DNA from: a virus
Reading direction: 5' to 3' (one strand)
Virus record (IMG/VR): IMGVR_UViG_3300005841_000941
Coordinates: 1-38,095 of that record
Length of the DNA: 38,095 nt
Within the stretch, counting starts at the first letter, position 1. Each line of letters starts with the position of its first letter. Positions 1 to 38,095 of the stretch are shown here, piece by piece. The notes under the pieces were generated by a model. The model ran no database searches. It worked only from the letters and a program-made list of their open reading frames with translations, and had not been told where the DNA came from. Both the position numbers and the translations under genes were made by a program.

Positions 1-204
1 GTGTGGTCGGCGCGTGGCCTCTCGCTGGTTGACGTAGTCGAGGTCGGCGGCGACGCCGACGAGGACGACCTGATGGCGCGCTTGCTCGACATCGCTGTCG
101 AGGTTGTTGAGCTGGCCGCTGCGCAGGGCCGCGACCCGCACGAGGTGGCGCGCGAACTCGCTGGACCCCCACCCCAACCCCGACACCTACGGGCTGTCAG
201 TTGA
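1..204 (+). CDS. Hypothetical protein, probably cut by the window edge
   Basis: An open frame runs from the first base to TGA at 202-204. The readable 67 residues are acidic at first (an EDD stretch) and then form a likely helix around MARLLDIAVEVVELAA. A GTG lies at base 1, but the frame is open at the edge and no ribosome binding site can be seen, so the true start may be upstream; an ATG at 73 is an alternative. It is followed 26 nt later by another small + strand gene, as expected for a phage early operon. No family is recognised. Confidence 0.5.
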   Translation: MWSARGLSLVDVVEVGGDADEDDLMARLLDIAVEVVELAAAQGRDPHEVARELAGPPPQPRHLRAVS

Positions 205-230
205 CCCGCGAACGAAGGGAGCCGTGAACC

Positions 231-488
231 GTGGCTAGCGCTTTGGCATCCACCTCAATCCGCCTTGCGACCGAGTACGGCAAGGCGATCGTCGACCGCG
301 AGCACCGGGTAGCGCCTGCGGTCCACGCGCTCGACAGAGCGGAGACCGACGAGGAACGTGAGGCAGCGGCCGGCGAGCTGCTCGCCGCCGTCGCTGTCGC
401 CGACGAGGCGTACAAGCGCCGGGTCGATCGCATCCTCGTCCACATGGTCAGCACCGACCAAGAGCACGTCCCGGCGGAGCGATCGTGA
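231..488 (+). CDS. Hypothetical protein, 85 aa, helical and charged
   Basis: GTG start with a purine-rich AAGGGAG about 10 nt upstream. A GTG at 222 is unusable because it meets a stop after four codons. The protein is rich in Ala, Glu and Arg, with long predicted helices and no Cys or membrane segment (REHRVAPAVHALDRAETDEEREAA region). Its stop overlaps the start of the next gene (GTGA at 485-488), implying translational coupling. No function is recognised; it may be a small structural or regulatory early protein. Confidence 0.6.
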   Translation: MASALASTSIRLATEYGKAIVDREHRVAPAVHALDRAETDEEREAAAGELLAAVAVADEAYKRRVDRILVHMVSTDQEHVPAERS

Positions 489-652
489 GCGACGCCAGCG
501 AGCCGCGAGGCGGGCGCAACCTCGACCAGGAACGGCGTGGCGAACGGGCCAAGCCGACGCCGCGCTTGATCCGCAAGCCGATCGCGCTGCCGCCGATGCA
601 GCGCGTCCAGACCACGCCGCCAGAGAGCGGCAGAAAAGGAGGAGACCAATGA
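485..652 (+). CDS. Hypothetical basic protein, 55 aa
   Basis: This short frame starts at GTG 485, overlapping the previous stop by 4 nt, and ends at TGA 650-652, which itself overlaps the next ATG. The product is very basic and Pro/Arg-rich (PRGGRNLDQERRGERAKPTPR near the N-terminus) and looks unstructured. The case for it being real rests on the GTGA and ATGA overlaps at its two ends and on the lack of any other gene to fill the gap. No family is recognised. Confidence 0.5.
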   Translation: MSDASEPRGGRNLDQERRGERAKPTPRLIRKPIALPPMQRVQTTPPESGRKGGDQ

Positions 653-837
653 CGGTCGAGGCTGTTGTAACCCTGCGCGTTCCACTCAAGGGGGTGCGAC
701 CCGACGACGACCCCGGAGACCGGCTCCGAACCGCGACCCAGCTCGTTGACGCGATCCTCCCCCCCGACGCGCTGCCCGATGGCTCCGAAGTCGCCGAGGT
801 GCGGACAGAGATCGTCGACACGGAGCTGGCGGCGTAG
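649..837 (+). CDS. Hypothetical protein, 62 aa
   Basis: ATG start at 649 inside the previous stop (ATGA), with a strong Shine-Dalgarno AAAGGAGG at about 635-642. The frame is open further upstream, but the ribosome site and overlap favour this start. The sequence has a short beta-like N-terminus (VEAVVTLRVPLKGV), an acidic middle (DDDPGD) and a helix (LRTATQLVDAIL), ending TEIVDTELAA, so a small alpha/beta fold is plausible. It sits just ahead of the replication initiator gene. Function is unknown. Confidence 0.6.
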   Translation: MTVEAVVTLRVPLKGVRPDDDPGDRLRTATQLVDAILPPDALPDGSEVAEVRTEIVDTELAA

Positions 838-853
838 ATGGGACGGGCGCCGC

Positions 854-1684
854 GTGGCTGACACCGCTTCGACTGAGGGCGGGACGCCCAAGACGGTCGC
901 GTTCAAGAACGCCGACCTGCAGGAGGGATTCACCCAGGTCCCGAACGCGATCATGCGCGACCCGACGCTGTCGGTCGGTGCCCGCTTCACCTACGGCTTG
1001 CTCACGAGCTACGCCTGGGAAGACGAGACCTGCTTTCCGGGTCAGGCACGGCTCTCGAAAGAGGTCGGCGTCAGCGACCGGGCCCTGCGCGGCTACATCG
1101 AAGAGCTGGGGGGGCGAGGCCTCGTCGTCAAGAAGCGGCGGGGGATGGGCAGGACCAATCTCTACCGCCTGCTTACCCCCCAGGAAGCGGCAAATTCTGC
1201 CGATCAGGACCGGAACTCAGCTTCCGGTCAAGAGCGGAACGGTGCTTCCGATACTGACCGGAAGCCAGCTTCCGACGAAGAAGACACAGGGAAGAAGACG
1301 CAGGAGGAAGAAGACGAAGACACACATCTGCGTGTCGGGAAACGGGCGGTGAGCGCCTACGAGCAGGAACTTTGCCGGGAGATCGTTGGGATCTTCAACG
1401 AGGTCTTCGGCACCAGCGCCACCTTCGAGGCGAACTACGAGAAGGTCGTGCAGCGAATCCGCGAGGAACCGGACCTGGGCGGCGCTGATCACCGCCGGAT
1501 CATCGAGGCGGTCTTCGGCGGCCATCACTGGTGGGCCAAGAGCGGCGCCCCTGGCCTCGGCGTGATCTACGGCAGCCGCCAGCAGTTCGAGCGGGCGATC
1601 GACACCGCGGCCGGGCGCCCCGGCGCTGACGGCAGCACACCCGCGTCCATCTACGACCAGCACACGGAGGTCGCGAAGGTATGA
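854..1684 (+). CDS. Phage replication initiator, helix-turn-helix (lambda O/DnaD-like in role)
   Basis: This 276-aa protein probably binds the phage origin and recruits the helicase loader encoded next. The N-terminal domain (about residues 25-105) is a winged helix: a VPNAIMRDPTLSVGARFTYGLL segment, then LSKEVGVSDRALRGYIEEL as the HTH, then a wing ending TNLYRL. A low-complexity linker (about 110-160) contains a triplicated S-A-S-x-x-x-x-R pattern encoded by DNA repeats. The C-terminal domain (about 165-276) is helical and includes HHWWAKS. The GTG at 854 is chosen because upstream ATGs fall inside the previous gene or stop at once. Its stop overlaps the loader gene (ATGA). The family assignment is by domain pattern and context, so the exact family is uncertain. 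Confidence 0.75.
   Translation: MADTASTEGGTPKTVAFKNADLQEGFTQVPNAIMRDPTLSVGARFTYGLLTSYAWEDETCFPGQARLSKEVGVSDRALRGYIEELGGRGLVVKKRRGMGRTNLYRLLTPQEAANSADQDRNSASGQERNGASDTDRKPASDEEDTGKKTQEEEDEDTHLRVGKRAVSAYEQELCREIVGIFNEVFGTSATFEANYEKVVQRIREEPDLGGADHRRIIEAVFGGHHWWAKSGAPGLGVIYGSRQQFERAIDTAAGRPGADGSTPASIYDQHTEVAKV
1187..1282 (+). repeat. 24-bp iterons inside the initiator gene: candidate phage replication origin
   Basis: Three copies of a 16-bp core begin at 1211, 1235 and 1259, exactly 24 bp apart. The cores are CGGAACTCAGCTTCCG, CGGAACGGTGCTTCCG and CGGAAGCCAGCTTCCG. Each is an imperfect palindrome, and the third is perfect (CGGAAGC-CA-GCTTCCG). A degenerate copy sits one period upstream at about 1187-1202. 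A purine-rich, A-rich stretch follows (about 1275-1330) and could be an unwinding element. In phage lambda the origin iterons also lie within the O gene; the origin role here is inferred from that arrangement. Confidence 0.65.
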
Positions 1685-2382
1685 GCACCACCGCCGAGAC
1701 CGAGAAGACGACCTGCGAAGGGTGCGGCAAGGAGTTCGCGTACCAGCCCGCCACCTTCCGCGGCAACACCCTCCCGCCGCCGCCCCAGTGCGGTGATTGC
1801 GACGACTCCGACGAGGCGAAGCAGCAGGCCGAGGAAGCTGCAGAGCAGGCCCGCGACCGATTTCACCGTCGCGTCAAAGCGGCCCAGCTCCCGAGCACGT
1901 TGCTCGAGGTGGCCTACCCGGACAACACGCACGAGGCGGTCAGGGAGTGGGGCGCCGGGAAGATCCAGGGCCTTTGCCTCACCGGCACCGTTGGCGTGGG
2001 CAAGACCTACGTCGCCGCCGCGGCGACCTGGGACCGCCTGCACCGCGAGTCGATCCGCTGGGTGCGTACAGCGCAGCTCCTCACCCACCTTCGGAGTGGC
2101 TTCGGCGAGAGCGACAGCGTCACCGCGAAGCAGATCATCGCCGGCACCGGCGGGATCGTCCTCGACGACCTGGACAAGGTCAACCCGACCGAGTACGGGC
2201 GCGAGGTTCTCTTCTGCGCGATCGACGGGCGAGTCCAGGAGGGGTCGCCGCTGCTGGTGACGACGAACCTCACCTTGGGGCAGATCGGCGACCGCCTGGG
2301 CGAGGCAGTCGCCTCTCGCCTCGCTGGCTACTGCCGCACCGTCTCCATGCAGGGCGACGACAGAAGGGTGGCGCGGCGTTGA
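1681..2382 (+). CDS. DnaC/IstB-like AAA+ helicase loader with N-terminal zinc ribbon
   Basis: A 233-aa ATPase expected to load the replicative helicase at the phage origin. A zinc-ribbon-like segment comes first (C12-x2-C15 and C37-x2-C40), then a helical linker rich in Glu and Ala (43-60). The AAA+ core has Walker A GTVGVGKT (102-109), Walker B IVLDDLD (159-165), a sensor-1 segment LLVTTN (191-196) and a final arginine-rich ASRL...GDDRR region (211-229) fitting the arginine finger. The length is typical of DnaC-type loaders. The ATG overlaps the stop of the initiator gene, so the two are probably translated together. It could be called IstB-like from sequence alone, but no transposase is nearby. 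Confidence 0.85.
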   Translation: MSTTAETEKTTCEGCGKEFAYQPATFRGNTLPPPPQCGDCDDSDEAKQQAEEAAEQARDRFHRRVKAAQLPSTLLEVAYPDNTHEAVREWGAGKIQGLCLTGTVGVGKTYVAAAATWDRLHRESIRWVRTAQLLTHLRSGFGESDSVTAKQIIAGTGGIVLDDLDKVNPTEYGREVLFCAIDGRVQEGSPLLVTTNLTLGQIGDRLGEAVASRLAGYCRTVSMQGDDRRVARR

Positions 2383-3167
2383 TCAAGAAGTCAGCGAAAC
2401 AGCGCGAGCATGAAGACCGCCGCAACCGGCAGGACCGGCACCCGACCGCCGGGGCGGTGCCGTGGGCGGGCGACGACAGCACCACCGGCGACGACGCTGT
2501 CCCTGTCGGCGACGAGGTGCGCGTGTACGAGGGCGATCCCTTCAACCCCGCCGGCACAGTCGACACGGTCGCGGAGAAGAGCTTCGCCAAGCCGCCACCC
2601 GAGCCTCCATTCAAGCTGACCGGCAAGCAGTACCGGGAGCTGACTGAACGCCTTCGACCGCGGATCGCCTTCCCCAAGGAGGAGCCCTGCCCGATCACCA
2701 AGGGAGAGGTCTACCCGGTCACCTCAAAGCTGTCGTTCGTCGTCACCGGCATCACCGAAACGAAAACGGAGTGGGAGCTGCACTACACCCTGCTCGACGA
2801 TCGCGCCCACACCCTCGGCAAGCTCAGCGGATACGTGGACGGCGGCCGGGGCGCCATCGCCACCCGGAAGGGGATCGAAGGCGAGGGCGAACGCCTGGGC
2901 GGCCCGGAGTTCAGCCCCGAGACCGAGCCCGAGGCCGTGGCCGAGGAGGAGAGGGGGCTTATCGCAGCCGAGAGCAAGGACGAGACCCTCACCCGTCTGC
3001 AGCAGAACCGAGTGAAGCTCCAGGCCGACCACGACCGGATGCAAAGGGAAGGTCTGCCGTCGACCGTCCTGTGGGGGATTCGTCGGTCGATCGCGCAGCT
3101 TGACCAGCGCATCACCTACCTGAAGCACGAGATCGCCGAGCAGCGCCCGGAGAAGGAGGCGGCGTGA
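2379..3167 (+). CDS. Hypothetical protein, 262 aa, C-terminal coiled coil
   Basis: The proposed start is TTG 2379, overlapping the loader stop (TTGA) and preceded by AGAAGGG 11 nt upstream. The frame is open further upstream, but only inside the loader gene. The N-terminus is very basic (IKKSAKQREHEDRRNRQ). A compact beta-rich stretch follows (about 85-165: FKLTGKQYRELTERLRPRI, then CPITKGEVYPV and FVVTGITETKTEWELHY), with an acidic linker and a helical C-terminus (about 205-255: TLTRLQQNRVKLQADHDRM). The middle resembles small beta-barrel nucleic-acid domains only in a general way. Function is unknown. The tail may be a dimerisation helix. Confidence 0.7.
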   Translation: MIKKSAKQREHEDRRNRQDRHPTAGAVPWAGDDSTTGDDAVPVGDEVRVYEGDPFNPAGTVDTVAEKSFAKPPPEPPFKLTGKQYRELTERLRPRIAFPKEEPCPITKGEVYPVTSKLSFVVTGITETKTEWELHYTLLDDRAHTLGKLSGYVDGGRGAIATRKGIEGEGERLGGPEFSPETEPEAVAEEERGLIAAESKDETLTRLQQNRVKLQADHDRMQREGLPSTVLWGIRRSIAQLDQRITYLKHEIAEQRPEKEAA

Positions 3168-3379
3168 CTCGCTGCCACTTCTGCAAGGCGCCCTTGGCCC
3201 TGCGCTCCTGCGTACGTCCCGGCGGGCTGCCCTTCTACTGGTGGGCCTGCGGCTGCGACGACGCTGAGCTCGCCCGGCCGATCTGGACGCTGAGGATCAC
3301 GAGCTTCGAGGACGTGGTAGCCGCCGCCCGCGCCTTCCCGGAGTCGGTGCGCTTCGTGCTAGCGAGGGTGACGCCGTGA
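3164..3379 (+). CDS. Small zinc-ribbon-like protein, 71 aa
   Basis: GTG start overlapping the previous stop (GTGA). The pattern C4-x2-C7, C16 and C29-x-C31 suggests a zinc-binding knuckle; an aromatic YWWACGC patch sits in the middle. The C-terminal half is an alpha helix (FEDVVAAARAFPESVRFVLARV). It is one of three consecutive small Cys-rich or basic genes in this stretch, so it probably belongs to a set of phage accessory or host-takeover proteins. No family is recognised. Confidence 0.6.
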   Translation: MTRCHFCKAPLALRSCVRPGGLPFYWWACGCDDAELARPIWTLRITSFEDVVAAARAFPESVRFVLARVTP

Positions 3380-3588
3380 GCACCGCCGTAGCTGACCCAC
3401 TCGCCAGCATCCCGACGATCTCCGACGACGACCTCTGCCACCTGATCTCACCGGGGGTAGCAGCGGCAGCCTGTGGGGCACCCGCGCATGGGAGCTGCGC
3501 CGGCACGGAGTGGGTCGGCCAGGAGATTTGCCCGGACTGCTCGCGGCGAGTCTGCCCCGAATGCCTCGCCATCGGCCGAGGGCGATGA
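3376..3588 (+). CDS. Small zinc-ribbon protein, 70 aa
   Basis: GTG start inside the preceding stop (GTGA at 3376-3379). The C-terminal half has a treble-clef-like set of cysteines: a CAGTEWVGQEICPDC region and then RRVCPECL. The CPDC and CPEC pairs are standard zinc knuckles, and two more Cys residues lie upstream. Proteins of this type in phages often bind nucleic acid or modify host RNA polymerase; that is only a possibility here. It overlaps the next gene by 4 nt. Confidence 0.6.
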   Translation: MSTAVADPLASIPTISDDDLCHLISPGVAAAACGAPAHGSCAGTEWVGQEICPDCSRRVCPECLAIGRGR

Positions 3589-3806
3589 CGATGGCTAACC
3601 GGAGGAAGAACCGCAAGCGCCGCCCGAAGACGGGACCGCCCTGGTGGCCCTGCGAGAAGACAGGCAAGCAGGGCTTCGCCTCCAAGCTCGACGCCCTGAC
3701 GGTGCTGGCGAATGCCTCGCGCACGAGGGCGACCCAGCGCACCTACAAGTGCGGGCACTGCGGGCGCTGGCACTTGACGAGCAAGCCCAAGGTCGGGCTG
3801 TCGTGA
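3585..3806 (+). CDS. Small basic zinc-finger-like protein, 73 aa
   Basis: Start ATG 3585 overlaps the previous stop (ATGA); an in-frame ATG at 3591 is equally possible. The N-terminus is very basic (NRRKNRKRRPKTG), followed by a Cys in PPWWPCEKTGK and a C-terminal CGHCGRWHL knuckle. The arrangement (basic arm, short alpha region ALTVLANASRTRATQ, CxxC-x3-H) suggests a nucleic-acid-binding protein. It may belong to a group of small actinophage zinc proteins, but no named family is claimed. Confidence 0.6.
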   Translation: MTMANRRKNRKRRPKTGPPWWPCEKTGKQGFASKLDALTVLANASRTRATQRTYKCGHCGRWHLTSKPKVGLS

Positions 3807-4213
3807 CCGAGCAGAAGCGCCGCCCTGCGCTGACCGAGCAGATGGTCAAGGACGCGATCGTCGCGGAGTTCGGTGACGCCACTCGCTATGTACGCCCAAC
3901 CTGGCAGAGCGGTCGCTACACCCCCGGCGTGCCAGCGCGGGGCTCGATCACGGATCAGCTCGTCGCGTTGACCGGCGTCGCGAAGGCGGGCATCGACCTA
4001 GCCGTGCTGGTCCCCGGCCGCACCGATACGCGCTGGATGCACCAGTACTGCGCGCCGTGGGAGGTGCGGTTTCTGCGAGGCCGCGTGCGCTTCGAGGGTC
4101 ACAAGGGCCCCGCGCCCTTCCCTTCGGCGGTGGTGCTCATGGGTCCGATCGCCGAGCCCGGCACCGTTCGCTTCTGGGACGTGCCGCGAGCCGCGGCTAA
4201 GGTGGCGGCATGA
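3803..4213 (+). CDS. C-terminal-half Dam-like phage adenine methyltransferase relative, lacking the catalytic motif
   Basis: A 136-aa protein starting at GTG 3803 (GTGA overlap). Its centre and C-terminus match, from memory of the family, the distal part of phage N6-adenine methyltransferases of the Dam type (Pfam PF05869): AVLVPGRTDTRWMHQYC, EVRFLRGRVRFEG and APFPSAVVLMG. Family members normally carry an upstream NPPY/DPPW catalytic motif within about 170 aa. None is present here, and the N-terminal 60 residues look different (QMVKDAIVAEFGDATRYV). It may be a non-catalytic remnant, a DNA-binding subunit, or a protein with a changed role. A complete DPPY methyltransferase lies 1.2 kb downstream. 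Confidence 0.6.
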   Translation: MTEQKRRPALTEQMVKDAIVAEFGDATRYVRPTWQSGRYTPGVPARGSITDQLVALTGVAKAGIDLAVLVPGRTDTRWMHQYCAPWEVRFLRGRVRFEGHKGPAPFPSAVVLMGPIAEPGTVRFWDVPRAAAKVAA

Positions 4214-4743
4214 CTGCTGACGGGCTACCGGCAGACCTGCCGGTAGCACAGACGGCGAGCGAGGCGCTGGAATCCCAGCGGCGCTGGCTCAGCATCGCGG
4301 CGATGGAGCCCGACCCCGATGCTCGGGCCGAGGCCTTGGAGCGGGCTTCGCGGGAAGGCAACCGCGCCGTCGACCTGGCGCTCGAGGCGGCCGACGACTT
4401 CGACCAGGCGATGCGCGAAGTCAACGCAGCCGCCAAGGCGACGCCAGGGGATTTCCAAGCGCTTCAGGACCGTCTTCTCGAGCGAGCCAACCCGCACCCA
4501 CCCGGCAGCTTCGCGGGGGAATGGTGGCTGCTCGCCCGCCGTGTTGAAGGCCTCTTCGCGCCGGCATGGGACTGGCTTGAAGATCGCCCGGTGAATCAGC
4601 TCGTCGGCGCGATCGTCGTCGTCTTCCTCATCCTCGTCGCCCTGTCAGCGGCAGCCGGGAGCTGGGTGCCGCTCGGCCTCGGCATCGTCTTCTGGTTCGT
4701 CGGCGGCTGGTTCGTTCGGCGCAACACGAAGGGCTCGCCGTGA
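4210..4743 (+). CDS. Membrane protein, 177 aa, with a cytoplasmic helical domain
   Basis: ATG start inside the previous stop (ATGA). The first 120 residues are a charged helical domain (ALESQRRWLSIAAM, ALERASREGNRAVDLALEA). Two adjacent membrane segments follow (about 131-151, LVGAIVVVFLILVALSAAAG, and 152-169, VPLGLGIVFWFVGGWFV) with a short basic tail RRNTKGSP. A tail-anchored hairpin of this kind suits a phage inner-membrane protein such as an exclusion factor or holin-like regulator, but nothing specific is recognised. An 11-bp perfect palindrome lies in its first 13 codons. Confidence 0.65.
   Translation: MTADGLPADLPVAQTASEALESQRRWLSIAAMEPDPDARAEALERASREGNRAVDLALEAADDFDQAMREVNAAAKATPGDFQALQDRLLERANPHPPGSFAGEWWLLARRVEGLFAPAWDWLEDRPVNQLVGAIVVVFLILVALSAAAGSWVPLGLGIVFWFVGGWFVRRNTKGSP
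4224..4247. repeat. 24-bp palindrome, copy 1 of the ACCGGCAG-N2-CTGCCGGT element
   Basis: A perfect 11-bp inverted repeat with a 2-bp centre (AC). The inner 18 bp read ACCGGCAG-AC-CTGCCGGT. It lies inside the start of the 4210 coding region. The same half-sites with the same 2-bp spacing recur at 24088-24105. It could be a protein-binding site or an RNA hairpin near a start codon. Confidence 0.6.
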
Positions 4744-4835
4744 ACGTCGCGGTCCTGCTCGCCATCATCGCGATCTGCGTCCTGATCATCGTTCGCCGAG
4801 AGAGGCGTCGGCGTCGTCGTGCGGCGCGTCTATAG
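4740..4835 (+). CDS. 31-aa single-span membrane peptide
   Basis: GTG at 4740 overlaps the previous stop (GTGA) and the frame ends at TAG 4833-4835. It encodes a hydrophobic segment (VAVLLAIIAICVLIIV) followed by a dense arginine tail (RRERRRRRRAARL). This is the usual build of tiny phage inner-membrane peptides with a positively charged cytoplasmic end. The overlap and the well-formed TM-plus-basic layout argue that it is real despite its size. A role cannot be assigned. Confidence 0.5.
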   Translation: MNVAVLLAIIAICVLIIVRRERRRRRRAARL

Positions 4836-5315
4836 TTCGGCTCGTCCGGTGGGGTCCCGCAACCAGCTTCGTGCTCAGGCGGCGGGGCCTGCAAAGTGGC
4901 ACCTGGGTACTCCTATGCCAAAATCGGACACGAGGCTCCCCGCCTCCACCCCGCCGCCGGGCGCCTGGTAAGCGTCCGAGACAACGGCGGCGGGAATCTT
5001 CTCCCTGGCGATATCGCGGTCAGGGAAGCCGGACGATCGAGCCTCGCCCGCGTGCCTTGGCGACGCGCGGGCAGGCCGATCGCCGATTGCTGCTGTGGTG
5101 TAACGAGCCGATCAACAAGCCAGCACGCGGGGACGAAAGCAAACCCTGATGCCCGATGCGCCGGAGAGTTCCAGGCGCGGGGCGCCAACGAGCGGATATG
5201 ACGGGCCGCTCGACCTCGAGGAGCCGGGTGACGAATCGGAAGCCCCGGCCAGCAGCACCCTCAACTTCGCAGCGACCGGCGGGGTAGCTAGCTGCGTTGT
5301 CGTTGCAGTAGGCGA

Positions 5316-5344
5316 CCCCCCGGCGATTGAACCTCGCCGGGGGG
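5316..5344. terminator. Very stable 10-bp hairpin, no T-tract
   Basis: CCCCCCGGCG (5316-5325) pairs perfectly with CGCCGGGGGG (5335-5344) around a 9-nt loop. The 3' flank is CACATG rather than T-rich, so it is a weak candidate for an intrinsic terminator and may be part of a structured leader upstream of the methyltransferase. Confidence 0.4.
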
Positions 5345-5380
5345 CACATGCCCACCGGGAGCTATCCCCGATGGACGACA

Positions 5381-5433
5381 CCCACGGTCGCAAGCCGTGG
5401 GCGCTCGGTCAATCGACGAGGGGGAGTAGCTCC
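5381..5433 (+). promoter_or_regulatory. Leader hairpins covering the methyltransferase ribosome site
   Basis: A perfect 7-bp stem CCCACGG/CCGTGGG lies at 5381-5401. Just before the ATG at 5435, the Shine-Dalgarno GGAG (5423-5426) can pair with CTCC (5430-5433) across a TAG loop. The short stem is weak alone but directly covers the ribosome site, so translation control of the methyltransferase is possible. Confidence 0.35.
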
Positions 5434-5434
5434 G

Positions 5435-6067
5435 ATGCGACCGTTCTACGACAGGGACGGCATCACGATCTACCACGGCGACCTACGTGAGCTGTGGCCG
5501 ATCGAGGCCGAGGTGATCGTCACCGATCCCCCCTACGGGATGAACTACCGCAGCGGCCGGCGCAAGTCGCACGACTCGCAGCCGATCGCCGGGGACCGCG
5601 ACACCGAGCTTCGCGACTGGATGCTCGAGCAATGGCAGGACCGGCCTGCCCTCGTCTTCGGCACCTGGCGAGCCGGGCGCCCGATGTGCCGCACGCTGTT
5701 GGTCTGGGACAAGATGCTCGGGCCCGGCATGGGCGACCTGAGCCTGCCGTGGGGACCGGGCCACGAGGAGATCTACGTACGCGGTCAGGGCTGGGTTAAG
5801 GCCGAGAAGCGCCAGAGCAACGTCCTTCGCTTCAAGGGGTACGCCTCACGCGACGGCGAGCGCCCCGACCACCCGACTCCCAAGCCCGTCGAGTTAATGC
5901 GCCACCTCCTCGAACGCTGCCCCGCCGGCACCGTGCTCGACCCGTTCATGGGCGCCGGCAGCACCCTCGTCGCGGCCAAGCAGCTCGGCCGCCGGGCGAT
6001 CGGCGTCGAGCTGGAGGAGCGCTACTGCGAGATGGCGGTGCAGCGCTTGGAGCGGGTCGATGCCTGA
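5435..6067 (+). CDS. DNA methyltransferase, beta-type (DPPY first, then FxGxG)
   Basis: A 210-aa site-specific DNA methyltransferase, N6-adenine or N4-cytosine, probably protecting phage DNA from host restriction. Motif IV DPPYGMNY is at 31-38. HPTPKPVELM (146-155) precedes motif I, LDPFMGAGST (168-177), and GVELEERYCE follows (190-199). The catalytic motif lying before the SAM-binding motif is the beta-class order. It is short because the target-recognition region between motifs is only about 100 residues. Start ATG 5435 has GAGGGGGAG 8 nt upstream; an open frame further upstream lies in non-coding-looking DNA. No restriction endonuclease is adjacent, so it is probably an orphan. Confidence 0.9.
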   Translation: MRPFYDRDGITIYHGDLRELWPIEAEVIVTDPPYGMNYRSGRRKSHDSQPIAGDRDTELRDWMLEQWQDRPALVFGTWRAGRPMCRTLLVWDKMLGPGMGDLSLPWGPGHEEIYVRGQGWVKAEKRQSNVLRFKGYASRDGERPDHPTPKPVELMRHLLERCPAGTVLDPFMGAGSTLVAAKQLGRRAIGVELEERYCEMAVQRLERVDA

Positions 6068-6170
6068 GGACCGCAGGCGCCGGGTTGAGAACGCCGCCCT
6101 CGTCGTCATCGCCGTGGGTTCGCTGGCTGGCATCGTCGTCATCCAGAGGCAGATCGACAACAGGAGGTAA
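6060..6170 (+). CDS. 36-aa single-span membrane peptide
   Basis: ATG 6060 overlaps the end of the methyltransferase by 8 nt, and the frame ends at TAA 6168-6170. The product has a basic N-terminus (MPEDRRRRVEN), one hydrophobic span (AALVVIAVGSLAGIVVI) and a polar tail (QRQIDNRR). The stop codon lies within the strong ribosome site of the next mini-gene. The well-formed TM and overlap support it; function is unknown. Confidence 0.45.
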   Translation: MPEDRRRRVENAALVVIAVGSLAGIVVIQRQIDNRR

Positions 6171-6176
6171 CCGCTG

Positions 6177-6227
6177 ATGCACGACGACAAGACCTGGGAC
6201 CGCAGCGACGACAACACCGGCGACTAG
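6177..6227 (+). CDS. 16-residue acidic mini-ORF with a near-perfect ribosome site
   Basis: AGGAGGT at 6162-6168 sits 8 nt before ATG 6177, the best-matched ribosome site in this part of the window. The peptide MHDDKTWDRSDDNTGD is highly acidic and ends at TAG 6225-6227, whose last base begins the next GTG. It may be a real micropeptide or a leader whose translation couples to the next gene. Confidence is limited by its length. Confidence 0.35.
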   Translation: MHDDKTWDRSDDNTGD

Positions 6228-6397
6228 TGACCGCCGGTCCCTTCTTCGCCGAAGTCAACACCTACACGCGCGTCGCCGGGCACTGGCTGCCCCGCGGCGT
6301 ACACCTATGGGCGGGCCCGGTCGGTCTGCACGTCTGCTGGCCGGATCTCTGGAACTCCCGCTTCGACCACTGCCCGGCCTGGCGCCAGCCTGTCTAG
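6227..6397 (+). CDS. Hypothetical protein, 56 aa, Trp/His-rich
   Basis: GTG 6227 shares one base with the previous TAG, and the frame ends at TAG 6395-6397. The composition is unusual for a shadow frame: aromatic and His-rich (HWLPRGVHLWAGPVGLHVCW, then DLWNSRFDHCPAW). Two Cys and several His residues could bind a metal, but no motif is clear. It lies in a run of coupled small genes between the methyltransferase and the HNH gene. No family is recognised. Confidence 0.45.
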   Translation: MTAGPFFAEVNTYTRVAGHWLPRGVHLWAGPVGLHVCWPDLWNSRFDHCPAWRQPV

Positions 6398-6408
6398 AGG
6401 TGGACACC

Positions 6409-6603
6409 GTGACCGACGACGAGCGCAACACCCTTCGCGCTATGGCTGAGCAGCCGCAGCGCAGATGCCGACCCGAGAGCATCGGCAGCAACGTCGACCA
6501 GATGGAGTGGCTCGAGGCGCTCGGCTGCGTCCAGCGTGTACCGACCGCCGAGGTCGCCATCTACCAGCTGACTGACAAGGGACGCGCCGAGGCTGCGCAC
6601 TGA
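6409..6603 (+). CDS. Small winged-helix-like protein, 64 aa
   Basis: Start GTG 6409, preceded by GAGG at 6397-6400. The frame is open upstream to 6307, but that part overlaps the previous small gene. The sequence (ERNTLRAMAEQPQRR, then QMEWLEALGCVQRV, then YQLTDKGRAEAAH) has the helix-helix-wing rhythm of small winged-helix DNA-binding proteins, where YxLTDKGR is a common wing-to-helix ending. Its TGA overlaps the HNH gene start by one base. It may be a regulator or a small DNA-binding protein; the assignment is tentative. Confidence 0.55.
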   Translation: MTDDERNTLRAMAEQPQRRCRPESIGSNVDQMEWLEALGCVQRVPTAEVAIYQLTDKGRAEAAH

Positions 6604-6947
6604 TGGCCCGCACGCTTCGGTCGTGCAATACCTGCGGGCGAGTCTGCAAAGGGAAGTACTGCCCCGATCACCAGCGACAGGCCAGCCAAGAGAAGCAGGC
6701 CAGTCGCAAGGTGAGCAGCGGGTGGGAGTGGACGCGGATCACCAAGCGCATCAAGGAGCGCGATGGTCACCAATGCACCGAGATCCTTGAGGGAGGTGGC
6801 CGCTGTCCAGAGACCGAGGGTCTTGAGGTCGACCACGTTGTAGCCCTGGAGGATGGAGGCAGCAACGATGACGACAACCTGCGGACCCGCTGCGCCGAGC
6901 ACCACAAGGAGAAGCATCGTCGTGAGCGCAGTTCCCGGACCCCATAG
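6603..6947 (+). CDS. HNH endonuclease beside the terminase
   Basis: A 114-aa protein with an N-terminal zinc knuckle (C8-x2-C11-x3-C15-x4-C20-x2-H23) and a C-terminal HNH fold: C58 and C68, then VDHVVALEDGG (76-86) with D77-H78, N92 in DNLRTRC (91-97), and H100/H101. In many phages with HK97-type heads, an HNH protein encoded next to the terminase is needed for cos cleavage and packaging, and the position here (immediately before the small terminase) fits. The alternative is a homing endonuclease, but it does not interrupt any gene. The ATG shares a base with the previous TGA. Confidence 0.85.
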   Translation: MARTLRSCNTCGRVCKGKYCPDHQRQASQEKQASRKVSSGWEWTRITKRIKERDGHQCTEILEGGGRCPETEGLEVDHVVALEDGGSNDDDNLRTRCAEHHKEKHRRERSSRTP

Positions 6948-7038
6948 GGGGGCCGTTTCATCATGGGATCAGCGCTCTACGGCACCGCCATTGGGCTTCC
7001 TGCGAAAAAAAGCGATATCGCCAGGGGGGCGGGTCTGA
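6940..7038. other. HNH-terminase gap: candidate cos region
   Basis: This 91-nt gap plus the end of the HNH gene holds a CCCC-ATA-GGGG palindrome (6940-6950), a G-rich GGGGGGCC block, an A7 run (7005-7012 region) and the G-rich ribosome site CAGGGGGGCGGG before the terminase GTG. In HNH-dependent phages the cohesive-end site commonly lies here. The sequence alone does not show the cut positions. Confidence 0.3.
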
Positions 7039-7434
7039 GTGGCAACCAAATTCACGCCTGAGAATCGGGACGGCATCCTCGAGCTGCTCGCCGATGGCCT
7101 CAGCCTCAAGGACGCCAGCCGCGAAGTAGGCGTTCGCGAAAAGACCGTCAAGGGCTGGCTCACTCGGGGGCGGAAAGAGGAGGACGGCGAGTACGCCGAA
7201 TTCGCCGCGGCCGTTGACAGCGCTCGCGAAGAGTTCGAGCAAAAAGAGCGCCCGATGAGCGAAGCGGAACTGCTCCTAGCCGTTTCGCGGGCCGCCAAGA
7301 AAGGCTCAGTGGCAGCGCAAAAACTTCTATGGGACATGCTCCGGGCCAGCAAGGGCGACGAGGGCGGAGAGAGCGAGAGGAGCCCGTTCGATGAGCTCGA
7401 GCCCGACGACGAGGGGGCGAAAAAAGCCGGGTAG
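7039..7434 (+). CDS. terS: Terminase small subunit-like DNA-binding protein
   Basis: This 131-aa protein should recognise the packaging site and bring the large terminase to it. The N-terminal domain is a helix-turn-helix (about 8-48) with DGLSLKDASREVGVREKTVKGWL, the typical small-terminase fold. It is followed by an oligomerisation-type helical segment (55-105, FAAAVDSAREEFEQKERPMSEAELLLAVSRAA) and an acidic, disordered C-terminus. The GTG start has GGGGGGCGGG upstream at normal spacing. The large-subunit gene begins inside its 3' end with a 44-nt overlap in another frame. Confidence 0.8.
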   Translation: MATKFTPENRDGILELLADGLSLKDASREVGVREKTVKGWLTRGRKEEDGEYAEFAAAVDSAREEFEQKERPMSEAELLLAVSRAAKKGSVAAQKLLWDMLRASKGDEGGESERSPFDELEPDDEGAKKAG

Positions 7435-8896
7435 GAAAGCCTTCACCGTCGACCACTTCCGGGCCTACGCTGAGCTGCTGGTGCTCGACACGAACGAGCG
7501 CTGGCCGATCCGGGACTTCCAGCTCGAAATTGCAGAGAGCTTCTTCGCGGACTTCAAGGAGATCTGGGCGATCATCCCGGAGGGGAACGCCAAGACGACG
7601 CTGATGGCGGGCATCGCCCTCTACGGCGCCGACTTCGCCCCGAGTCCCTGGATACCGATTGCCGCCAGCTCTCGCGACCAGGCCGAGATCATGTTTGGAC
7701 AGGCCGCCGGTTTCGTCGAGCGGACGCCGGGCCTAGAAAAGCGGTTCCGAGTCTTCGAGGGCTACCGCAAGATCAAGAGCCTTCGCAACGGCGGCAAGGG
7801 CATCAAGGTCTACGCTGCCGACCAGGGCACGGGTGACGGCGTGATCCCCTACCCCTTCGCCCTGGTAGACGAGGGACACCGGCACAAGGATCTCGGCTTG
7901 TACCGCACTTGGAAGGGCAAGCTGGGCAAGCGCGGCGCCAAGATCGGGATGATCTCGACTGCCGGCGAACCGGGGACAGACTTCGAGACCACGCGGGATT
8001 CGATCCGCGACAGCGCCACCGATCGGCACCGCGAGGGCTCTTACCTGCGCGCCGAAGGCGGCGGGGTGGTGATGCACGAGTTCAAGGTGCCCGACATCGA
8101 CCAGGCGAAAGACCTGGCGGTCGTCAAGCAGGCGAATCCGCTGCCGACGATCTCGGAAGCCGACCTGGCCGAGAAGCTCGGTAGCCCGACGCTCGACTAC
8201 GGCGAGGACTGGCTGCGCCGAACCTGCAACATCGCTTCACGCTCGGCCCACGCTGCGATCACCGACGAAGAGTACGACCGCGCCTACACCGACGAAATGC
8301 CCGCCGAGGGCGAGGCGGTCGATGTCGGGCTCGACATCGCTTGGAAGTACGACACCACGGCGGTCATCCCGCTCTGGGTCCCCGAGTACCACAGGCGAGT
8401 CTTCTTCGATCCGAGGATCTTGGTCCCCCCAAGGGACGGCTCGATGCTGGAGTCGCGCTTGATCAAGGAAGCGTTCGAGGAGATCAACGAGCGCAACCCG
8501 ATTGGCCTCGTCGTCATGGACCGCGAGAAGGGCGAGACGATCGCCGAGTGGCTGATCGAGGAGCTGGGGGTCAAAGTCGTCGACCGCGGCCGGACCAACG
8601 AACCCGCCAGCCAGGACTACGTGAACTTCATGGATGGCCTCCGCGAGGGTTGGATCAAGGTCCCCCGCGATCCGACCTTTCGCCAGCACGCGATGAACGC
8701 GGTCGTCAGGAATCTCGCCGGTGACCGCAAGCGTTTCGACCGCCCAAGTGACAGCCGCCGCAACCCTCGCGAGCAGGACCGCCGTGTAATCGACGGTCTC
8801 GACGCCGCCTCGATGGTCCACACCGTCGCGGTCGCCGAGCTGCGGGAGGAGTCGCCGACCGACTGGTACGCCCGCAACCGAATTGGAGTCCTATGA
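7391..8896 (+). CDS. terL: Terminase large subunit
   Basis: A 501-aa packaging motor and nuclease. The N-terminal ATPase has a deviant Walker A PEGNAKTT (63-70), the usual form in many phage terminases, and Walker B FALVDE (156-161) with the catalytic Glu. The ISTAGEP segment (188-194) fits the coupling motif. The C-terminal RNase H-like nuclease begins at DVGLDIAWKYDTTA (311-324), giving the first acidic residue. A second Asp is in VVMDREKG (374-381), and a last one is in VIDGLDAASM (466-475). It acts on the capsid portal encoded two genes downstream. The product overlaps its upstream and downstream neighbours, as is normal in packaging operons. Confidence 0.95.
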   Translation: MSSSPTTRGRKKPGRKAFTVDHFRAYAELLVLDTNERWPIRDFQLEIAESFFADFKEIWAIIPEGNAKTTLMAGIALYGADFAPSPWIPIAASSRDQAEIMFGQAAGFVERTPGLEKRFRVFEGYRKIKSLRNGGKGIKVYAADQGTGDGVIPYPFALVDEGHRHKDLGLYRTWKGKLGKRGAKIGMISTAGEPGTDFETTRDSIRDSATDRHREGSYLRAEGGGVVMHEFKVPDIDQAKDLAVVKQANPLPTISEADLAEKLGSPTLDYGEDWLRRTCNIASRSAHAAITDEEYDRAYTDEMPAEGEAVDVGLDIAWKYDTTAVIPLWVPEYHRRVFFDPRILVPPRDGSMLESRLIKEAFEEINERNPIGLVVMDREKGETIAEWLIEELGVKVVDRGRTNEPASQDYVNFMDGLREGWIKVPRDPTFRQHAMNAVVRNLAGDRKRFDRPSDSRRNPREQDRRVIDGLDAASMVHTVAVAELREESPTDWYARNRIGVL

Positions 8897-9240
8897 CCGC
8901 CGTCTTCATCGCCTTCGCTGTCGCCCTGCTCGTGGCCGTGGGCTCCGTTGCCGTACTCGTCCTCCGCCGCCGCTCCGGCTTGCGCCGGCGCCTGCGGCGA
9001 ACCCTCGTCGTCACGACCAAGGACGGACATTCCTTTCGGGGAGTGTTGGCGGCCGAGCACGCCGACTGCCTGGTGCTCGAGCAGGCCGAGCTCCTCGACG
9101 AGCAGTTGACGATCGGCGGTCAGGCTGTCCTTCTGCTGGCGAACATCAGTTGGGCCCAGGACGTGACCGGCGTTCCGCGCCCAGACGCCACGGCGGAGGC
9201 CTCAGGGCGGTTTGAGATCGAGCGGAGTGCGGTCAGGTGA
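8893..9240 (+). CDS. Membrane-anchored Lsm/Sm-like protein, 115 aa
   Basis: An N-terminal membrane helix (about 2-24, TAVFIAFAVALLVAVGSVAVLVL) is followed by an arginine-rich stretch (25-36). A small beta domain follows (37-90): LVVTTKDGHSFRGVL, then DCLVLEQAELL, then VLLLANISWAQ. This pattern of strands, with a DGxxFxGxL loop and a final LxxIxW strand, resembles the Lsm/Sm fold. The C-terminal tail is polar. It lies between terminase and portal with 4-nt overlaps on both sides (ATGA and GTGA). Similar small proteins occur at this position in some actinophages, but the membrane tether and role are unexplained. The fold is inferred from sequence pattern only. Confidence 0.6.
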   Translation: MTAVFIAFAVALLVAVGSVAVLVLRRRSGLRRRLRRTLVVTTKDGHSFRGVLAAEHADCLVLEQAELLDEQLTIGGQAVLLLANISWAQDVTGVPRPDATAEASGRFEIERSAVR

Positions 9241-10607
9241 CGGTCGTCGTTGACGACCACGGCCAGATCCTGCGGACCAGTGACGGCCGGGATCTCGTTT
9301 CAGGTGGTCCTTATCTGAAGTCCACCGGCGGGCGCAACACCATCGCCCGCCCCTCGGTGCCGTTCGGCATGTGGGGCAGCTCGACCCTGACGCTGATCGA
9401 CGGCCGCGCGATCTCCTTCGCCGAGATCTACCGCACCCAGCCGATCGTCGCCGCTGCGATCAACGTCTTCGTCCGGCAGATCTCCCGGTTGCCGCTCAAG
9501 GTGTACGAGAAGAACAGCCAGAACGAGCGGGCCCGCGTCACGAATCACAAGCTGGTCGACCTGATCCAGAACCCGGCGCCGCGGTGCGGCGCCACCCAGC
9601 TCAAGCAGTGGATCGCGATGCCGCTCCTACTTCACGGCAACAGCACGCTCCTCGGCAGCCGCCCGCGCGCAGGCCAGCCGCCGAACCGTCTTTGGCCGCT
9701 CGACTGGCGGTGCATGTGGGCGCACTTCGACAAGGGCGAGCCGATCCGCTTCTGGCAGACCACGGAGTTCGGCTTCGTCCAGCCCCTCGACCCCGCCGAC
9801 GTGCTGCACATGCACTGGGAGTCGCCGGACGGGCGAGTTGGTGTCTCGCCGCTCGAGCAGCTAGGAATGACGGTCGGCATCGAACGCTCGGCGCAGGAAT
9901 ACCAAGAGTCCTACCTGCGCCAGGGCGCCCGGCCGCCCTCGGCGATCACCATGCCCGAGGGCTACAGCGGCGCTCCCGGCGTGATCATCGACGCTGATCT
10001 GCGGAAAGAGATGCGCGAGGACATCGAATCCGCCTACGCCGGGTCTCAGAACGCCGGCCGCCCCGCGTTCCTGCCGGGTGGCTTCAAGTGGGAGTCGATC
10101 GCCCACACCGCGCACGAGGCCGAGCTGATCGAACAGCGCAAGCTCAGTCGCGAGGAGGTCGCCGCGGTGTACGAAGTACCCCAACCCCTCGTCGGCATCC
10201 TCGACCACGCCACCTACTCGAACGTCGCCGAGCTGCACCGGATGCTCTACACGACCGTCTTGGGCCCGTGGCTGACCCTGATCGAGGAGAGCTTCAAGGC
10301 TCAGGTGATCGACCCCGAGCCAGCCTTCCAAGGTCTGTTCGTCGAGTTCGACCTAGCCGAGGTTCTGAAGGGCGACAAGGTCAAGGAGATCAACGCCCTC
10401 AAGATCGCCGTGACGACCGGCCTGATGACGATTAACGAGGCCCGCGGCGTCCTGAACCTGCCGGTCTTCAACGATCTCCCCTGGTGCAACAAGCCACTGA
10501 TCCCGGCGAACAACCTCAGTTCCGAGCCAGGCCAGCCGAAAGGCAGCACGGCTGACATCGAAGCGGTCGTTGAGCGAATGCTCGACACGCGGGCTCTCAA
10601 CCCCTAA
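9237..10607 (+). CDS. Portal protein, HK97 type
   Basis: A 456-aa protein expected to form the dodecameric ring through which DNA enters the head. Recognisable segments are AAINVFVRQISRLPLKVY (about 77-94), HKLVDLIQNP (103-112), LLHGNSTLLGSR, PLDWRCMW, DVLHMHWESPDGRVGVSPLEQL (183-204) and the clip/crown part VAAVYEVPQPLVGILDHATYSNV. The length and order are standard for HK97-family portals. The GTG start overlaps the previous stop (GTGA). It is followed by the prohead protease and capsid genes, giving the classical portal-protease-capsid order. Confidence 0.95.
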   Translation: MTVVVDDHGQILRTSDGRDLVSGGPYLKSTGGRNTIARPSVPFGMWGSSTLTLIDGRAISFAEIYRTQPIVAAAINVFVRQISRLPLKVYEKNSQNERARVTNHKLVDLIQNPAPRCGATQLKQWIAMPLLLHGNSTLLGSRPRAGQPPNRLWPLDWRCMWAHFDKGEPIRFWQTTEFGFVQPLDPADVLHMHWESPDGRVGVSPLEQLGMTVGIERSAQEYQESYLRQGARPPSAITMPEGYSGAPGVIIDADLRKEMREDIESAYAGSQNAGRPAFLPGGFKWESIAHTAHEAELIEQRKLSREEVAAVYEVPQPLVGILDHATYSNVAELHRMLYTTVLGPWLTLIEESFKAQVIDPEPAFQGLFVEFDLAEVLKGDKVKEINALKIAVTTGLMTINEARGVLNLPVFNDLPWCNKPLIPANNLSSEPGQPKGSTADIEAVVERMLDTRALNP

Positions 10608-10620
10608 CCGGAGGACACAC

Positions 10621-11547
10621 ATGACCGTCACTAGCCGTGGGGAGCGGATCGCTGCCCTGTCCGAATTTCGCCAGTCACCCTGGGCTGTGCGCCAGGAGGT
10701 GCTTGACGCCGTCTCCAACGCGCTCGCTGCCGGCGACCTGCCGCAGACGGAGGCGCTGCGAGGTGCCGGTGCGCGAGGGCTGGAAACCCACGGCGACCTG
10801 GCCGTGATCCCGCTGCGCGGTCTAATCACCCCTCGCGGCTCCTTCCTCAGCCTCCTCTTCGGCGGCGGCGGTGGGCTGCAGAGCTTCAAGCAGGCGCTTC
10901 GCGAGGCGCTCGCCAACGACGACATCAGCGCCATCCTGATCGACGTCGACTCACCGGGCGGCTCTACCGACCTCGTCACCGAGACCGCGGCCGAGATCCG
11001 TGCTGCCCGTGAGAAGAAGCCGATCACGGCAATCGCCAACACCGACGCTGGGTCTGCGGCCTACGCGCTCGCCTCTCAGGCCACCGAGCTGGTGGTGACG
11101 CCTTCGGGCGAGGTCGGGTCGATCGGCGTCTTCATGTTGCACTGGGACGAGAGCGCCCTGAACGAGCGCATCGGCATCACCCCGACCTACATCTACGCCG
11201 GGCGCTACAAGGTCGAGGGCAACCCGGACGAAGCTCTGGGCGACGACGCCAAAGCGTCATTCCAGGCAGTCGTCAACGAGTTTCACGACATCTTCGTCGC
11301 CGATGTGGCGATGGGGCGGAACGTGTCCGAGGACACCGTCCGCAAGGAGTTCGGCGAGGGCCGCATGGTCACCGCCAAAAACGCAGTCGCGCTCGGCATG
11401 GCCGATCGCGTCGAGACGTACGAGGAAACGGTGGAACGGCTAACCGGCCGCGCTCCCGAGCGCCCTCGCGGCGCGAAGCAGATCACCAGCACCACCCAGC
11501 GCACGGATAACCGGGCGCTCCTATTGGCGCGTGAGCGCCGTCCCTAA
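10621..11547 (+). CDS. Prohead protease, S49/SppA-like
   Basis: A 308-aa serine protease presumed to mature the head by clipping the scaffold region. The S49 fold shows in SAILIDVDSPGGS (103-115), then AIANTDAGSAAYALAS (138-152) with the nucleophile Ser145, and GEVGSIGVFMLH (163-174). GRYKVEGNPDE (194-204) carries the general-base Lys197. The start ATG 10621 has CCGGAGG upstream; an earlier in-frame start at 10570 lies inside the portal gene and lacks a ribosome site. Scaffold and protease may share this polypeptide, because the last 70 residues are charged and no separate scaffold gene lies before the capsid. Confidence 0.9.
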   Translation: MTVTSRGERIAALSEFRQSPWAVRQEVLDAVSNALAAGDLPQTEALRGAGARGLETHGDLAVIPLRGLITPRGSFLSLLFGGGGGLQSFKQALREALANDDISAILIDVDSPGGSTDLVTETAAEIRAAREKKPITAIANTDAGSAAYALASQATELVVTPSGEVGSIGVFMLHWDESALNERIGITPTYIYAGRYKVEGNPDEALGDDAKASFQAVVNEFHDIFVADVAMGRNVSEDTVRKEFGEGRMVTAKNAVALGMADRVETYEETVERLTGRAPERPRGAKQITSTTQRTDNRALLLARERRP

Positions 11548-11559
11548 GGAGGACGACGA

Positions 11560-12924
11560 ATGAGTGCAGCACTGAAGGAGAAGGTCGACGCTCTCGACGC
11601 CGAGATCCAGTCGACTGAAAAGGAGGCAAGCGAGGCTTGGGCCGAGTTCGAGAAGCGTCGGACGGAGCTGGCCGCGTCGGATGTCGACATCACCGATGAG
11701 GGTTCGCCGGAGTTCGAGGCGGCTCACAAACTGCACGAGGCGTACGGCACCAAGGCCGACCGCGTCGAAGCGCTGAAGAAGCGGCGCGAGCAGACCTGGG
11801 CGATGATGGGCGAGGGCGGGACCGAGGGCAGCCCCAAGGTCCGCGAGATGCGCGAGCAGATCAAGGAGGGCCTGCACTCTGGGTCCTACGGCGCGCGGAT
11901 CGTCGCCTCCGAGGACTACAAGAAGCTGGTCGAGACCGGCATCCTGCACTCGGCGGCGCCGCTCGGCCGGATCGGTCTCGGTCAGGCGATGGAGCGGGAC
12001 GAGCTGATCACCGCCCTGCAGCGGAATGCTTCGGTCATCGTCACCGACGAGGCCGGCGACAACTCGGCGCGTCCGTTCATCGAGCCGCAGCACCGGGGCT
12101 TCATCGAGCCGCGCTTCCGGGCGCTCACCCTGCTCGACCTGATCTCGGTCTCCGGCACCGACTCGGACTCGATCGACTACGTGATCGAGACCGGCTGGGT
12201 GAACAACGCCGCGGTCGTTCCCGAGGCTGTGACCGACGCCAAAATCGGCGGGGAAGTGACCACGGTGAAAGCCGGGGTCAAGCCTCAGTCGAAACTCAAC
12301 TACGAGAAGGCGTCGCGGCCGATTGAGCAGATCGCGCACTGGGTCGCTGCGACCAAGAAGACGCTGCGCGACGCGCCGCGGGTCCGGGGCATCATCGACA
12401 ACCGCCTCGGTCGCGGTCTGCTCGAGGTGCTCGAAGACGAAGTGATCGCTGGCGACGGCGTCGGTGATCACCTGCTCGGCTTCCTCAACACGCCGGGTAT
12501 CCAGCACCAGGATCTCACCGAAGGTGGGCCGCTGGTCGACGACATCCTGCGGGCGCTGACGAAGCTCCGCCTGGCCTTCTTCGACACGGGCCTGGTCGTC
12601 GGTCTCAACCCGCTCGACGCGCAGGAGATCCGCCTGAGCAAGGACAAAAACGGCAACTACATCTTCGGCCCGCCGTCGCAGGCGGGGCCGACGACCTACT
12701 GGGGCGTGCCGGGAGTCGAAGCGGCGCAGTTCCCGCAGGATCAGCCCGTGGCCGGCGACTTCTCGGTCGTCGAGCTGTACATCAGGGAAGGGGTGAACGT
12801 CCTGGCTTCCGACAGCCACGAAGACTTCTTCACCCGCAACCTCGTCGCGATCCTCGCCGAGATGGCAGGCGGCGTGGTTGTCCCGCAGCCCGAGGGCCTC
12901 TGCGAGATCAGCCCGAAACCGTAA
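11560..12924 (+). CDS. Major capsid protein, HK97 fold
   Basis: A 454-aa protein with a coiled-coil N-terminal delta domain (about 1-85, MSAALKEKVDALDAEI to KKRREQTWAMM), presumed to be removed by the upstream S49 protease. The HK97-fold body follows. Typical features are RPFIEPQHRGF (near 170), LLDLISVSGTDSDSIDYVIET, KASRPIEQIAHWVAATKKTLRDAP and GDGVGDHLLGFLNTPG. The end, VLASDSHEDFFTRNLVAILAE, is characteristic of gp5-like proteins. A strong TAAGGAGG site overlaps the stop of the previous gene and lies 7 nt before the ATG. A large hairpin follows the gene. Confidence 0.95.
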   Translation: MSAALKEKVDALDAEIQSTEKEASEAWAEFEKRRTELAASDVDITDEGSPEFEAAHKLHEAYGTKADRVEALKKRREQTWAMMGEGGTEGSPKVREMREQIKEGLHSGSYGARIVASEDYKKLVETGILHSAAPLGRIGLGQAMERDELITALQRNASVIVTDEAGDNSARPFIEPQHRGFIEPRFRALTLLDLISVSGTDSDSIDYVIETGWVNNAAVVPEAVTDAKIGGEVTTVKAGVKPQSKLNYEKASRPIEQIAHWVAATKKTLRDAPRVRGIIDNRLGRGLLEVLEDEVIAGDGVGDHLLGFLNTPGIQHQDLTEGGPLVDDILRALTKLRLAFFDTGLVVGLNPLDAQEIRLSKDKNGNYIFGPPSQAGPTTYWGVPGVEAAQFPQDQPVAGDFSVVELYIREGVNVLASDSHEDFFTRNLVAILAEMAGGVVVPQPEGLCEISPKP

Positions 12925-12934
12925 AGCCCAACCT

Positions 12935-12971
12935 GAGCCGAGCCGGGGGGTCTACCCCCAGCTCGGCTCTT
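12935..12971 (+). terminator. Stem-loop after the capsid gene
   Basis: GAGCCGAGC (12935-12943) pairs perfectly with GCTCGGCTC (12961-12969). A second stem GGGGG/CCCCC closes on a TCTA loop (12951-12954), so the full hairpin is about 14 bp. Only TT follows, so termination may be partial, letting capsid mRNA exceed that of downstream genes; it may also protect the mRNA 3' end. Confidence 0.55.
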
Positions 12972-12993
12972 GGCGTAAAGGAGACAGATTCCT

Positions 12994-13380
12994 ATGAAGA
13001 AGGAGATCGCATCTCAGCGCGTCCTCGGCCGCGACCGTCGCGGTCGCGAGGTTCTCGTTGCTGCCCCAGGGCAGACGATCGACCGGAAACGCTTCGAGGT
13101 GGGCTCTACCCCCACCGAGACCGAGCAGCCGAAGGCCGACGACCCGGCAGCCGAGGTGCCGGGCGAGGTCGAGCAGCCAGCGCCTGAAGCCGAGGCCAGC
13201 GCGGCAGAGCCGCCCGAGGGGACGGCCAAGGCCGAGAAGCCCGACTACAGCGACCTCGGGATGAAAGAGCTCAAGGCCGAGCTGGAGCGTCGCGGCGTCG
13301 AGTTCTCTGCCCCGCCCGGCACGAGCAAGGCGAAACTCGCCGCGCTCCTTGAAGCCGACGACGAGAAGGCCCAGGGGTAA
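12994..13380 (+). CDS. Small protein with C-terminal HeH/SAP-like helical motif, 128 aa
   Basis: ATG with AAAGGAG 11-12 nt upstream. The first 36 residues are basic with a beta-like core (LGRDRRGREVLVAAPGQTI). The middle (37-85) is a Glu/Pro/Ala-rich linker. The last 45 residues (PDYSDLGMKELKAELERRG, then SKAKLAALLEADDE) have the two-helix pattern of HeH, LEM or SAP motifs, as seen in Rho N-terminal and phage head-accessory proteins. Such proteins follow the capsid gene in several phages and may bind DNA or decorate heads. It is flanked by hairpins on both sides. Confidence 0.65.
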   Translation: MKKEIASQRVLGRDRRGREVLVAAPGQTIDRKRFEVGSTPTETEQPKADDPAAEVPGEVEQPAPEAEASAAEPPEGTAKAEKPDYSDLGMKELKAELERRGVEFSAPPGTSKAKLAALLEADDEKAQG

Positions 13381-13391
13381 ATCCCATTGAC

Positions 13392-13428
13392 GGTAGCCGC
13401 GTCGGGGCTTGACCCTGGCGCGGCTACC
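13392..13428 (+). terminator. Stem-loop between the HeH-like gene and the collagen-like gene
   Basis: GGTAGCCGCG (13392-13401) pairs perfectly with CGCGGCTACC (13419-13428), and an inner GGG/CCC extends the stem around a CTTGA loop. There is no T-tract. Like the hairpin after the capsid gene, it occupies most of the intergenic space and may act as an attenuator or mRNA stabiliser. Confidence 0.5.
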
Positions 13429-13442
13429 TCACAAGGCCGACC

Positions 13443-14231
13443 ATGACAGTCACCTTCCCCCCAGATCCGAGCGACGAGGAAGGCCCGCCTGGGCCGCAAG
13501 GACCGCAGGGTCCGCAGGGCGCTGTAGGACCGCAGGGTCCGCAGGGCGTCCAAGGACCAGAAGGCAAACAAGGTCCCCAGGGCCCGGACGGCGAGGGCAC
13601 TGTCGGCGCCGAAGGACCGCAGGGTCCGGCAGGCGCCCAGGGCGCGACTGGCCCGGCGGGCCCGGAAGGCGCACAAGGCCCGAAAGGTGATGCCGGCGAC
13701 GATGGGGCAGACGGGCTCGACGGCGGCCCCGGCCCCGAAGGTCCGCCAGGGAAAGAAGGCGCGACAGGGAAAGACGGCGCTGCAGGCGCGCAGGGGCCAG
13801 CCGGTCCCGAAGGCCCAAAAGGCCCCGCGGGCGCGAACGGCAAAGACGGCGCAGTGGGGCCGGAAGGACCCCCAGGCGCGGGGTCGGCGGTGGCCTGGGA
13901 AGACGCGACGCTCGGCGCCAACGTCACCATCTTCGGTGCCCCCTACGCCCCCAAAGTCAGGGCGGGCGCAAACGGCCAGATCGCCTACCTCACCGGGCTG
14001 CTTACGATCGGCGCCGGTGGAATCGAAGGCGGCGCGGTCCTATTCACGGTGCCCGCTCCCGCCCGCCCGAAATACAAGAAGATCGTTGTCGCAATCGACG
14101 GCAACAACCCAACTGCGGCGGGCCTGATGCCGGTGGTGGTCGAACCGGACGGCAAAGTGAAGTGCGTCGTCAAATTCAACGCCGGACAGATTCCGTCCTT
14201 CGATTCGGTCTCCTACTCCCTCACCGACTGA
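13443..14231 (+). CDS. Collagen-like virion protein, 262 aa
   Basis: A 13-residue N-terminus is followed by about 44 Gly-X-Y triplets (residues 14-147) interrupted once by a two-residue GE step (50-51). The triplets are rich in GPQ, GPE, GPA and GKD, which favour triple helices with ionic pairing. Residues 148-262 form a beta-rich globular domain ([48 protein letters not shown]) likely to trimerise the shaft. Phage collagen-like proteins are usually fibres or head decorations. This one lies between the capsid and neck genes, so a head or neck fibre is favoured over a tail fibre. The ribosome site is weak. Confidence 0.85.
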
Positions 14232-14314
14232 ATCGTTCCCCCCGCTGCCTTGATATCGCCGCCATGAGCCCGGCGGGAAATCCACTTCGCTCGATGTGAA
14301 GGAGCCACCGCGTA

Positions 14315-15013
14315 ATGAGCACCTACGTCAAACCGGGCGAGACCCGGCCAGTCATCATCGGGCCGCTCCCCACCGGACTCGCCGGCTCGATCGGCGTCCG
14401 GGTCGAGAGCGCGACTGACGCGATCCTCCGCGCACGGAGCACTGCTGGCGTCACCGAGTTTGCCACCGGCTGGTACCGAGTCTCCCTCACCTTCGATGCA
14501 GCGTGGTCGGGGCGGGTGTATGTCGTCGCCGATGCACCCGATGGCCGCGAGGGAATCGAGGAGTTCGAGGTCTCGCTACGTCCGACCGTCGCTCCGGTTG
14601 ACTGGCGCCCCACCGTCGAGGAGGTCGCCACGGCGATTCGCTCACGCACCTACCAGGACGGTAAACCCGACAGCGACCCCGACGACGAGATCCTCGACAA
14701 CGTGGTGGGCGGGTCGCAGGCAGGCACCTTCACCGAGAACACCGACCCCACCGACGAGGAGGTCGAAGCGCACATCACCGACGCCTGCGCCGATGTGCTG
14801 ATCCCGTTCCTCAGCGGCGCCGTCCCCGAAGCCTCCTACTCCGCCGCCCGCCGCGCTGCCACCTTGAAAGCAGCGCTCGCGGTCGAGCTGTCGAAGTTCC
14901 GCACCTCTGGGGGCGCCGAAAACTCCCCCTACATCCAACTTCGCATCGACGCGGACAACGCCATGAAGGCGTTGCTCATCTCCGCCCAAACCCGCGACCT
15001 CTTCGCCGAGTAG
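14315..15013 (+). CDS. Head-tail connector protein with an N-terminal beta domain
   Basis: A 232-aa protein. The C-terminal part (about 95-232) fits gp6-type connector proteins: TVEEVATAIRSRTY, EEVEAHITDACADVLIPFLSG, ARRAATLKAALAVELSKF and IDADNAMKALLISAQ helices. The first 90 residues are a beta-sandwich-like module (RPVIIGPLPTGLAGSIGVRV to RPTV), which suggests an added Ig-like domain. GAAGGAG lies upstream of ATG 14315. The position right after the head genes supports a portal-proximal adaptor. The domain call rests on sequence rhythm and gene order. Confidence 0.65.
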   Translation: MSTYVKPGETRPVIIGPLPTGLAGSIGVRVESATDAILRARSTAGVTEFATGWYRVSLTFDAAWSGRVYVVADAPDGREGIEEFEVSLRPTVAPVDWRPTVEEVATAIRSRTYQDGKPDSDPDDEILDNVVGGSQAGTFTENTDPTDEEVEAHITDACADVLIPFLSGAVPEASYSAARRAATLKAALAVELSKFRTSGGAENSPYIQLRIDADNAMKALLISAQTRDLFAE

Positions 15014-15490
15014 ATGCCCTTCCTCCCGCACGCAGAAGTCTCGTTCGATGGGGTTGAGTCCTCGGTCGATCTGCTGTCCAAACTGGGAGATCGCGCCGCG
15101 GATATGCGGCCGGCGACCCGGCAGATTCGCGAGCTGCTCAAGCGAGGGCACCGCCAACAGTTCCGCTCGAAGGGCGCCTACCTGGGGACGCCCTGGGCTG
15201 AGGACAAGCCGGCGACGATCGCCAAGAAGGCGCGCTCGGGCATCCCTGGCCTCTCTTCGACGATGGTCTTCAGTGGTGCGCTCCAGGAGGCTGCGGAAGG
15301 CGGCTCTGGAAGCCGCGGTAGCGCGACGAGGAGCTTCGCGAGCGCTGGGGTGGCTCTCTTCTACGCCCGCTTCCATATCAAACCGCGGCGCAAGGGCATG
15401 GAGCCGCGACCCGTGGTCGGCATCCACCCGAGGGATGAGAACCGGGCGCTGCTGATGGTCGAGGAGCACCTGATGGGGAAGCTGACATGA
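15014..15490 (+). CDS. Tail completion / virion morphogenesis protein (gpS-like)
   Basis: A 158-aa basic protein beginning immediately after the previous TAG. The pattern LSKLGDRAADMRPATRQIRELLKRGHRQQFRSKG, then GTPWAEDKPATIAKKARSG, then a FSGALQEAA segment matches phage virion morphogenesis/neck proteins (P2 gpS, Mu gpG type), which join head and tail. The C-terminus PVVGIHPRDENRALLMVEEHL suits the same group. It overlaps the next gene by 4 nt (ATGA). The call agrees with its position between the connector and the tail terminator-like gene. Confidence 0.65.
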   Translation: MPFLPHAEVSFDGVESSVDLLSKLGDRAADMRPATRQIRELLKRGHRQQFRSKGAYLGTPWAEDKPATIAKKARSGIPGLSSTMVFSGALQEAAEGGSGSRGSATRSFASAGVALFYARFHIKPRRKGMEPRPVVGIHPRDENRALLMVEEHLMGKLT

Positions 15491-16095
15491 GCGAGCACCC
15501 TGTAGTCGGGCCGCTCTTCAGCGCCCACACCCTCGAGCGCTCTGTGCTGGCAACCCTGCGCGACTTCCTGCCGCCGTATCTGACGATCGCTTGCGAACTG
15601 AACGGGATCGACGAGGGCATCGCCAAGGTCGAGTCGTGGGGTCTGGAGAGTGAGCTTGCCGACGATTGGCCCTCGCAGGGGATGCCTGCTCTCCTCGTCG
15701 TCTCCGGTAGCACCACGGACGAGCCCGAGGAGGGCGGCGACGGCATGATCAAGGCCGAGTGGCGGTGCGACGTGATCATCACCGTCAAGGCCGCCACGGG
15801 CCCGCGGGCGAGGCGCTATGCCCAGGTATACGGCGCAGCCATACGAGGCGCGCTGATGCAGCGCCGGACGCTGGGCGAGGAGCTGCAGGTCGCCCGCTGG
15901 CTGGGTGAGGACACCGGCAGCACTGTTCGCGACGACGAGGACCCCGAGTCGTCGGTCTGCTCGGTAGCGAATGCCTTCGGCGTCGTACGCGAGCGCGTCC
16001 TGTCATGGCAAAAGGGCGCCGGCTCCCTGAAACCGATCCCTGACGGCTGGCCGGAAGTAACCGAAATCGAGGTCGACATGGAGGTCAAAGAGTGA
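15487..16095 (+). CDS. Tail terminator-like neck protein, 202 aa
   Basis: ATG 15487 overlaps the previous stop. The sequence has helix-strand alternation (LERSVLATLRDFLPPYL, MPALLVVSGST, WRCDVIITVKAATGPRARRYAQVYGAAIRGALMQR) like tail terminator/joining proteins that cap the tail tube. The QVYGAAIRGALMQ helix and late EVTEIEVDMEV strand are typical. It ends with a GTGA overlap to a small gene and lies two genes before the sheath, as expected in myophage gene order. No family-specific motif is decisive. Confidence 0.55.
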   Translation: MSEHPVVGPLFSAHTLERSVLATLRDFLPPYLTIACELNGIDEGIAKVESWGLESELADDWPSQGMPALLVVSGSTTDEPEEGGDGMIKAEWRCDVIITVKAATGPRARRYAQVYGAAIRGALMQRRTLGEELQVARWLGEDTGSTVRDDEDPESSVCSVANAFGVVRERVLSWQKGAGSLKPIPDGWPEVTEIEVDMEVKE

Positions 16096-16301
16096 GTTAC
16101 CTAGTGACCAGCGGGCATGTAGAGAGCCTGCACAACGGCCGGATGGTCGGCCCCGGCGAAGACGTGACCGGCGTCAACCCCCGCCACCCCCACGACAAGC
16201 GTCTGATCGACCGTGGCGTGCTCGTAAAGCGCGTCACCAAGCGAGCCCGGAAATCCGGGGACAAACCCGCGGCTGAGCCGCAAAAGGAGGAGACCACATG
16301 A
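16092..16301 (+). CDS. Small hypothetical tail-operon protein, 69 aa
   Basis: GTG start overlapping the previous stop (GTGA), and a 4-nt overlap with the sheath gene. It has a short beta-like N-terminus (YLVTSGHVESLHNGRMVGPGEDV), a middle rich in His and Pro (NPRHPHDKRLIDRG) and a basic C-terminus with alternating K/R and E. AAAGGAGGAG within its end is the ribosome site for the sheath gene. Similar small proteins precede the sheath in some myophages. No function is assigned. Confidence 0.6.
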   Translation: MSYLVTSGHVESLHNGRMVGPGEDVTGVNPRHPHDKRLIDRGVLVKRVTKRARKSGDKPAAEPQKEETT

Positions 16302-17713
16302 CCCCGGCTCCGGGAGTTATCTCAACGATTGGCGACGACATCCTCGCCCAAGCGATCGACAGCGACGAGACGCCGTTCGTCGTCGGCCTGTCTCAGAAAG
16401 GCTCGGTCACCGAGCCGACGCTGATCACCTCCAACGCGAAGGTGGAGCCGCTGTTGGGCACCCGCCAGTCGTGGAACCCGACCAACGACTGGTTCGAGAC
16501 CTCGTTCCGCGAGGGTCCGACCGCAGCCGTGGCGCATTACTTCATCCGGGCAGTCGGGCCCGCCCACAAATCGGCCAGCAAAAAACTGGTCGACGGCGTA
16601 ACTGACGTGCTCGAAGCCGTCGCCGTTTCGCCGGGCGAATGGGGCAACGACATCGACGTGGCGATCGTCGCAGGCGTGACCGGCGGGACCTTCCACGTCA
16701 CCGTCAGCTACCTCGACGTACTCAAGGAGAAATCGCCTGAGCTGGCCGACATCGCGGCAGCGGTGGCGTGGGCCTCCTCCTCCTCCTACATCACCCTCAA
16801 AGCCCTCGGTGCAACCGACCCCGATGTCCAGTCGGTTGCACTGGCCGGTGGCGATGACGACCGGGAGAACGTGACGGCGGAAGTCCTCGCGAAAGCACTT
16901 GCGCTCTTCACCGAGGATCTCGGCTTCGGCCCAGTGGCCGCACCCGGCTATACCACCGAAGCCGTCCACGAGGTCGTCATGGCGCACTGCAAGGCGACCA
17001 AGCGGGTCCCGGCCCTCGATGGCGTTGACAGCGCCGACGAGGCGGATCTGATCGGCGATGCGGGCGCGCTGCGCGCGCTCGAAGGCAACAAGCAGACGGC
17101 CGTGCTCGCGCCTTGGGAGATCGCACCGGGCCTGACCGAGGGAACTACGCGGACGGTACCGCCGTCCGCTCGCTTCGTCGGCCAGCTCGCCCGCGTCGGT
17201 CTACAGACGGGGAACCCCAACCAGCCCGCCGCCGGTGACCTGGGCAAGGCGCAGTTCGTGATCGGGCTGACCCAGACCTACGACGAGGAACAGCGCAAAG
17301 CGCTGAACGAGGCCGGAGTCATCGTCTCGATCATCGACGAGGGCAAGCCGACCACCTTCGGCTGGCGCACCCTGGCCGATCCGGTTACCGAGAAGGCTTG
17401 GCTTGCCCTCTCCAACGCCCGCACCGCGCTCTTGGCGGCGTCCAAGGCCCGGAAGGTGCTCAAGCGCTACATGTTCAAACAGCTCGACGGTGAGGGTGAG
17501 ACGAGGGGCAAGGCCGAAGGGGCGATCATCAACGAGGTTCACGCGCCCCTACGTGCAGTCCGCGCCCTCTACGCCTCGAGCGTCACGGTCACCCAGGAGA
17601 TCAACCCGGATGACGGGTCGGTCGGGAAGCTGATCGCCAATCAGGTTCTTCAGCCGACCAAGTTCTCCGAGGTGATCGAACTCACCACGGTCGTATCCAA
17701 CGAGTCCGTCTAG
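16298..17713 (+). CDS. Contractile tail sheath protein
   Basis: This 471-aa protein identifies the phage as a myovirus type. The N-terminus APGVISTIGDD and the PFVVGLSQKG strand fit sheath domain I. SPGEWGNDIDVAIV (111-124) is a characteristic sheath segment. The C-terminal part (ARTALLAASKARKVLKRYMF, then VTVTQEINPDDGSVGKLIANQVLQPTKFSEVIELTTVV) matches the conserved end that wraps the tube. AAAGGAGGAG lies 8 nt before ATG. The length is near the family norm. It should assemble around the tube protein encoded next. Confidence 0.93.
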   Translation: MTPAPGVISTIGDDILAQAIDSDETPFVVGLSQKGSVTEPTLITSNAKVEPLLGTRQSWNPTNDWFETSFREGPTAAVAHYFIRAVGPAHKSASKKLVDGVTDVLEAVAVSPGEWGNDIDVAIVAGVTGGTFHVTVSYLDVLKEKSPELADIAAAVAWASSSSYITLKALGATDPDVQSVALAGGDDDRENVTAEVLAKALALFTEDLGFGPVAAPGYTTEAVHEVVMAHCKATKRVPALDGVDSADEADLIGDAGALRALEGNKQTAVLAPWEIAPGLTEGTTRTVPPSARFVGQLARVGLQTGNPNQPAAGDLGKAQFVIGLTQTYDEEQRKALNEAGVIVSIIDEGKPTTFGWRTLADPVTEKAWLALSNARTALLAASKARKVLKRYMFKQLDGEGETRGKAEGAIINEVHAPLRAVRALYASSVTVTQEINPDDGSVGKLIANQVLQPTKFSEVIELTTVVSNESV

Positions 17714-17728
17714 CAGGAGGGAACGAGA

Positions 17729-18160
17729 ATGCCAAGTAGCACTCAGCTATCGAATCAGGCGAGCTGCACGCTCACGGTCAACGGCCGCGAGTACTCGTTC
17801 GTCTTCAACAAGCGCGACGGCGGGATGGTCGACTCCGAGGAGTCCAAGACCTTCCCCGGCGGCGGGCGCAAGCAGCGTGCCCATCTCGGGCAGGCAACGG
17901 TCGAGAACGTGACCCTGACGGGCGAGATGGTGCCCGACCGCGATCACGAGGAGATCATCGCGCTGAAGGCGCTGATCGGGTTTGAACCCGAAGCGAGCGT
18001 GGTCGAAAACGCCATCGACGCCAACGGAGTCGCCTACCGGGTCCTCAACACCTGGACGGGCCTGCTCAAGAGCGTCAACACCGGCAACTACGACGCCGGC
18101 TCCAGCGATCCGCGGGAGTTCGAGGTCGAGATCAGCACTCACGGGGAGGTCGGCCCGTGA
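17729..18160 (+). CDS. Tail tube protein
   Basis: A 143-aa protein directly after the sheath gene, with CAGGAGGG ahead of ATG. The strand-rich sequence (SCTLTVNGREYSFVFNKRDGG, TVENVTLTGEMVPDRDHEEI, FEVEISTHGEVG) fits the tube fold shared with type VI secretion Hcp and phage gp19-like proteins. Size and position agree. The product probably forms the inner tube through which DNA is injected. The following gene overlaps by 4 nt. Confidence 0.85.
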   Translation: MPSSTQLSNQASCTLTVNGREYSFVFNKRDGGMVDSEESKTFPGGGRKQRAHLGQATVENVTLTGEMVPDRDHEEIIALKALIGFEPEASVVENAIDANGVAYRVLNTWTGLLKSVNTGNYDAGSSDPREFEVEISTHGEVGP

Positions 18161-18705
18161 GCGAGCCAACCGAGACGCCCGCCACGGAGGGCACGGCCAA
18201 GGAGAGGTTCGGCAGCTCGCTCGCTCGCGTCAAGGCGCAGCGGGAGGCGATCGTCAGCAAGGAATTCCTCACCCTACGGGTGCCGGACTACGAGGATCTC
18301 CAAGTCCGCTATCGGCTGATGTCGGAGAAGGCCACCGAAGAGGTCGCGCGGAAGATCGAATCGGCGCAGCGCAGTGGTGCCAGCGGTAAGAAGAACATGG
18401 AGATCGCCGCCGACTTCCTGGTCGCGGCTTGCGACGCGGTCCTCGTCCGCATTGAGGACACCGGGAAGTTCGAGGTGCTCGTTGGTGAGCATGAGCAGCC
18501 GGTGCGCTTCGACGCGGAACTCGCCGATGTGTTGGGGATCGACGGGGTCGACCAGGCCCGGCAGATCGTCCTTGAGACGTTCTCCCCCGAGGGCGACGAT
18601 GGGCTGCGGCGGAATCCCGACGCGATCATCGACCACCTCAACGCGATCATCTCCTGGCGCAAGGGCCGCGAGTACGAGATCGACCAAGGCCTCCTGGGGG
18701 AATAG
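18157..18705 (+). CDS. Tail assembly chaperone, zero-frame product
   Basis: A 182-aa protein located between the tube and tape-measure genes, the standard place of the gpG-type chaperone that coats the tape measure during assembly. After a flexible N-terminus (about 1-37) it has EFLTLRVPDYEDLQVRYRLM, a helical core (ADFLVAACDAVLVRI) and a final IIDHLNAIISWRKGREYEIDQGLLGE. The GTG overlaps the tube stop. A G5 run lies immediately before its TAG, and a good frame continues in -1, so a longer fused product is expected. Confidence 0.85.
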   Translation: MSEPTETPATEGTAKERFGSSLARVKAQREAIVSKEFLTLRVPDYEDLQVRYRLMSEKATEEVARKIESAQRSGASGKKNMEIAADFLVAACDAVLVRIEDTGKFEVLVGEHEQPVRFDAELADVLGIDGVDQARQIVLETFSPEGDDGLRRNPDAIIDHLNAIISWRKGREYEIDQGLLGE

Positions 18706-18914
18706 GAGCCTGGGGGGAGGTCAAGCAGGCCGCATACCTCGATTCGCTCGGCCTTGACGGCTCGCTGTTCCTAAGCAGCGACGACCCCGCCGTGCGTCTC
18801 AGTCTCCTCGCTAGGGCGCCCCACCTGGCCGCCATCAAGCGAGACCAAAGGCGCGAGCTGGCGAACTTCATCGTCGACTCGCTCGGCAAGTCGATCAAGA
18901 GAGGCAAAAAGTAG
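18696..18914 (+). CDS. Tail assembly chaperone, -1 frameshift extension
   Basis: The -1 frame from the G5 run (18696-18700) to TAG 18912-18914 is open for 71 codons (18699-18911). It encodes a convincing segment: GAWGEVKQAAYLDSLGLDG, LSSDDPAVRLSLLARAPHL, then a basic end SIKRGKK. It has no plausible start codon of its own near the beginning and ends exactly where the tape measure begins. Slippage of tRNA-Gly on CTG-GGG-GAA would give a 252-aa fusion, the equivalent of lambda gpGT. The site is not a textbook heptamer, so the exact slip position is inferred. Confidence 0.75.
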   Translation, partial: GGIGAWGEVKQAAYLDSLGLDGSLFLSSDDPAVRLSLLARAPHLAAIKRDQRRELANFIVDSLGKSIKRGKK

Positions 18915-21215
18915 ATGGCTGTACGGGCGAACTCGGTTGACGTTCGGCTGCGACTCCGCGGCCAGCGCCAGTTCAAGCGCGAAGTCAGCGAATCAACGGC
19001 GACCCTTGAGGCGATGGGCCTGCGCGGTGCGAAAGCGCTGGGCAGGTTTGCCGCTGCCGGTCAACGGATGAAGGACTTCGGCAAGACGTGGTCTCGCCAC
19101 GTCTCCCTGCCCCTCGCCATCGGGGGCGGGCTCGCGGTCAAGGCAGCAATCGACTGGGAATCAGCCTTTGCCGGCGTTCGCAAGACGGTCGCCGCCACGC
19201 CTCAGCAGTTCAAGGAGCTGGAAGGCGGGCTGCGGTCAATGTCGACGCATATCCCGGTCGCGGCCAACGAGCTCGCCGAAATCGCCGAGGCGGCGGGTCA
19301 GCTGGGGATCAAGCGGCAGGCCATCCTCGGCTTCACTCGCACTGTCGCCGACCTCGGTGTAGCGACGAATCTCGCCGGGGAGGAAGGCGCGTCGACCCTC
19401 GCCCGCTTCGCCAACATCACCCAGATGCCCCAGTCGCAGTTCGATCGGCTGGGGTCGACGATCGTGGCGCTCGGCAACGCCGGCGCCTCGACCGAGAAGG
19501 ACATCGCTTCGATGGGGTTGCGCCTCGCTGCCGCCGGCAACTTCGTCGGGATGTCCGAGGCGCAGATCCTCGGCTTTGCCAACGCCCTGTCCTCCGTGGG
19601 GATCGAGGCCGAGGCGGGTGGCACGTCGATGTCGCAGGTCTTCAAGTCGATTAACTCGGCGGTCTCCGGCGGCGGCAAGGAACTCGAAAACTTCGCAGCA
19701 GTCGCCGGGCTCTCTTCCGGCCAGTTCGCCAAAGCGTGGAAAAAGGACGCGGCCAGCGCGACCGTGACTTGGGTCGAAGGCCTCTCGCGGCTTAAGAAAG
19801 AGGGGAAGGATGTCCCTTCGTTGCTCAACGAGCTGAGCCCAAAGCTACGCGGCTCGCGGGTGCAGGACACCCTTCTACGGGCTTCGGGTGCCGGGAAGCT
19901 GCTGCGGCAAAGCCTCGGCCTGGGGGCGAAGTCCTGGCGGGAAAACAACGCGCTCACCGAAGAGGCGAGCAAGCGCTACAAGACGGTCGCCTCGAAACTG
20001 CAGATCCTCAAGAATCAGGTCGTCGACCTGGGGGTCACGATCGGCCAGGAACTACTTCCTCCGCTGATCGACTTCGTGGAGTTCGCCGGGCCCAAGATCG
20101 CTGGCGCAGCCAAAGCCTTCGGCAAGCTCTCCAAGCCCGTGAAAACTGCGGTCATCGGGACGGCAGCGTTCGCGATTGCGCTCGGCCCGCTCTCGACGGC
20201 GATGGGCTTCTTCGCCGGTGGTGTTGGTCGGACGATCATCGGCCTGGCGAAGTTCATTCGCTTCGTGCAGGGCTTCCGCGCCCTGGCGGCGGGGGTGGGT
20301 GCTCTCAACGCGCTGAAAATCGCGATGGCGGGCTTCGGGCTCACCTTGCGCGGAGTGATGATGACGACCGGGATCGGCCTGGCGATCACCGCGATCATCC
20401 TCCTCAACGAAAAGTTCCACTTCCTCGGCCCGACGATCGAGTGGGTGACCAACGCGCTCGGCACCGCCTTCGACTGGATCAAGGGCGCGGTCGGATCGGT
20501 GATCGGCTTCGTCAAGGCGAACTGGCCGCTGCTCGTCGGCGCTCTCCTCGGCCCGCTGGGGCTCGCGGTTGCACTCGTGATCACGCACTGGAGTTCGATC
20601 AAGAAGGCTGTCTCCGGCGCCGTGCAGTCGGTGCTCGGGTTCGTCAAGTCTCACTGGAAGACGATCATCGCGATCCTGGGCGGGCCCTTGGGCATCGCCG
20701 TGAAGCTGGTCCTTGACCGATGGGGGCAGATCAAGGCTGCCGCCTCGAGCGTGGTGAGTTGGGTGATCGGCAAGTGGAGGGGCATGATCGCGTTCTTCAC
20801 CAGCCTCCCCGGCCGGCTGCGCGCAGTCGGCAAGGACATCTTCGGCTTCATCAAGGAGGGCTTTCGCTCAGCGATCAACTGGGTGATCGACAAGTGGAAC
20901 AGCCTTGAGTTCCGAGTCCCAAAGATCGACCCTCCGGGTCCGGGCTCATTCGGAGGGTTCGCCATCGGGGTGCCTGATATCCCGCGGCTCGCGGGGGGCG
21001 GCAACATCGCTCGCAGCGGCGTCGTCGAAGTCGGCGAGCGCGGTCCCGAGGTGTTGCAGCTCCCGACCGCCGCCCGTGTGACCCCGCTCGACCCGCGTCC
21101 CCTTTCACTCCCAGGCAGGGGCAAGCAGGAGATCAGGGTCCCTGTCCAGATCGGGGCAAGGCAGGTCGCCGAAGCCGTTGCCGAGGTCGCCGAGGACGAC
21201 GCAGCGACCGCATGA
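18915..21215 (+). CDS. Tail tape measure protein
   Basis: A 766-aa protein that sets tail length. It starts directly after the frameshift-product stop. The N-terminal helical part and the segment SAFAGVRKTVAATPQQFKELEGGLRSMS to ALSSVGIEAEAGGTSMSQVFKSI belong to the TP901/Mu-like tape-measure core. Several hydrophobic stretches (AVIGTAAFAIALGPLSTAMGFFAGG; GIGLAITAIILL; LLVGALLGPLGLAVALVI) could insert into the host membrane at DNA entry. Two related Trp-rich repeats (ANWPLLVGALLGPLGLAV and SHWKTIIAILGGPLGIAV) follow. At about 450 bases per 15 nm it implies a tail of roughly 110 nm, if the usual scaling holds. Confidence 0.92.
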   Translation: MAVRANSVDVRLRLRGQRQFKREVSESTATLEAMGLRGAKALGRFAAAGQRMKDFGKTWSRHVSLPLAIGGGLAVKAAIDWESAFAGVRKTVAATPQQFKELEGGLRSMSTHIPVAANELAEIAEAAGQLGIKRQAILGFTRTVADLGVATNLAGEEGASTLARFANITQMPQSQFDRLGSTIVALGNAGASTEKDIASMGLRLAAAGNFVGMSEAQILGFANALSSVGIEAEAGGTSMSQVFKSINSAVSGGGKELENFAAVAGLSSGQFAKAWKKDAASATVTWVEGLSRLKKEGKDVPSLLNELSPKLRGSRVQDTLLRASGAGKLLRQSLGLGAKSWRENNALTEEASKRYKTVASKLQILKNQVVDLGVTIGQELLPPLIDFVEFAGPKIAGAAKAFGKLSKPVKTAVIGTAAFAIALGPLSTAMGFFAGGVGRTIIGLAKFIRFVQGFRALAAGVGALNALKIAMAGFGLTLRGVMMTTGIGLAITAIILLNEKFHFLGPTIEWVTNALGTAFDWIKGAVGSVIGFVKANWPLLVGALLGPLGLAVALVITHWSSIKKAVSGAVQSVLGFVKSHWKTIIAILGGPLGIAVKLVLDRWGQIKAAASSVVSWVIGKWRGMIAFFTSLPGRLRAVGKDIFGFIKEGFRSAINWVIDKWNSLEFRVPKIDPPGPGSFGGFAIGVPDIPRLAGGGNIARSGVVEVGERGPEVLQLPTAARVTPLDPRPLSLPGRGKQEIRVPVQIGARQVAEAVAEVAEDDAATA

Positions 21216-21856
21216 AGTACCTACGGCTGGTCTGCGCCGATCCCAAGGTCGACATCAAGGTCCAGATGGGCGATGGTCCGGCGACGCCGACTGCCGGTGT
21301 CGCCGGGTGGGAAGTCACCCCCCGCGCCGGGGGGCGCCGGGGAATCACCACTCGTACTAGCCCGCCACCCTTCCAACAGGACGTGCCGATCTACCTCAAC
21401 GGGCTGGCGCAGGGCAACTCCGTGCAGCGCCAGCTCGACCAGATCCTCAGCCTCGGCGAACCGGGCGCCCAGCCGTTCAAGGCCATTGGTCCCATTCACC
21501 GTGGCGACGGGCGCCTCTGGGTCTTCGGCGGCGAGCCTGACTACGGGGAAGCGATCCGCGATGACGACGAGGACAGCACGCTGCTGCGCCAGCGCCTGAC
21601 CTTGAAGCTGCTGCTGTACCAGCGTCCCGATGTCGTCAAGGAGCGTCGTCGCCGCGGCAGGGGACGCGGTGGAGGCGGGAAGGTCGCACAGAACGTCGCG
21701 GTCGGCGGCACCTACACCACGCGCAAAGGGGACACGCTTCAGTCGATCGCCGCGGAGCTTTACAACGACTGGAGAGAGTGGCAGTCGATCGGCAACAAGA
21801 ACGGCCTCAGTGACCCGACCCGCAAGCTCCCGCCCGGCAAGGTCTTGAAGCTGTGA
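21212..21856 (+). CDS. LysM-domain baseplate/tail protein, 214 aa
   Basis: ATG 21212 overlaps the tape-measure stop (ATGA). The first 140 residues are a compact beta-containing domain (YLRLVCADPKVDIKVQM, VPIYLNGLAQGNSVQRQLDQILSLG, GRLWVFGGEPDYGEAI). A glycine/arginine-rich hinge (RRRRGRGRGGGGK) leads to a C-terminal LysM (about 165-214: GGTYTTRKGDTLQSIAAELYNDWREWQSIGNKNG). In myophages a LysM protein after the tape measure joins the hub to the tube and may hold peptidoglycan. This is a well-supported position and domain call. Confidence 0.85.
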   Translation: MKYLRLVCADPKVDIKVQMGDGPATPTAGVAGWEVTPRAGGRRGITTRTSPPPFQQDVPIYLNGLAQGNSVQRQLDQILSLGEPGAQPFKAIGPIHRGDGRLWVFGGEPDYGEAIRDDDEDSTLLRQRLTLKLLLYQRPDVVKERRRRGRGRGGGGKVAQNVAVGGTYTTRKGDTLQSIAAELYNDWREWQSIGNKNGLSDPTRKLPPGKVLKL

Positions 21857-23787
21857 GCCCCGCGGTCGCCAACGCAAAAGCGATCCCGGACCGCCTGCAG
21901 GGACATACCTCAGACTTCGAGCACCTCACCCTTCGCGACGGCCGCAGCGTCGCCATCGAGATAGGCGGCGCGATGCTGCCAACGCCGACGCTCAAGCGCA
22001 CCCTCGGCGGCGGCTCGACGATCGCCGCCGACCTGCGCGACGAGTCTCTGGATCTGCTCGACGTCGCGCTGCTCTCCGAAGACTGGAACGCCGAGATCGA
22101 CGGGCTCGAGTTCACCTACCTCGGGACCAAGAAGGCCGCGACGACTTTCAGCATCGCCTTCGAGGAACGCGCGATCAATGTGCTTCGCCAGCTAAAGGGC
22201 CCGAAGAAGGTCGCTGCCCGCCGCGGCCAGCCCGACGAAGTCACGCGGGCGGAGTTCGTGATCAGCCTCATCCGAGAGGCCAAACCGAAGATCCCCTACT
22301 ACTGCCCCCAGCTCCACGAAAAGCAGCCGATCAGAAGCCGAGAGCAGGGCAAGGCGGCGAAGGAAGACGCGAAGGCGAACCGCGACCACGGCGTCGGCGA
22401 CGTCGATGGTCTGACGGTAAAGGGCAAGGACGCGACTTCGGCGCAGGTCGACATCGGCGACAGGGCTCTGCGAACGGCTGAGTCCTATTCGTCACCTCCA
22501 CCGGTGGTGCTGGCGATGATGGAGGCCTTGATTGTTGAGTCCGGCCTGGGGGCCTTCTCAAGCAACTACATGCAGATTGAACCCGAGTCTGTCTCCGGTT
22601 TCAGTGGGAACCCCAACGATCTCGAGGAAGCCGTTACCGGGTTTCTCAAGGGCTACGAATCGACCTCCACCGGAGCGCTCGCCTACTTCCGCCAGCACCC
22701 CGACGCAAAGCCGCACGAGATTGCCCAGGCTGTACAGCGCTCAAGTGCTGGCGACCCCAGCAACGGCGCCGGCAACTATGGGCCCTGGGAGAAAGAGGCG
22801 GCGGAGTGGGCAGACGCCTTCAGGGGTGGGCTTGCCGGCGAGGAAGTCACGACCGAGCCCTTCTCCTTCGAGGTCGGCAAAGACGAGAACTACTGGACCG
22901 CCATCAAGCGGCTTGCCAAGGACGTCAACTGGCGCGCATTCTTTGTCGCCGGCCGCTTCTTTTTCATCGACGAGTACGAACTGGCTCGCGGAATGGTGCG
23001 GCTGGCGATCAAGCGCGAGCCGGGTTCGCCGACGCCTTCGACGCCGGGCATTGAGGACGTCGACTTCGACTACAACGGCAACAAGCCGATCACCACCGCC
23101 ACGGTGTACGCCTATGCCAAAGAGTGGTCGGTGCCACCTGGGGGAGTAGTGACACTCGCCGGGTACGGCCCCGCAAGCGTTGGGTTCGGAGACGCGCCGC
23201 TGCGTAAAGGCCAGAAGGCGGCGGTCAGCTCCAACCGAAAGGCGAAGACTGGCGAAGGTCGCGGGCGCTATCTGGTCGAGTCAGTCGAAGGGCCGCTCAC
23301 TGGTGACGCCGACGCTCGCCTGCTGACGATCAAGATCCGCAAGCCAACCGCCCCGCTGGGGGAGCCGCCCAACAAGACCTCCTCCTCTGCCGATTCGGAC
23401 ACCTCTACTGCTGGCGACAACCCGAAGGCACAGGAACTGCACGACTGGCTGGAGAGTCAGATCGGCAAGCCCTACGTCTGGGGTGCGGCTGGGCCTGACG
23501 GCTACGACTGCTCAGGCTACGTCTCGGCCGGGTTGATGGAGGTGGGCCTGCTCGGGGCACGTCTGACGACTTCCGGCTTCGTCTCGTGGGGCGAGGCCGG
23601 GGAGGGTGAGTTCATCACCGTCCACGACAAGGCTGGCACCGGCAACCCCCGCACCGAACACGTCATTATCGAGGTGCTGGGCGACCTCTTCGAGTGTGGC
23701 GGGATCAGCGGCGGTGTGGGCAAGCCGAACTACTCGGCCTCGGACCTTGCCGCCTTCTCAACTAAGCGTCATCCGAAGGGGTACTGA
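21853..23787 (+). CDS. Baseplate hub protein with transglycosylase-like and NlpC/P60 domains
   Basis: A 644-aa protein. The first 160 residues and the part after 340 resemble the gpD/gp27-like hub (LSEDWNAEIDGLEFTYLGTK; FSFEVGKDENYWTAIKRLAKDVNWRAFF). Inserted near 215-320 is a possible lytic transglycosylase segment (VVLAMMEALIVESGLG with Glu229, NYMQIEPESV, GFLKGY). The C-terminal 115 residues form an NlpC/P60 peptidase: KPYVWGAAGPDGYDCSGYVS with nucleophile Cys553, and RTEHVIIEV with His603. The enzyme parts should open peptidoglycan during DNA entry. GTG start, 4-nt overlap with the LysM gene. The peptidase call is strong; the transglycosylase call is less sure. Confidence 0.85.
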   Translation: MSPAVANAKAIPDRLQGHTSDFEHLTLRDGRSVAIEIGGAMLPTPTLKRTLGGGSTIAADLRDESLDLLDVALLSEDWNAEIDGLEFTYLGTKKAATTFSIAFEERAINVLRQLKGPKKVAARRGQPDEVTRAEFVISLIREAKPKIPYYCPQLHEKQPIRSREQGKAAKEDAKANRDHGVGDVDGLTVKGKDATSAQVDIGDRALRTAESYSSPPPVVLAMMEALIVESGLGAFSSNYMQIEPESVSGFSGNPNDLEEAVTGFLKGYESTSTGALAYFRQHPDAKPHEIAQAVQRSSAGDPSNGAGNYGPWEKEAAEWADAFRGGLAGEEVTTEPFSFEVGKDENYWTAIKRLAKDVNWRAFFVAGRFFFIDEYELARGMVRLAIKREPGSPTPSTPGIEDVDFDYNGNKPITTATVYAYAKEWSVPPGGVVTLAGYGPASVGFGDAPLRKGQKAAVSSNRKAKTGEGRGRYLVESVEGPLTGDADARLLTIKIRKPTAPLGEPPNKTSSSADSDTSTAGDNPKAQELHDWLESQIGKPYVWGAAGPDGYDCSGYVSAGLMEVGLLGARLTTSGFVSWGEAGEGEFITVHDKAGTGNPRTEHVIIEVLGDLFECGGISGGVGKPNYSASDLAAFSTKRHPKGY

Positions 23788-24080
23788 TGGGCGATCCTGT
23801 CGACCTAACCGCCAGCGCCGTCGCTCTGCCGCCGCCTGAACTGCGCACCGGGGAGATCCTCGACGACGCCGTCGCCGAGGGCCAGTACGTGCGCTGCACG
23901 GTCGAGGCGCTCGACCCTCTGCTCGCCAAGGACCCGATGCCGTGGACGCCGTACGTTGGCGCCGCCGGCATCTTCTACCCGAAGCGCGGTGACCGGGCGC
24001 TGATTGCAGAGCCACTCGACGGGCCCCCGGTGATCTTGCAGTGGTGGCCAAACGCCACCGAACCTGACGTCTCCCTCTAA
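23787..24080 (+). CDS. Baseplate V-like spike/OB-fold protein, 97 aa
   Basis: ATG shares its first base with the hub stop. The sequence is typical of the OB-fold in gpV/gp5-type baseplate proteins: GQYVRCTVEALDPLLA, PYVGAAGIFYPKRGDRALIAEPLDGPPVILQWW. No membrane segment or long C-terminal helix is present, so it may be a short plug beneath the hub, with the needle supplied elsewhere. Its place between hub and gp25-like gene agrees. Confidence 0.7.
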   Translation: MGDPVDLTASAVALPPPELRTGEILDDAVAEGQYVRCTVEALDPLLAKDPMPWTPYVGAAGIFYPKRGDRALIAEPLDGPPVILQWWPNATEPDVSL

Positions 24081-24087
24081 CCCGCCG

Positions 24088-24105
24088 ACCGGCAGCTCTG
24101 CCGGT
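24088..24105. repeat. 18-bp palindrome, copy 2 of ACCGGCAG-N2-CTGCCGGT
   Basis: The short space after the spike gene holds ACCGGCAG-CT-CTGCCGGT, with half-sites identical to those at 4227-4244 and the same 2-bp spacing. As RNA it forms a 7-bp hairpin with a GCTC loop, just upstream of the AAAGGAG ribosome site for the next gene. Confidence 0.6.
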
Positions 24106-24121
24106 GAAAGGAGCGCCTGCG

Positions 24122-25129
24122 GTGGCTACGACCCGTGTGCCCCACTTCTCCTACCCCTTGCGCCTCCAGCCGGGTCGCCTGCAGACCTATGAAGACCTCG
24201 TGGCTGCACTCAACCCGTCGCTCTATTGGCGCCTCGGTGCCACCGGTGGGCTGACCGACAAATCAGGAAACGCCAGAAACGGGACAGCGAGCGGTGCGCC
24301 GACGATCGGCGGTGTCCCTGGCCCGTTGGCAGCCAGGGACAACGACCAGGCGACCGCCTTCAACGGATCGACGCAGTTCGTCACCTCGGCTTACAACCCG
24401 TTCGTTGTCGGGTCGGTTCGGACCTATATGGGGTGGGTCTATCGCGACGACACGAGCGGGAACCATGTGATCTTCAGCGGCAGCGGCCCCACGCGCCCGT
24501 TCCTCTGGCTTGCTGCCGCTACCCAAGATGTCATCTGGCAGGCCAAGCAAGGCGCAGGAAATGCGACGACTTGGACGGCTGCCTGGCCCGGCAACAAACA
24601 GTGGGTCCACGTCGCGGTGGTCTTCGACGACGCGAACAACCTGGCAACCCTCTACCTCAATGGCGCCCTGGTCTCCGCGAAAGCGCATATCAACACCTAC
24701 GAAGGCGCGGGCAATTTCCAGATCGCGGCCTTCACCGGCAGCCTCTTGAAGGGGTCGATGGATGAGGTCGCCGTGTTCGAGCGAGCCCTTGCCGCCGAGG
24801 AGGTCAAGGCGATCTACGACTTCGGGGTCAAGACGGAGCCGACCATCCTCGCCCCCGGCAAGCTCGTGACCGTTGAGCAGGATTCAGCTCGGGAGGTCGA
24901 GGACTGCATTTTCGCGACTATGAGCACGCCGGTCGGGTCGCGGATCGAGGCTCCCGACTTTGGGGCGCCGCGGCGTCTCTTCAGTCAGATGAGCGCCACT
25001 CCGAACGCTGATGCCTACCTCGCCGCCGTCGAACGCGATGAGCCACGAGCTCGGGTCGCAGGACGCGCGGAGGTCGAAGAGATGATCGAACGGATCTCGG
25101 TCCGAAGGGAGGAGGTCGCTGGTGTCTAA
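24122..25129 (+). CDS. Baseplate wedge gp25/W-like protein with inserted LamG domain
   Basis: A 335-aa protein. Residues 6-18 (RVPHFSYPLRLQPGRL) look like the start of a gp25/W baseplate protein. The fold resumes near residue 245 with APGKLVTVEQDSAREVEDCIFATMSTPVGSRIEAPDFG, a clear match to the gp25 core. Between them (about 25-240) is a LamG/concanavalin-like beta-sandwich: LYWRLGATGGLTDKSGNARNG, ATAFNGSTQFV, WVHVAVVFDD, TLYLNGALVSA and MDEVAVFERALAAEEVKAIY. LamG modules commonly bind sugars. GTG 24122 is favoured over GTG 24104 because AAAGGAG lies between them at the right spacing. Confidence 0.8.
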   Translation: MATTRVPHFSYPLRLQPGRLQTYEDLVAALNPSLYWRLGATGGLTDKSGNARNGTASGAPTIGGVPGPLAARDNDQATAFNGSTQFVTSAYNPFVVGSVRTYMGWVYRDDTSGNHVIFSGSGPTRPFLWLAAATQDVIWQAKQGAGNATTWTAAWPGNKQWVHVAVVFDDANNLATLYLNGALVSAKAHINTYEGAGNFQIAAFTGSLLKGSMDEVAVFERALAAEEVKAIYDFGVKTEPTILAPGKLVTVEQDSAREVEDCIFATMSTPVGSRIEAPDFGAPRRLFSQMSATPNADAYLAAVERDEPRARVAGRAEVEEMIERISVRREEVAGV

Positions 25130-26294
25130 CTTCGTCGAGGCGCTTGTAGAAAACGATGCGCTGACGCTCGAGAGCGAAGTTTTCGAAGCGCTTGAAGCAG
25201 CGTTTGAGGGCTGGGTGCCAGCGGAGGGCAACTTGGAGACCTTCCTGACCAAGGCCTTTGCGCGGATCGCGTCGACCAACCGCGAACAGGCAGCCCGAAT
25301 CTCCAAGGAAGCCTTCAAGCGCTTTGGGGAATCGGTCGTCAACGTGCCGCCGGTACAGGCCGCGGCTGCCACCGTGGCCAGCACCTGGACGATGATCGAC
25401 AACGCCGGCTACACGATCCCGGCCGGAACGCTCGTGACCATCACGGCGACAGGCGACGAAGCCTTTGCGTTCCGCACCATCGAAGACGTCACCGTCGAAG
25501 CCACCAAAACGGCGACGAAAGCCGGAGAGGTGATCCTGCAGGCGGTCGAAGCGGGGGAAGACGCCAACGGGCTCACCGACGCGCCGACGCTCGACGACGC
25601 CCTTGCCTTCGTCTCCGTGATCGCCCTCACCGACGCCAGCTCCGGCGGCGTTGACGCCGAGGAGGAAGACGCTTACCTCGACCGCCTGGTCGAGCAACTG
25701 CAACTGCTCTCACTGTCGCTGATCCTCCCCGGCGACTTCGAGATCGACGCCCGCGCCGTTGCCGGTATCGCCCGCGCCCTCTGCCTCCCTGCTTACAACG
25801 CCGAAACCGACAAAGAAGAACCGTTCTGCGTGACGGTGGTACCGATCGACGCTGCGGGCCTGGCCTGTGGCGCCCCCGTCAAGGCTGAGTTGCTGGAGCG
25901 GCAAGAAGAAAAGGTGCCGAGCGGGGTCCTCAACTTCGTCGACGACCCGACCTACACGACGATCGCCGTCGAACTCGAAGTCACCGTGCTGCCCGGCTAC
26001 GAACCAGCCGCTGTCAGCGCCGCCGTCAAAGCCCGGCTGGCGTCTTACTTGTCGCCAGCCAACTGGGGGTTGCCCACTGGCTTTGGTGACGTGTCGAACT
26101 CTGCAGGCTGGGTTCTGAGGAACACCGTTTACCGCAACGAGCTGATCAGTGAGGCTGACCGCGTTGCCGGTCTCGATCGAGTGGTGACCCTCAAGCTCGC
26201 AACCGGAGAAGCGCCCAAAGTTCAGGAGAGCGTGGCGCTCGCTGGCGTCGCACCCTTGACCAAAGCTGGCGAAATCAAAGTGAGCGTCGTGTAG
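25122..26294 (+). CDS. Baseplate J-like protein
   Basis: A 390-aa protein overlapping the gp25-like gene by 8 nt, starting GTG. The N-terminal helices (ARIASTNREQAARISKEAFKRF) lead into AGYTIPAGTLVTITATGDEAFAF and QAVEAGEDANGLTD, the conserved J/gp47 features. TDASSGGVDAEEEDAYLDRLVEQLQ follows, the classical GGxDxExDxxLxxRL pattern. The C-terminal part (ELEVTVLPGYEPAAVSAAVKARLASYL) is the repeated alpha/beta unit. The protein forms the wedge ring with the gp25-like and I-like neighbours. Confidence 0.92.
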   Translation: MSNFVEALVENDALTLESEVFEALEAAFEGWVPAEGNLETFLTKAFARIASTNREQAARISKEAFKRFGESVVNVPPVQAAAATVASTWTMIDNAGYTIPAGTLVTITATGDEAFAFRTIEDVTVEATKTATKAGEVILQAVEAGEDANGLTDAPTLDDALAFVSVIALTDASSGGVDAEEEDAYLDRLVEQLQLLSLSLILPGDFEIDARAVAGIARALCLPAYNAETDKEEPFCVTVVPIDAAGLACGAPVKAELLERQEEKVPSGVLNFVDDPTYTTIAVELEVTVLPGYEPAAVSAAVKARLASYLSPANWGLPTGFGDVSNSAGWVLRNTVYRNELISEADRVAGLDRVVTLKLATGEAPKVQESVALAGVAPLTKAGEIKVSVV

Positions 26295-26951
26295 ATGCCG
26301 ATCGTCATCGACCCGCTCACCCCGCTCGCTGACGATGGCTCGAAGGTCTGGGAGCAGCTTTACGAGGCGCTGGGCTACAACCGTGTGGCCGATCCCGCCA
26401 CTGGCTACGTGCTGCGCCAGTTCTGCGAAGGCTGGTGCGGAACCCTGCAGCCAGTTCATGAGCTGGTCCGCGAACGTGACGATGGACCCCCGTGGGCGAT
26501 CCTCTTCGACGTCGACAACTGCCCGGTCGAATCGCTTCCCTACCTCGCGCAATATGTCGGAGTGGTGCTCACCCCGGAGATGAGCGAGGCCGACATCCGG
26601 GAAGCGATCCGCGAGCCGGTCGGCTGGGCGAGGGGACGGCTGCCGTCAATCAAGCTGGCACCCAAGCCGACCCTTACAGGGACACGACGAGTGATTGTCC
26701 GGTCCCGAACCCCTGTCCCTGGGGCGCACTACATCCGAACACTGGCCTCCGAGACGCCTGAAGTAGCGCGGACCAGCACTCGGCTTCGAGCTGCGGTGCC
26801 GGCGTGGGAGGTACTCGACTACGAAGCGATCGCGGGTGTGAGCTGGAGGGACATCGCCGCCGGCTTCAAAGACTGGGCCGCAGTCAAAGCGGCGTTCACC
26901 GACTGGGCCGACCTGGCCGACACCCTGCCCACCGAGCTGCCCGAACCGTAG
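26295..26951 (+). CDS. Tail protein I-like baseplate component
   Basis: A 218-aa protein immediately after the J gene stop. FDVDNCPVESLPYLAQYVGVVL (about 71-92) is the recognisable gpI-type segment, followed by EADIREAIREPVGWARGRLPSI. The C-terminus is Trp/Asp-rich with a repeated motif (WRDIAAGFKDWAAVKAAFTDWADLADTLP) that may bind the fibre or baseplate. Gene order V, W, J, I, fibre is that of P2-like and many other myophages. No unusual feature apart from the short C-terminal repeats. Confidence 0.82.
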   Translation: MPIVIDPLTPLADDGSKVWEQLYEALGYNRVADPATGYVLRQFCEGWCGTLQPVHELVRERDDGPPWAILFDVDNCPVESLPYLAQYVGVVLTPEMSEADIREAIREPVGWARGRLPSIKLAPKPTLTGTRRVIVRSRTPVPGAHYIRTLASETPEVARTSTRLRAAVPAWEVLDYEAIAGVSWRDIAAGFKDWAAVKAAFTDWADLADTLPTELPEP

Positions 26952-26963
26952 GAGGAAGACCTG

Positions 26964-27758
26964 ATGCCCGAAGAATATGGCGCGCTAAAACTCAAGGTGC
27001 CGAAAGAAAAAGGGGAGGCTCCGAACGGGCCGCAGGCCTTCAAGGACTTCGCCGACAGCATCGCCAAACCGGCCACGGGCGCCACGGGGCAGCTCTTGAT
27101 CGTGCAGAACACTGGGGATGTGGTCTACAAGGCGATCAAAGGCAACGCGACGCTGGCGGAAGACGGGACGCTGAGCATCGCCAACAAAGCGATCGTCGCG
27201 GCCATGATCGCCGATGCTCTCAAGCCATCGGCCGGGGCAGCCGCCGGGACAGAGGCGCTGCGCGCGCTGGGAACAACGGCCTCGACGGCAGCCGCCGGGA
27301 ATGACTCGCGGCTCAGCGACGAACGGACGCCGAAAGCCCTCTCCGCAACCGAAGGCAAGATCGCCGATGGAGCGGTCACGTCCCGGAAGGCAAAACTGAC
27401 GTCAGGTATCGCGTACGGCTCGGGAAGCTTTGCGACCGGCGAAGCTTTTGCGGATATCCCTAACCTCAGCTTTGAAATCACACCCGCCGTTGAATCAATC
27501 CTTCTGGTCGTCGCATCCTTCCGGGTAAAAGCCACCGAAATCAAACAGATTCGATGCACTCTGAGCCTTGACGAAGGGGCCGACGATTCCCACCAAGCCG
27601 CATTCACCGGCCCGACCTCTTCAGTGGTCGAAGCGCAGATCACGCAGACCTACCGATTCACTCTGTCTGCCGCTAAACACACCATCAAAGGGCGCTACAA
27701 ACAGGGCACCATTGATTCGGCCAATAGCTCCTTGCTCTACTTCCTGCACGCTGCGTAA
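26964..27758 (+). CDS. Tail fibre-like protein, 264 aa
   Basis: GTAGGAGGAAG precedes ATG 26964. The first 140 residues have alternating short strands and low complexity (ATGATGQLLIVQNTGDVVYKAIKG, a shaft-like module common in phage fibres, then DGTLSIANKAIVAAMIADAL and LSDERTPKAL). The C-terminal 110 residues are a beta-sandwich-like head (LSFEITPAVESILLVVASFRV, TYRFTLSAAKHTIKGRYKQG). It is the last gene of the tail operon, so it is the best candidate for receptor binding; the LamG protein may share that task. The short shaft suggests a small tip fibre. A strong terminator follows at once. Confidence 0.7.
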   Translation: MPEEYGALKLKVPKEKGEAPNGPQAFKDFADSIAKPATGATGQLLIVQNTGDVVYKAIKGNATLAEDGTLSIANKAIVAAMIADALKPSAGAAAGTEALRALGTTASTAAAGNDSRLSDERTPKALSATEGKIADGAVTSRKAKLTSGIAYGSGSFATGEAFADIPNLSFEITPAVESILLVVASFRVKATEIKQIRCTLSLDEGADDSHQAAFTGPTSSVVEAQITQTYRFTLSAAKHTIKGRYKQGTIDSANSSLLYFLHAA

Positions 27759-27796
27759 GTGACCCAGAGCATTCGAGCGCTCTGGGTCACCCTTTT
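27759..27796. terminator. Strong intrinsic terminator after the tail operon
   Basis: A 12-bp perfect stem, GTGACCCAGAGC (27759-27770) with GCTCTGGGTCAC (27779-27790), an 8-nt loop and then CCTTTT (27791-27796). It directly follows the fibre stop and lies between two convergent genes, so it may stop both transcripts. Confidence 0.85.
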
Positions 27797-27804
27797 CCTA
27801 GCGC

Positions 27805-28182
27805 TTAGCGTCCCCGCCCTTCGTAGATGTAGCGGTATTCGATGTGGAGTCTCTGCCGGCCTTTAAGGGAGGCGTAGTCGAGCTTCGAGGCAGCGGTGCA
27901 AGCGTGGAGTACGGCGACGGTCTTCGGCCCTGCGTAGGACGCATCGCAGTTGCCCGGCAGCAGGCGGTATTCGAGTTCTTTCCCTCCCGCATAGATGTTC
28001 AGGTAGAGCACCCAGCTCGTGCCCTTAGTGCGGCCTTGTGCCGTCCAGTGTTTGACGTGCGGCGTGGCGGTCAAGGTTTCCGTGCAGACGTGGTGGGTGC
28101 AGGGAAGTGCTTGGGCGCTCGACGGAAGCAACGCCAGCGCCACAACCATCAACGGAACCGCCCTGTAAATTCGCTTGTGCAT
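27805..28182 (-). CDS. Secreted small Cys-containing protein (moron candidate)
   Basis: A 125-aa minus-strand protein with AAGGAG ahead of the ATG (28194-28199 on the + strand). It has a signal peptide (KRIYRAVPLMVVALALLPSSAQA, cleavage likely after AQA) and a mature domain of about 100 residues with four Cys (PCTHHVCTETLT, GNCDAS, LHACTAAS) that could form two disulfides. The strands KGTSWVLYLNIYAGGKELEYRLLPG suggest a beta fold. It is convergent with the tail operon and separated by a terminator. A secreted lysogen-expressed protein, for example for superinfection exclusion, is possible. No family is recognised. Confidence 0.75.
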   Translation of the reverse strand: MHKRIYRAVPLMVVALALLPSSAQALPCTHHVCTETLTATPHVKHWTAQGRTKGTSWVLYLNIYAGGKELEYRLLPGNCDASYAGPKTVAVLHACTAASKLDYASLKGRQRLHIEYRYIYEGRGR

Positions 28183-28259
28183 CGAAGCTAACTCCTTCGG
28201 TGTCGGCCCCGGGGCGTCCTACCGCTGCCGGGGCATTTGCTTGAACGATGCAGAGCATA

Positions 28260-28274
28260 GGGCGCATCGCGCCC
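28260..28274 (-). terminator. Small hairpin between the two minus-strand genes
   Basis: GGGCGC-ATC-GCGCCC (28260-28274) is a perfect 6-bp stem with a 3-nt loop. It lies downstream of the zinc-ribbon gene stop and upstream of the secreted-protein gene in the minus direction. There is no T-run. Confidence 0.35.
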
Positions 28275-28306
28275 AAACACAACCTCGCGGGGACCGATTG
28301 AGTTAC

Positions 28307-28645
28307 TCAGGCGGATCGGCGAAGCCACGAGCGACCGCGCTTCTGCTTCTTCCAATCAGCGGTGCGCCTAGCCAGCTCGTCGTCCATCTGGTCGGGCGCC
28401 GCATCGACAAGCCCCGCCTCCTCCTTCGCACGCTGAATGAAGCCCTTGTCTGCGTCGGCGGCGAGGATGGCGCGGTTGTCGATCCCGACCTTGCCGCTCA
28501 GGGCGACGCCGCAGTTCGGGCACTCGGTTCCGGTTTGGGCCAGCGCCCTGGAGTTGCCGATCGTTACATGGCCGAGGCCCTTCGGCTGCGTGTGGATCTT
28601 GCCGCCGCAGCTCGGGCAGATCGCCCGCATGTTCCTGACGCCCAT
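28307..28645 (-). CDS. Zinc-ribbon protein, 112 aa (moron candidate)
   Basis: Minus-strand protein preceded by AAGGAGG. ATG at 28645 is used; ATG 28630 (MRAICPSC) is an alternative. Two zinc knuckles, CPSCGGK and CPNCG, are separated by about 32 residues (HTQPKGLGHVTIGNSRALAQTGTE). The C-terminal half is helical and charged (AADADKGFIQRAKEEAGL, DELARRTADWKKQKRGRSWLRR). It sits upstream of the secreted-protein gene in the same direction, so the two may be co-transcribed. The nearby fragment TTGACT (28695-28700, minus) could be its -35 box. Function is unknown. Confidence 0.65.
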   Translation of the reverse strand: MGVRNMRAICPSCGGKIHTQPKGLGHVTIGNSRALAQTGTECPNCGVALSGKVGIDNRAILAADADKGFIQRAKEEAGLVDAAPDQMDDELARRTADWKKQKRGRSWLRRSA

Positions 28646-28694
28646 ACCCCGCGACCTCCTTGGGTTGCTTGGAATGAAAACGGCTGAGCATCTT

Positions 28695-28700
28695 AGTCAA
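28695..28700 (-). promoter_or_regulatory. Candidate -35 box for the minus-strand pair
   Basis: TTGACT reads on the minus strand 50 nt upstream of the zinc-ribbon ATG, inside a 132-nt gap between divergent genes. The -10 hexamer 17 nt downstream is poor (TCATTC), so this is only a suggestion that the minus-strand pair has its own promoter. Confidence 0.25.
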
Positions 28701-28777
28701 CGCTCGACGAAGCCGAAGGTTTCTGCGGCCGACTGAAACCGAACCCCCACCCGAACCCACGACTGCAGGAGGAAGCC

Positions 28778-29014
28778 GTGTCTGACCTTTCCCCTATGAG
28801 CCTGATTTCCGGTCGGCAGGACCGCCTCGAGAGGCGCATCGGCGAGGTTGAGGGCGAGGTCGAGGAGATCCCCGTTCTGCGCAAGGAGGTCGCGCTGCTC
28901 ACCAAGGCCTTCGACCGCAACACCAACGCGCTCTACACCGCCGCCGTGTCGCTGGTCGTTACTGGCGTGCTCGGTGTCCTGACCGCTCTTGTGTTGAAAG
29001 GAGTCATCGGATGA
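28778..29014 (+). CDS. Coiled-coil plus TM protein, XhlA/holin-like, 78 aa
   Basis: GTG with AGGAGG 5 nt upstream (28767-28772). After a short N-terminus it has a coiled coil (about 14-47: RQDRLERRIGEVEGEVEEIPVLRKEVALLTKAF) and one C-terminal membrane helix (ALYTAAVSLVVTGVLGVLTALVL). This is the layout of XhlA-type lysis accessory proteins found before endolysins. It overlaps the next membrane-protein gene by 4 nt and opens the lysis region after the minus-strand island. Confidence 0.7.
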   Translation: MSDLSPMSLISGRQDRLERRIGEVEGEVEEIPVLRKEVALLTKAFDRNTNALYTAAVSLVVTGVLGVLTALVLKGVIG

Positions 29015-29652
29015 CCGAGATCGAGCGCATCGTCGACCGCGCTAAACGCGGGCGAGTCCTCTTCATCGGCGCCATCGCCGCGTTGTGCTTGCTCGTAATC
29101 GGGGCGGTGGCCTTTGCGATCGTCGTCAACTTCCAGCAGGACACGAAGATCACCAAGGTTGAACGGTCTGCGTGTGCCAAGGCGCCGGGGAGCGCCGAGT
29201 GCCAGCGCATCAGACGCCTGACTGATCGCAAGCGCAACATCGCCGACACCTGCATCGCCTTCTTCAAGGTCGGCTATCCATGCCCAGCGCCCGGCTCAGG
29301 CGTGAAGGCGCCAGCCGTTCGAGGAGGTGATGCCCTACAGCCCGCTCAAGCGGGCCAGCAGCCCGCGCCGGCACCGGCCGGCGGCGGTGGGGGATCGAAG
29401 CCTCCCAAGGGCGACGAGGGCGGCAAGAAGCCGCCGAAGACCGGGGGCGGGCCTGAGCCAGAGTCACCCACGCCTGCATCCAACCCAGCGCCCGTCGAAG
29501 GGGCGCAGAGCACACCAGCCGCAGAAGTTGACCAGGAAGCGGCCGAGGAAACGAGTCAAGTCAAACCCGGCTTGCTCGACGACCCCGGCGGCGTCCTTGG
29601 CGACGTTGTCTGCACCGTGAATCGCCTCGGCGTTCGCGTCTGCACCGAATGA
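29011..29652 (+). CDS. Membrane-anchored protein with Pro/Gly-rich extended domain, 213 aa
   Basis: ATG overlaps the previous stop (ATGA). A basic N-terminus (ERIVDRAKRGR) is followed by a membrane helix (VLFIGAIAALCLLVIGAVAFAIVV, about 17-40), a small Cys-containing segment (SACAKAPGSAEC, DTCIAFF, YPCPAPG) and a long Pro/Gly/Glu-rich region (about 100-190). The end has two more Cys (VVCTVNRLGVRVCTE). Six Cys outside the membrane could form disulfides. It resembles bacterial or phage surface-anchored proteins and might span the cell wall. No specific family is recognised. Confidence 0.65.
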   Translation: MTEIERIVDRAKRGRVLFIGAIAALCLLVIGAVAFAIVVNFQQDTKITKVERSACAKAPGSAECQRIRRLTDRKRNIADTCIAFFKVGYPCPAPGSGVKAPAVRGGDALQPAQAGQQPAPAPAGGGGGSKPPKGDEGGKKPPKTGGGPEPESPTPASNPAPVEGAQSTPAAEVDQEAAEETSQVKPGLLDDPGGVLGDVVCTVNRLGVRVCTE

Positions 29653-29658
29653 CCTGAC

Positions 29659-29675
29659 GCCGGGCCGCGCCCGGC
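29659..29675. terminator. GC-rich hairpin between membrane protein and M15 gene
   Basis: GCCGGGC-CGC-GCCCGGC (29659-29675), a perfect 7-bp stem with a 3-nt loop, starts 6 nt after the previous stop. There is no T-run. It may separate expression of the membrane proteins from the endolysins. Confidence 0.4.
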
Positions 29676-29705
29676 TCCATCCCGACCCTCTTCGAGGAGG
29701 TCCGT

Positions 29706-30257
29706 ATGTCCCTTCGCTCAGAGGAGCGCGAGCTGCGCTCCGAACACCGCAAGCTGCTCAAGCGCCGCCGGAAGGCCTACGAGGCGAAGCACTTCTCCCT
29801 CGCCACCCGGCTCGGCCTCAAGGCCCGTCGCGCCAAGCAGAAGGTCCAGAGCGTCCACAAGCGGCGCGTCGGCACCTTCCGCGTGTCGATGCTCGACGGG
29901 CACCCCGCCGACATCGGCGATCAGGTCAAGCGCTTCATCGCCCTGGCCTACCGCTTCGCCGACGAGAAGGGCTACGCGGTCACCGTCACCGCGACCACGG
30001 ACGGCGGCCATGCCGTCAACTCTTGGCACTACCACGAGCCCCTTGGCTGGGCGGTCGATCTGATCTTCGCGACGGTCGCGCAGATGATCGAGTTCCAGGA
30101 GTGGGTCGACGAGCGCACTGAGAACGGAGCCGGCGACTGGCTGGAGCTGTTCGGGCCCGCGGGCTTCTACATCAAGAACGGCGTTCGGATCGCCGGTCAC
30201 TTCCCCGACCACGGCGACCACCTCCACGGCGCCCCGGACACGAGCTACCGACGATGA
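29706..30257 (+). CDS. M15-like peptidoglycan peptidase (endolysin candidate)
   Basis: A 183-aa protein with GAGGAGG 6 nt before ATG. The first 50 residues are very basic and helical (RSEHRKLLKRRRKAYEAK). The catalytic region shows the M15/D-Ala-D-Ala carboxypeptidase layout: a histidine-rich NSWHYHEPLGWAVDL segment (105-119) with His108/His110 and Asp118, and the terminal GDHLHGAP (170-177) with the HxH pair His172/His174. The first motif has three residues rather than two between His and Gly, a small deviation from SxHxxGxAxD. It probably cleaves the stem peptide during lysis. It overlaps the amidase gene by 4 nt. Confidence 0.75.
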   Translation: MSLRSEERELRSEHRKLLKRRRKAYEAKHFSLATRLGLKARRAKQKVQSVHKRRVGTFRVSMLDGHPADIGDQVKRFIALAYRFADEKGYAVTVTATTDGGHAVNSWHYHEPLGWAVDLIFATVAQMIEFQEWVDERTENGAGDWLELFGPAGFYIKNGVRIAGHFPDHGDHLHGAPDTSYRR

Positions 30258-30877
30258 AGCCCGAGGTCAAGCACAACGTCCGCAATCAGTCATCGCGCGA
30301 CGGCAAGCGCCCGCGCCTGATCGTCCTGCACACCACCGAGGGGCACAACCGGCCGGGGGTGGGCGACCTCAGCGACCTCGCCAACTTCTTCGATCGCGCT
30401 GATGTCGAAGCCAGCTCGCACGTCGCCAACGACGCCGAGGGCCACGACGCCCGGATGGTGCCCGACGATCGCAAGGCGTGGACCCAGTCGAGCTTCAACC
30501 CGGTCTGCCTGTCGATCGAGCAGATCGGGTTCGCTTCGACGAAGCGAGCGGAGTGGGCCAAGCAGGCGTCGCGCCAGCTCTACAACACCGCGGGCTGGAT
30601 CGCCTACTGGTCGGGCAAGCACGACATCCCGATCCGCCGTGGCATCGGTGTCGCTGGTGCAGCTGTGCGCTCAGGCGTGGTCTCGCACGCCCAGCTCGGC
30701 ATTGCCGGCGGCGGCCACGTCGACCCCGGCAGCGGCTACCCGTTCCGGTACGTCCTCCGGCTCGCCCGCCTGATCCGGCTTGAGGCGGAAGGCAAGAAGG
30801 GAACGCCTGCCTACGACAAGGCCCGCCGGAAGGTCAACCGCATTCGCAAGCACTACGGGCTCAAGCCCGTCAACTAG
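30254..30877 (+). CDS. N-acetylmuramoyl-L-alanine amidase (Amidase_2), endolysin
   Basis: A 207-aa zinc amidase that cuts between MurNAc and L-Ala. The core begins RLIVLHTTEGH (21-31, zinc ligand His26), followed by ASSHVANDAEG (53-63) and CLSIEQIGFAS (85-95). SHAQLGIAGGGHVDPGSGYP (144-163) supplies His145 and Asp157. The C-terminal 40 residues are basic (KKGTPAYDKARRKVNRIRKHYGLKPV) and may bind the wall. It overlaps the M15-like gene, so two cutters with different bond targets are made together. There is no signal peptide, which agrees with release through a holin. Confidence 0.92.
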   Translation: MKPEVKHNVRNQSSRDGKRPRLIVLHTTEGHNRPGVGDLSDLANFFDRADVEASSHVANDAEGHDARMVPDDRKAWTQSSFNPVCLSIEQIGFASTKRAEWAKQASRQLYNTAGWIAYWSGKHDIPIRRGIGVAGAAVRSGVVSHAQLGIAGGGHVDPGSGYPFRYVLRLARLIRLEAEGKKGTPAYDKARRKVNRIRKHYGLKPVN

Positions 30878-30887
30878 GAGGATTCCC

Positions 30888-31082
30888 ATGCTCGAGAGAG
30901 TGAAGCCGCTGATCCCTGTCCCGAAGGTGCTCGTCCCGGCTGTCGCTGGCCTGGTCGCCATTGCCGCCCGGTGGGTAGCGACTGGCGAGTTCGACCGCGA
31001 AGAGCTCGGCCTGGTCGTCGCTGTCGCCGGCTATGCCGCCATCGGCTGGTCGACGCCAGAAGGATCGACCGGCGTCAAGTAG
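30888..31082 (+). CDS. Holin candidate, 64 aa
   Basis: ATG 30888 with AGGAGG 6 nt upstream; the frame is open upstream only through the amidase gene. Two hydrophobic stretches (VPKVLVPAVAGLVAIAARWV and LGLVVAVAGYAAIGW) are separated by a charged turn (ATGEFDREE), with a polar C-terminus. Size, two spans and position right after the endolysins fit a small class II holin, although sequence families of holins are too diverse for a firm match. Confidence 0.6.
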   Translation: MLERVKPLIPVPKVLVPAVAGLVAIAARWVATGEFDREELGLVVAVAGYAAIGWSTPEGSTGVK

Positions 31083-31381
31083 TGCAGCGCGATCTCGGCC
31101 TCGAGTCCGACCTGCTCGATCGAGTCCGCGGACCCGACGAGTTTGGGGCGATCGTCCTCGCGCGCCTCGACGCCTACGAGGCGAAGCACGGCAACACCGG
31201 CTGGGACCGCCCTGTCGACGAGCTGCTGGCTGAGATGGAGGAGGAGGCTGCCGACATTGCTGGCTGGGCGATGGGCGCCGCTCGTCAGCTCGACGCCGTA
31301 CAGCGGCACCGCCTCGTCGTCGCGATGTCGCTCGGCGCTGCCGCTTGGCGCGAGATCCGCGAGCTGAGGGACCAGCTCTGA
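31082..31381 (+). CDS. Hypothetical helical protein, 99 aa
   Basis: GTG 31082 shares a base with the holin TAG. The protein is acidic and helical throughout (LGLESDLLDRVRGPDEFGAIVLARLDAYEAK, ELLAEMEEEAADIAGWAMGAARQ, LVVAMSLGAAAWREIRELRDQL) with no membrane segment. It is placed between the holin candidate and the Rpf-domain gene. It resembles cytoplasmic actinophage lysis-operon proteins only in location. Function is unknown. Confidence 0.6.
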   Translation: MQRDLGLESDLLDRVRGPDEFGAIVLARLDAYEAKHGNTGWDRPVDELLAEMEEEAADIAGWAMGAARQLDAVQRHRLVVAMSLGAAAWREIRELRDQL

Positions 31382-31440
31382 CCTTCCGCATCAAGCCCGC
31401 CCGGCTTTGCCGGATCTGTCGGGCCGCCCTGTAGTCCAAC

Positions 31441-31454
31441 AGGAGGTCTCCATC
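31441..31454 (+). promoter_or_regulatory. Strong ribosome site facing an ATC codon
   Basis: AGGAGG at 31441-31446 is followed after 5 nt (TCTCC) by ATC at 31452-31454, in frame with the Rpf-domain protein. No ATG, GTG or TTG is available at a usable distance. See the next feature. Confidence 0.5.
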
Positions 31455-32030
31455 AGACGTGTCGCCCTACTCATAGGAGGGGCGCTCGCCGCGCTCGTGC
31501 TGCTGTCGTCGAGCCCGTCGACCGCCCTGCGACCGAGCACCACCATCAACCCCTGCATCCTCTACAGCGACTCCCCGGCCTCGGTGAAGCAGTTCATCGG
31601 CCAGGTCTGGGACGAGTCTCGTTGGCGCCGCGGTGACCCGCCGGCCAGGACGATCGCAGCCTGGAGGCTGAAGCTCCATTGCCTCCCCCCCGGCTGGCAG
31701 AAGAAGCTCAAGCAGCGATGGCGGGACCTGCAGGGAGAGTTCTTCGACCATCGGAAGGCCAAGCGCGCTGCAGCCGCCTACCGCGCCGCGACCACCCCAC
31801 CGGGGGCAGCCGTCCTCGCCGCCATCCGAGAGTGCGAGTCCGGCGGCGACTACTCGATCAACACCGGCAACGGCTTCTACGGCGCCTACCAGTTCACGCT
31901 CTCGACCTGGCGGTCGGTCGGCGGCGCTGGCTACCCGCACGAAGCGCCACCGCACGAGCAGGACGAACGGGCGGCGCGGCTGTACCGAGAAGCCGGTCCC
32001 TCACCCTGGCCCGTCTGCGGCTACCAATAG
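31452..32030 (+). CDS. Rpf/transglycosylase-domain secreted protein
   Basis: A roughly 192-aa protein with a signal peptide (RRVALLIGGALAALVLLSSSPSTA), a Cys-containing middle (NPCILYSDSPASVKQFIGQVWDESRW and RLKLHCLPPGWQKKLKQRW), and a C-terminal resuscitation-promoting-factor type domain. The last begins AAIRECESGGDYSINTGNGFYGAYQFTLSTWRSVGG, with the catalytic Glu in RECESGG, and ends PWPVCGY. Rpf domains cleave peptidoglycan glycan strands and are characteristic of Actinomycetota. The start is uncertain: TTG 31407 has no ribosome site, while ATC 31452 has an ideal one. A terminator follows. Confidence 0.8.
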   Translation: MRRVALLIGGALAALVLLSSSPSTALRPSTTINPCILYSDSPASVKQFIGQVWDESRWRRGDPPARTIAAWRLKLHCLPPGWQKKLKQRWRDLQGEFFDHRKAKRAAAAYRAATTPPGAAVLAAIRECESGGDYSINTGNGFYGAYQFTLSTWRSVGGAGYPHEAPPHEQDERAARLYREAGPSPWPVCGYQ

Positions 32031-32041
32031 CCCCGCCTTAC

Positions 32042-32080
32042 AAGGAGTCCTTCGGCACATCGCCGGGGGGCTCCTTTTTT
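32042..32080 (+). terminator. Intrinsic terminator ending the lysis operon
   Basis: AAGGAGTCC (32042-32050) pairs with GGGCTCCTT (32068-32076, one G-T pair), with an inner CGGC/GCCG stem, and the stem runs into T6 (32075-32080). It lies 12 nt after the Rpf-domain stop, as expected for a rho-independent terminator. Confidence 0.85.
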
Positions 32081-32098
32081 GTTGCCCGGCCGAGATAC

Positions 32099-32129
32099 AA
32101 CGTGATTGGTTCTAGACGCTATTGGCTCT
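32099..32129. promoter_or_regulatory. Two direct 15-bp boxes upstream of the XRE gene
   Basis: AACGTGATTGGTTCT (32099-32113) and GACGCTATTGGCTCT (32115-32129) share the core ATTGGYTCT, with starts 16 bp apart. A third copy in the opposite orientation lies at 32417-32431. They probably form the operator of the adjacent XRE protein. Confidence 0.55.
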
Positions 32130-32149
32130 GCTCTGAATGATCGGCGGCC

Positions 32150-32362
32150 GTGGAGGAGCCGAAGAAGATCGTGGGCGCCAACGTTAGGGCCCAGCGCAAG
32201 GATCGCGACTGGACGCAGGAGCGTCTAGCCATCGAGGCAGGGATGCACCTCAACGAGGTCGGCAGGGTCGAGCGCGGCGTGCGAGATATGCAGGTCTCGA
32301 CCGTCGCCAAGCTCGCCAAGGCGCTCGGCATCCCCGCGATGGAGCTGCTGCGCGGCATCTGA
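32150..32362 (+). CDS. XRE-family transcriptional regulator, 70 aa
   Basis: A single-domain helix-turn-helix protein: IVGANVRAQRKDRDWTQERLAIEAGMHLNEVGRVERGVRDMQVSTVAKLAKALGI is a full XRE/Cro-type fold. GTG start at 32150; no good ribosome site is visible (GGCGGCC only), so the start is chosen by fold length. The small size suggests a Cro-like or autoregulatory role. The gene lies between copies of a repeated box and could repress both its own promoter and that of the winged-helix gene downstream. It is one of two XRE proteins in the regulatory region. Confidence 0.88.
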   Translation: MEEPKKIVGANVRAQRKDRDWTQERLAIEAGMHLNEVGRVERGVRDMQVSTVAKLAKALGIPAMELLRGI

Positions 32363-32416
32363 CCAGCGCCACCTTGGGCGGCGTCTGCCTCCTCCTGCCT
32401 CGGGCCGTTCCGAGAT

Positions 32417-32446
32417 AGAGCCAATAACGTTTCATTTCCCTATACT
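32417..32446 (+). promoter_or_regulatory. Third box and candidate promoter for the winged-helix gene
   Basis: AGAGCCAATAACGTT (32417-32431) is the reverse complement of the box (AACGTTATTGGCTCT). A TATACT -10-like hexamer lies at 32441-32446, putting the box over the expected -35 region, so repressor binding would block the promoter. Confidence 0.45.
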
Positions 32447-32481
32447 CGCCCGCGACCGCTCAACTATTGGAGAGCATTAGC

Positions 32482-32730
32482 GTGTACAGCGATAAGGGGC
32501 AGAAGGGGCACTCAGCACTGGGCGACGCAGCGCGTCGACACAGGACTCGGCTGGCGATCCTGGCCCTCCTTGCTCGACGGGGACGCCGGCCGATGTCGTC
32601 CGAGCTGATCCGCCGCGAGCTGCCGGGCCGACCCCGCCCTGAGCTTGTCCGCTACCACCTCAAAGTCCTCTCCGCCATCGCGCTCGTCGTCAGCACCGGG
32701 GGCCCCGACCCCCTGTACGAGCTGGGTTAA
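32482..32730 (+). CDS. Small winged-helix (ArsR-like) protein, 82 aa
   Basis: Start GTG 32482 with GGAGAG 8 nt upstream; a TTG at 32467 is in frame but lies on that site. After a charged N-terminus it has RHRTRLAILALLARRGRRPMSSELIRREL, then RPELVRYHLKVLSAIALVVSTGG and PDPLYELG, the HTH and wing of an ArsR-like winged helix. No metal-binding Cys are present. It is likely controlled by the XRE boxes upstream and could be an accessory regulator of the lysogenic switch or an excision control protein. Confidence 0.7.
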   Translation: MYSDKGQKGHSALGDAARRHRTRLAILALLARRGRRPMSSELIRRELPGRPRPELVRYHLKVLSAIALVVSTGGPDPLYELG

Positions 32731-32743
32731 ACACCCCCCTCTC

Positions 32744-32782
32744 CCGCCAGGTCCCCGTCCGCTCGAGCGGGGCGCTTGGCGG
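32744..32782 (+). terminator. Hairpin after the winged-helix gene
   Basis: CCGCCA (32744-32749) with TGGCGG (32777-32782) encloses CCCCG (32753-32757)/CGGGG (32768-32772). It lies soon after the winged-helix stop. There is no T-run, so termination is uncertain. Confidence 0.4.
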
Positions 32783-32877
32783 TGGGGCGAAGAGACCCGA
32801 CCGCTCCGTTGAGTTCGTCGAAAACCTTTGCGAACTCGCCGGGTTATGGGGATGGGGAGCGCCAGGAAAACGCTCCC

Positions 32878-33078
32878 GTGAACCCCGCCGCGAAGAAGCC
32901 CATGCCGCGCCTGCGGCAGATCCGCGAGCAAAAGCGCCGCGCCGAGGCGCTCAACCCCGAGCGCGACGTGAGGATCATGGAGGCCTTAGAGGAAGGATTC
33001 ACCGAAAGGCAGGTCGCCGTCGCTGCGGGCCTGTCGCCTGGGCGGATCAGCCAGATCAAGAAAGCGCTTAGCGGCTAA
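32878..33078 (+). CDS. Small HTH protein (Hin/resolvase-type HTH), 66 aa
   Basis: The start is taken at GTG 32878 with AGGA 12 nt upstream; the frame is open to 32776 but that part is unlike protein. The N-terminal half is basic (KKPMPRLRQIREQKRRAEALN). The C-terminal half, ERDVRIMEALEEGFTERQVAVAAGLSPGRISQIKKALSG, is a compact helix-turn-helix. Its stop codon lies inside a perfect palindrome (33064-33082). It may act as a DNA-binding accessory factor, for example a recombination directionality factor, though this is speculative. Confidence 0.55.
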   Translation: MNPAAKKPMPRLRQIREQKRRAEALNPERDVRIMEALEEGFTERQVAVAAGLSPGRISQIKKALSG

Positions 33079-33082
33079 GCGC
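33064..33082. repeat. Perfect 9-bp palindrome at the end of the HTH gene
   Basis: GCGCTTAGC-G-GCTAAGCGC (33064-33082) overlaps the last codons and the TAA of the small HTH gene. It could be an RNA hairpin (8-bp stem, CGG loop) or a protein-binding site. No T-run follows. Confidence 0.5.
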
Positions 33083-33138
33083 CAATTCCCCCTAAAAGTG
33101 GGTAGTCCGGGTAATCGGCATGTAGGGTCCCCCGACTT

Positions 33139-33405
33139 ATGGACGGGACACCACTGACCACTCCAGGGATTTCATCTGCCAAAGCCGGGGTAAAGGAACC
33201 GACCGACGAGGGGGCGGCGGTCGACCGCGAACGCCAAATGCTGATCGCCTGCACCTCGCTCTTCGCTCTTCGGGATATGGACCCGGCGGCCGAGCCGCCC
33301 GAGTTCAGGCGAGCCCGGATTGAGCTTCGTCGGCGTCTTCGTCATCGGGGAGCAGACGGTCCAGGTCAACCTCCGCCTCGGCCTCATCTTCGGGTCGTGA
33401 AGTAG
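33139..33405 (+). CDS. Hypothetical protein, 88 aa, convergent with the repressor
   Basis: ATG 33139, weak ribosome site. The helical part RERQMLIACTSLFALRDMDPAAEPPEFRRARIELRRRLR looks protein-like. The last 30 residues lie on DNA coding for the repressor tail on the other strand and are Pro/Arg-rich, so the true product may be fortuitously extended. The convergent overlap is 101 bp. Confidence is modest. Confidence 0.35.
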   Translation: MDGTPLTTPGISSAKAGVKEPTDEGAAVDRERQMLIACTSLFALRDMDPAAEPPEFRRARIELRRRLRHRGADGPGQPPPRPHLRVVK

Positions 33406-33832
33406 GCGGCGCCTCGGACTGCGCCCGGCGCATTGCAATCGCCAGCACCTCCTTGGCGATGGCATCCCACGTCAGCTCGACCCCTTGGGCCTGTAGAGAC
33501 TCGCGCGCCTCCTCGTCCAGCTCGGTGAGGAGGTCGCGGTGCTCGCCGGGATCGGCTGGCCGGCGTTCCTCTTCACCCCACGGCGCGAGGAAGAACCCGA
33601 TCCATGCCCCGGTCGCTTTCGCCACCTCGAGCCGCAGCCTAGCCCGCCTCTCAGGCGTCTTCCCGATGGCGCTGGCGTCGCCCTTCTCGATCCGCTCGAC
33701 GGTGCTCACGCTGCGCCCGATCGCCGCCGCCAGCTCCTTTTGCATCATGCCCGCCCAGGCCCTCGCCGCTCGAATGCGAGCGGCCATCTCCTGCGGATCG
33801 TCGGGGTGCCTGTAGGTGCGGGGCTTCTCCAT
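33305..33832 (-). CDS. XRE-family prophage repressor, 175 aa
   Basis: The N-terminal HTH is clear: EMAARIRAARAWAGMMQKELAAAIGRSVSTVERIEKGDA (about 15-53), followed by a short RRARLRLEVAKATG segment and a C-terminal half (about 85-175) that is acidic and helical (LLTELDEEARESLQAQGVELTWDAIAKEVLAIAMRR, then an Asp/Glu-rich end). No LexA-type Ser/Lys protease motif is seen, so induction may be by another route such as a partner protein. It is divergent from the early operon, with the operator array between them, which supports a lysogeny-repressor role. Confidence 0.85.
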   Translation of the reverse strand: MEKPRTYRHPDDPQEMAARIRAARAWAGMMQKELAAAIGRSVSTVERIEKGDASAIGKTPERRARLRLEVAKATGAWIGFFLAPWGEEERRPADPGEHRDLLTELDEEARESLQAQGVELTWDAIAKEVLAIAMRRAQSEAPPTSRPEDEAEAEVDLDRLLPDDEDADEAQSGLA

Positions 33833-33833
33833 T

Positions 33834-33960
33834 GGCTCAGCCTACTTCTGCAGAAAACGGCTCGGCCCTCTCGGAATTGAGGGCTGAAACAGATATTGCA
33901 GGTTCAGCCCTTTCTTGGTAGCTTGGCCTTCAATCGGTTGACGGCTCAGCCTTCAATCGA
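33834..33960. promoter_or_regulatory. Operator array between repressor and early operon
   Basis: About six related sequences of consensus GGYTCAGCCYTC: 33834-33845, 33859-33870, 33877-33888 (inverted), 33901-33912, 33921-33933 and 33943-33954. GGGCTGAA (33881-33888) and TTCAGCCC (33903-33910) form a perfect 8-bp inverted repeat. GCCTTCAATCG occurs twice (33926-33936, 33949-33959), 23 bp apart. A TTGACG -35-like hexamer at 33938-33943 lies within the array, but its -10 partner is unclear. This is probably where the minus-strand XRE repressor binds. Confidence 0.6.
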
Positions 33961-34009
33961 CTTCTGAAGATCGACTAGGCGCCTTACCAGCGCCGAGAAG
34001 GGGAGCAAA

Positions 34010-34438
34010 ATGGAGGCAGCAACATCACCGCCGCGGGGGGAGCCAACGACCCCGATCACGGCGCTTGAGATCCCGGCAGAGTTCGTGGCCCGGTTCCGCC
34101 GATTGGTTCTTGGCGTCATCGCCGCCGACGCAGACTTGCTGGAGACGATGATCCTCCCTGGCGCCAACCAGCAAGGGAGCCTCGACCCAGACGACTGCCG
34201 CGAGGCGCTGAGGAAGATCGACCGCGTCGCCGCTGTGGTCGAGCAGATTGGCTGGGTGCCTGCCGATCACGAGAAGAAGTCAACGGTGTCGGCGCCCGTC
34301 CACGTTCTTACGTACACCGTGAGGGAGATCGCCCGCGTCACCTCAGAGATCGCCGCCGGCGAAGGCGAGCGGCTCGGGTTCGCCCAATGGCTAACAGAGC
34401 AAATGGGGCGGTTCGGGGTGGGGGTGGAGGCCCGATGA
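34010..34438 (+). CDS. Early-operon hypothetical protein, 142 aa
   Basis: ATG 34010 with AAGGGGAG 5 nt upstream. A disordered N-terminus (PPRGEPTTPITALEI) precedes a helical body (AEFVARFRRLVLGVIAADADLLETMILPG, DPDDCREALRKIDRVAAVVEQIGW, VREIARVTSEIAAGEGERLGFAQWLTEQM). No Cys cluster or membrane span is present. It is the first gene after the operator array and so probably the first transcribed on derepression. No family is recognised. Confidence 0.7.
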   Translation: MEAATSPPRGEPTTPITALEIPAEFVARFRRLVLGVIAADADLLETMILPGANQQGSLDPDDCREALRKIDRVAAVVEQIGWVPADHEKKSTVSAPVHVLTYTVREIARVTSEIAAGEGERLGFAQWLTEQMGRFGVGVEAR

Positions 34439-34764
34439 GTGCAGCTACTGGCACAGAGCGGGCCACCCTGGCAGTCCGCACCTATGAAGCCCTCCGAGGC
34501 GAAGAGTCGCCCTGGAAGGACTTCATCGGCATGGAGGAGCTACCACCGGAGGCGATCAGCGACCAGCGCGGCGAGCACGCCTGCGACATCGACACCGGCC
34601 ATTTGGTGACCTGGGCCTTCCTCTACGGCGCGGCCTTCACGCTCGTCAAGACGGAAGACCCACTGACCTGTGACGAGCAGGCGAAGGAGTGGGCGCGCGA
34701 GGCCGCCAACCAGGCGAGCCGCTGGCACATGACGGTCGGCGGTCGTCCAAGGGGTGAGTGCTGA
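34435..34764 (+). CDS. Early-operon hypothetical protein, 109 aa
   Basis: ATG 34435 overlaps the previous stop (ATGA). The longer frame from 34387 lies inside the previous gene. It is acidic and soluble, with ATLAVRTYEALRGEESPWKDFIGMEEL, a DTGHLVTWAFLYGAAFTLVKTED region and a C-terminal helix (EQAKEWAREAANQASRWH). Two Cys are present but no knuckle. It is coupled with genes on both sides. No function is recognised. Confidence 0.65.
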   Translation: MSAATGTERATLAVRTYEALRGEESPWKDFIGMEELPPEAISDQRGEHACDIDTGHLVTWAFLYGAAFTLVKTEDPLTCDEQAKEWAREAANQASRWHMTVGGRPRGEC

Positions 34765-35207
34765 TGGCGGCGCTGAAGATGCCAGCGGAGCACGCCGACC
34801 TCATCGTCCAATGCCTCGTCTTCCAGTGGCAGAACCGCCTCGAAGAGCTCCGCGACGCCGACGCCGACGCCCTTCTCCTTCTCGCCGAGCAACTGTCGGG
34901 AGAGGCGCCGCTGATCCGCGGCCTACGGGATCGTCGGGAAGTGACCGACCTGGAGCGAGTACGGGAGGTCGCCAAGGAGCACATGGACAACATGCAGCAC
35001 AGCGTCGGCTACGAACATACCTGCCTTCTCCGGGTGCAGGCCGGAGACAGCGACTACTACGCCGCCGGGCAGACGCAGGCCGACGCTGAAAAGGCGACGC
35101 TCGCTGCGATCGAGCACAACGGCCGGGAAGCGTTGCTGGCGCGGGAGGTCTTTGAGGCCATCCGTGACGGGAACGACGAGGTTGTGTCAACGGGAGGTCG
35201 GTCCTAA
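34764..35207 (+). CDS. Early-operon hypothetical protein, 147 aa
   Basis: ATG 34764 shares a base with the previous TGA and has AAGGGG 9 nt upstream; a GTG at 34758 is possible. It is helical in the first half (ADLIVQCLVFQWQNRLEELRDADADALLLLAEQL). The second half alternates strands and helix (HTCLLRVQAGDSDYYAAGQTQADAEKATLAAIEHNGREALLAREVFEAI). It shares the acidic and helical character of its neighbours. No family is recognised. Confidence 0.65.
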   Translation: MAALKMPAEHADLIVQCLVFQWQNRLEELRDADADALLLLAEQLSGEAPLIRGLRDRREVTDLERVREVAKEHMDNMQHSVGYEHTCLLRVQAGDSDYYAAGQTQADAEKATLAAIEHNGREALLAREVFEAIRDGNDEVVSTGGRS

Positions 35208-35860
35208 TGGCTGGTTTCAGGAAGTCGGCAGAGTTCGAAGAGGCGGTTGATGTACTGGTAGCGGTTTCGGGGATCGACAGCCTTCGCGGCGGCTACATGG
35301 TCTTTGACTCCGACCTGAAGAACGGTCGCTGGTACGAGGACGAAGACGGCGTGGTCAACAAGTCGCCCGCCCATCATCACGCCAGAGTTCCGGTCGACGG
35401 GGAAGGCGACGAGGGTTCCAGAAAGTACGCCGCCGCCGAGCTGGTCGCCGGTCTCGCTTGGTCGCTGGAGACCTTGCCGGTAATGCTCGCTGTCACCGCA
35501 GGGCACGAGAACGAGCACATCTACCAGCGCGGCTTCGACAGCGCCATGTACCACCTCTTCGGCGGTGAGCGGGAGGCTGACCCCAGCCCGTCGCAACCCG
35601 CCGACCAACGCACCGACAGCGAGCCGCTGCAGGAAGTGACCCTTGCGGAGATCGTCGTTGAGCGGGCGCGGATCAACACGCTCTGGGACCGCGCCGAGGC
35701 CCTGCACGAGGCCGAGGACGGCGACGAGCGGGACGAGGTCGTGCAGGAGGCCCGCGACGCGACGATCGACCTCCAGCACAAGGTGCTCCTCGCGATTGAG
35801 GAGGGCCGGGTTGATCCAGTGGCCGCAGCGAAGGCGGCTACGGGGAAGGAGACGCTCTGA
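35207..35860 (+). CDS. Early-operon hypothetical protein, 217 aa
   Basis: ATG 35207 shares a base with the previous TAA. The first 125 residues contain FEEAVDVLVAVSGIDSLRGGYMVFDSDL and a His-rich segment (SPAHHHARV) followed by LVAGLAWSLETLPVMLAVTAGHENEHIYQRGFD, where HENEH could suggest a metal site but is not a known motif. A Pro/Ser/Gln linker (about 130-145) leads to a helical C-terminus (LAEIVVERARINTLWDRAEALHEAEDGDERDEVVQEARDATIDLQHKVLL). No function is recognised. Confidence 0.65.
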   Translation: MAGFRKSAEFEEAVDVLVAVSGIDSLRGGYMVFDSDLKNGRWYEDEDGVVNKSPAHHHARVPVDGEGDEGSRKYAAAELVAGLAWSLETLPVMLAVTAGHENEHIYQRGFDSAMYHLFGGEREADPSPSQPADQRTDSEPLQEVTLAEIVVERARINTLWDRAEALHEAEDGDERDEVVQEARDATIDLQHKVLLAIEEGRVDPVAAAKAATGKETL

Positions 35861-36204
35861 TGTCGGTGCAGAAGCGCGAACAGACGGTTGACCTCTACCA
35901 GTGCGCAATCGCGATTGCCTTCGGCCACGACGGAGCGCAGATGGCGTCCGAGACGGGTGCCGCGGGCAGCGTCGAGGCGATCGACGACGAGCTGACAGAG
36001 CGCGACAAGCGGATGCTCGCCATCGGCACCTTGGGCGGGGCGGCGGCGGCTATCGCCAGGGCCCGCTACCCGTTCGAGGACACGGGCTACACGCTCGAAC
36101 GGGCCGACCTCGTTATGGACCACGCCCGTGAGCGCAGCACCCTCGACCGCGAGCGACGGCCGATATTCGCTGAGGTCGCGAAGGAGGAGGTCGCTGCGCC
36201 ATGA
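35860..36204 (+). CDS. Early-operon hypothetical protein, 114 aa
   Basis: ATG 35860 overlaps the previous stop (TGATG). It is mostly helical (DLYQCAIAIAFGHDGAQMASETGAAG; DDELTERDKRMLAIGTLGGAAAAIARARYPF; TLERADLVMDHARERSTLDRERRPIFAEVAKEEV). This is the last well-formed gene before the convergent integrase, 33 nt away. Function unknown. Confidence 0.6.
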   Translation: MSVQKREQTVDLYQCAIAIAFGHDGAQMASETGAAGSVEAIDDELTERDKRMLAIGTLGGAAAAIARARYPFEDTGYTLERADLVMDHARERSTLDRERRPIFAEVAKEEVAAP

Positions 36205-36461
36205 CCAACGCGCGCCCGGTCGACGGCGACGAGGCTCTACGGGCTGGCGCTCGTCGCGGCCTTCTCGCTGTTCTCCGGGCGCGCTGGCCGCACCTCTCCT
36301 GGGAGGTCGACGTCAGGCCAGGCAAGGGGGGACGGCGGGCCGGCGGGCTTGCCCTGGACGCTGAGCCCGTCCGGTGCGGCCCCGACGCGGATCAGACGGA
36401 CGCGGTCGGCGACGACTCCTCGGCCGCGCTTGACCCACACCACCGAGAGCGCGCTGCCTAG
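36201..36461 (+). CDS. Doubtful ORF overlapping the integrase 3' end
   Basis: ATG 36201 overlaps the previous stop, but 225 of its 261 bases lie on the minus-strand integrase. The N-terminal MTNARPVDGDEALRAGARRGLLAVLRARWP could be a real short continuation, while the rest (GGRRAGGLALDAEPVRCGPDADQTD) looks like a shadow. It may be a gene fragment left where the early operon meets the integrase. Confidence 0.2.
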   Translation: MTNARPVDGDEALRAGARRGLLAVLRARWPHLSWEVDVRPGKGGRRAGGLALDAEPVRCGPDADQTDAVGDDSSAALDPHHRERAA

Positions 36462-37721
36462 TACATGCCGCCGCTCCTCGATACTGAGATCCGGCCACAG
36501 CTCGCCGAGGGTGCTTGGGTCGGGGATGGCCGGTGCCGCCAGCTTCGCCGCCGCCAGCAGCCGCCGGGCGACTTCAACGTCAAAGGCCCGCTGCTTCATC
36601 CCTGCGGCGAAGTGGTCGGCGCCGACATCGGCGACGCGGATCGACTCCTGGTACAGCGCCAGCTCGGCCTCTGCCTCGGCAAGACCCCGCTCGGCGTCCT
36701 CAACGGCAGCGTTGCGCTCCGACGCCGAGTAGGCAATCTCTTCGATCCTCTCCAGCACGACGCCCTCGACGAACGGATCGACGAGGTGGCCGCTGATGTT
36801 GGCCGGTTCCGGGCAGTCACCGCCAGCGTGGCGGCGGCGGCAGCCGTAGGTGCGCCGTCCCTTCCTGATCGTCGTTGTCATACGCCGCTGGCACCCGGCG
36901 CAACGGATGATCCCGATGAGCAGCGCGGGCCCGTTGACGCCGCGAGGTGGCTTCGGGTTGTCGAGCTGCGCGGCCTCGTAGGTGGCACGGTCGACGATCG
37001 CGGGGTGGGCTTTCGGGTTGAAGTGCTCGCCCTGGTGCGCCTCGCCGAGCGCCGTGCGACTCTTGACCATCGCACTCACCGACGCCGGCAGCATGGAGCG
37101 CCCGGTCTCGGCCTTGATGTAGTCGGCCAGTTCCGACCACGACGCCGCTGTAGCGCCGCGCCGTCGCGTCACCTCGGCGCGCACAGGCGCCTCGACGGGG
37201 TCCAGTTCGAGCCGGCGGTCCTTGTTCTTGCGGTAGCCGAAGGGCACGACAGGCGCCGTCCAGACGCCGCGAGCGATGGCGTCGGCCTTCGAGCGCTCGA
37301 TTTCTTCTGCCTTCTGCTCGCGCTCGGCCTGGTCGATCGAGAAGTGGATGTTGCGCTGCATCCTGCCCTGCGGCGTCTTCGAGTCGATCGGCTGGGAGGT
37401 CGAGTGCAGCTCACCGCCGACGCCCTCGATCGCCTCGAGGAACCGGATGCTCGACGAGAGCCCGCCGCGGGTGAACCGGGCGAAGTTCCAGACGATCACC
37501 CCGTCCAGCTCGCCGCGCTCGATCCGGTCGATCGCACCCTGGAGGATCGGCCGCTCGTCCTTGCCGCCCGACTGGTCCAGCTCGGCGGGCAGGATCTCGA
37601 CCTCGTGGCCGTGCGTTGCCGCCCAACGGCGGATCTCCCGCTCCTGCAGCTCGGGGGAGATCAGCGTGTCAGTGCGGGCGCCCACTCGGCTGACCCGGAT
37701 GTAGCCTGCGAAGTAGCTCAT
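36237..37721 (-). CDS. int: Large serine recombinase (phage integrase)
   Basis: A 494-aa integrase that joins attP and attB. The N-terminal catalytic domain begins MSYFAGYIRVSRVG with nucleophile Ser11, and includes ISPELQEREIRRWA, the LDQSGGKDERPILQGAIDRIERGELDGVIVWNFARFTRG segment with the Arg triad, and DQAEREQKAEEIERSKADAIARG as the linker helix. A recombinase domain follows (PFGYRKNKDRRLELDP). A zinc domain has IRCAGCQRRMTT and YGCRRRHAGGDC, then a coiled-coil arm (about 345-400). The ATG has AGAGGT immediately upstream, an unusually short spacing. The start lies next to the host gene fragment, as expected when attP is beside int. Confidence 0.95.
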   Translation of the reverse strand: MSYFAGYIRVSRVGARTDTLISPELQEREIRRWAATHGHEVEILPAELDQSGGKDERPILQGAIDRIERGELDGVIVWNFARFTRGGLSSSIRFLEAIEGVGGELHSTSQPIDSKTPQGRMQRNIHFSIDQAEREQKAEEIERSKADAIARGVWTAPVVPFGYRKNKDRRLELDPVEAPVRAEVTRRRGATAASWSELADYIKAETGRSMLPASVSAMVKSRTALGEAHQGEHFNPKAHPAIVDRATYEAAQLDNPKPPRGVNGPALLIGIIRCAGCQRRMTTTIRKGRRTYGCRRRHAGGDCPEPANISGHLVDPFVEGVVLERIEEIAYSASERNAAVEDAERGLAEAEAELALYQESIRVADVGADHFAAGMKQRAFDVEVARRLLAAAKLAAPAIPDPSTLGELWPDLSIEERRHVLGSALSVVWVKRGRGVVADRVRLIRVGAAPDGLSVQGKPAGPPSPLAWPDVDLPGEVRPARPENSEKAATSASP

Positions 37722-37745
37722 ACCTCTATCGCAATGAACACTACT
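37722..37745. other. Probable right attachment junction (attR)
   Basis: Between the integrase start (37721) and the first clearly host-like codons (about 37736) lie roughly 15-25 nt. Large serine integrases typically have attP adjacent to the int start, and the + strand host reading frame becomes protein-like from here. The core cannot be defined without the left end of the prophage. Confidence 0.5.
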
Positions 37746-38095
37746 GGACCTACTATGCGGACTCCGCCACCTTTCGTGGCATCCCGATCGCCGGCGAGGC
37801 GGGTTACCACCGGGATGACTGGGAGGGAGTCCAGATCCGCATTCGGGCCGATGGATCGGTCGATGAGCGCGCCTCCTCCCACGAGGGCTACAACCAGCGG
37901 CCCGGCCCCGTCGGCGGCTGGGCTTCCGACGCCGGCCTCGATGCGGTCAAGGAGACGACCGAAGCACTCGGCCTTCGCGCCGAGAACGGCTGGGGCCCGG
38001 AGACTCACCTCCTGATCGTCTCCGGCGGCAGCCACGCGGGCAACACCGCCGGCATACCCCGCATCGAGCGCCTCACTCCACGTGCTCAGGTCCAT
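37736..38095 (+). pseudogene. Disrupted host protein gene, 3' part (runs off the window)
   Basis: In the frame starting GAA-CAC-TAC-TGG, 120 codons stay open to the window end and read like a real protein: HYWTYYADSATFRGIPIAG, GYHRDDWEGVQIRIRADGSV, ERASSHEGYN, THLLIVSGGSHAG and RIERLTPRAQ. The combination YW...YADSAT, HRDDWE and GSHA is reminiscent of Vps62-type domains (PF06101), which is a tentative match. There is no start codon or ribosome site at the beginning, so the 5' part is presumably at the other end of the prophage. The opposite-strand frame here is much less protein-like. Confidence 0.65.

Follow-up and report, generated by a model that had tools for sequence, protein, structure and literature searches.

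In skunaviruses, the classical form of the baseplate protein Dit gains internal carbohydrate-binding inserts, which restore adsorption to exopolysaccharide-bearing hosts (PMC10688798). The resulting evolved Dit (evoDit), found in skunaviruses and other siphophages, is a core baseplate protein whose N- and C-terminal parts align to the short classical form, and which accommodates several different inserts of a carbohydrate-binding type (PMC10688798).

The baseplates of contractile tails contain a different protein, the small and highly conserved gp25, which is the baseplate wedge protein and sheath initiator. T4 gp25, the P2-type W/gp25, XM1 gp15, the R-pyocin protein PA0617, Afp9 and Pvc9 all occupy the same place beside the baseplate protein J and share a core that runs from helix 1 to the EPR motif. 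These plain gp25s are short, at 117 aa for the XM1 homologue and about 103-111 aa for the nearest relatives of the gene described below. gp25 is among the few parts common to contractile phage tails, pyocins, extracellular injection systems and type VI secretion. In its solved fold (2ia7), helices 1-3 are followed by the EPR turn and then by a three-stranded sheet, and the EPR motif is common to gp25-like proteins (PMC3352280). In XM1, from which the stoichiometry of six gp25 copies per baseplate is taken, residues 1-22 of the homologue are not part of the rigid body in which the core moves (PMC10457771). In diffocin, the gp25 homologue binds the hub with its N-terminal loop (PMC11329794).

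The gp25 analysed here differs from these plain proteins in having ~229 extra residues, a LamG domain, between its arm and helix 1. In this it resembles evoDit: it is a core baseplate protein with an internal insert of a carbohydrate-binding type, its two ends can be aligned with a short classical form (the 106-aa gp25 of a relative, L002), and more than one kind of insert is found at the same place. Here, however, the scaffold is the gp25 of a contractile tail and not Dit, and the inserts are either LamG or an unnamed module.

Results

A gp25 gene with a LamG insert in a contractile-tail locus

The window, by which we mean the whole stretch of DNA that was analysed, is an IMG/VR virus record of 38,095 bp consisting of a single metagenome-derived contig. 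Its open reading frames, together with Pfam and PHROGs matches, reveal a contractile-tail gene order of sheath, tube, tape measure, hub, gp25, J and gpI (Table 1). The gp25 gene is one single ORF, and its closest relative L002, whose J protein is 82% identical to that of the window, keeps the same AAAGGAG ribosome-site region when the sequences are aligned. The 97-aa gene that separates hub from gp25 is, judging by its position, probably a spike/tip protein. Further downstream (31407-32030), the window encodes a protein whose C-terminus carries an Rpf-type transglycosylase-like domain (PF06737, E=4e-23), a hint that the host is an actinobacterium; no prophage relative turned up when GTDB species genomes were scanned with J alignments.

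Table 1 Features of the tail region and of the gp25 gene, in window coordinates.
Feature	Position	Strand	Remarks
Sheath	16298-17713		
Tube	17729-18160		
Tape measure	18915-21215		
LysM protein	21212-21856		
Hub with NlpC/P60	21853-23787		
97-aa gene between hub and gp25	23787..24080	+	L002 counterpart has a beta-helix module
Ribosome-binding site AAAGGAG	24107..24113	+	8 bases ahead of GTG 24122
gp25 with LamG insert, 335 aa, GTG start 24122	24122..25129	+	Only gp25 of the record
Conserved gp25 N-terminal arm VATTRVPHFSYPLRLQPG	24122..24175	+	Homologous to PHFxxPFR of intact relatives (alignments)
Stretch without L002 counterpart	24143..24860	+	718 bp vs 34 bp; net 684 bp = 228 codons, in frame
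PGRLQT boundary peptide	24170..24187	+	
LamG (Laminin_G_3) jelly-roll module, residues 22-239	24185..24838	+	Pfam, AlphaFold2, Foldseek / VIA-align
PGKLVT boundary peptide	24854..24871	+	
Contiguous gp25 globular domain, helix 1 onwards	24857..25126	+	74-76% identical to L002 counterpart
EPR motif, gp25 family	25040..25048	+	Read in sequence
Baseplate J (gp6-like wedge)	25122..26294	+	Overlaps gp25 stop; Pfam Baseplate_J 1.4e-23, phrog_6
Tail_P2_I wedge protein	26295..26951	+	Pfam
Short fibre-like gene	26964-27758		

The ORF is one gp25 bearing a complete LamG domain of ~220 aa. When searched with a profile of plain relatives, it is matched (best E=1.8e-25) as two pieces, the first comprising N-terminal residues and the second running from about residue 246. 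A profile of the intact relatives in turn reaches the solved gp25 chains 2ia7 (E=1.6e-8) and 9gtp (3.5e-8) as well as T4 gp25 (5iw9/5iv5) at E=2e-5, with values of ~1e-3 for each of Afp9, Pvc9 and PA0617. After the LamG domain, PHROGs searches matched phrog_5026 (E=9e-4) and the baseplate wedge family phrog_43 (E=8e-3). The Pfam family GPW_gp25 (PF04965) gives the window protein no score, and relatives mostly fall under its cut-off. gp25 adjoins J in all loci examined.

The initial annotation described the gp25 fold as apparently split, with HFSYPLRL as a first strand cut off from the rest. Because helices 1-3 come first in 2ia7, this peptide is part of the N-terminal arm that precedes helix 1, and not of the sheet. 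It follows from the alignment and the published structures that the insert separates the arm from helix 1, while the alpha/beta core and the EPR motif stay contiguous. In the AlphaFold2 model of the window protein, helices were placed at residues 256-268 and 296-306, and the C-terminal sheet was without confident prediction. In much of the lineage, the region that follows the EPR motif (25049-25126 in the window) is short, at ~26-34 residues, so these phages may build the handshake with the sheath differently.

The inserted module is predicted to be a complete LamG jelly roll

In the 341-aa reading that starts at 24104, residues 89-235 match the Pfam family Laminin_G_3 (PF13385; E=1.7e-17, score 64.4 bits where the curated cut-off is 27.6), covering profile positions 3-151 of 151. 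The structure was predicted by AlphaFold2 from a balanced alignment, as an alignment with too few LamG rows gave a poor model (pLDDT 50). The balanced run reached a pLDDT of 78.6 overall and of about 90 for LamG, where most 10-residue blocks lay at 83-95; values below 50 occurred at residues 1-14 (the arm) and 241-253 (the linker between LamG and core). The LamG model contains about 15 strands arranged as a concanavalin-type jelly roll. The beta-sandwich that the initial annotation expected between residues ~25 and 240 is thus present in the structure predicted for the protein alone. The fold search (Foldseek / VIA-align) covered residues 25-239; matches to LamG took up the VIA-align list, so that the absence of gp25 chains from it is no argument against gp25.

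Among the matches listed by this search, the top solved fold was domain 4 of the arabinanase AbnA (Z about 23-24, at best 23.8 with rmsd 2.0, over 192 residues), a carbohydrate-binding domain solved with arabino-oligosaccharide (PDB 5hon, 5hp6); it is 17% identical to the window LamG, and sharing a fold is not proof of sharing a ligand. Many further lectin-like binding domains nearly equal AbnA domain 4, by fold only. Clostridial neurotoxin binding domains, which also appeared as fold matches, were set aside, the jelly roll alone being shared at 9-18% identity. In base composition (GC 0.63, GC3 0.80), the LamG stretch is like the neighbouring virion genes.

Both its Pfam family and its predicted fold are those of LamG / concanavalin-A-like domains in phage virion proteins and in actinobacterial proteins. 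The other LamGs that we found are free-standing or lie within large phage structural proteins, with L111, described below, the only further case in a gp25. In L073, a free-standing LamG gene stands beside a tailspike-like gene and is 29% identical to the window insert, and a 92-kb viral contig (L151:241-6384) encodes a 2048-residue open frame with about eight tandem LamG domains.

An empty site in the closest relative

The gp25 of L002 is 106 aa long and without interruption (VPKFRVPFQVLAGQLQTVEQDSAREIEQCI). The DNA on both sides of the insert can be aligned between the two genomes by blastn, at 79% for the left flank (window 24024-24142, L002 3589-3708) and at 78% for the right flank (window 24861-25400, L002 3743-4279). 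L069-L073, also close relatives, likewise have a gp25 without the insert, and among known phages of Arthrobacter and Gordonia, those whose J proteins are related also have plain short gp25s. Profiles, predicted structure and the empty-site relative L002 all support the original proposal that a LamG domain was inserted into gp25.

The resemblance of the peptides PGRLQT and PGKLVT at the boundaries had been taken as a possible mark of a duplicated loop. At the protein level this likeness held up, exceeding that of shuffled flanks (p=0.0065), whereas a duplication could not be traced in the DNA: the two copies match at 10/21 bases, and their matches to the L002 empty site are about equal (14/21 and 12/21 bases). 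A recent target-site duplication as the source of the peptides is thus unsupported at the DNA level; it is possible that they derive from an old duplicated target. A PGxLxT-like pair was not seen by eye in L111 or L112, the two further gp25s with an insertion.

Insertions recur at the arm/helix-1 junction

Two scans by J, combined with phage records, yielded 140 loci with gp25 directly before J, which hold 107 distinct gp25 cores. J was the productive query; a scan with the L002 gp25 retrieved L002 alone. Internal insertions were present in three of the 107 distinct gp25s, those of the window, L111 and L112. All lie at the arm/helix-1 junction, and in each the core resumes at profile positions 9-13. 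In L111, a single metagenome-derived contig, the arm reads PHFDMPFRL, and a LamG domain (E=2.5e-17) stands between it and the core; this LamG is 26% identical to that of the window. In L112 (4255-4998), a different module of ~140 aa occupies the same junction. This module has weak, sub-threshold similarity to the phage spike-fibre domain NF048003 (NCBIfam, E=2e-4), and Pfam and PDB searches with it returned no match.

On a tree of J (63 rows, quick method, root not inferred), the insertion trait needs three changes. The window and L002 are sisters (100), L111 and four neighbours fall in another starred group, and L112 forms a long branch beside the window's group, its place being less sure. 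Since an ancestral insertion would require many losses, the simplest reading of these sequence comparisons is that the insertions in the window, L111 and L112 would have been separate events.

Discussion

What might a LamG domain do on gp25? We think it just on the probable side of even that the protein is an 'evolved gp25', in which the inserted LamG would display six modules on the baseplate, for which we infer glycan binding. A contractile-tailed phage has gained a complete LamG at the junction between arm and globular domain of its sole gp25, and the six gp25 copies would then present six exposed LamG modules close to the upper end of the wedges. These could bind a cell-surface or matrix glycan, which may aid adsorption or orientation, as Dit inserts do in siphophages. 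The wedge's signal reaches the sheath by way of gp25, and more speculatively, a ligand bound there might also act on the contraction trigger. An adhesion role is supported by the inserted modules, which are of types known from virion adhesion proteins. The evolved Dit proteins (PMC10688798) make it plausible by analogy that LamG on gp25 would form a built-in surface-recognition layer; the window gp25 may, in other words, work like an evoDit, though it is not one.

There is a serious rival to recognition, which we nevertheless rate as unlikely: that LamG is a structural module, a spacer or cement among the hub, the wedge and the first sheath ring that stabilises the baseplate or tunes contraction, without any glycan being bound. 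As an interaction fold of general use, with protein-protein contacts among its roles, LamG would suit such a function. So would the behaviour of the N-terminal segment in gp25 homologues, which contacts the hub (PMC11329794) or moves apart from the core (PMC10457771); because the diffocin N-terminal loop binds the hub (PMC11329794), LamG may be buried or partly exposed. On the other hand, the nearest relatives (L002, L069-L073) manage without LamG, and the unrelated modules at one junction in L111 and L112 are easier to reconcile with an optional site that is exposed than with a contact that is needed. It is more doubtful still that the arm/core junction is a natural docking site where contractile phages install exchangeable glycan-binding modules time and again, which would put receptor binding on the very protein that links baseplate signal to sheath and might let binding itself help to trigger contraction.

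A neutral or transient insertion, arising by illegitimate recombination and tolerated by the loose arm with no selected role, seems improbable. Such an event would be in keeping with the J tree, on which the insertion is recent (after the L002 split) and found in one contig of its branch, and with the beta-helix insertion of L002 described below, which indicates that the region acquires modules readily. Yet the frame is open over 335 codons, the Laminin_G_3 profile is matched from position 3 to 151 of 151, GC and GC3 are like those of neighbouring virion genes, and 3/3 internal insertions lie at one point. That a metagenome misjoin created a chimeric gene in this one IMG/VR contig is very improbable, given that the frame is exact at both joins, that the flanks are collinear with L002 on either side, and that the architecture recurs in a second contig, L111, whose LamG is just 26% identical. 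An unrelated adhesin with a gp25-like C-terminus is barely credible, even with the absent GPW_gp25 score, for a protein that is the sole gp25-like gene product in the record, is encoded directly before J as in other loci, has a core ~75% identical to the plain 106-aa L002 gp25, and belongs to a family whose profile reaches T4 gp25.

As to novelty, the initial annotation treated the architecture as not known, and the searches bear this out. In 50,697 phage records (tblastn included), no gp25 carrying a LamG or any other module as an insert was found, direct scans of viral contigs found no fused gp25-LamG protein, and the open-access papers searched contain no description of a gp25 with an inserted module; yet the architecture is not solitary, as L111 and L112 have insertions at the same point. 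While a binding module in a core baseplate protein is already known from Dit, the gp25 scaffold and the recurrent junction appear to be new. The recurrence of gp25 insertions suggests an unrecognised route by which phages add binding parts to the core of an injection machine. If this is true, the 'evolved baseplate' principle of Dit would extend to contractile machines, an insertion-tolerant site would be marked in the core protein gp25 by at least three separate events, and there would be an accessible way to ask whether the sheath initiator senses surface contact.

Other modules in the region

In L002 (1524-3645), the counterpart of the 97-aa gene before gp25 has gained a beta-helix / pectate-lyase-like C-terminal module, and the old 3' end of the gene persists downstream as an apparent remnant. 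A 24-bp piece flanks this insert on both sides (1851-1874 and 3589-3612); together with the old 3' end, the pair is the clearest trace of module entry at the locus.

Additional domains are also seen upstream of the gp25 arm. In a lake-virus group (most of L019-L041 and L060-L066), the gp25s are ~220-257 aa long and have an extra domain before the arm, possibly FN3 (Pfam, sub-threshold, E about 0.02). In L014 (2651-4993), the gp25 frame continues upstream for up to 660 residues, which resemble beta-rich virion protein and have a polyproline linker at their end; this may be a long fusion that occurs naturally. Finally, a glycoside hydrolase family 26 domain lies in frame upstream of gp25 in L069 (3046-5001), where it is equally possible that the hydrolase is a separate gene, with gp25 starting from an internal ATG.
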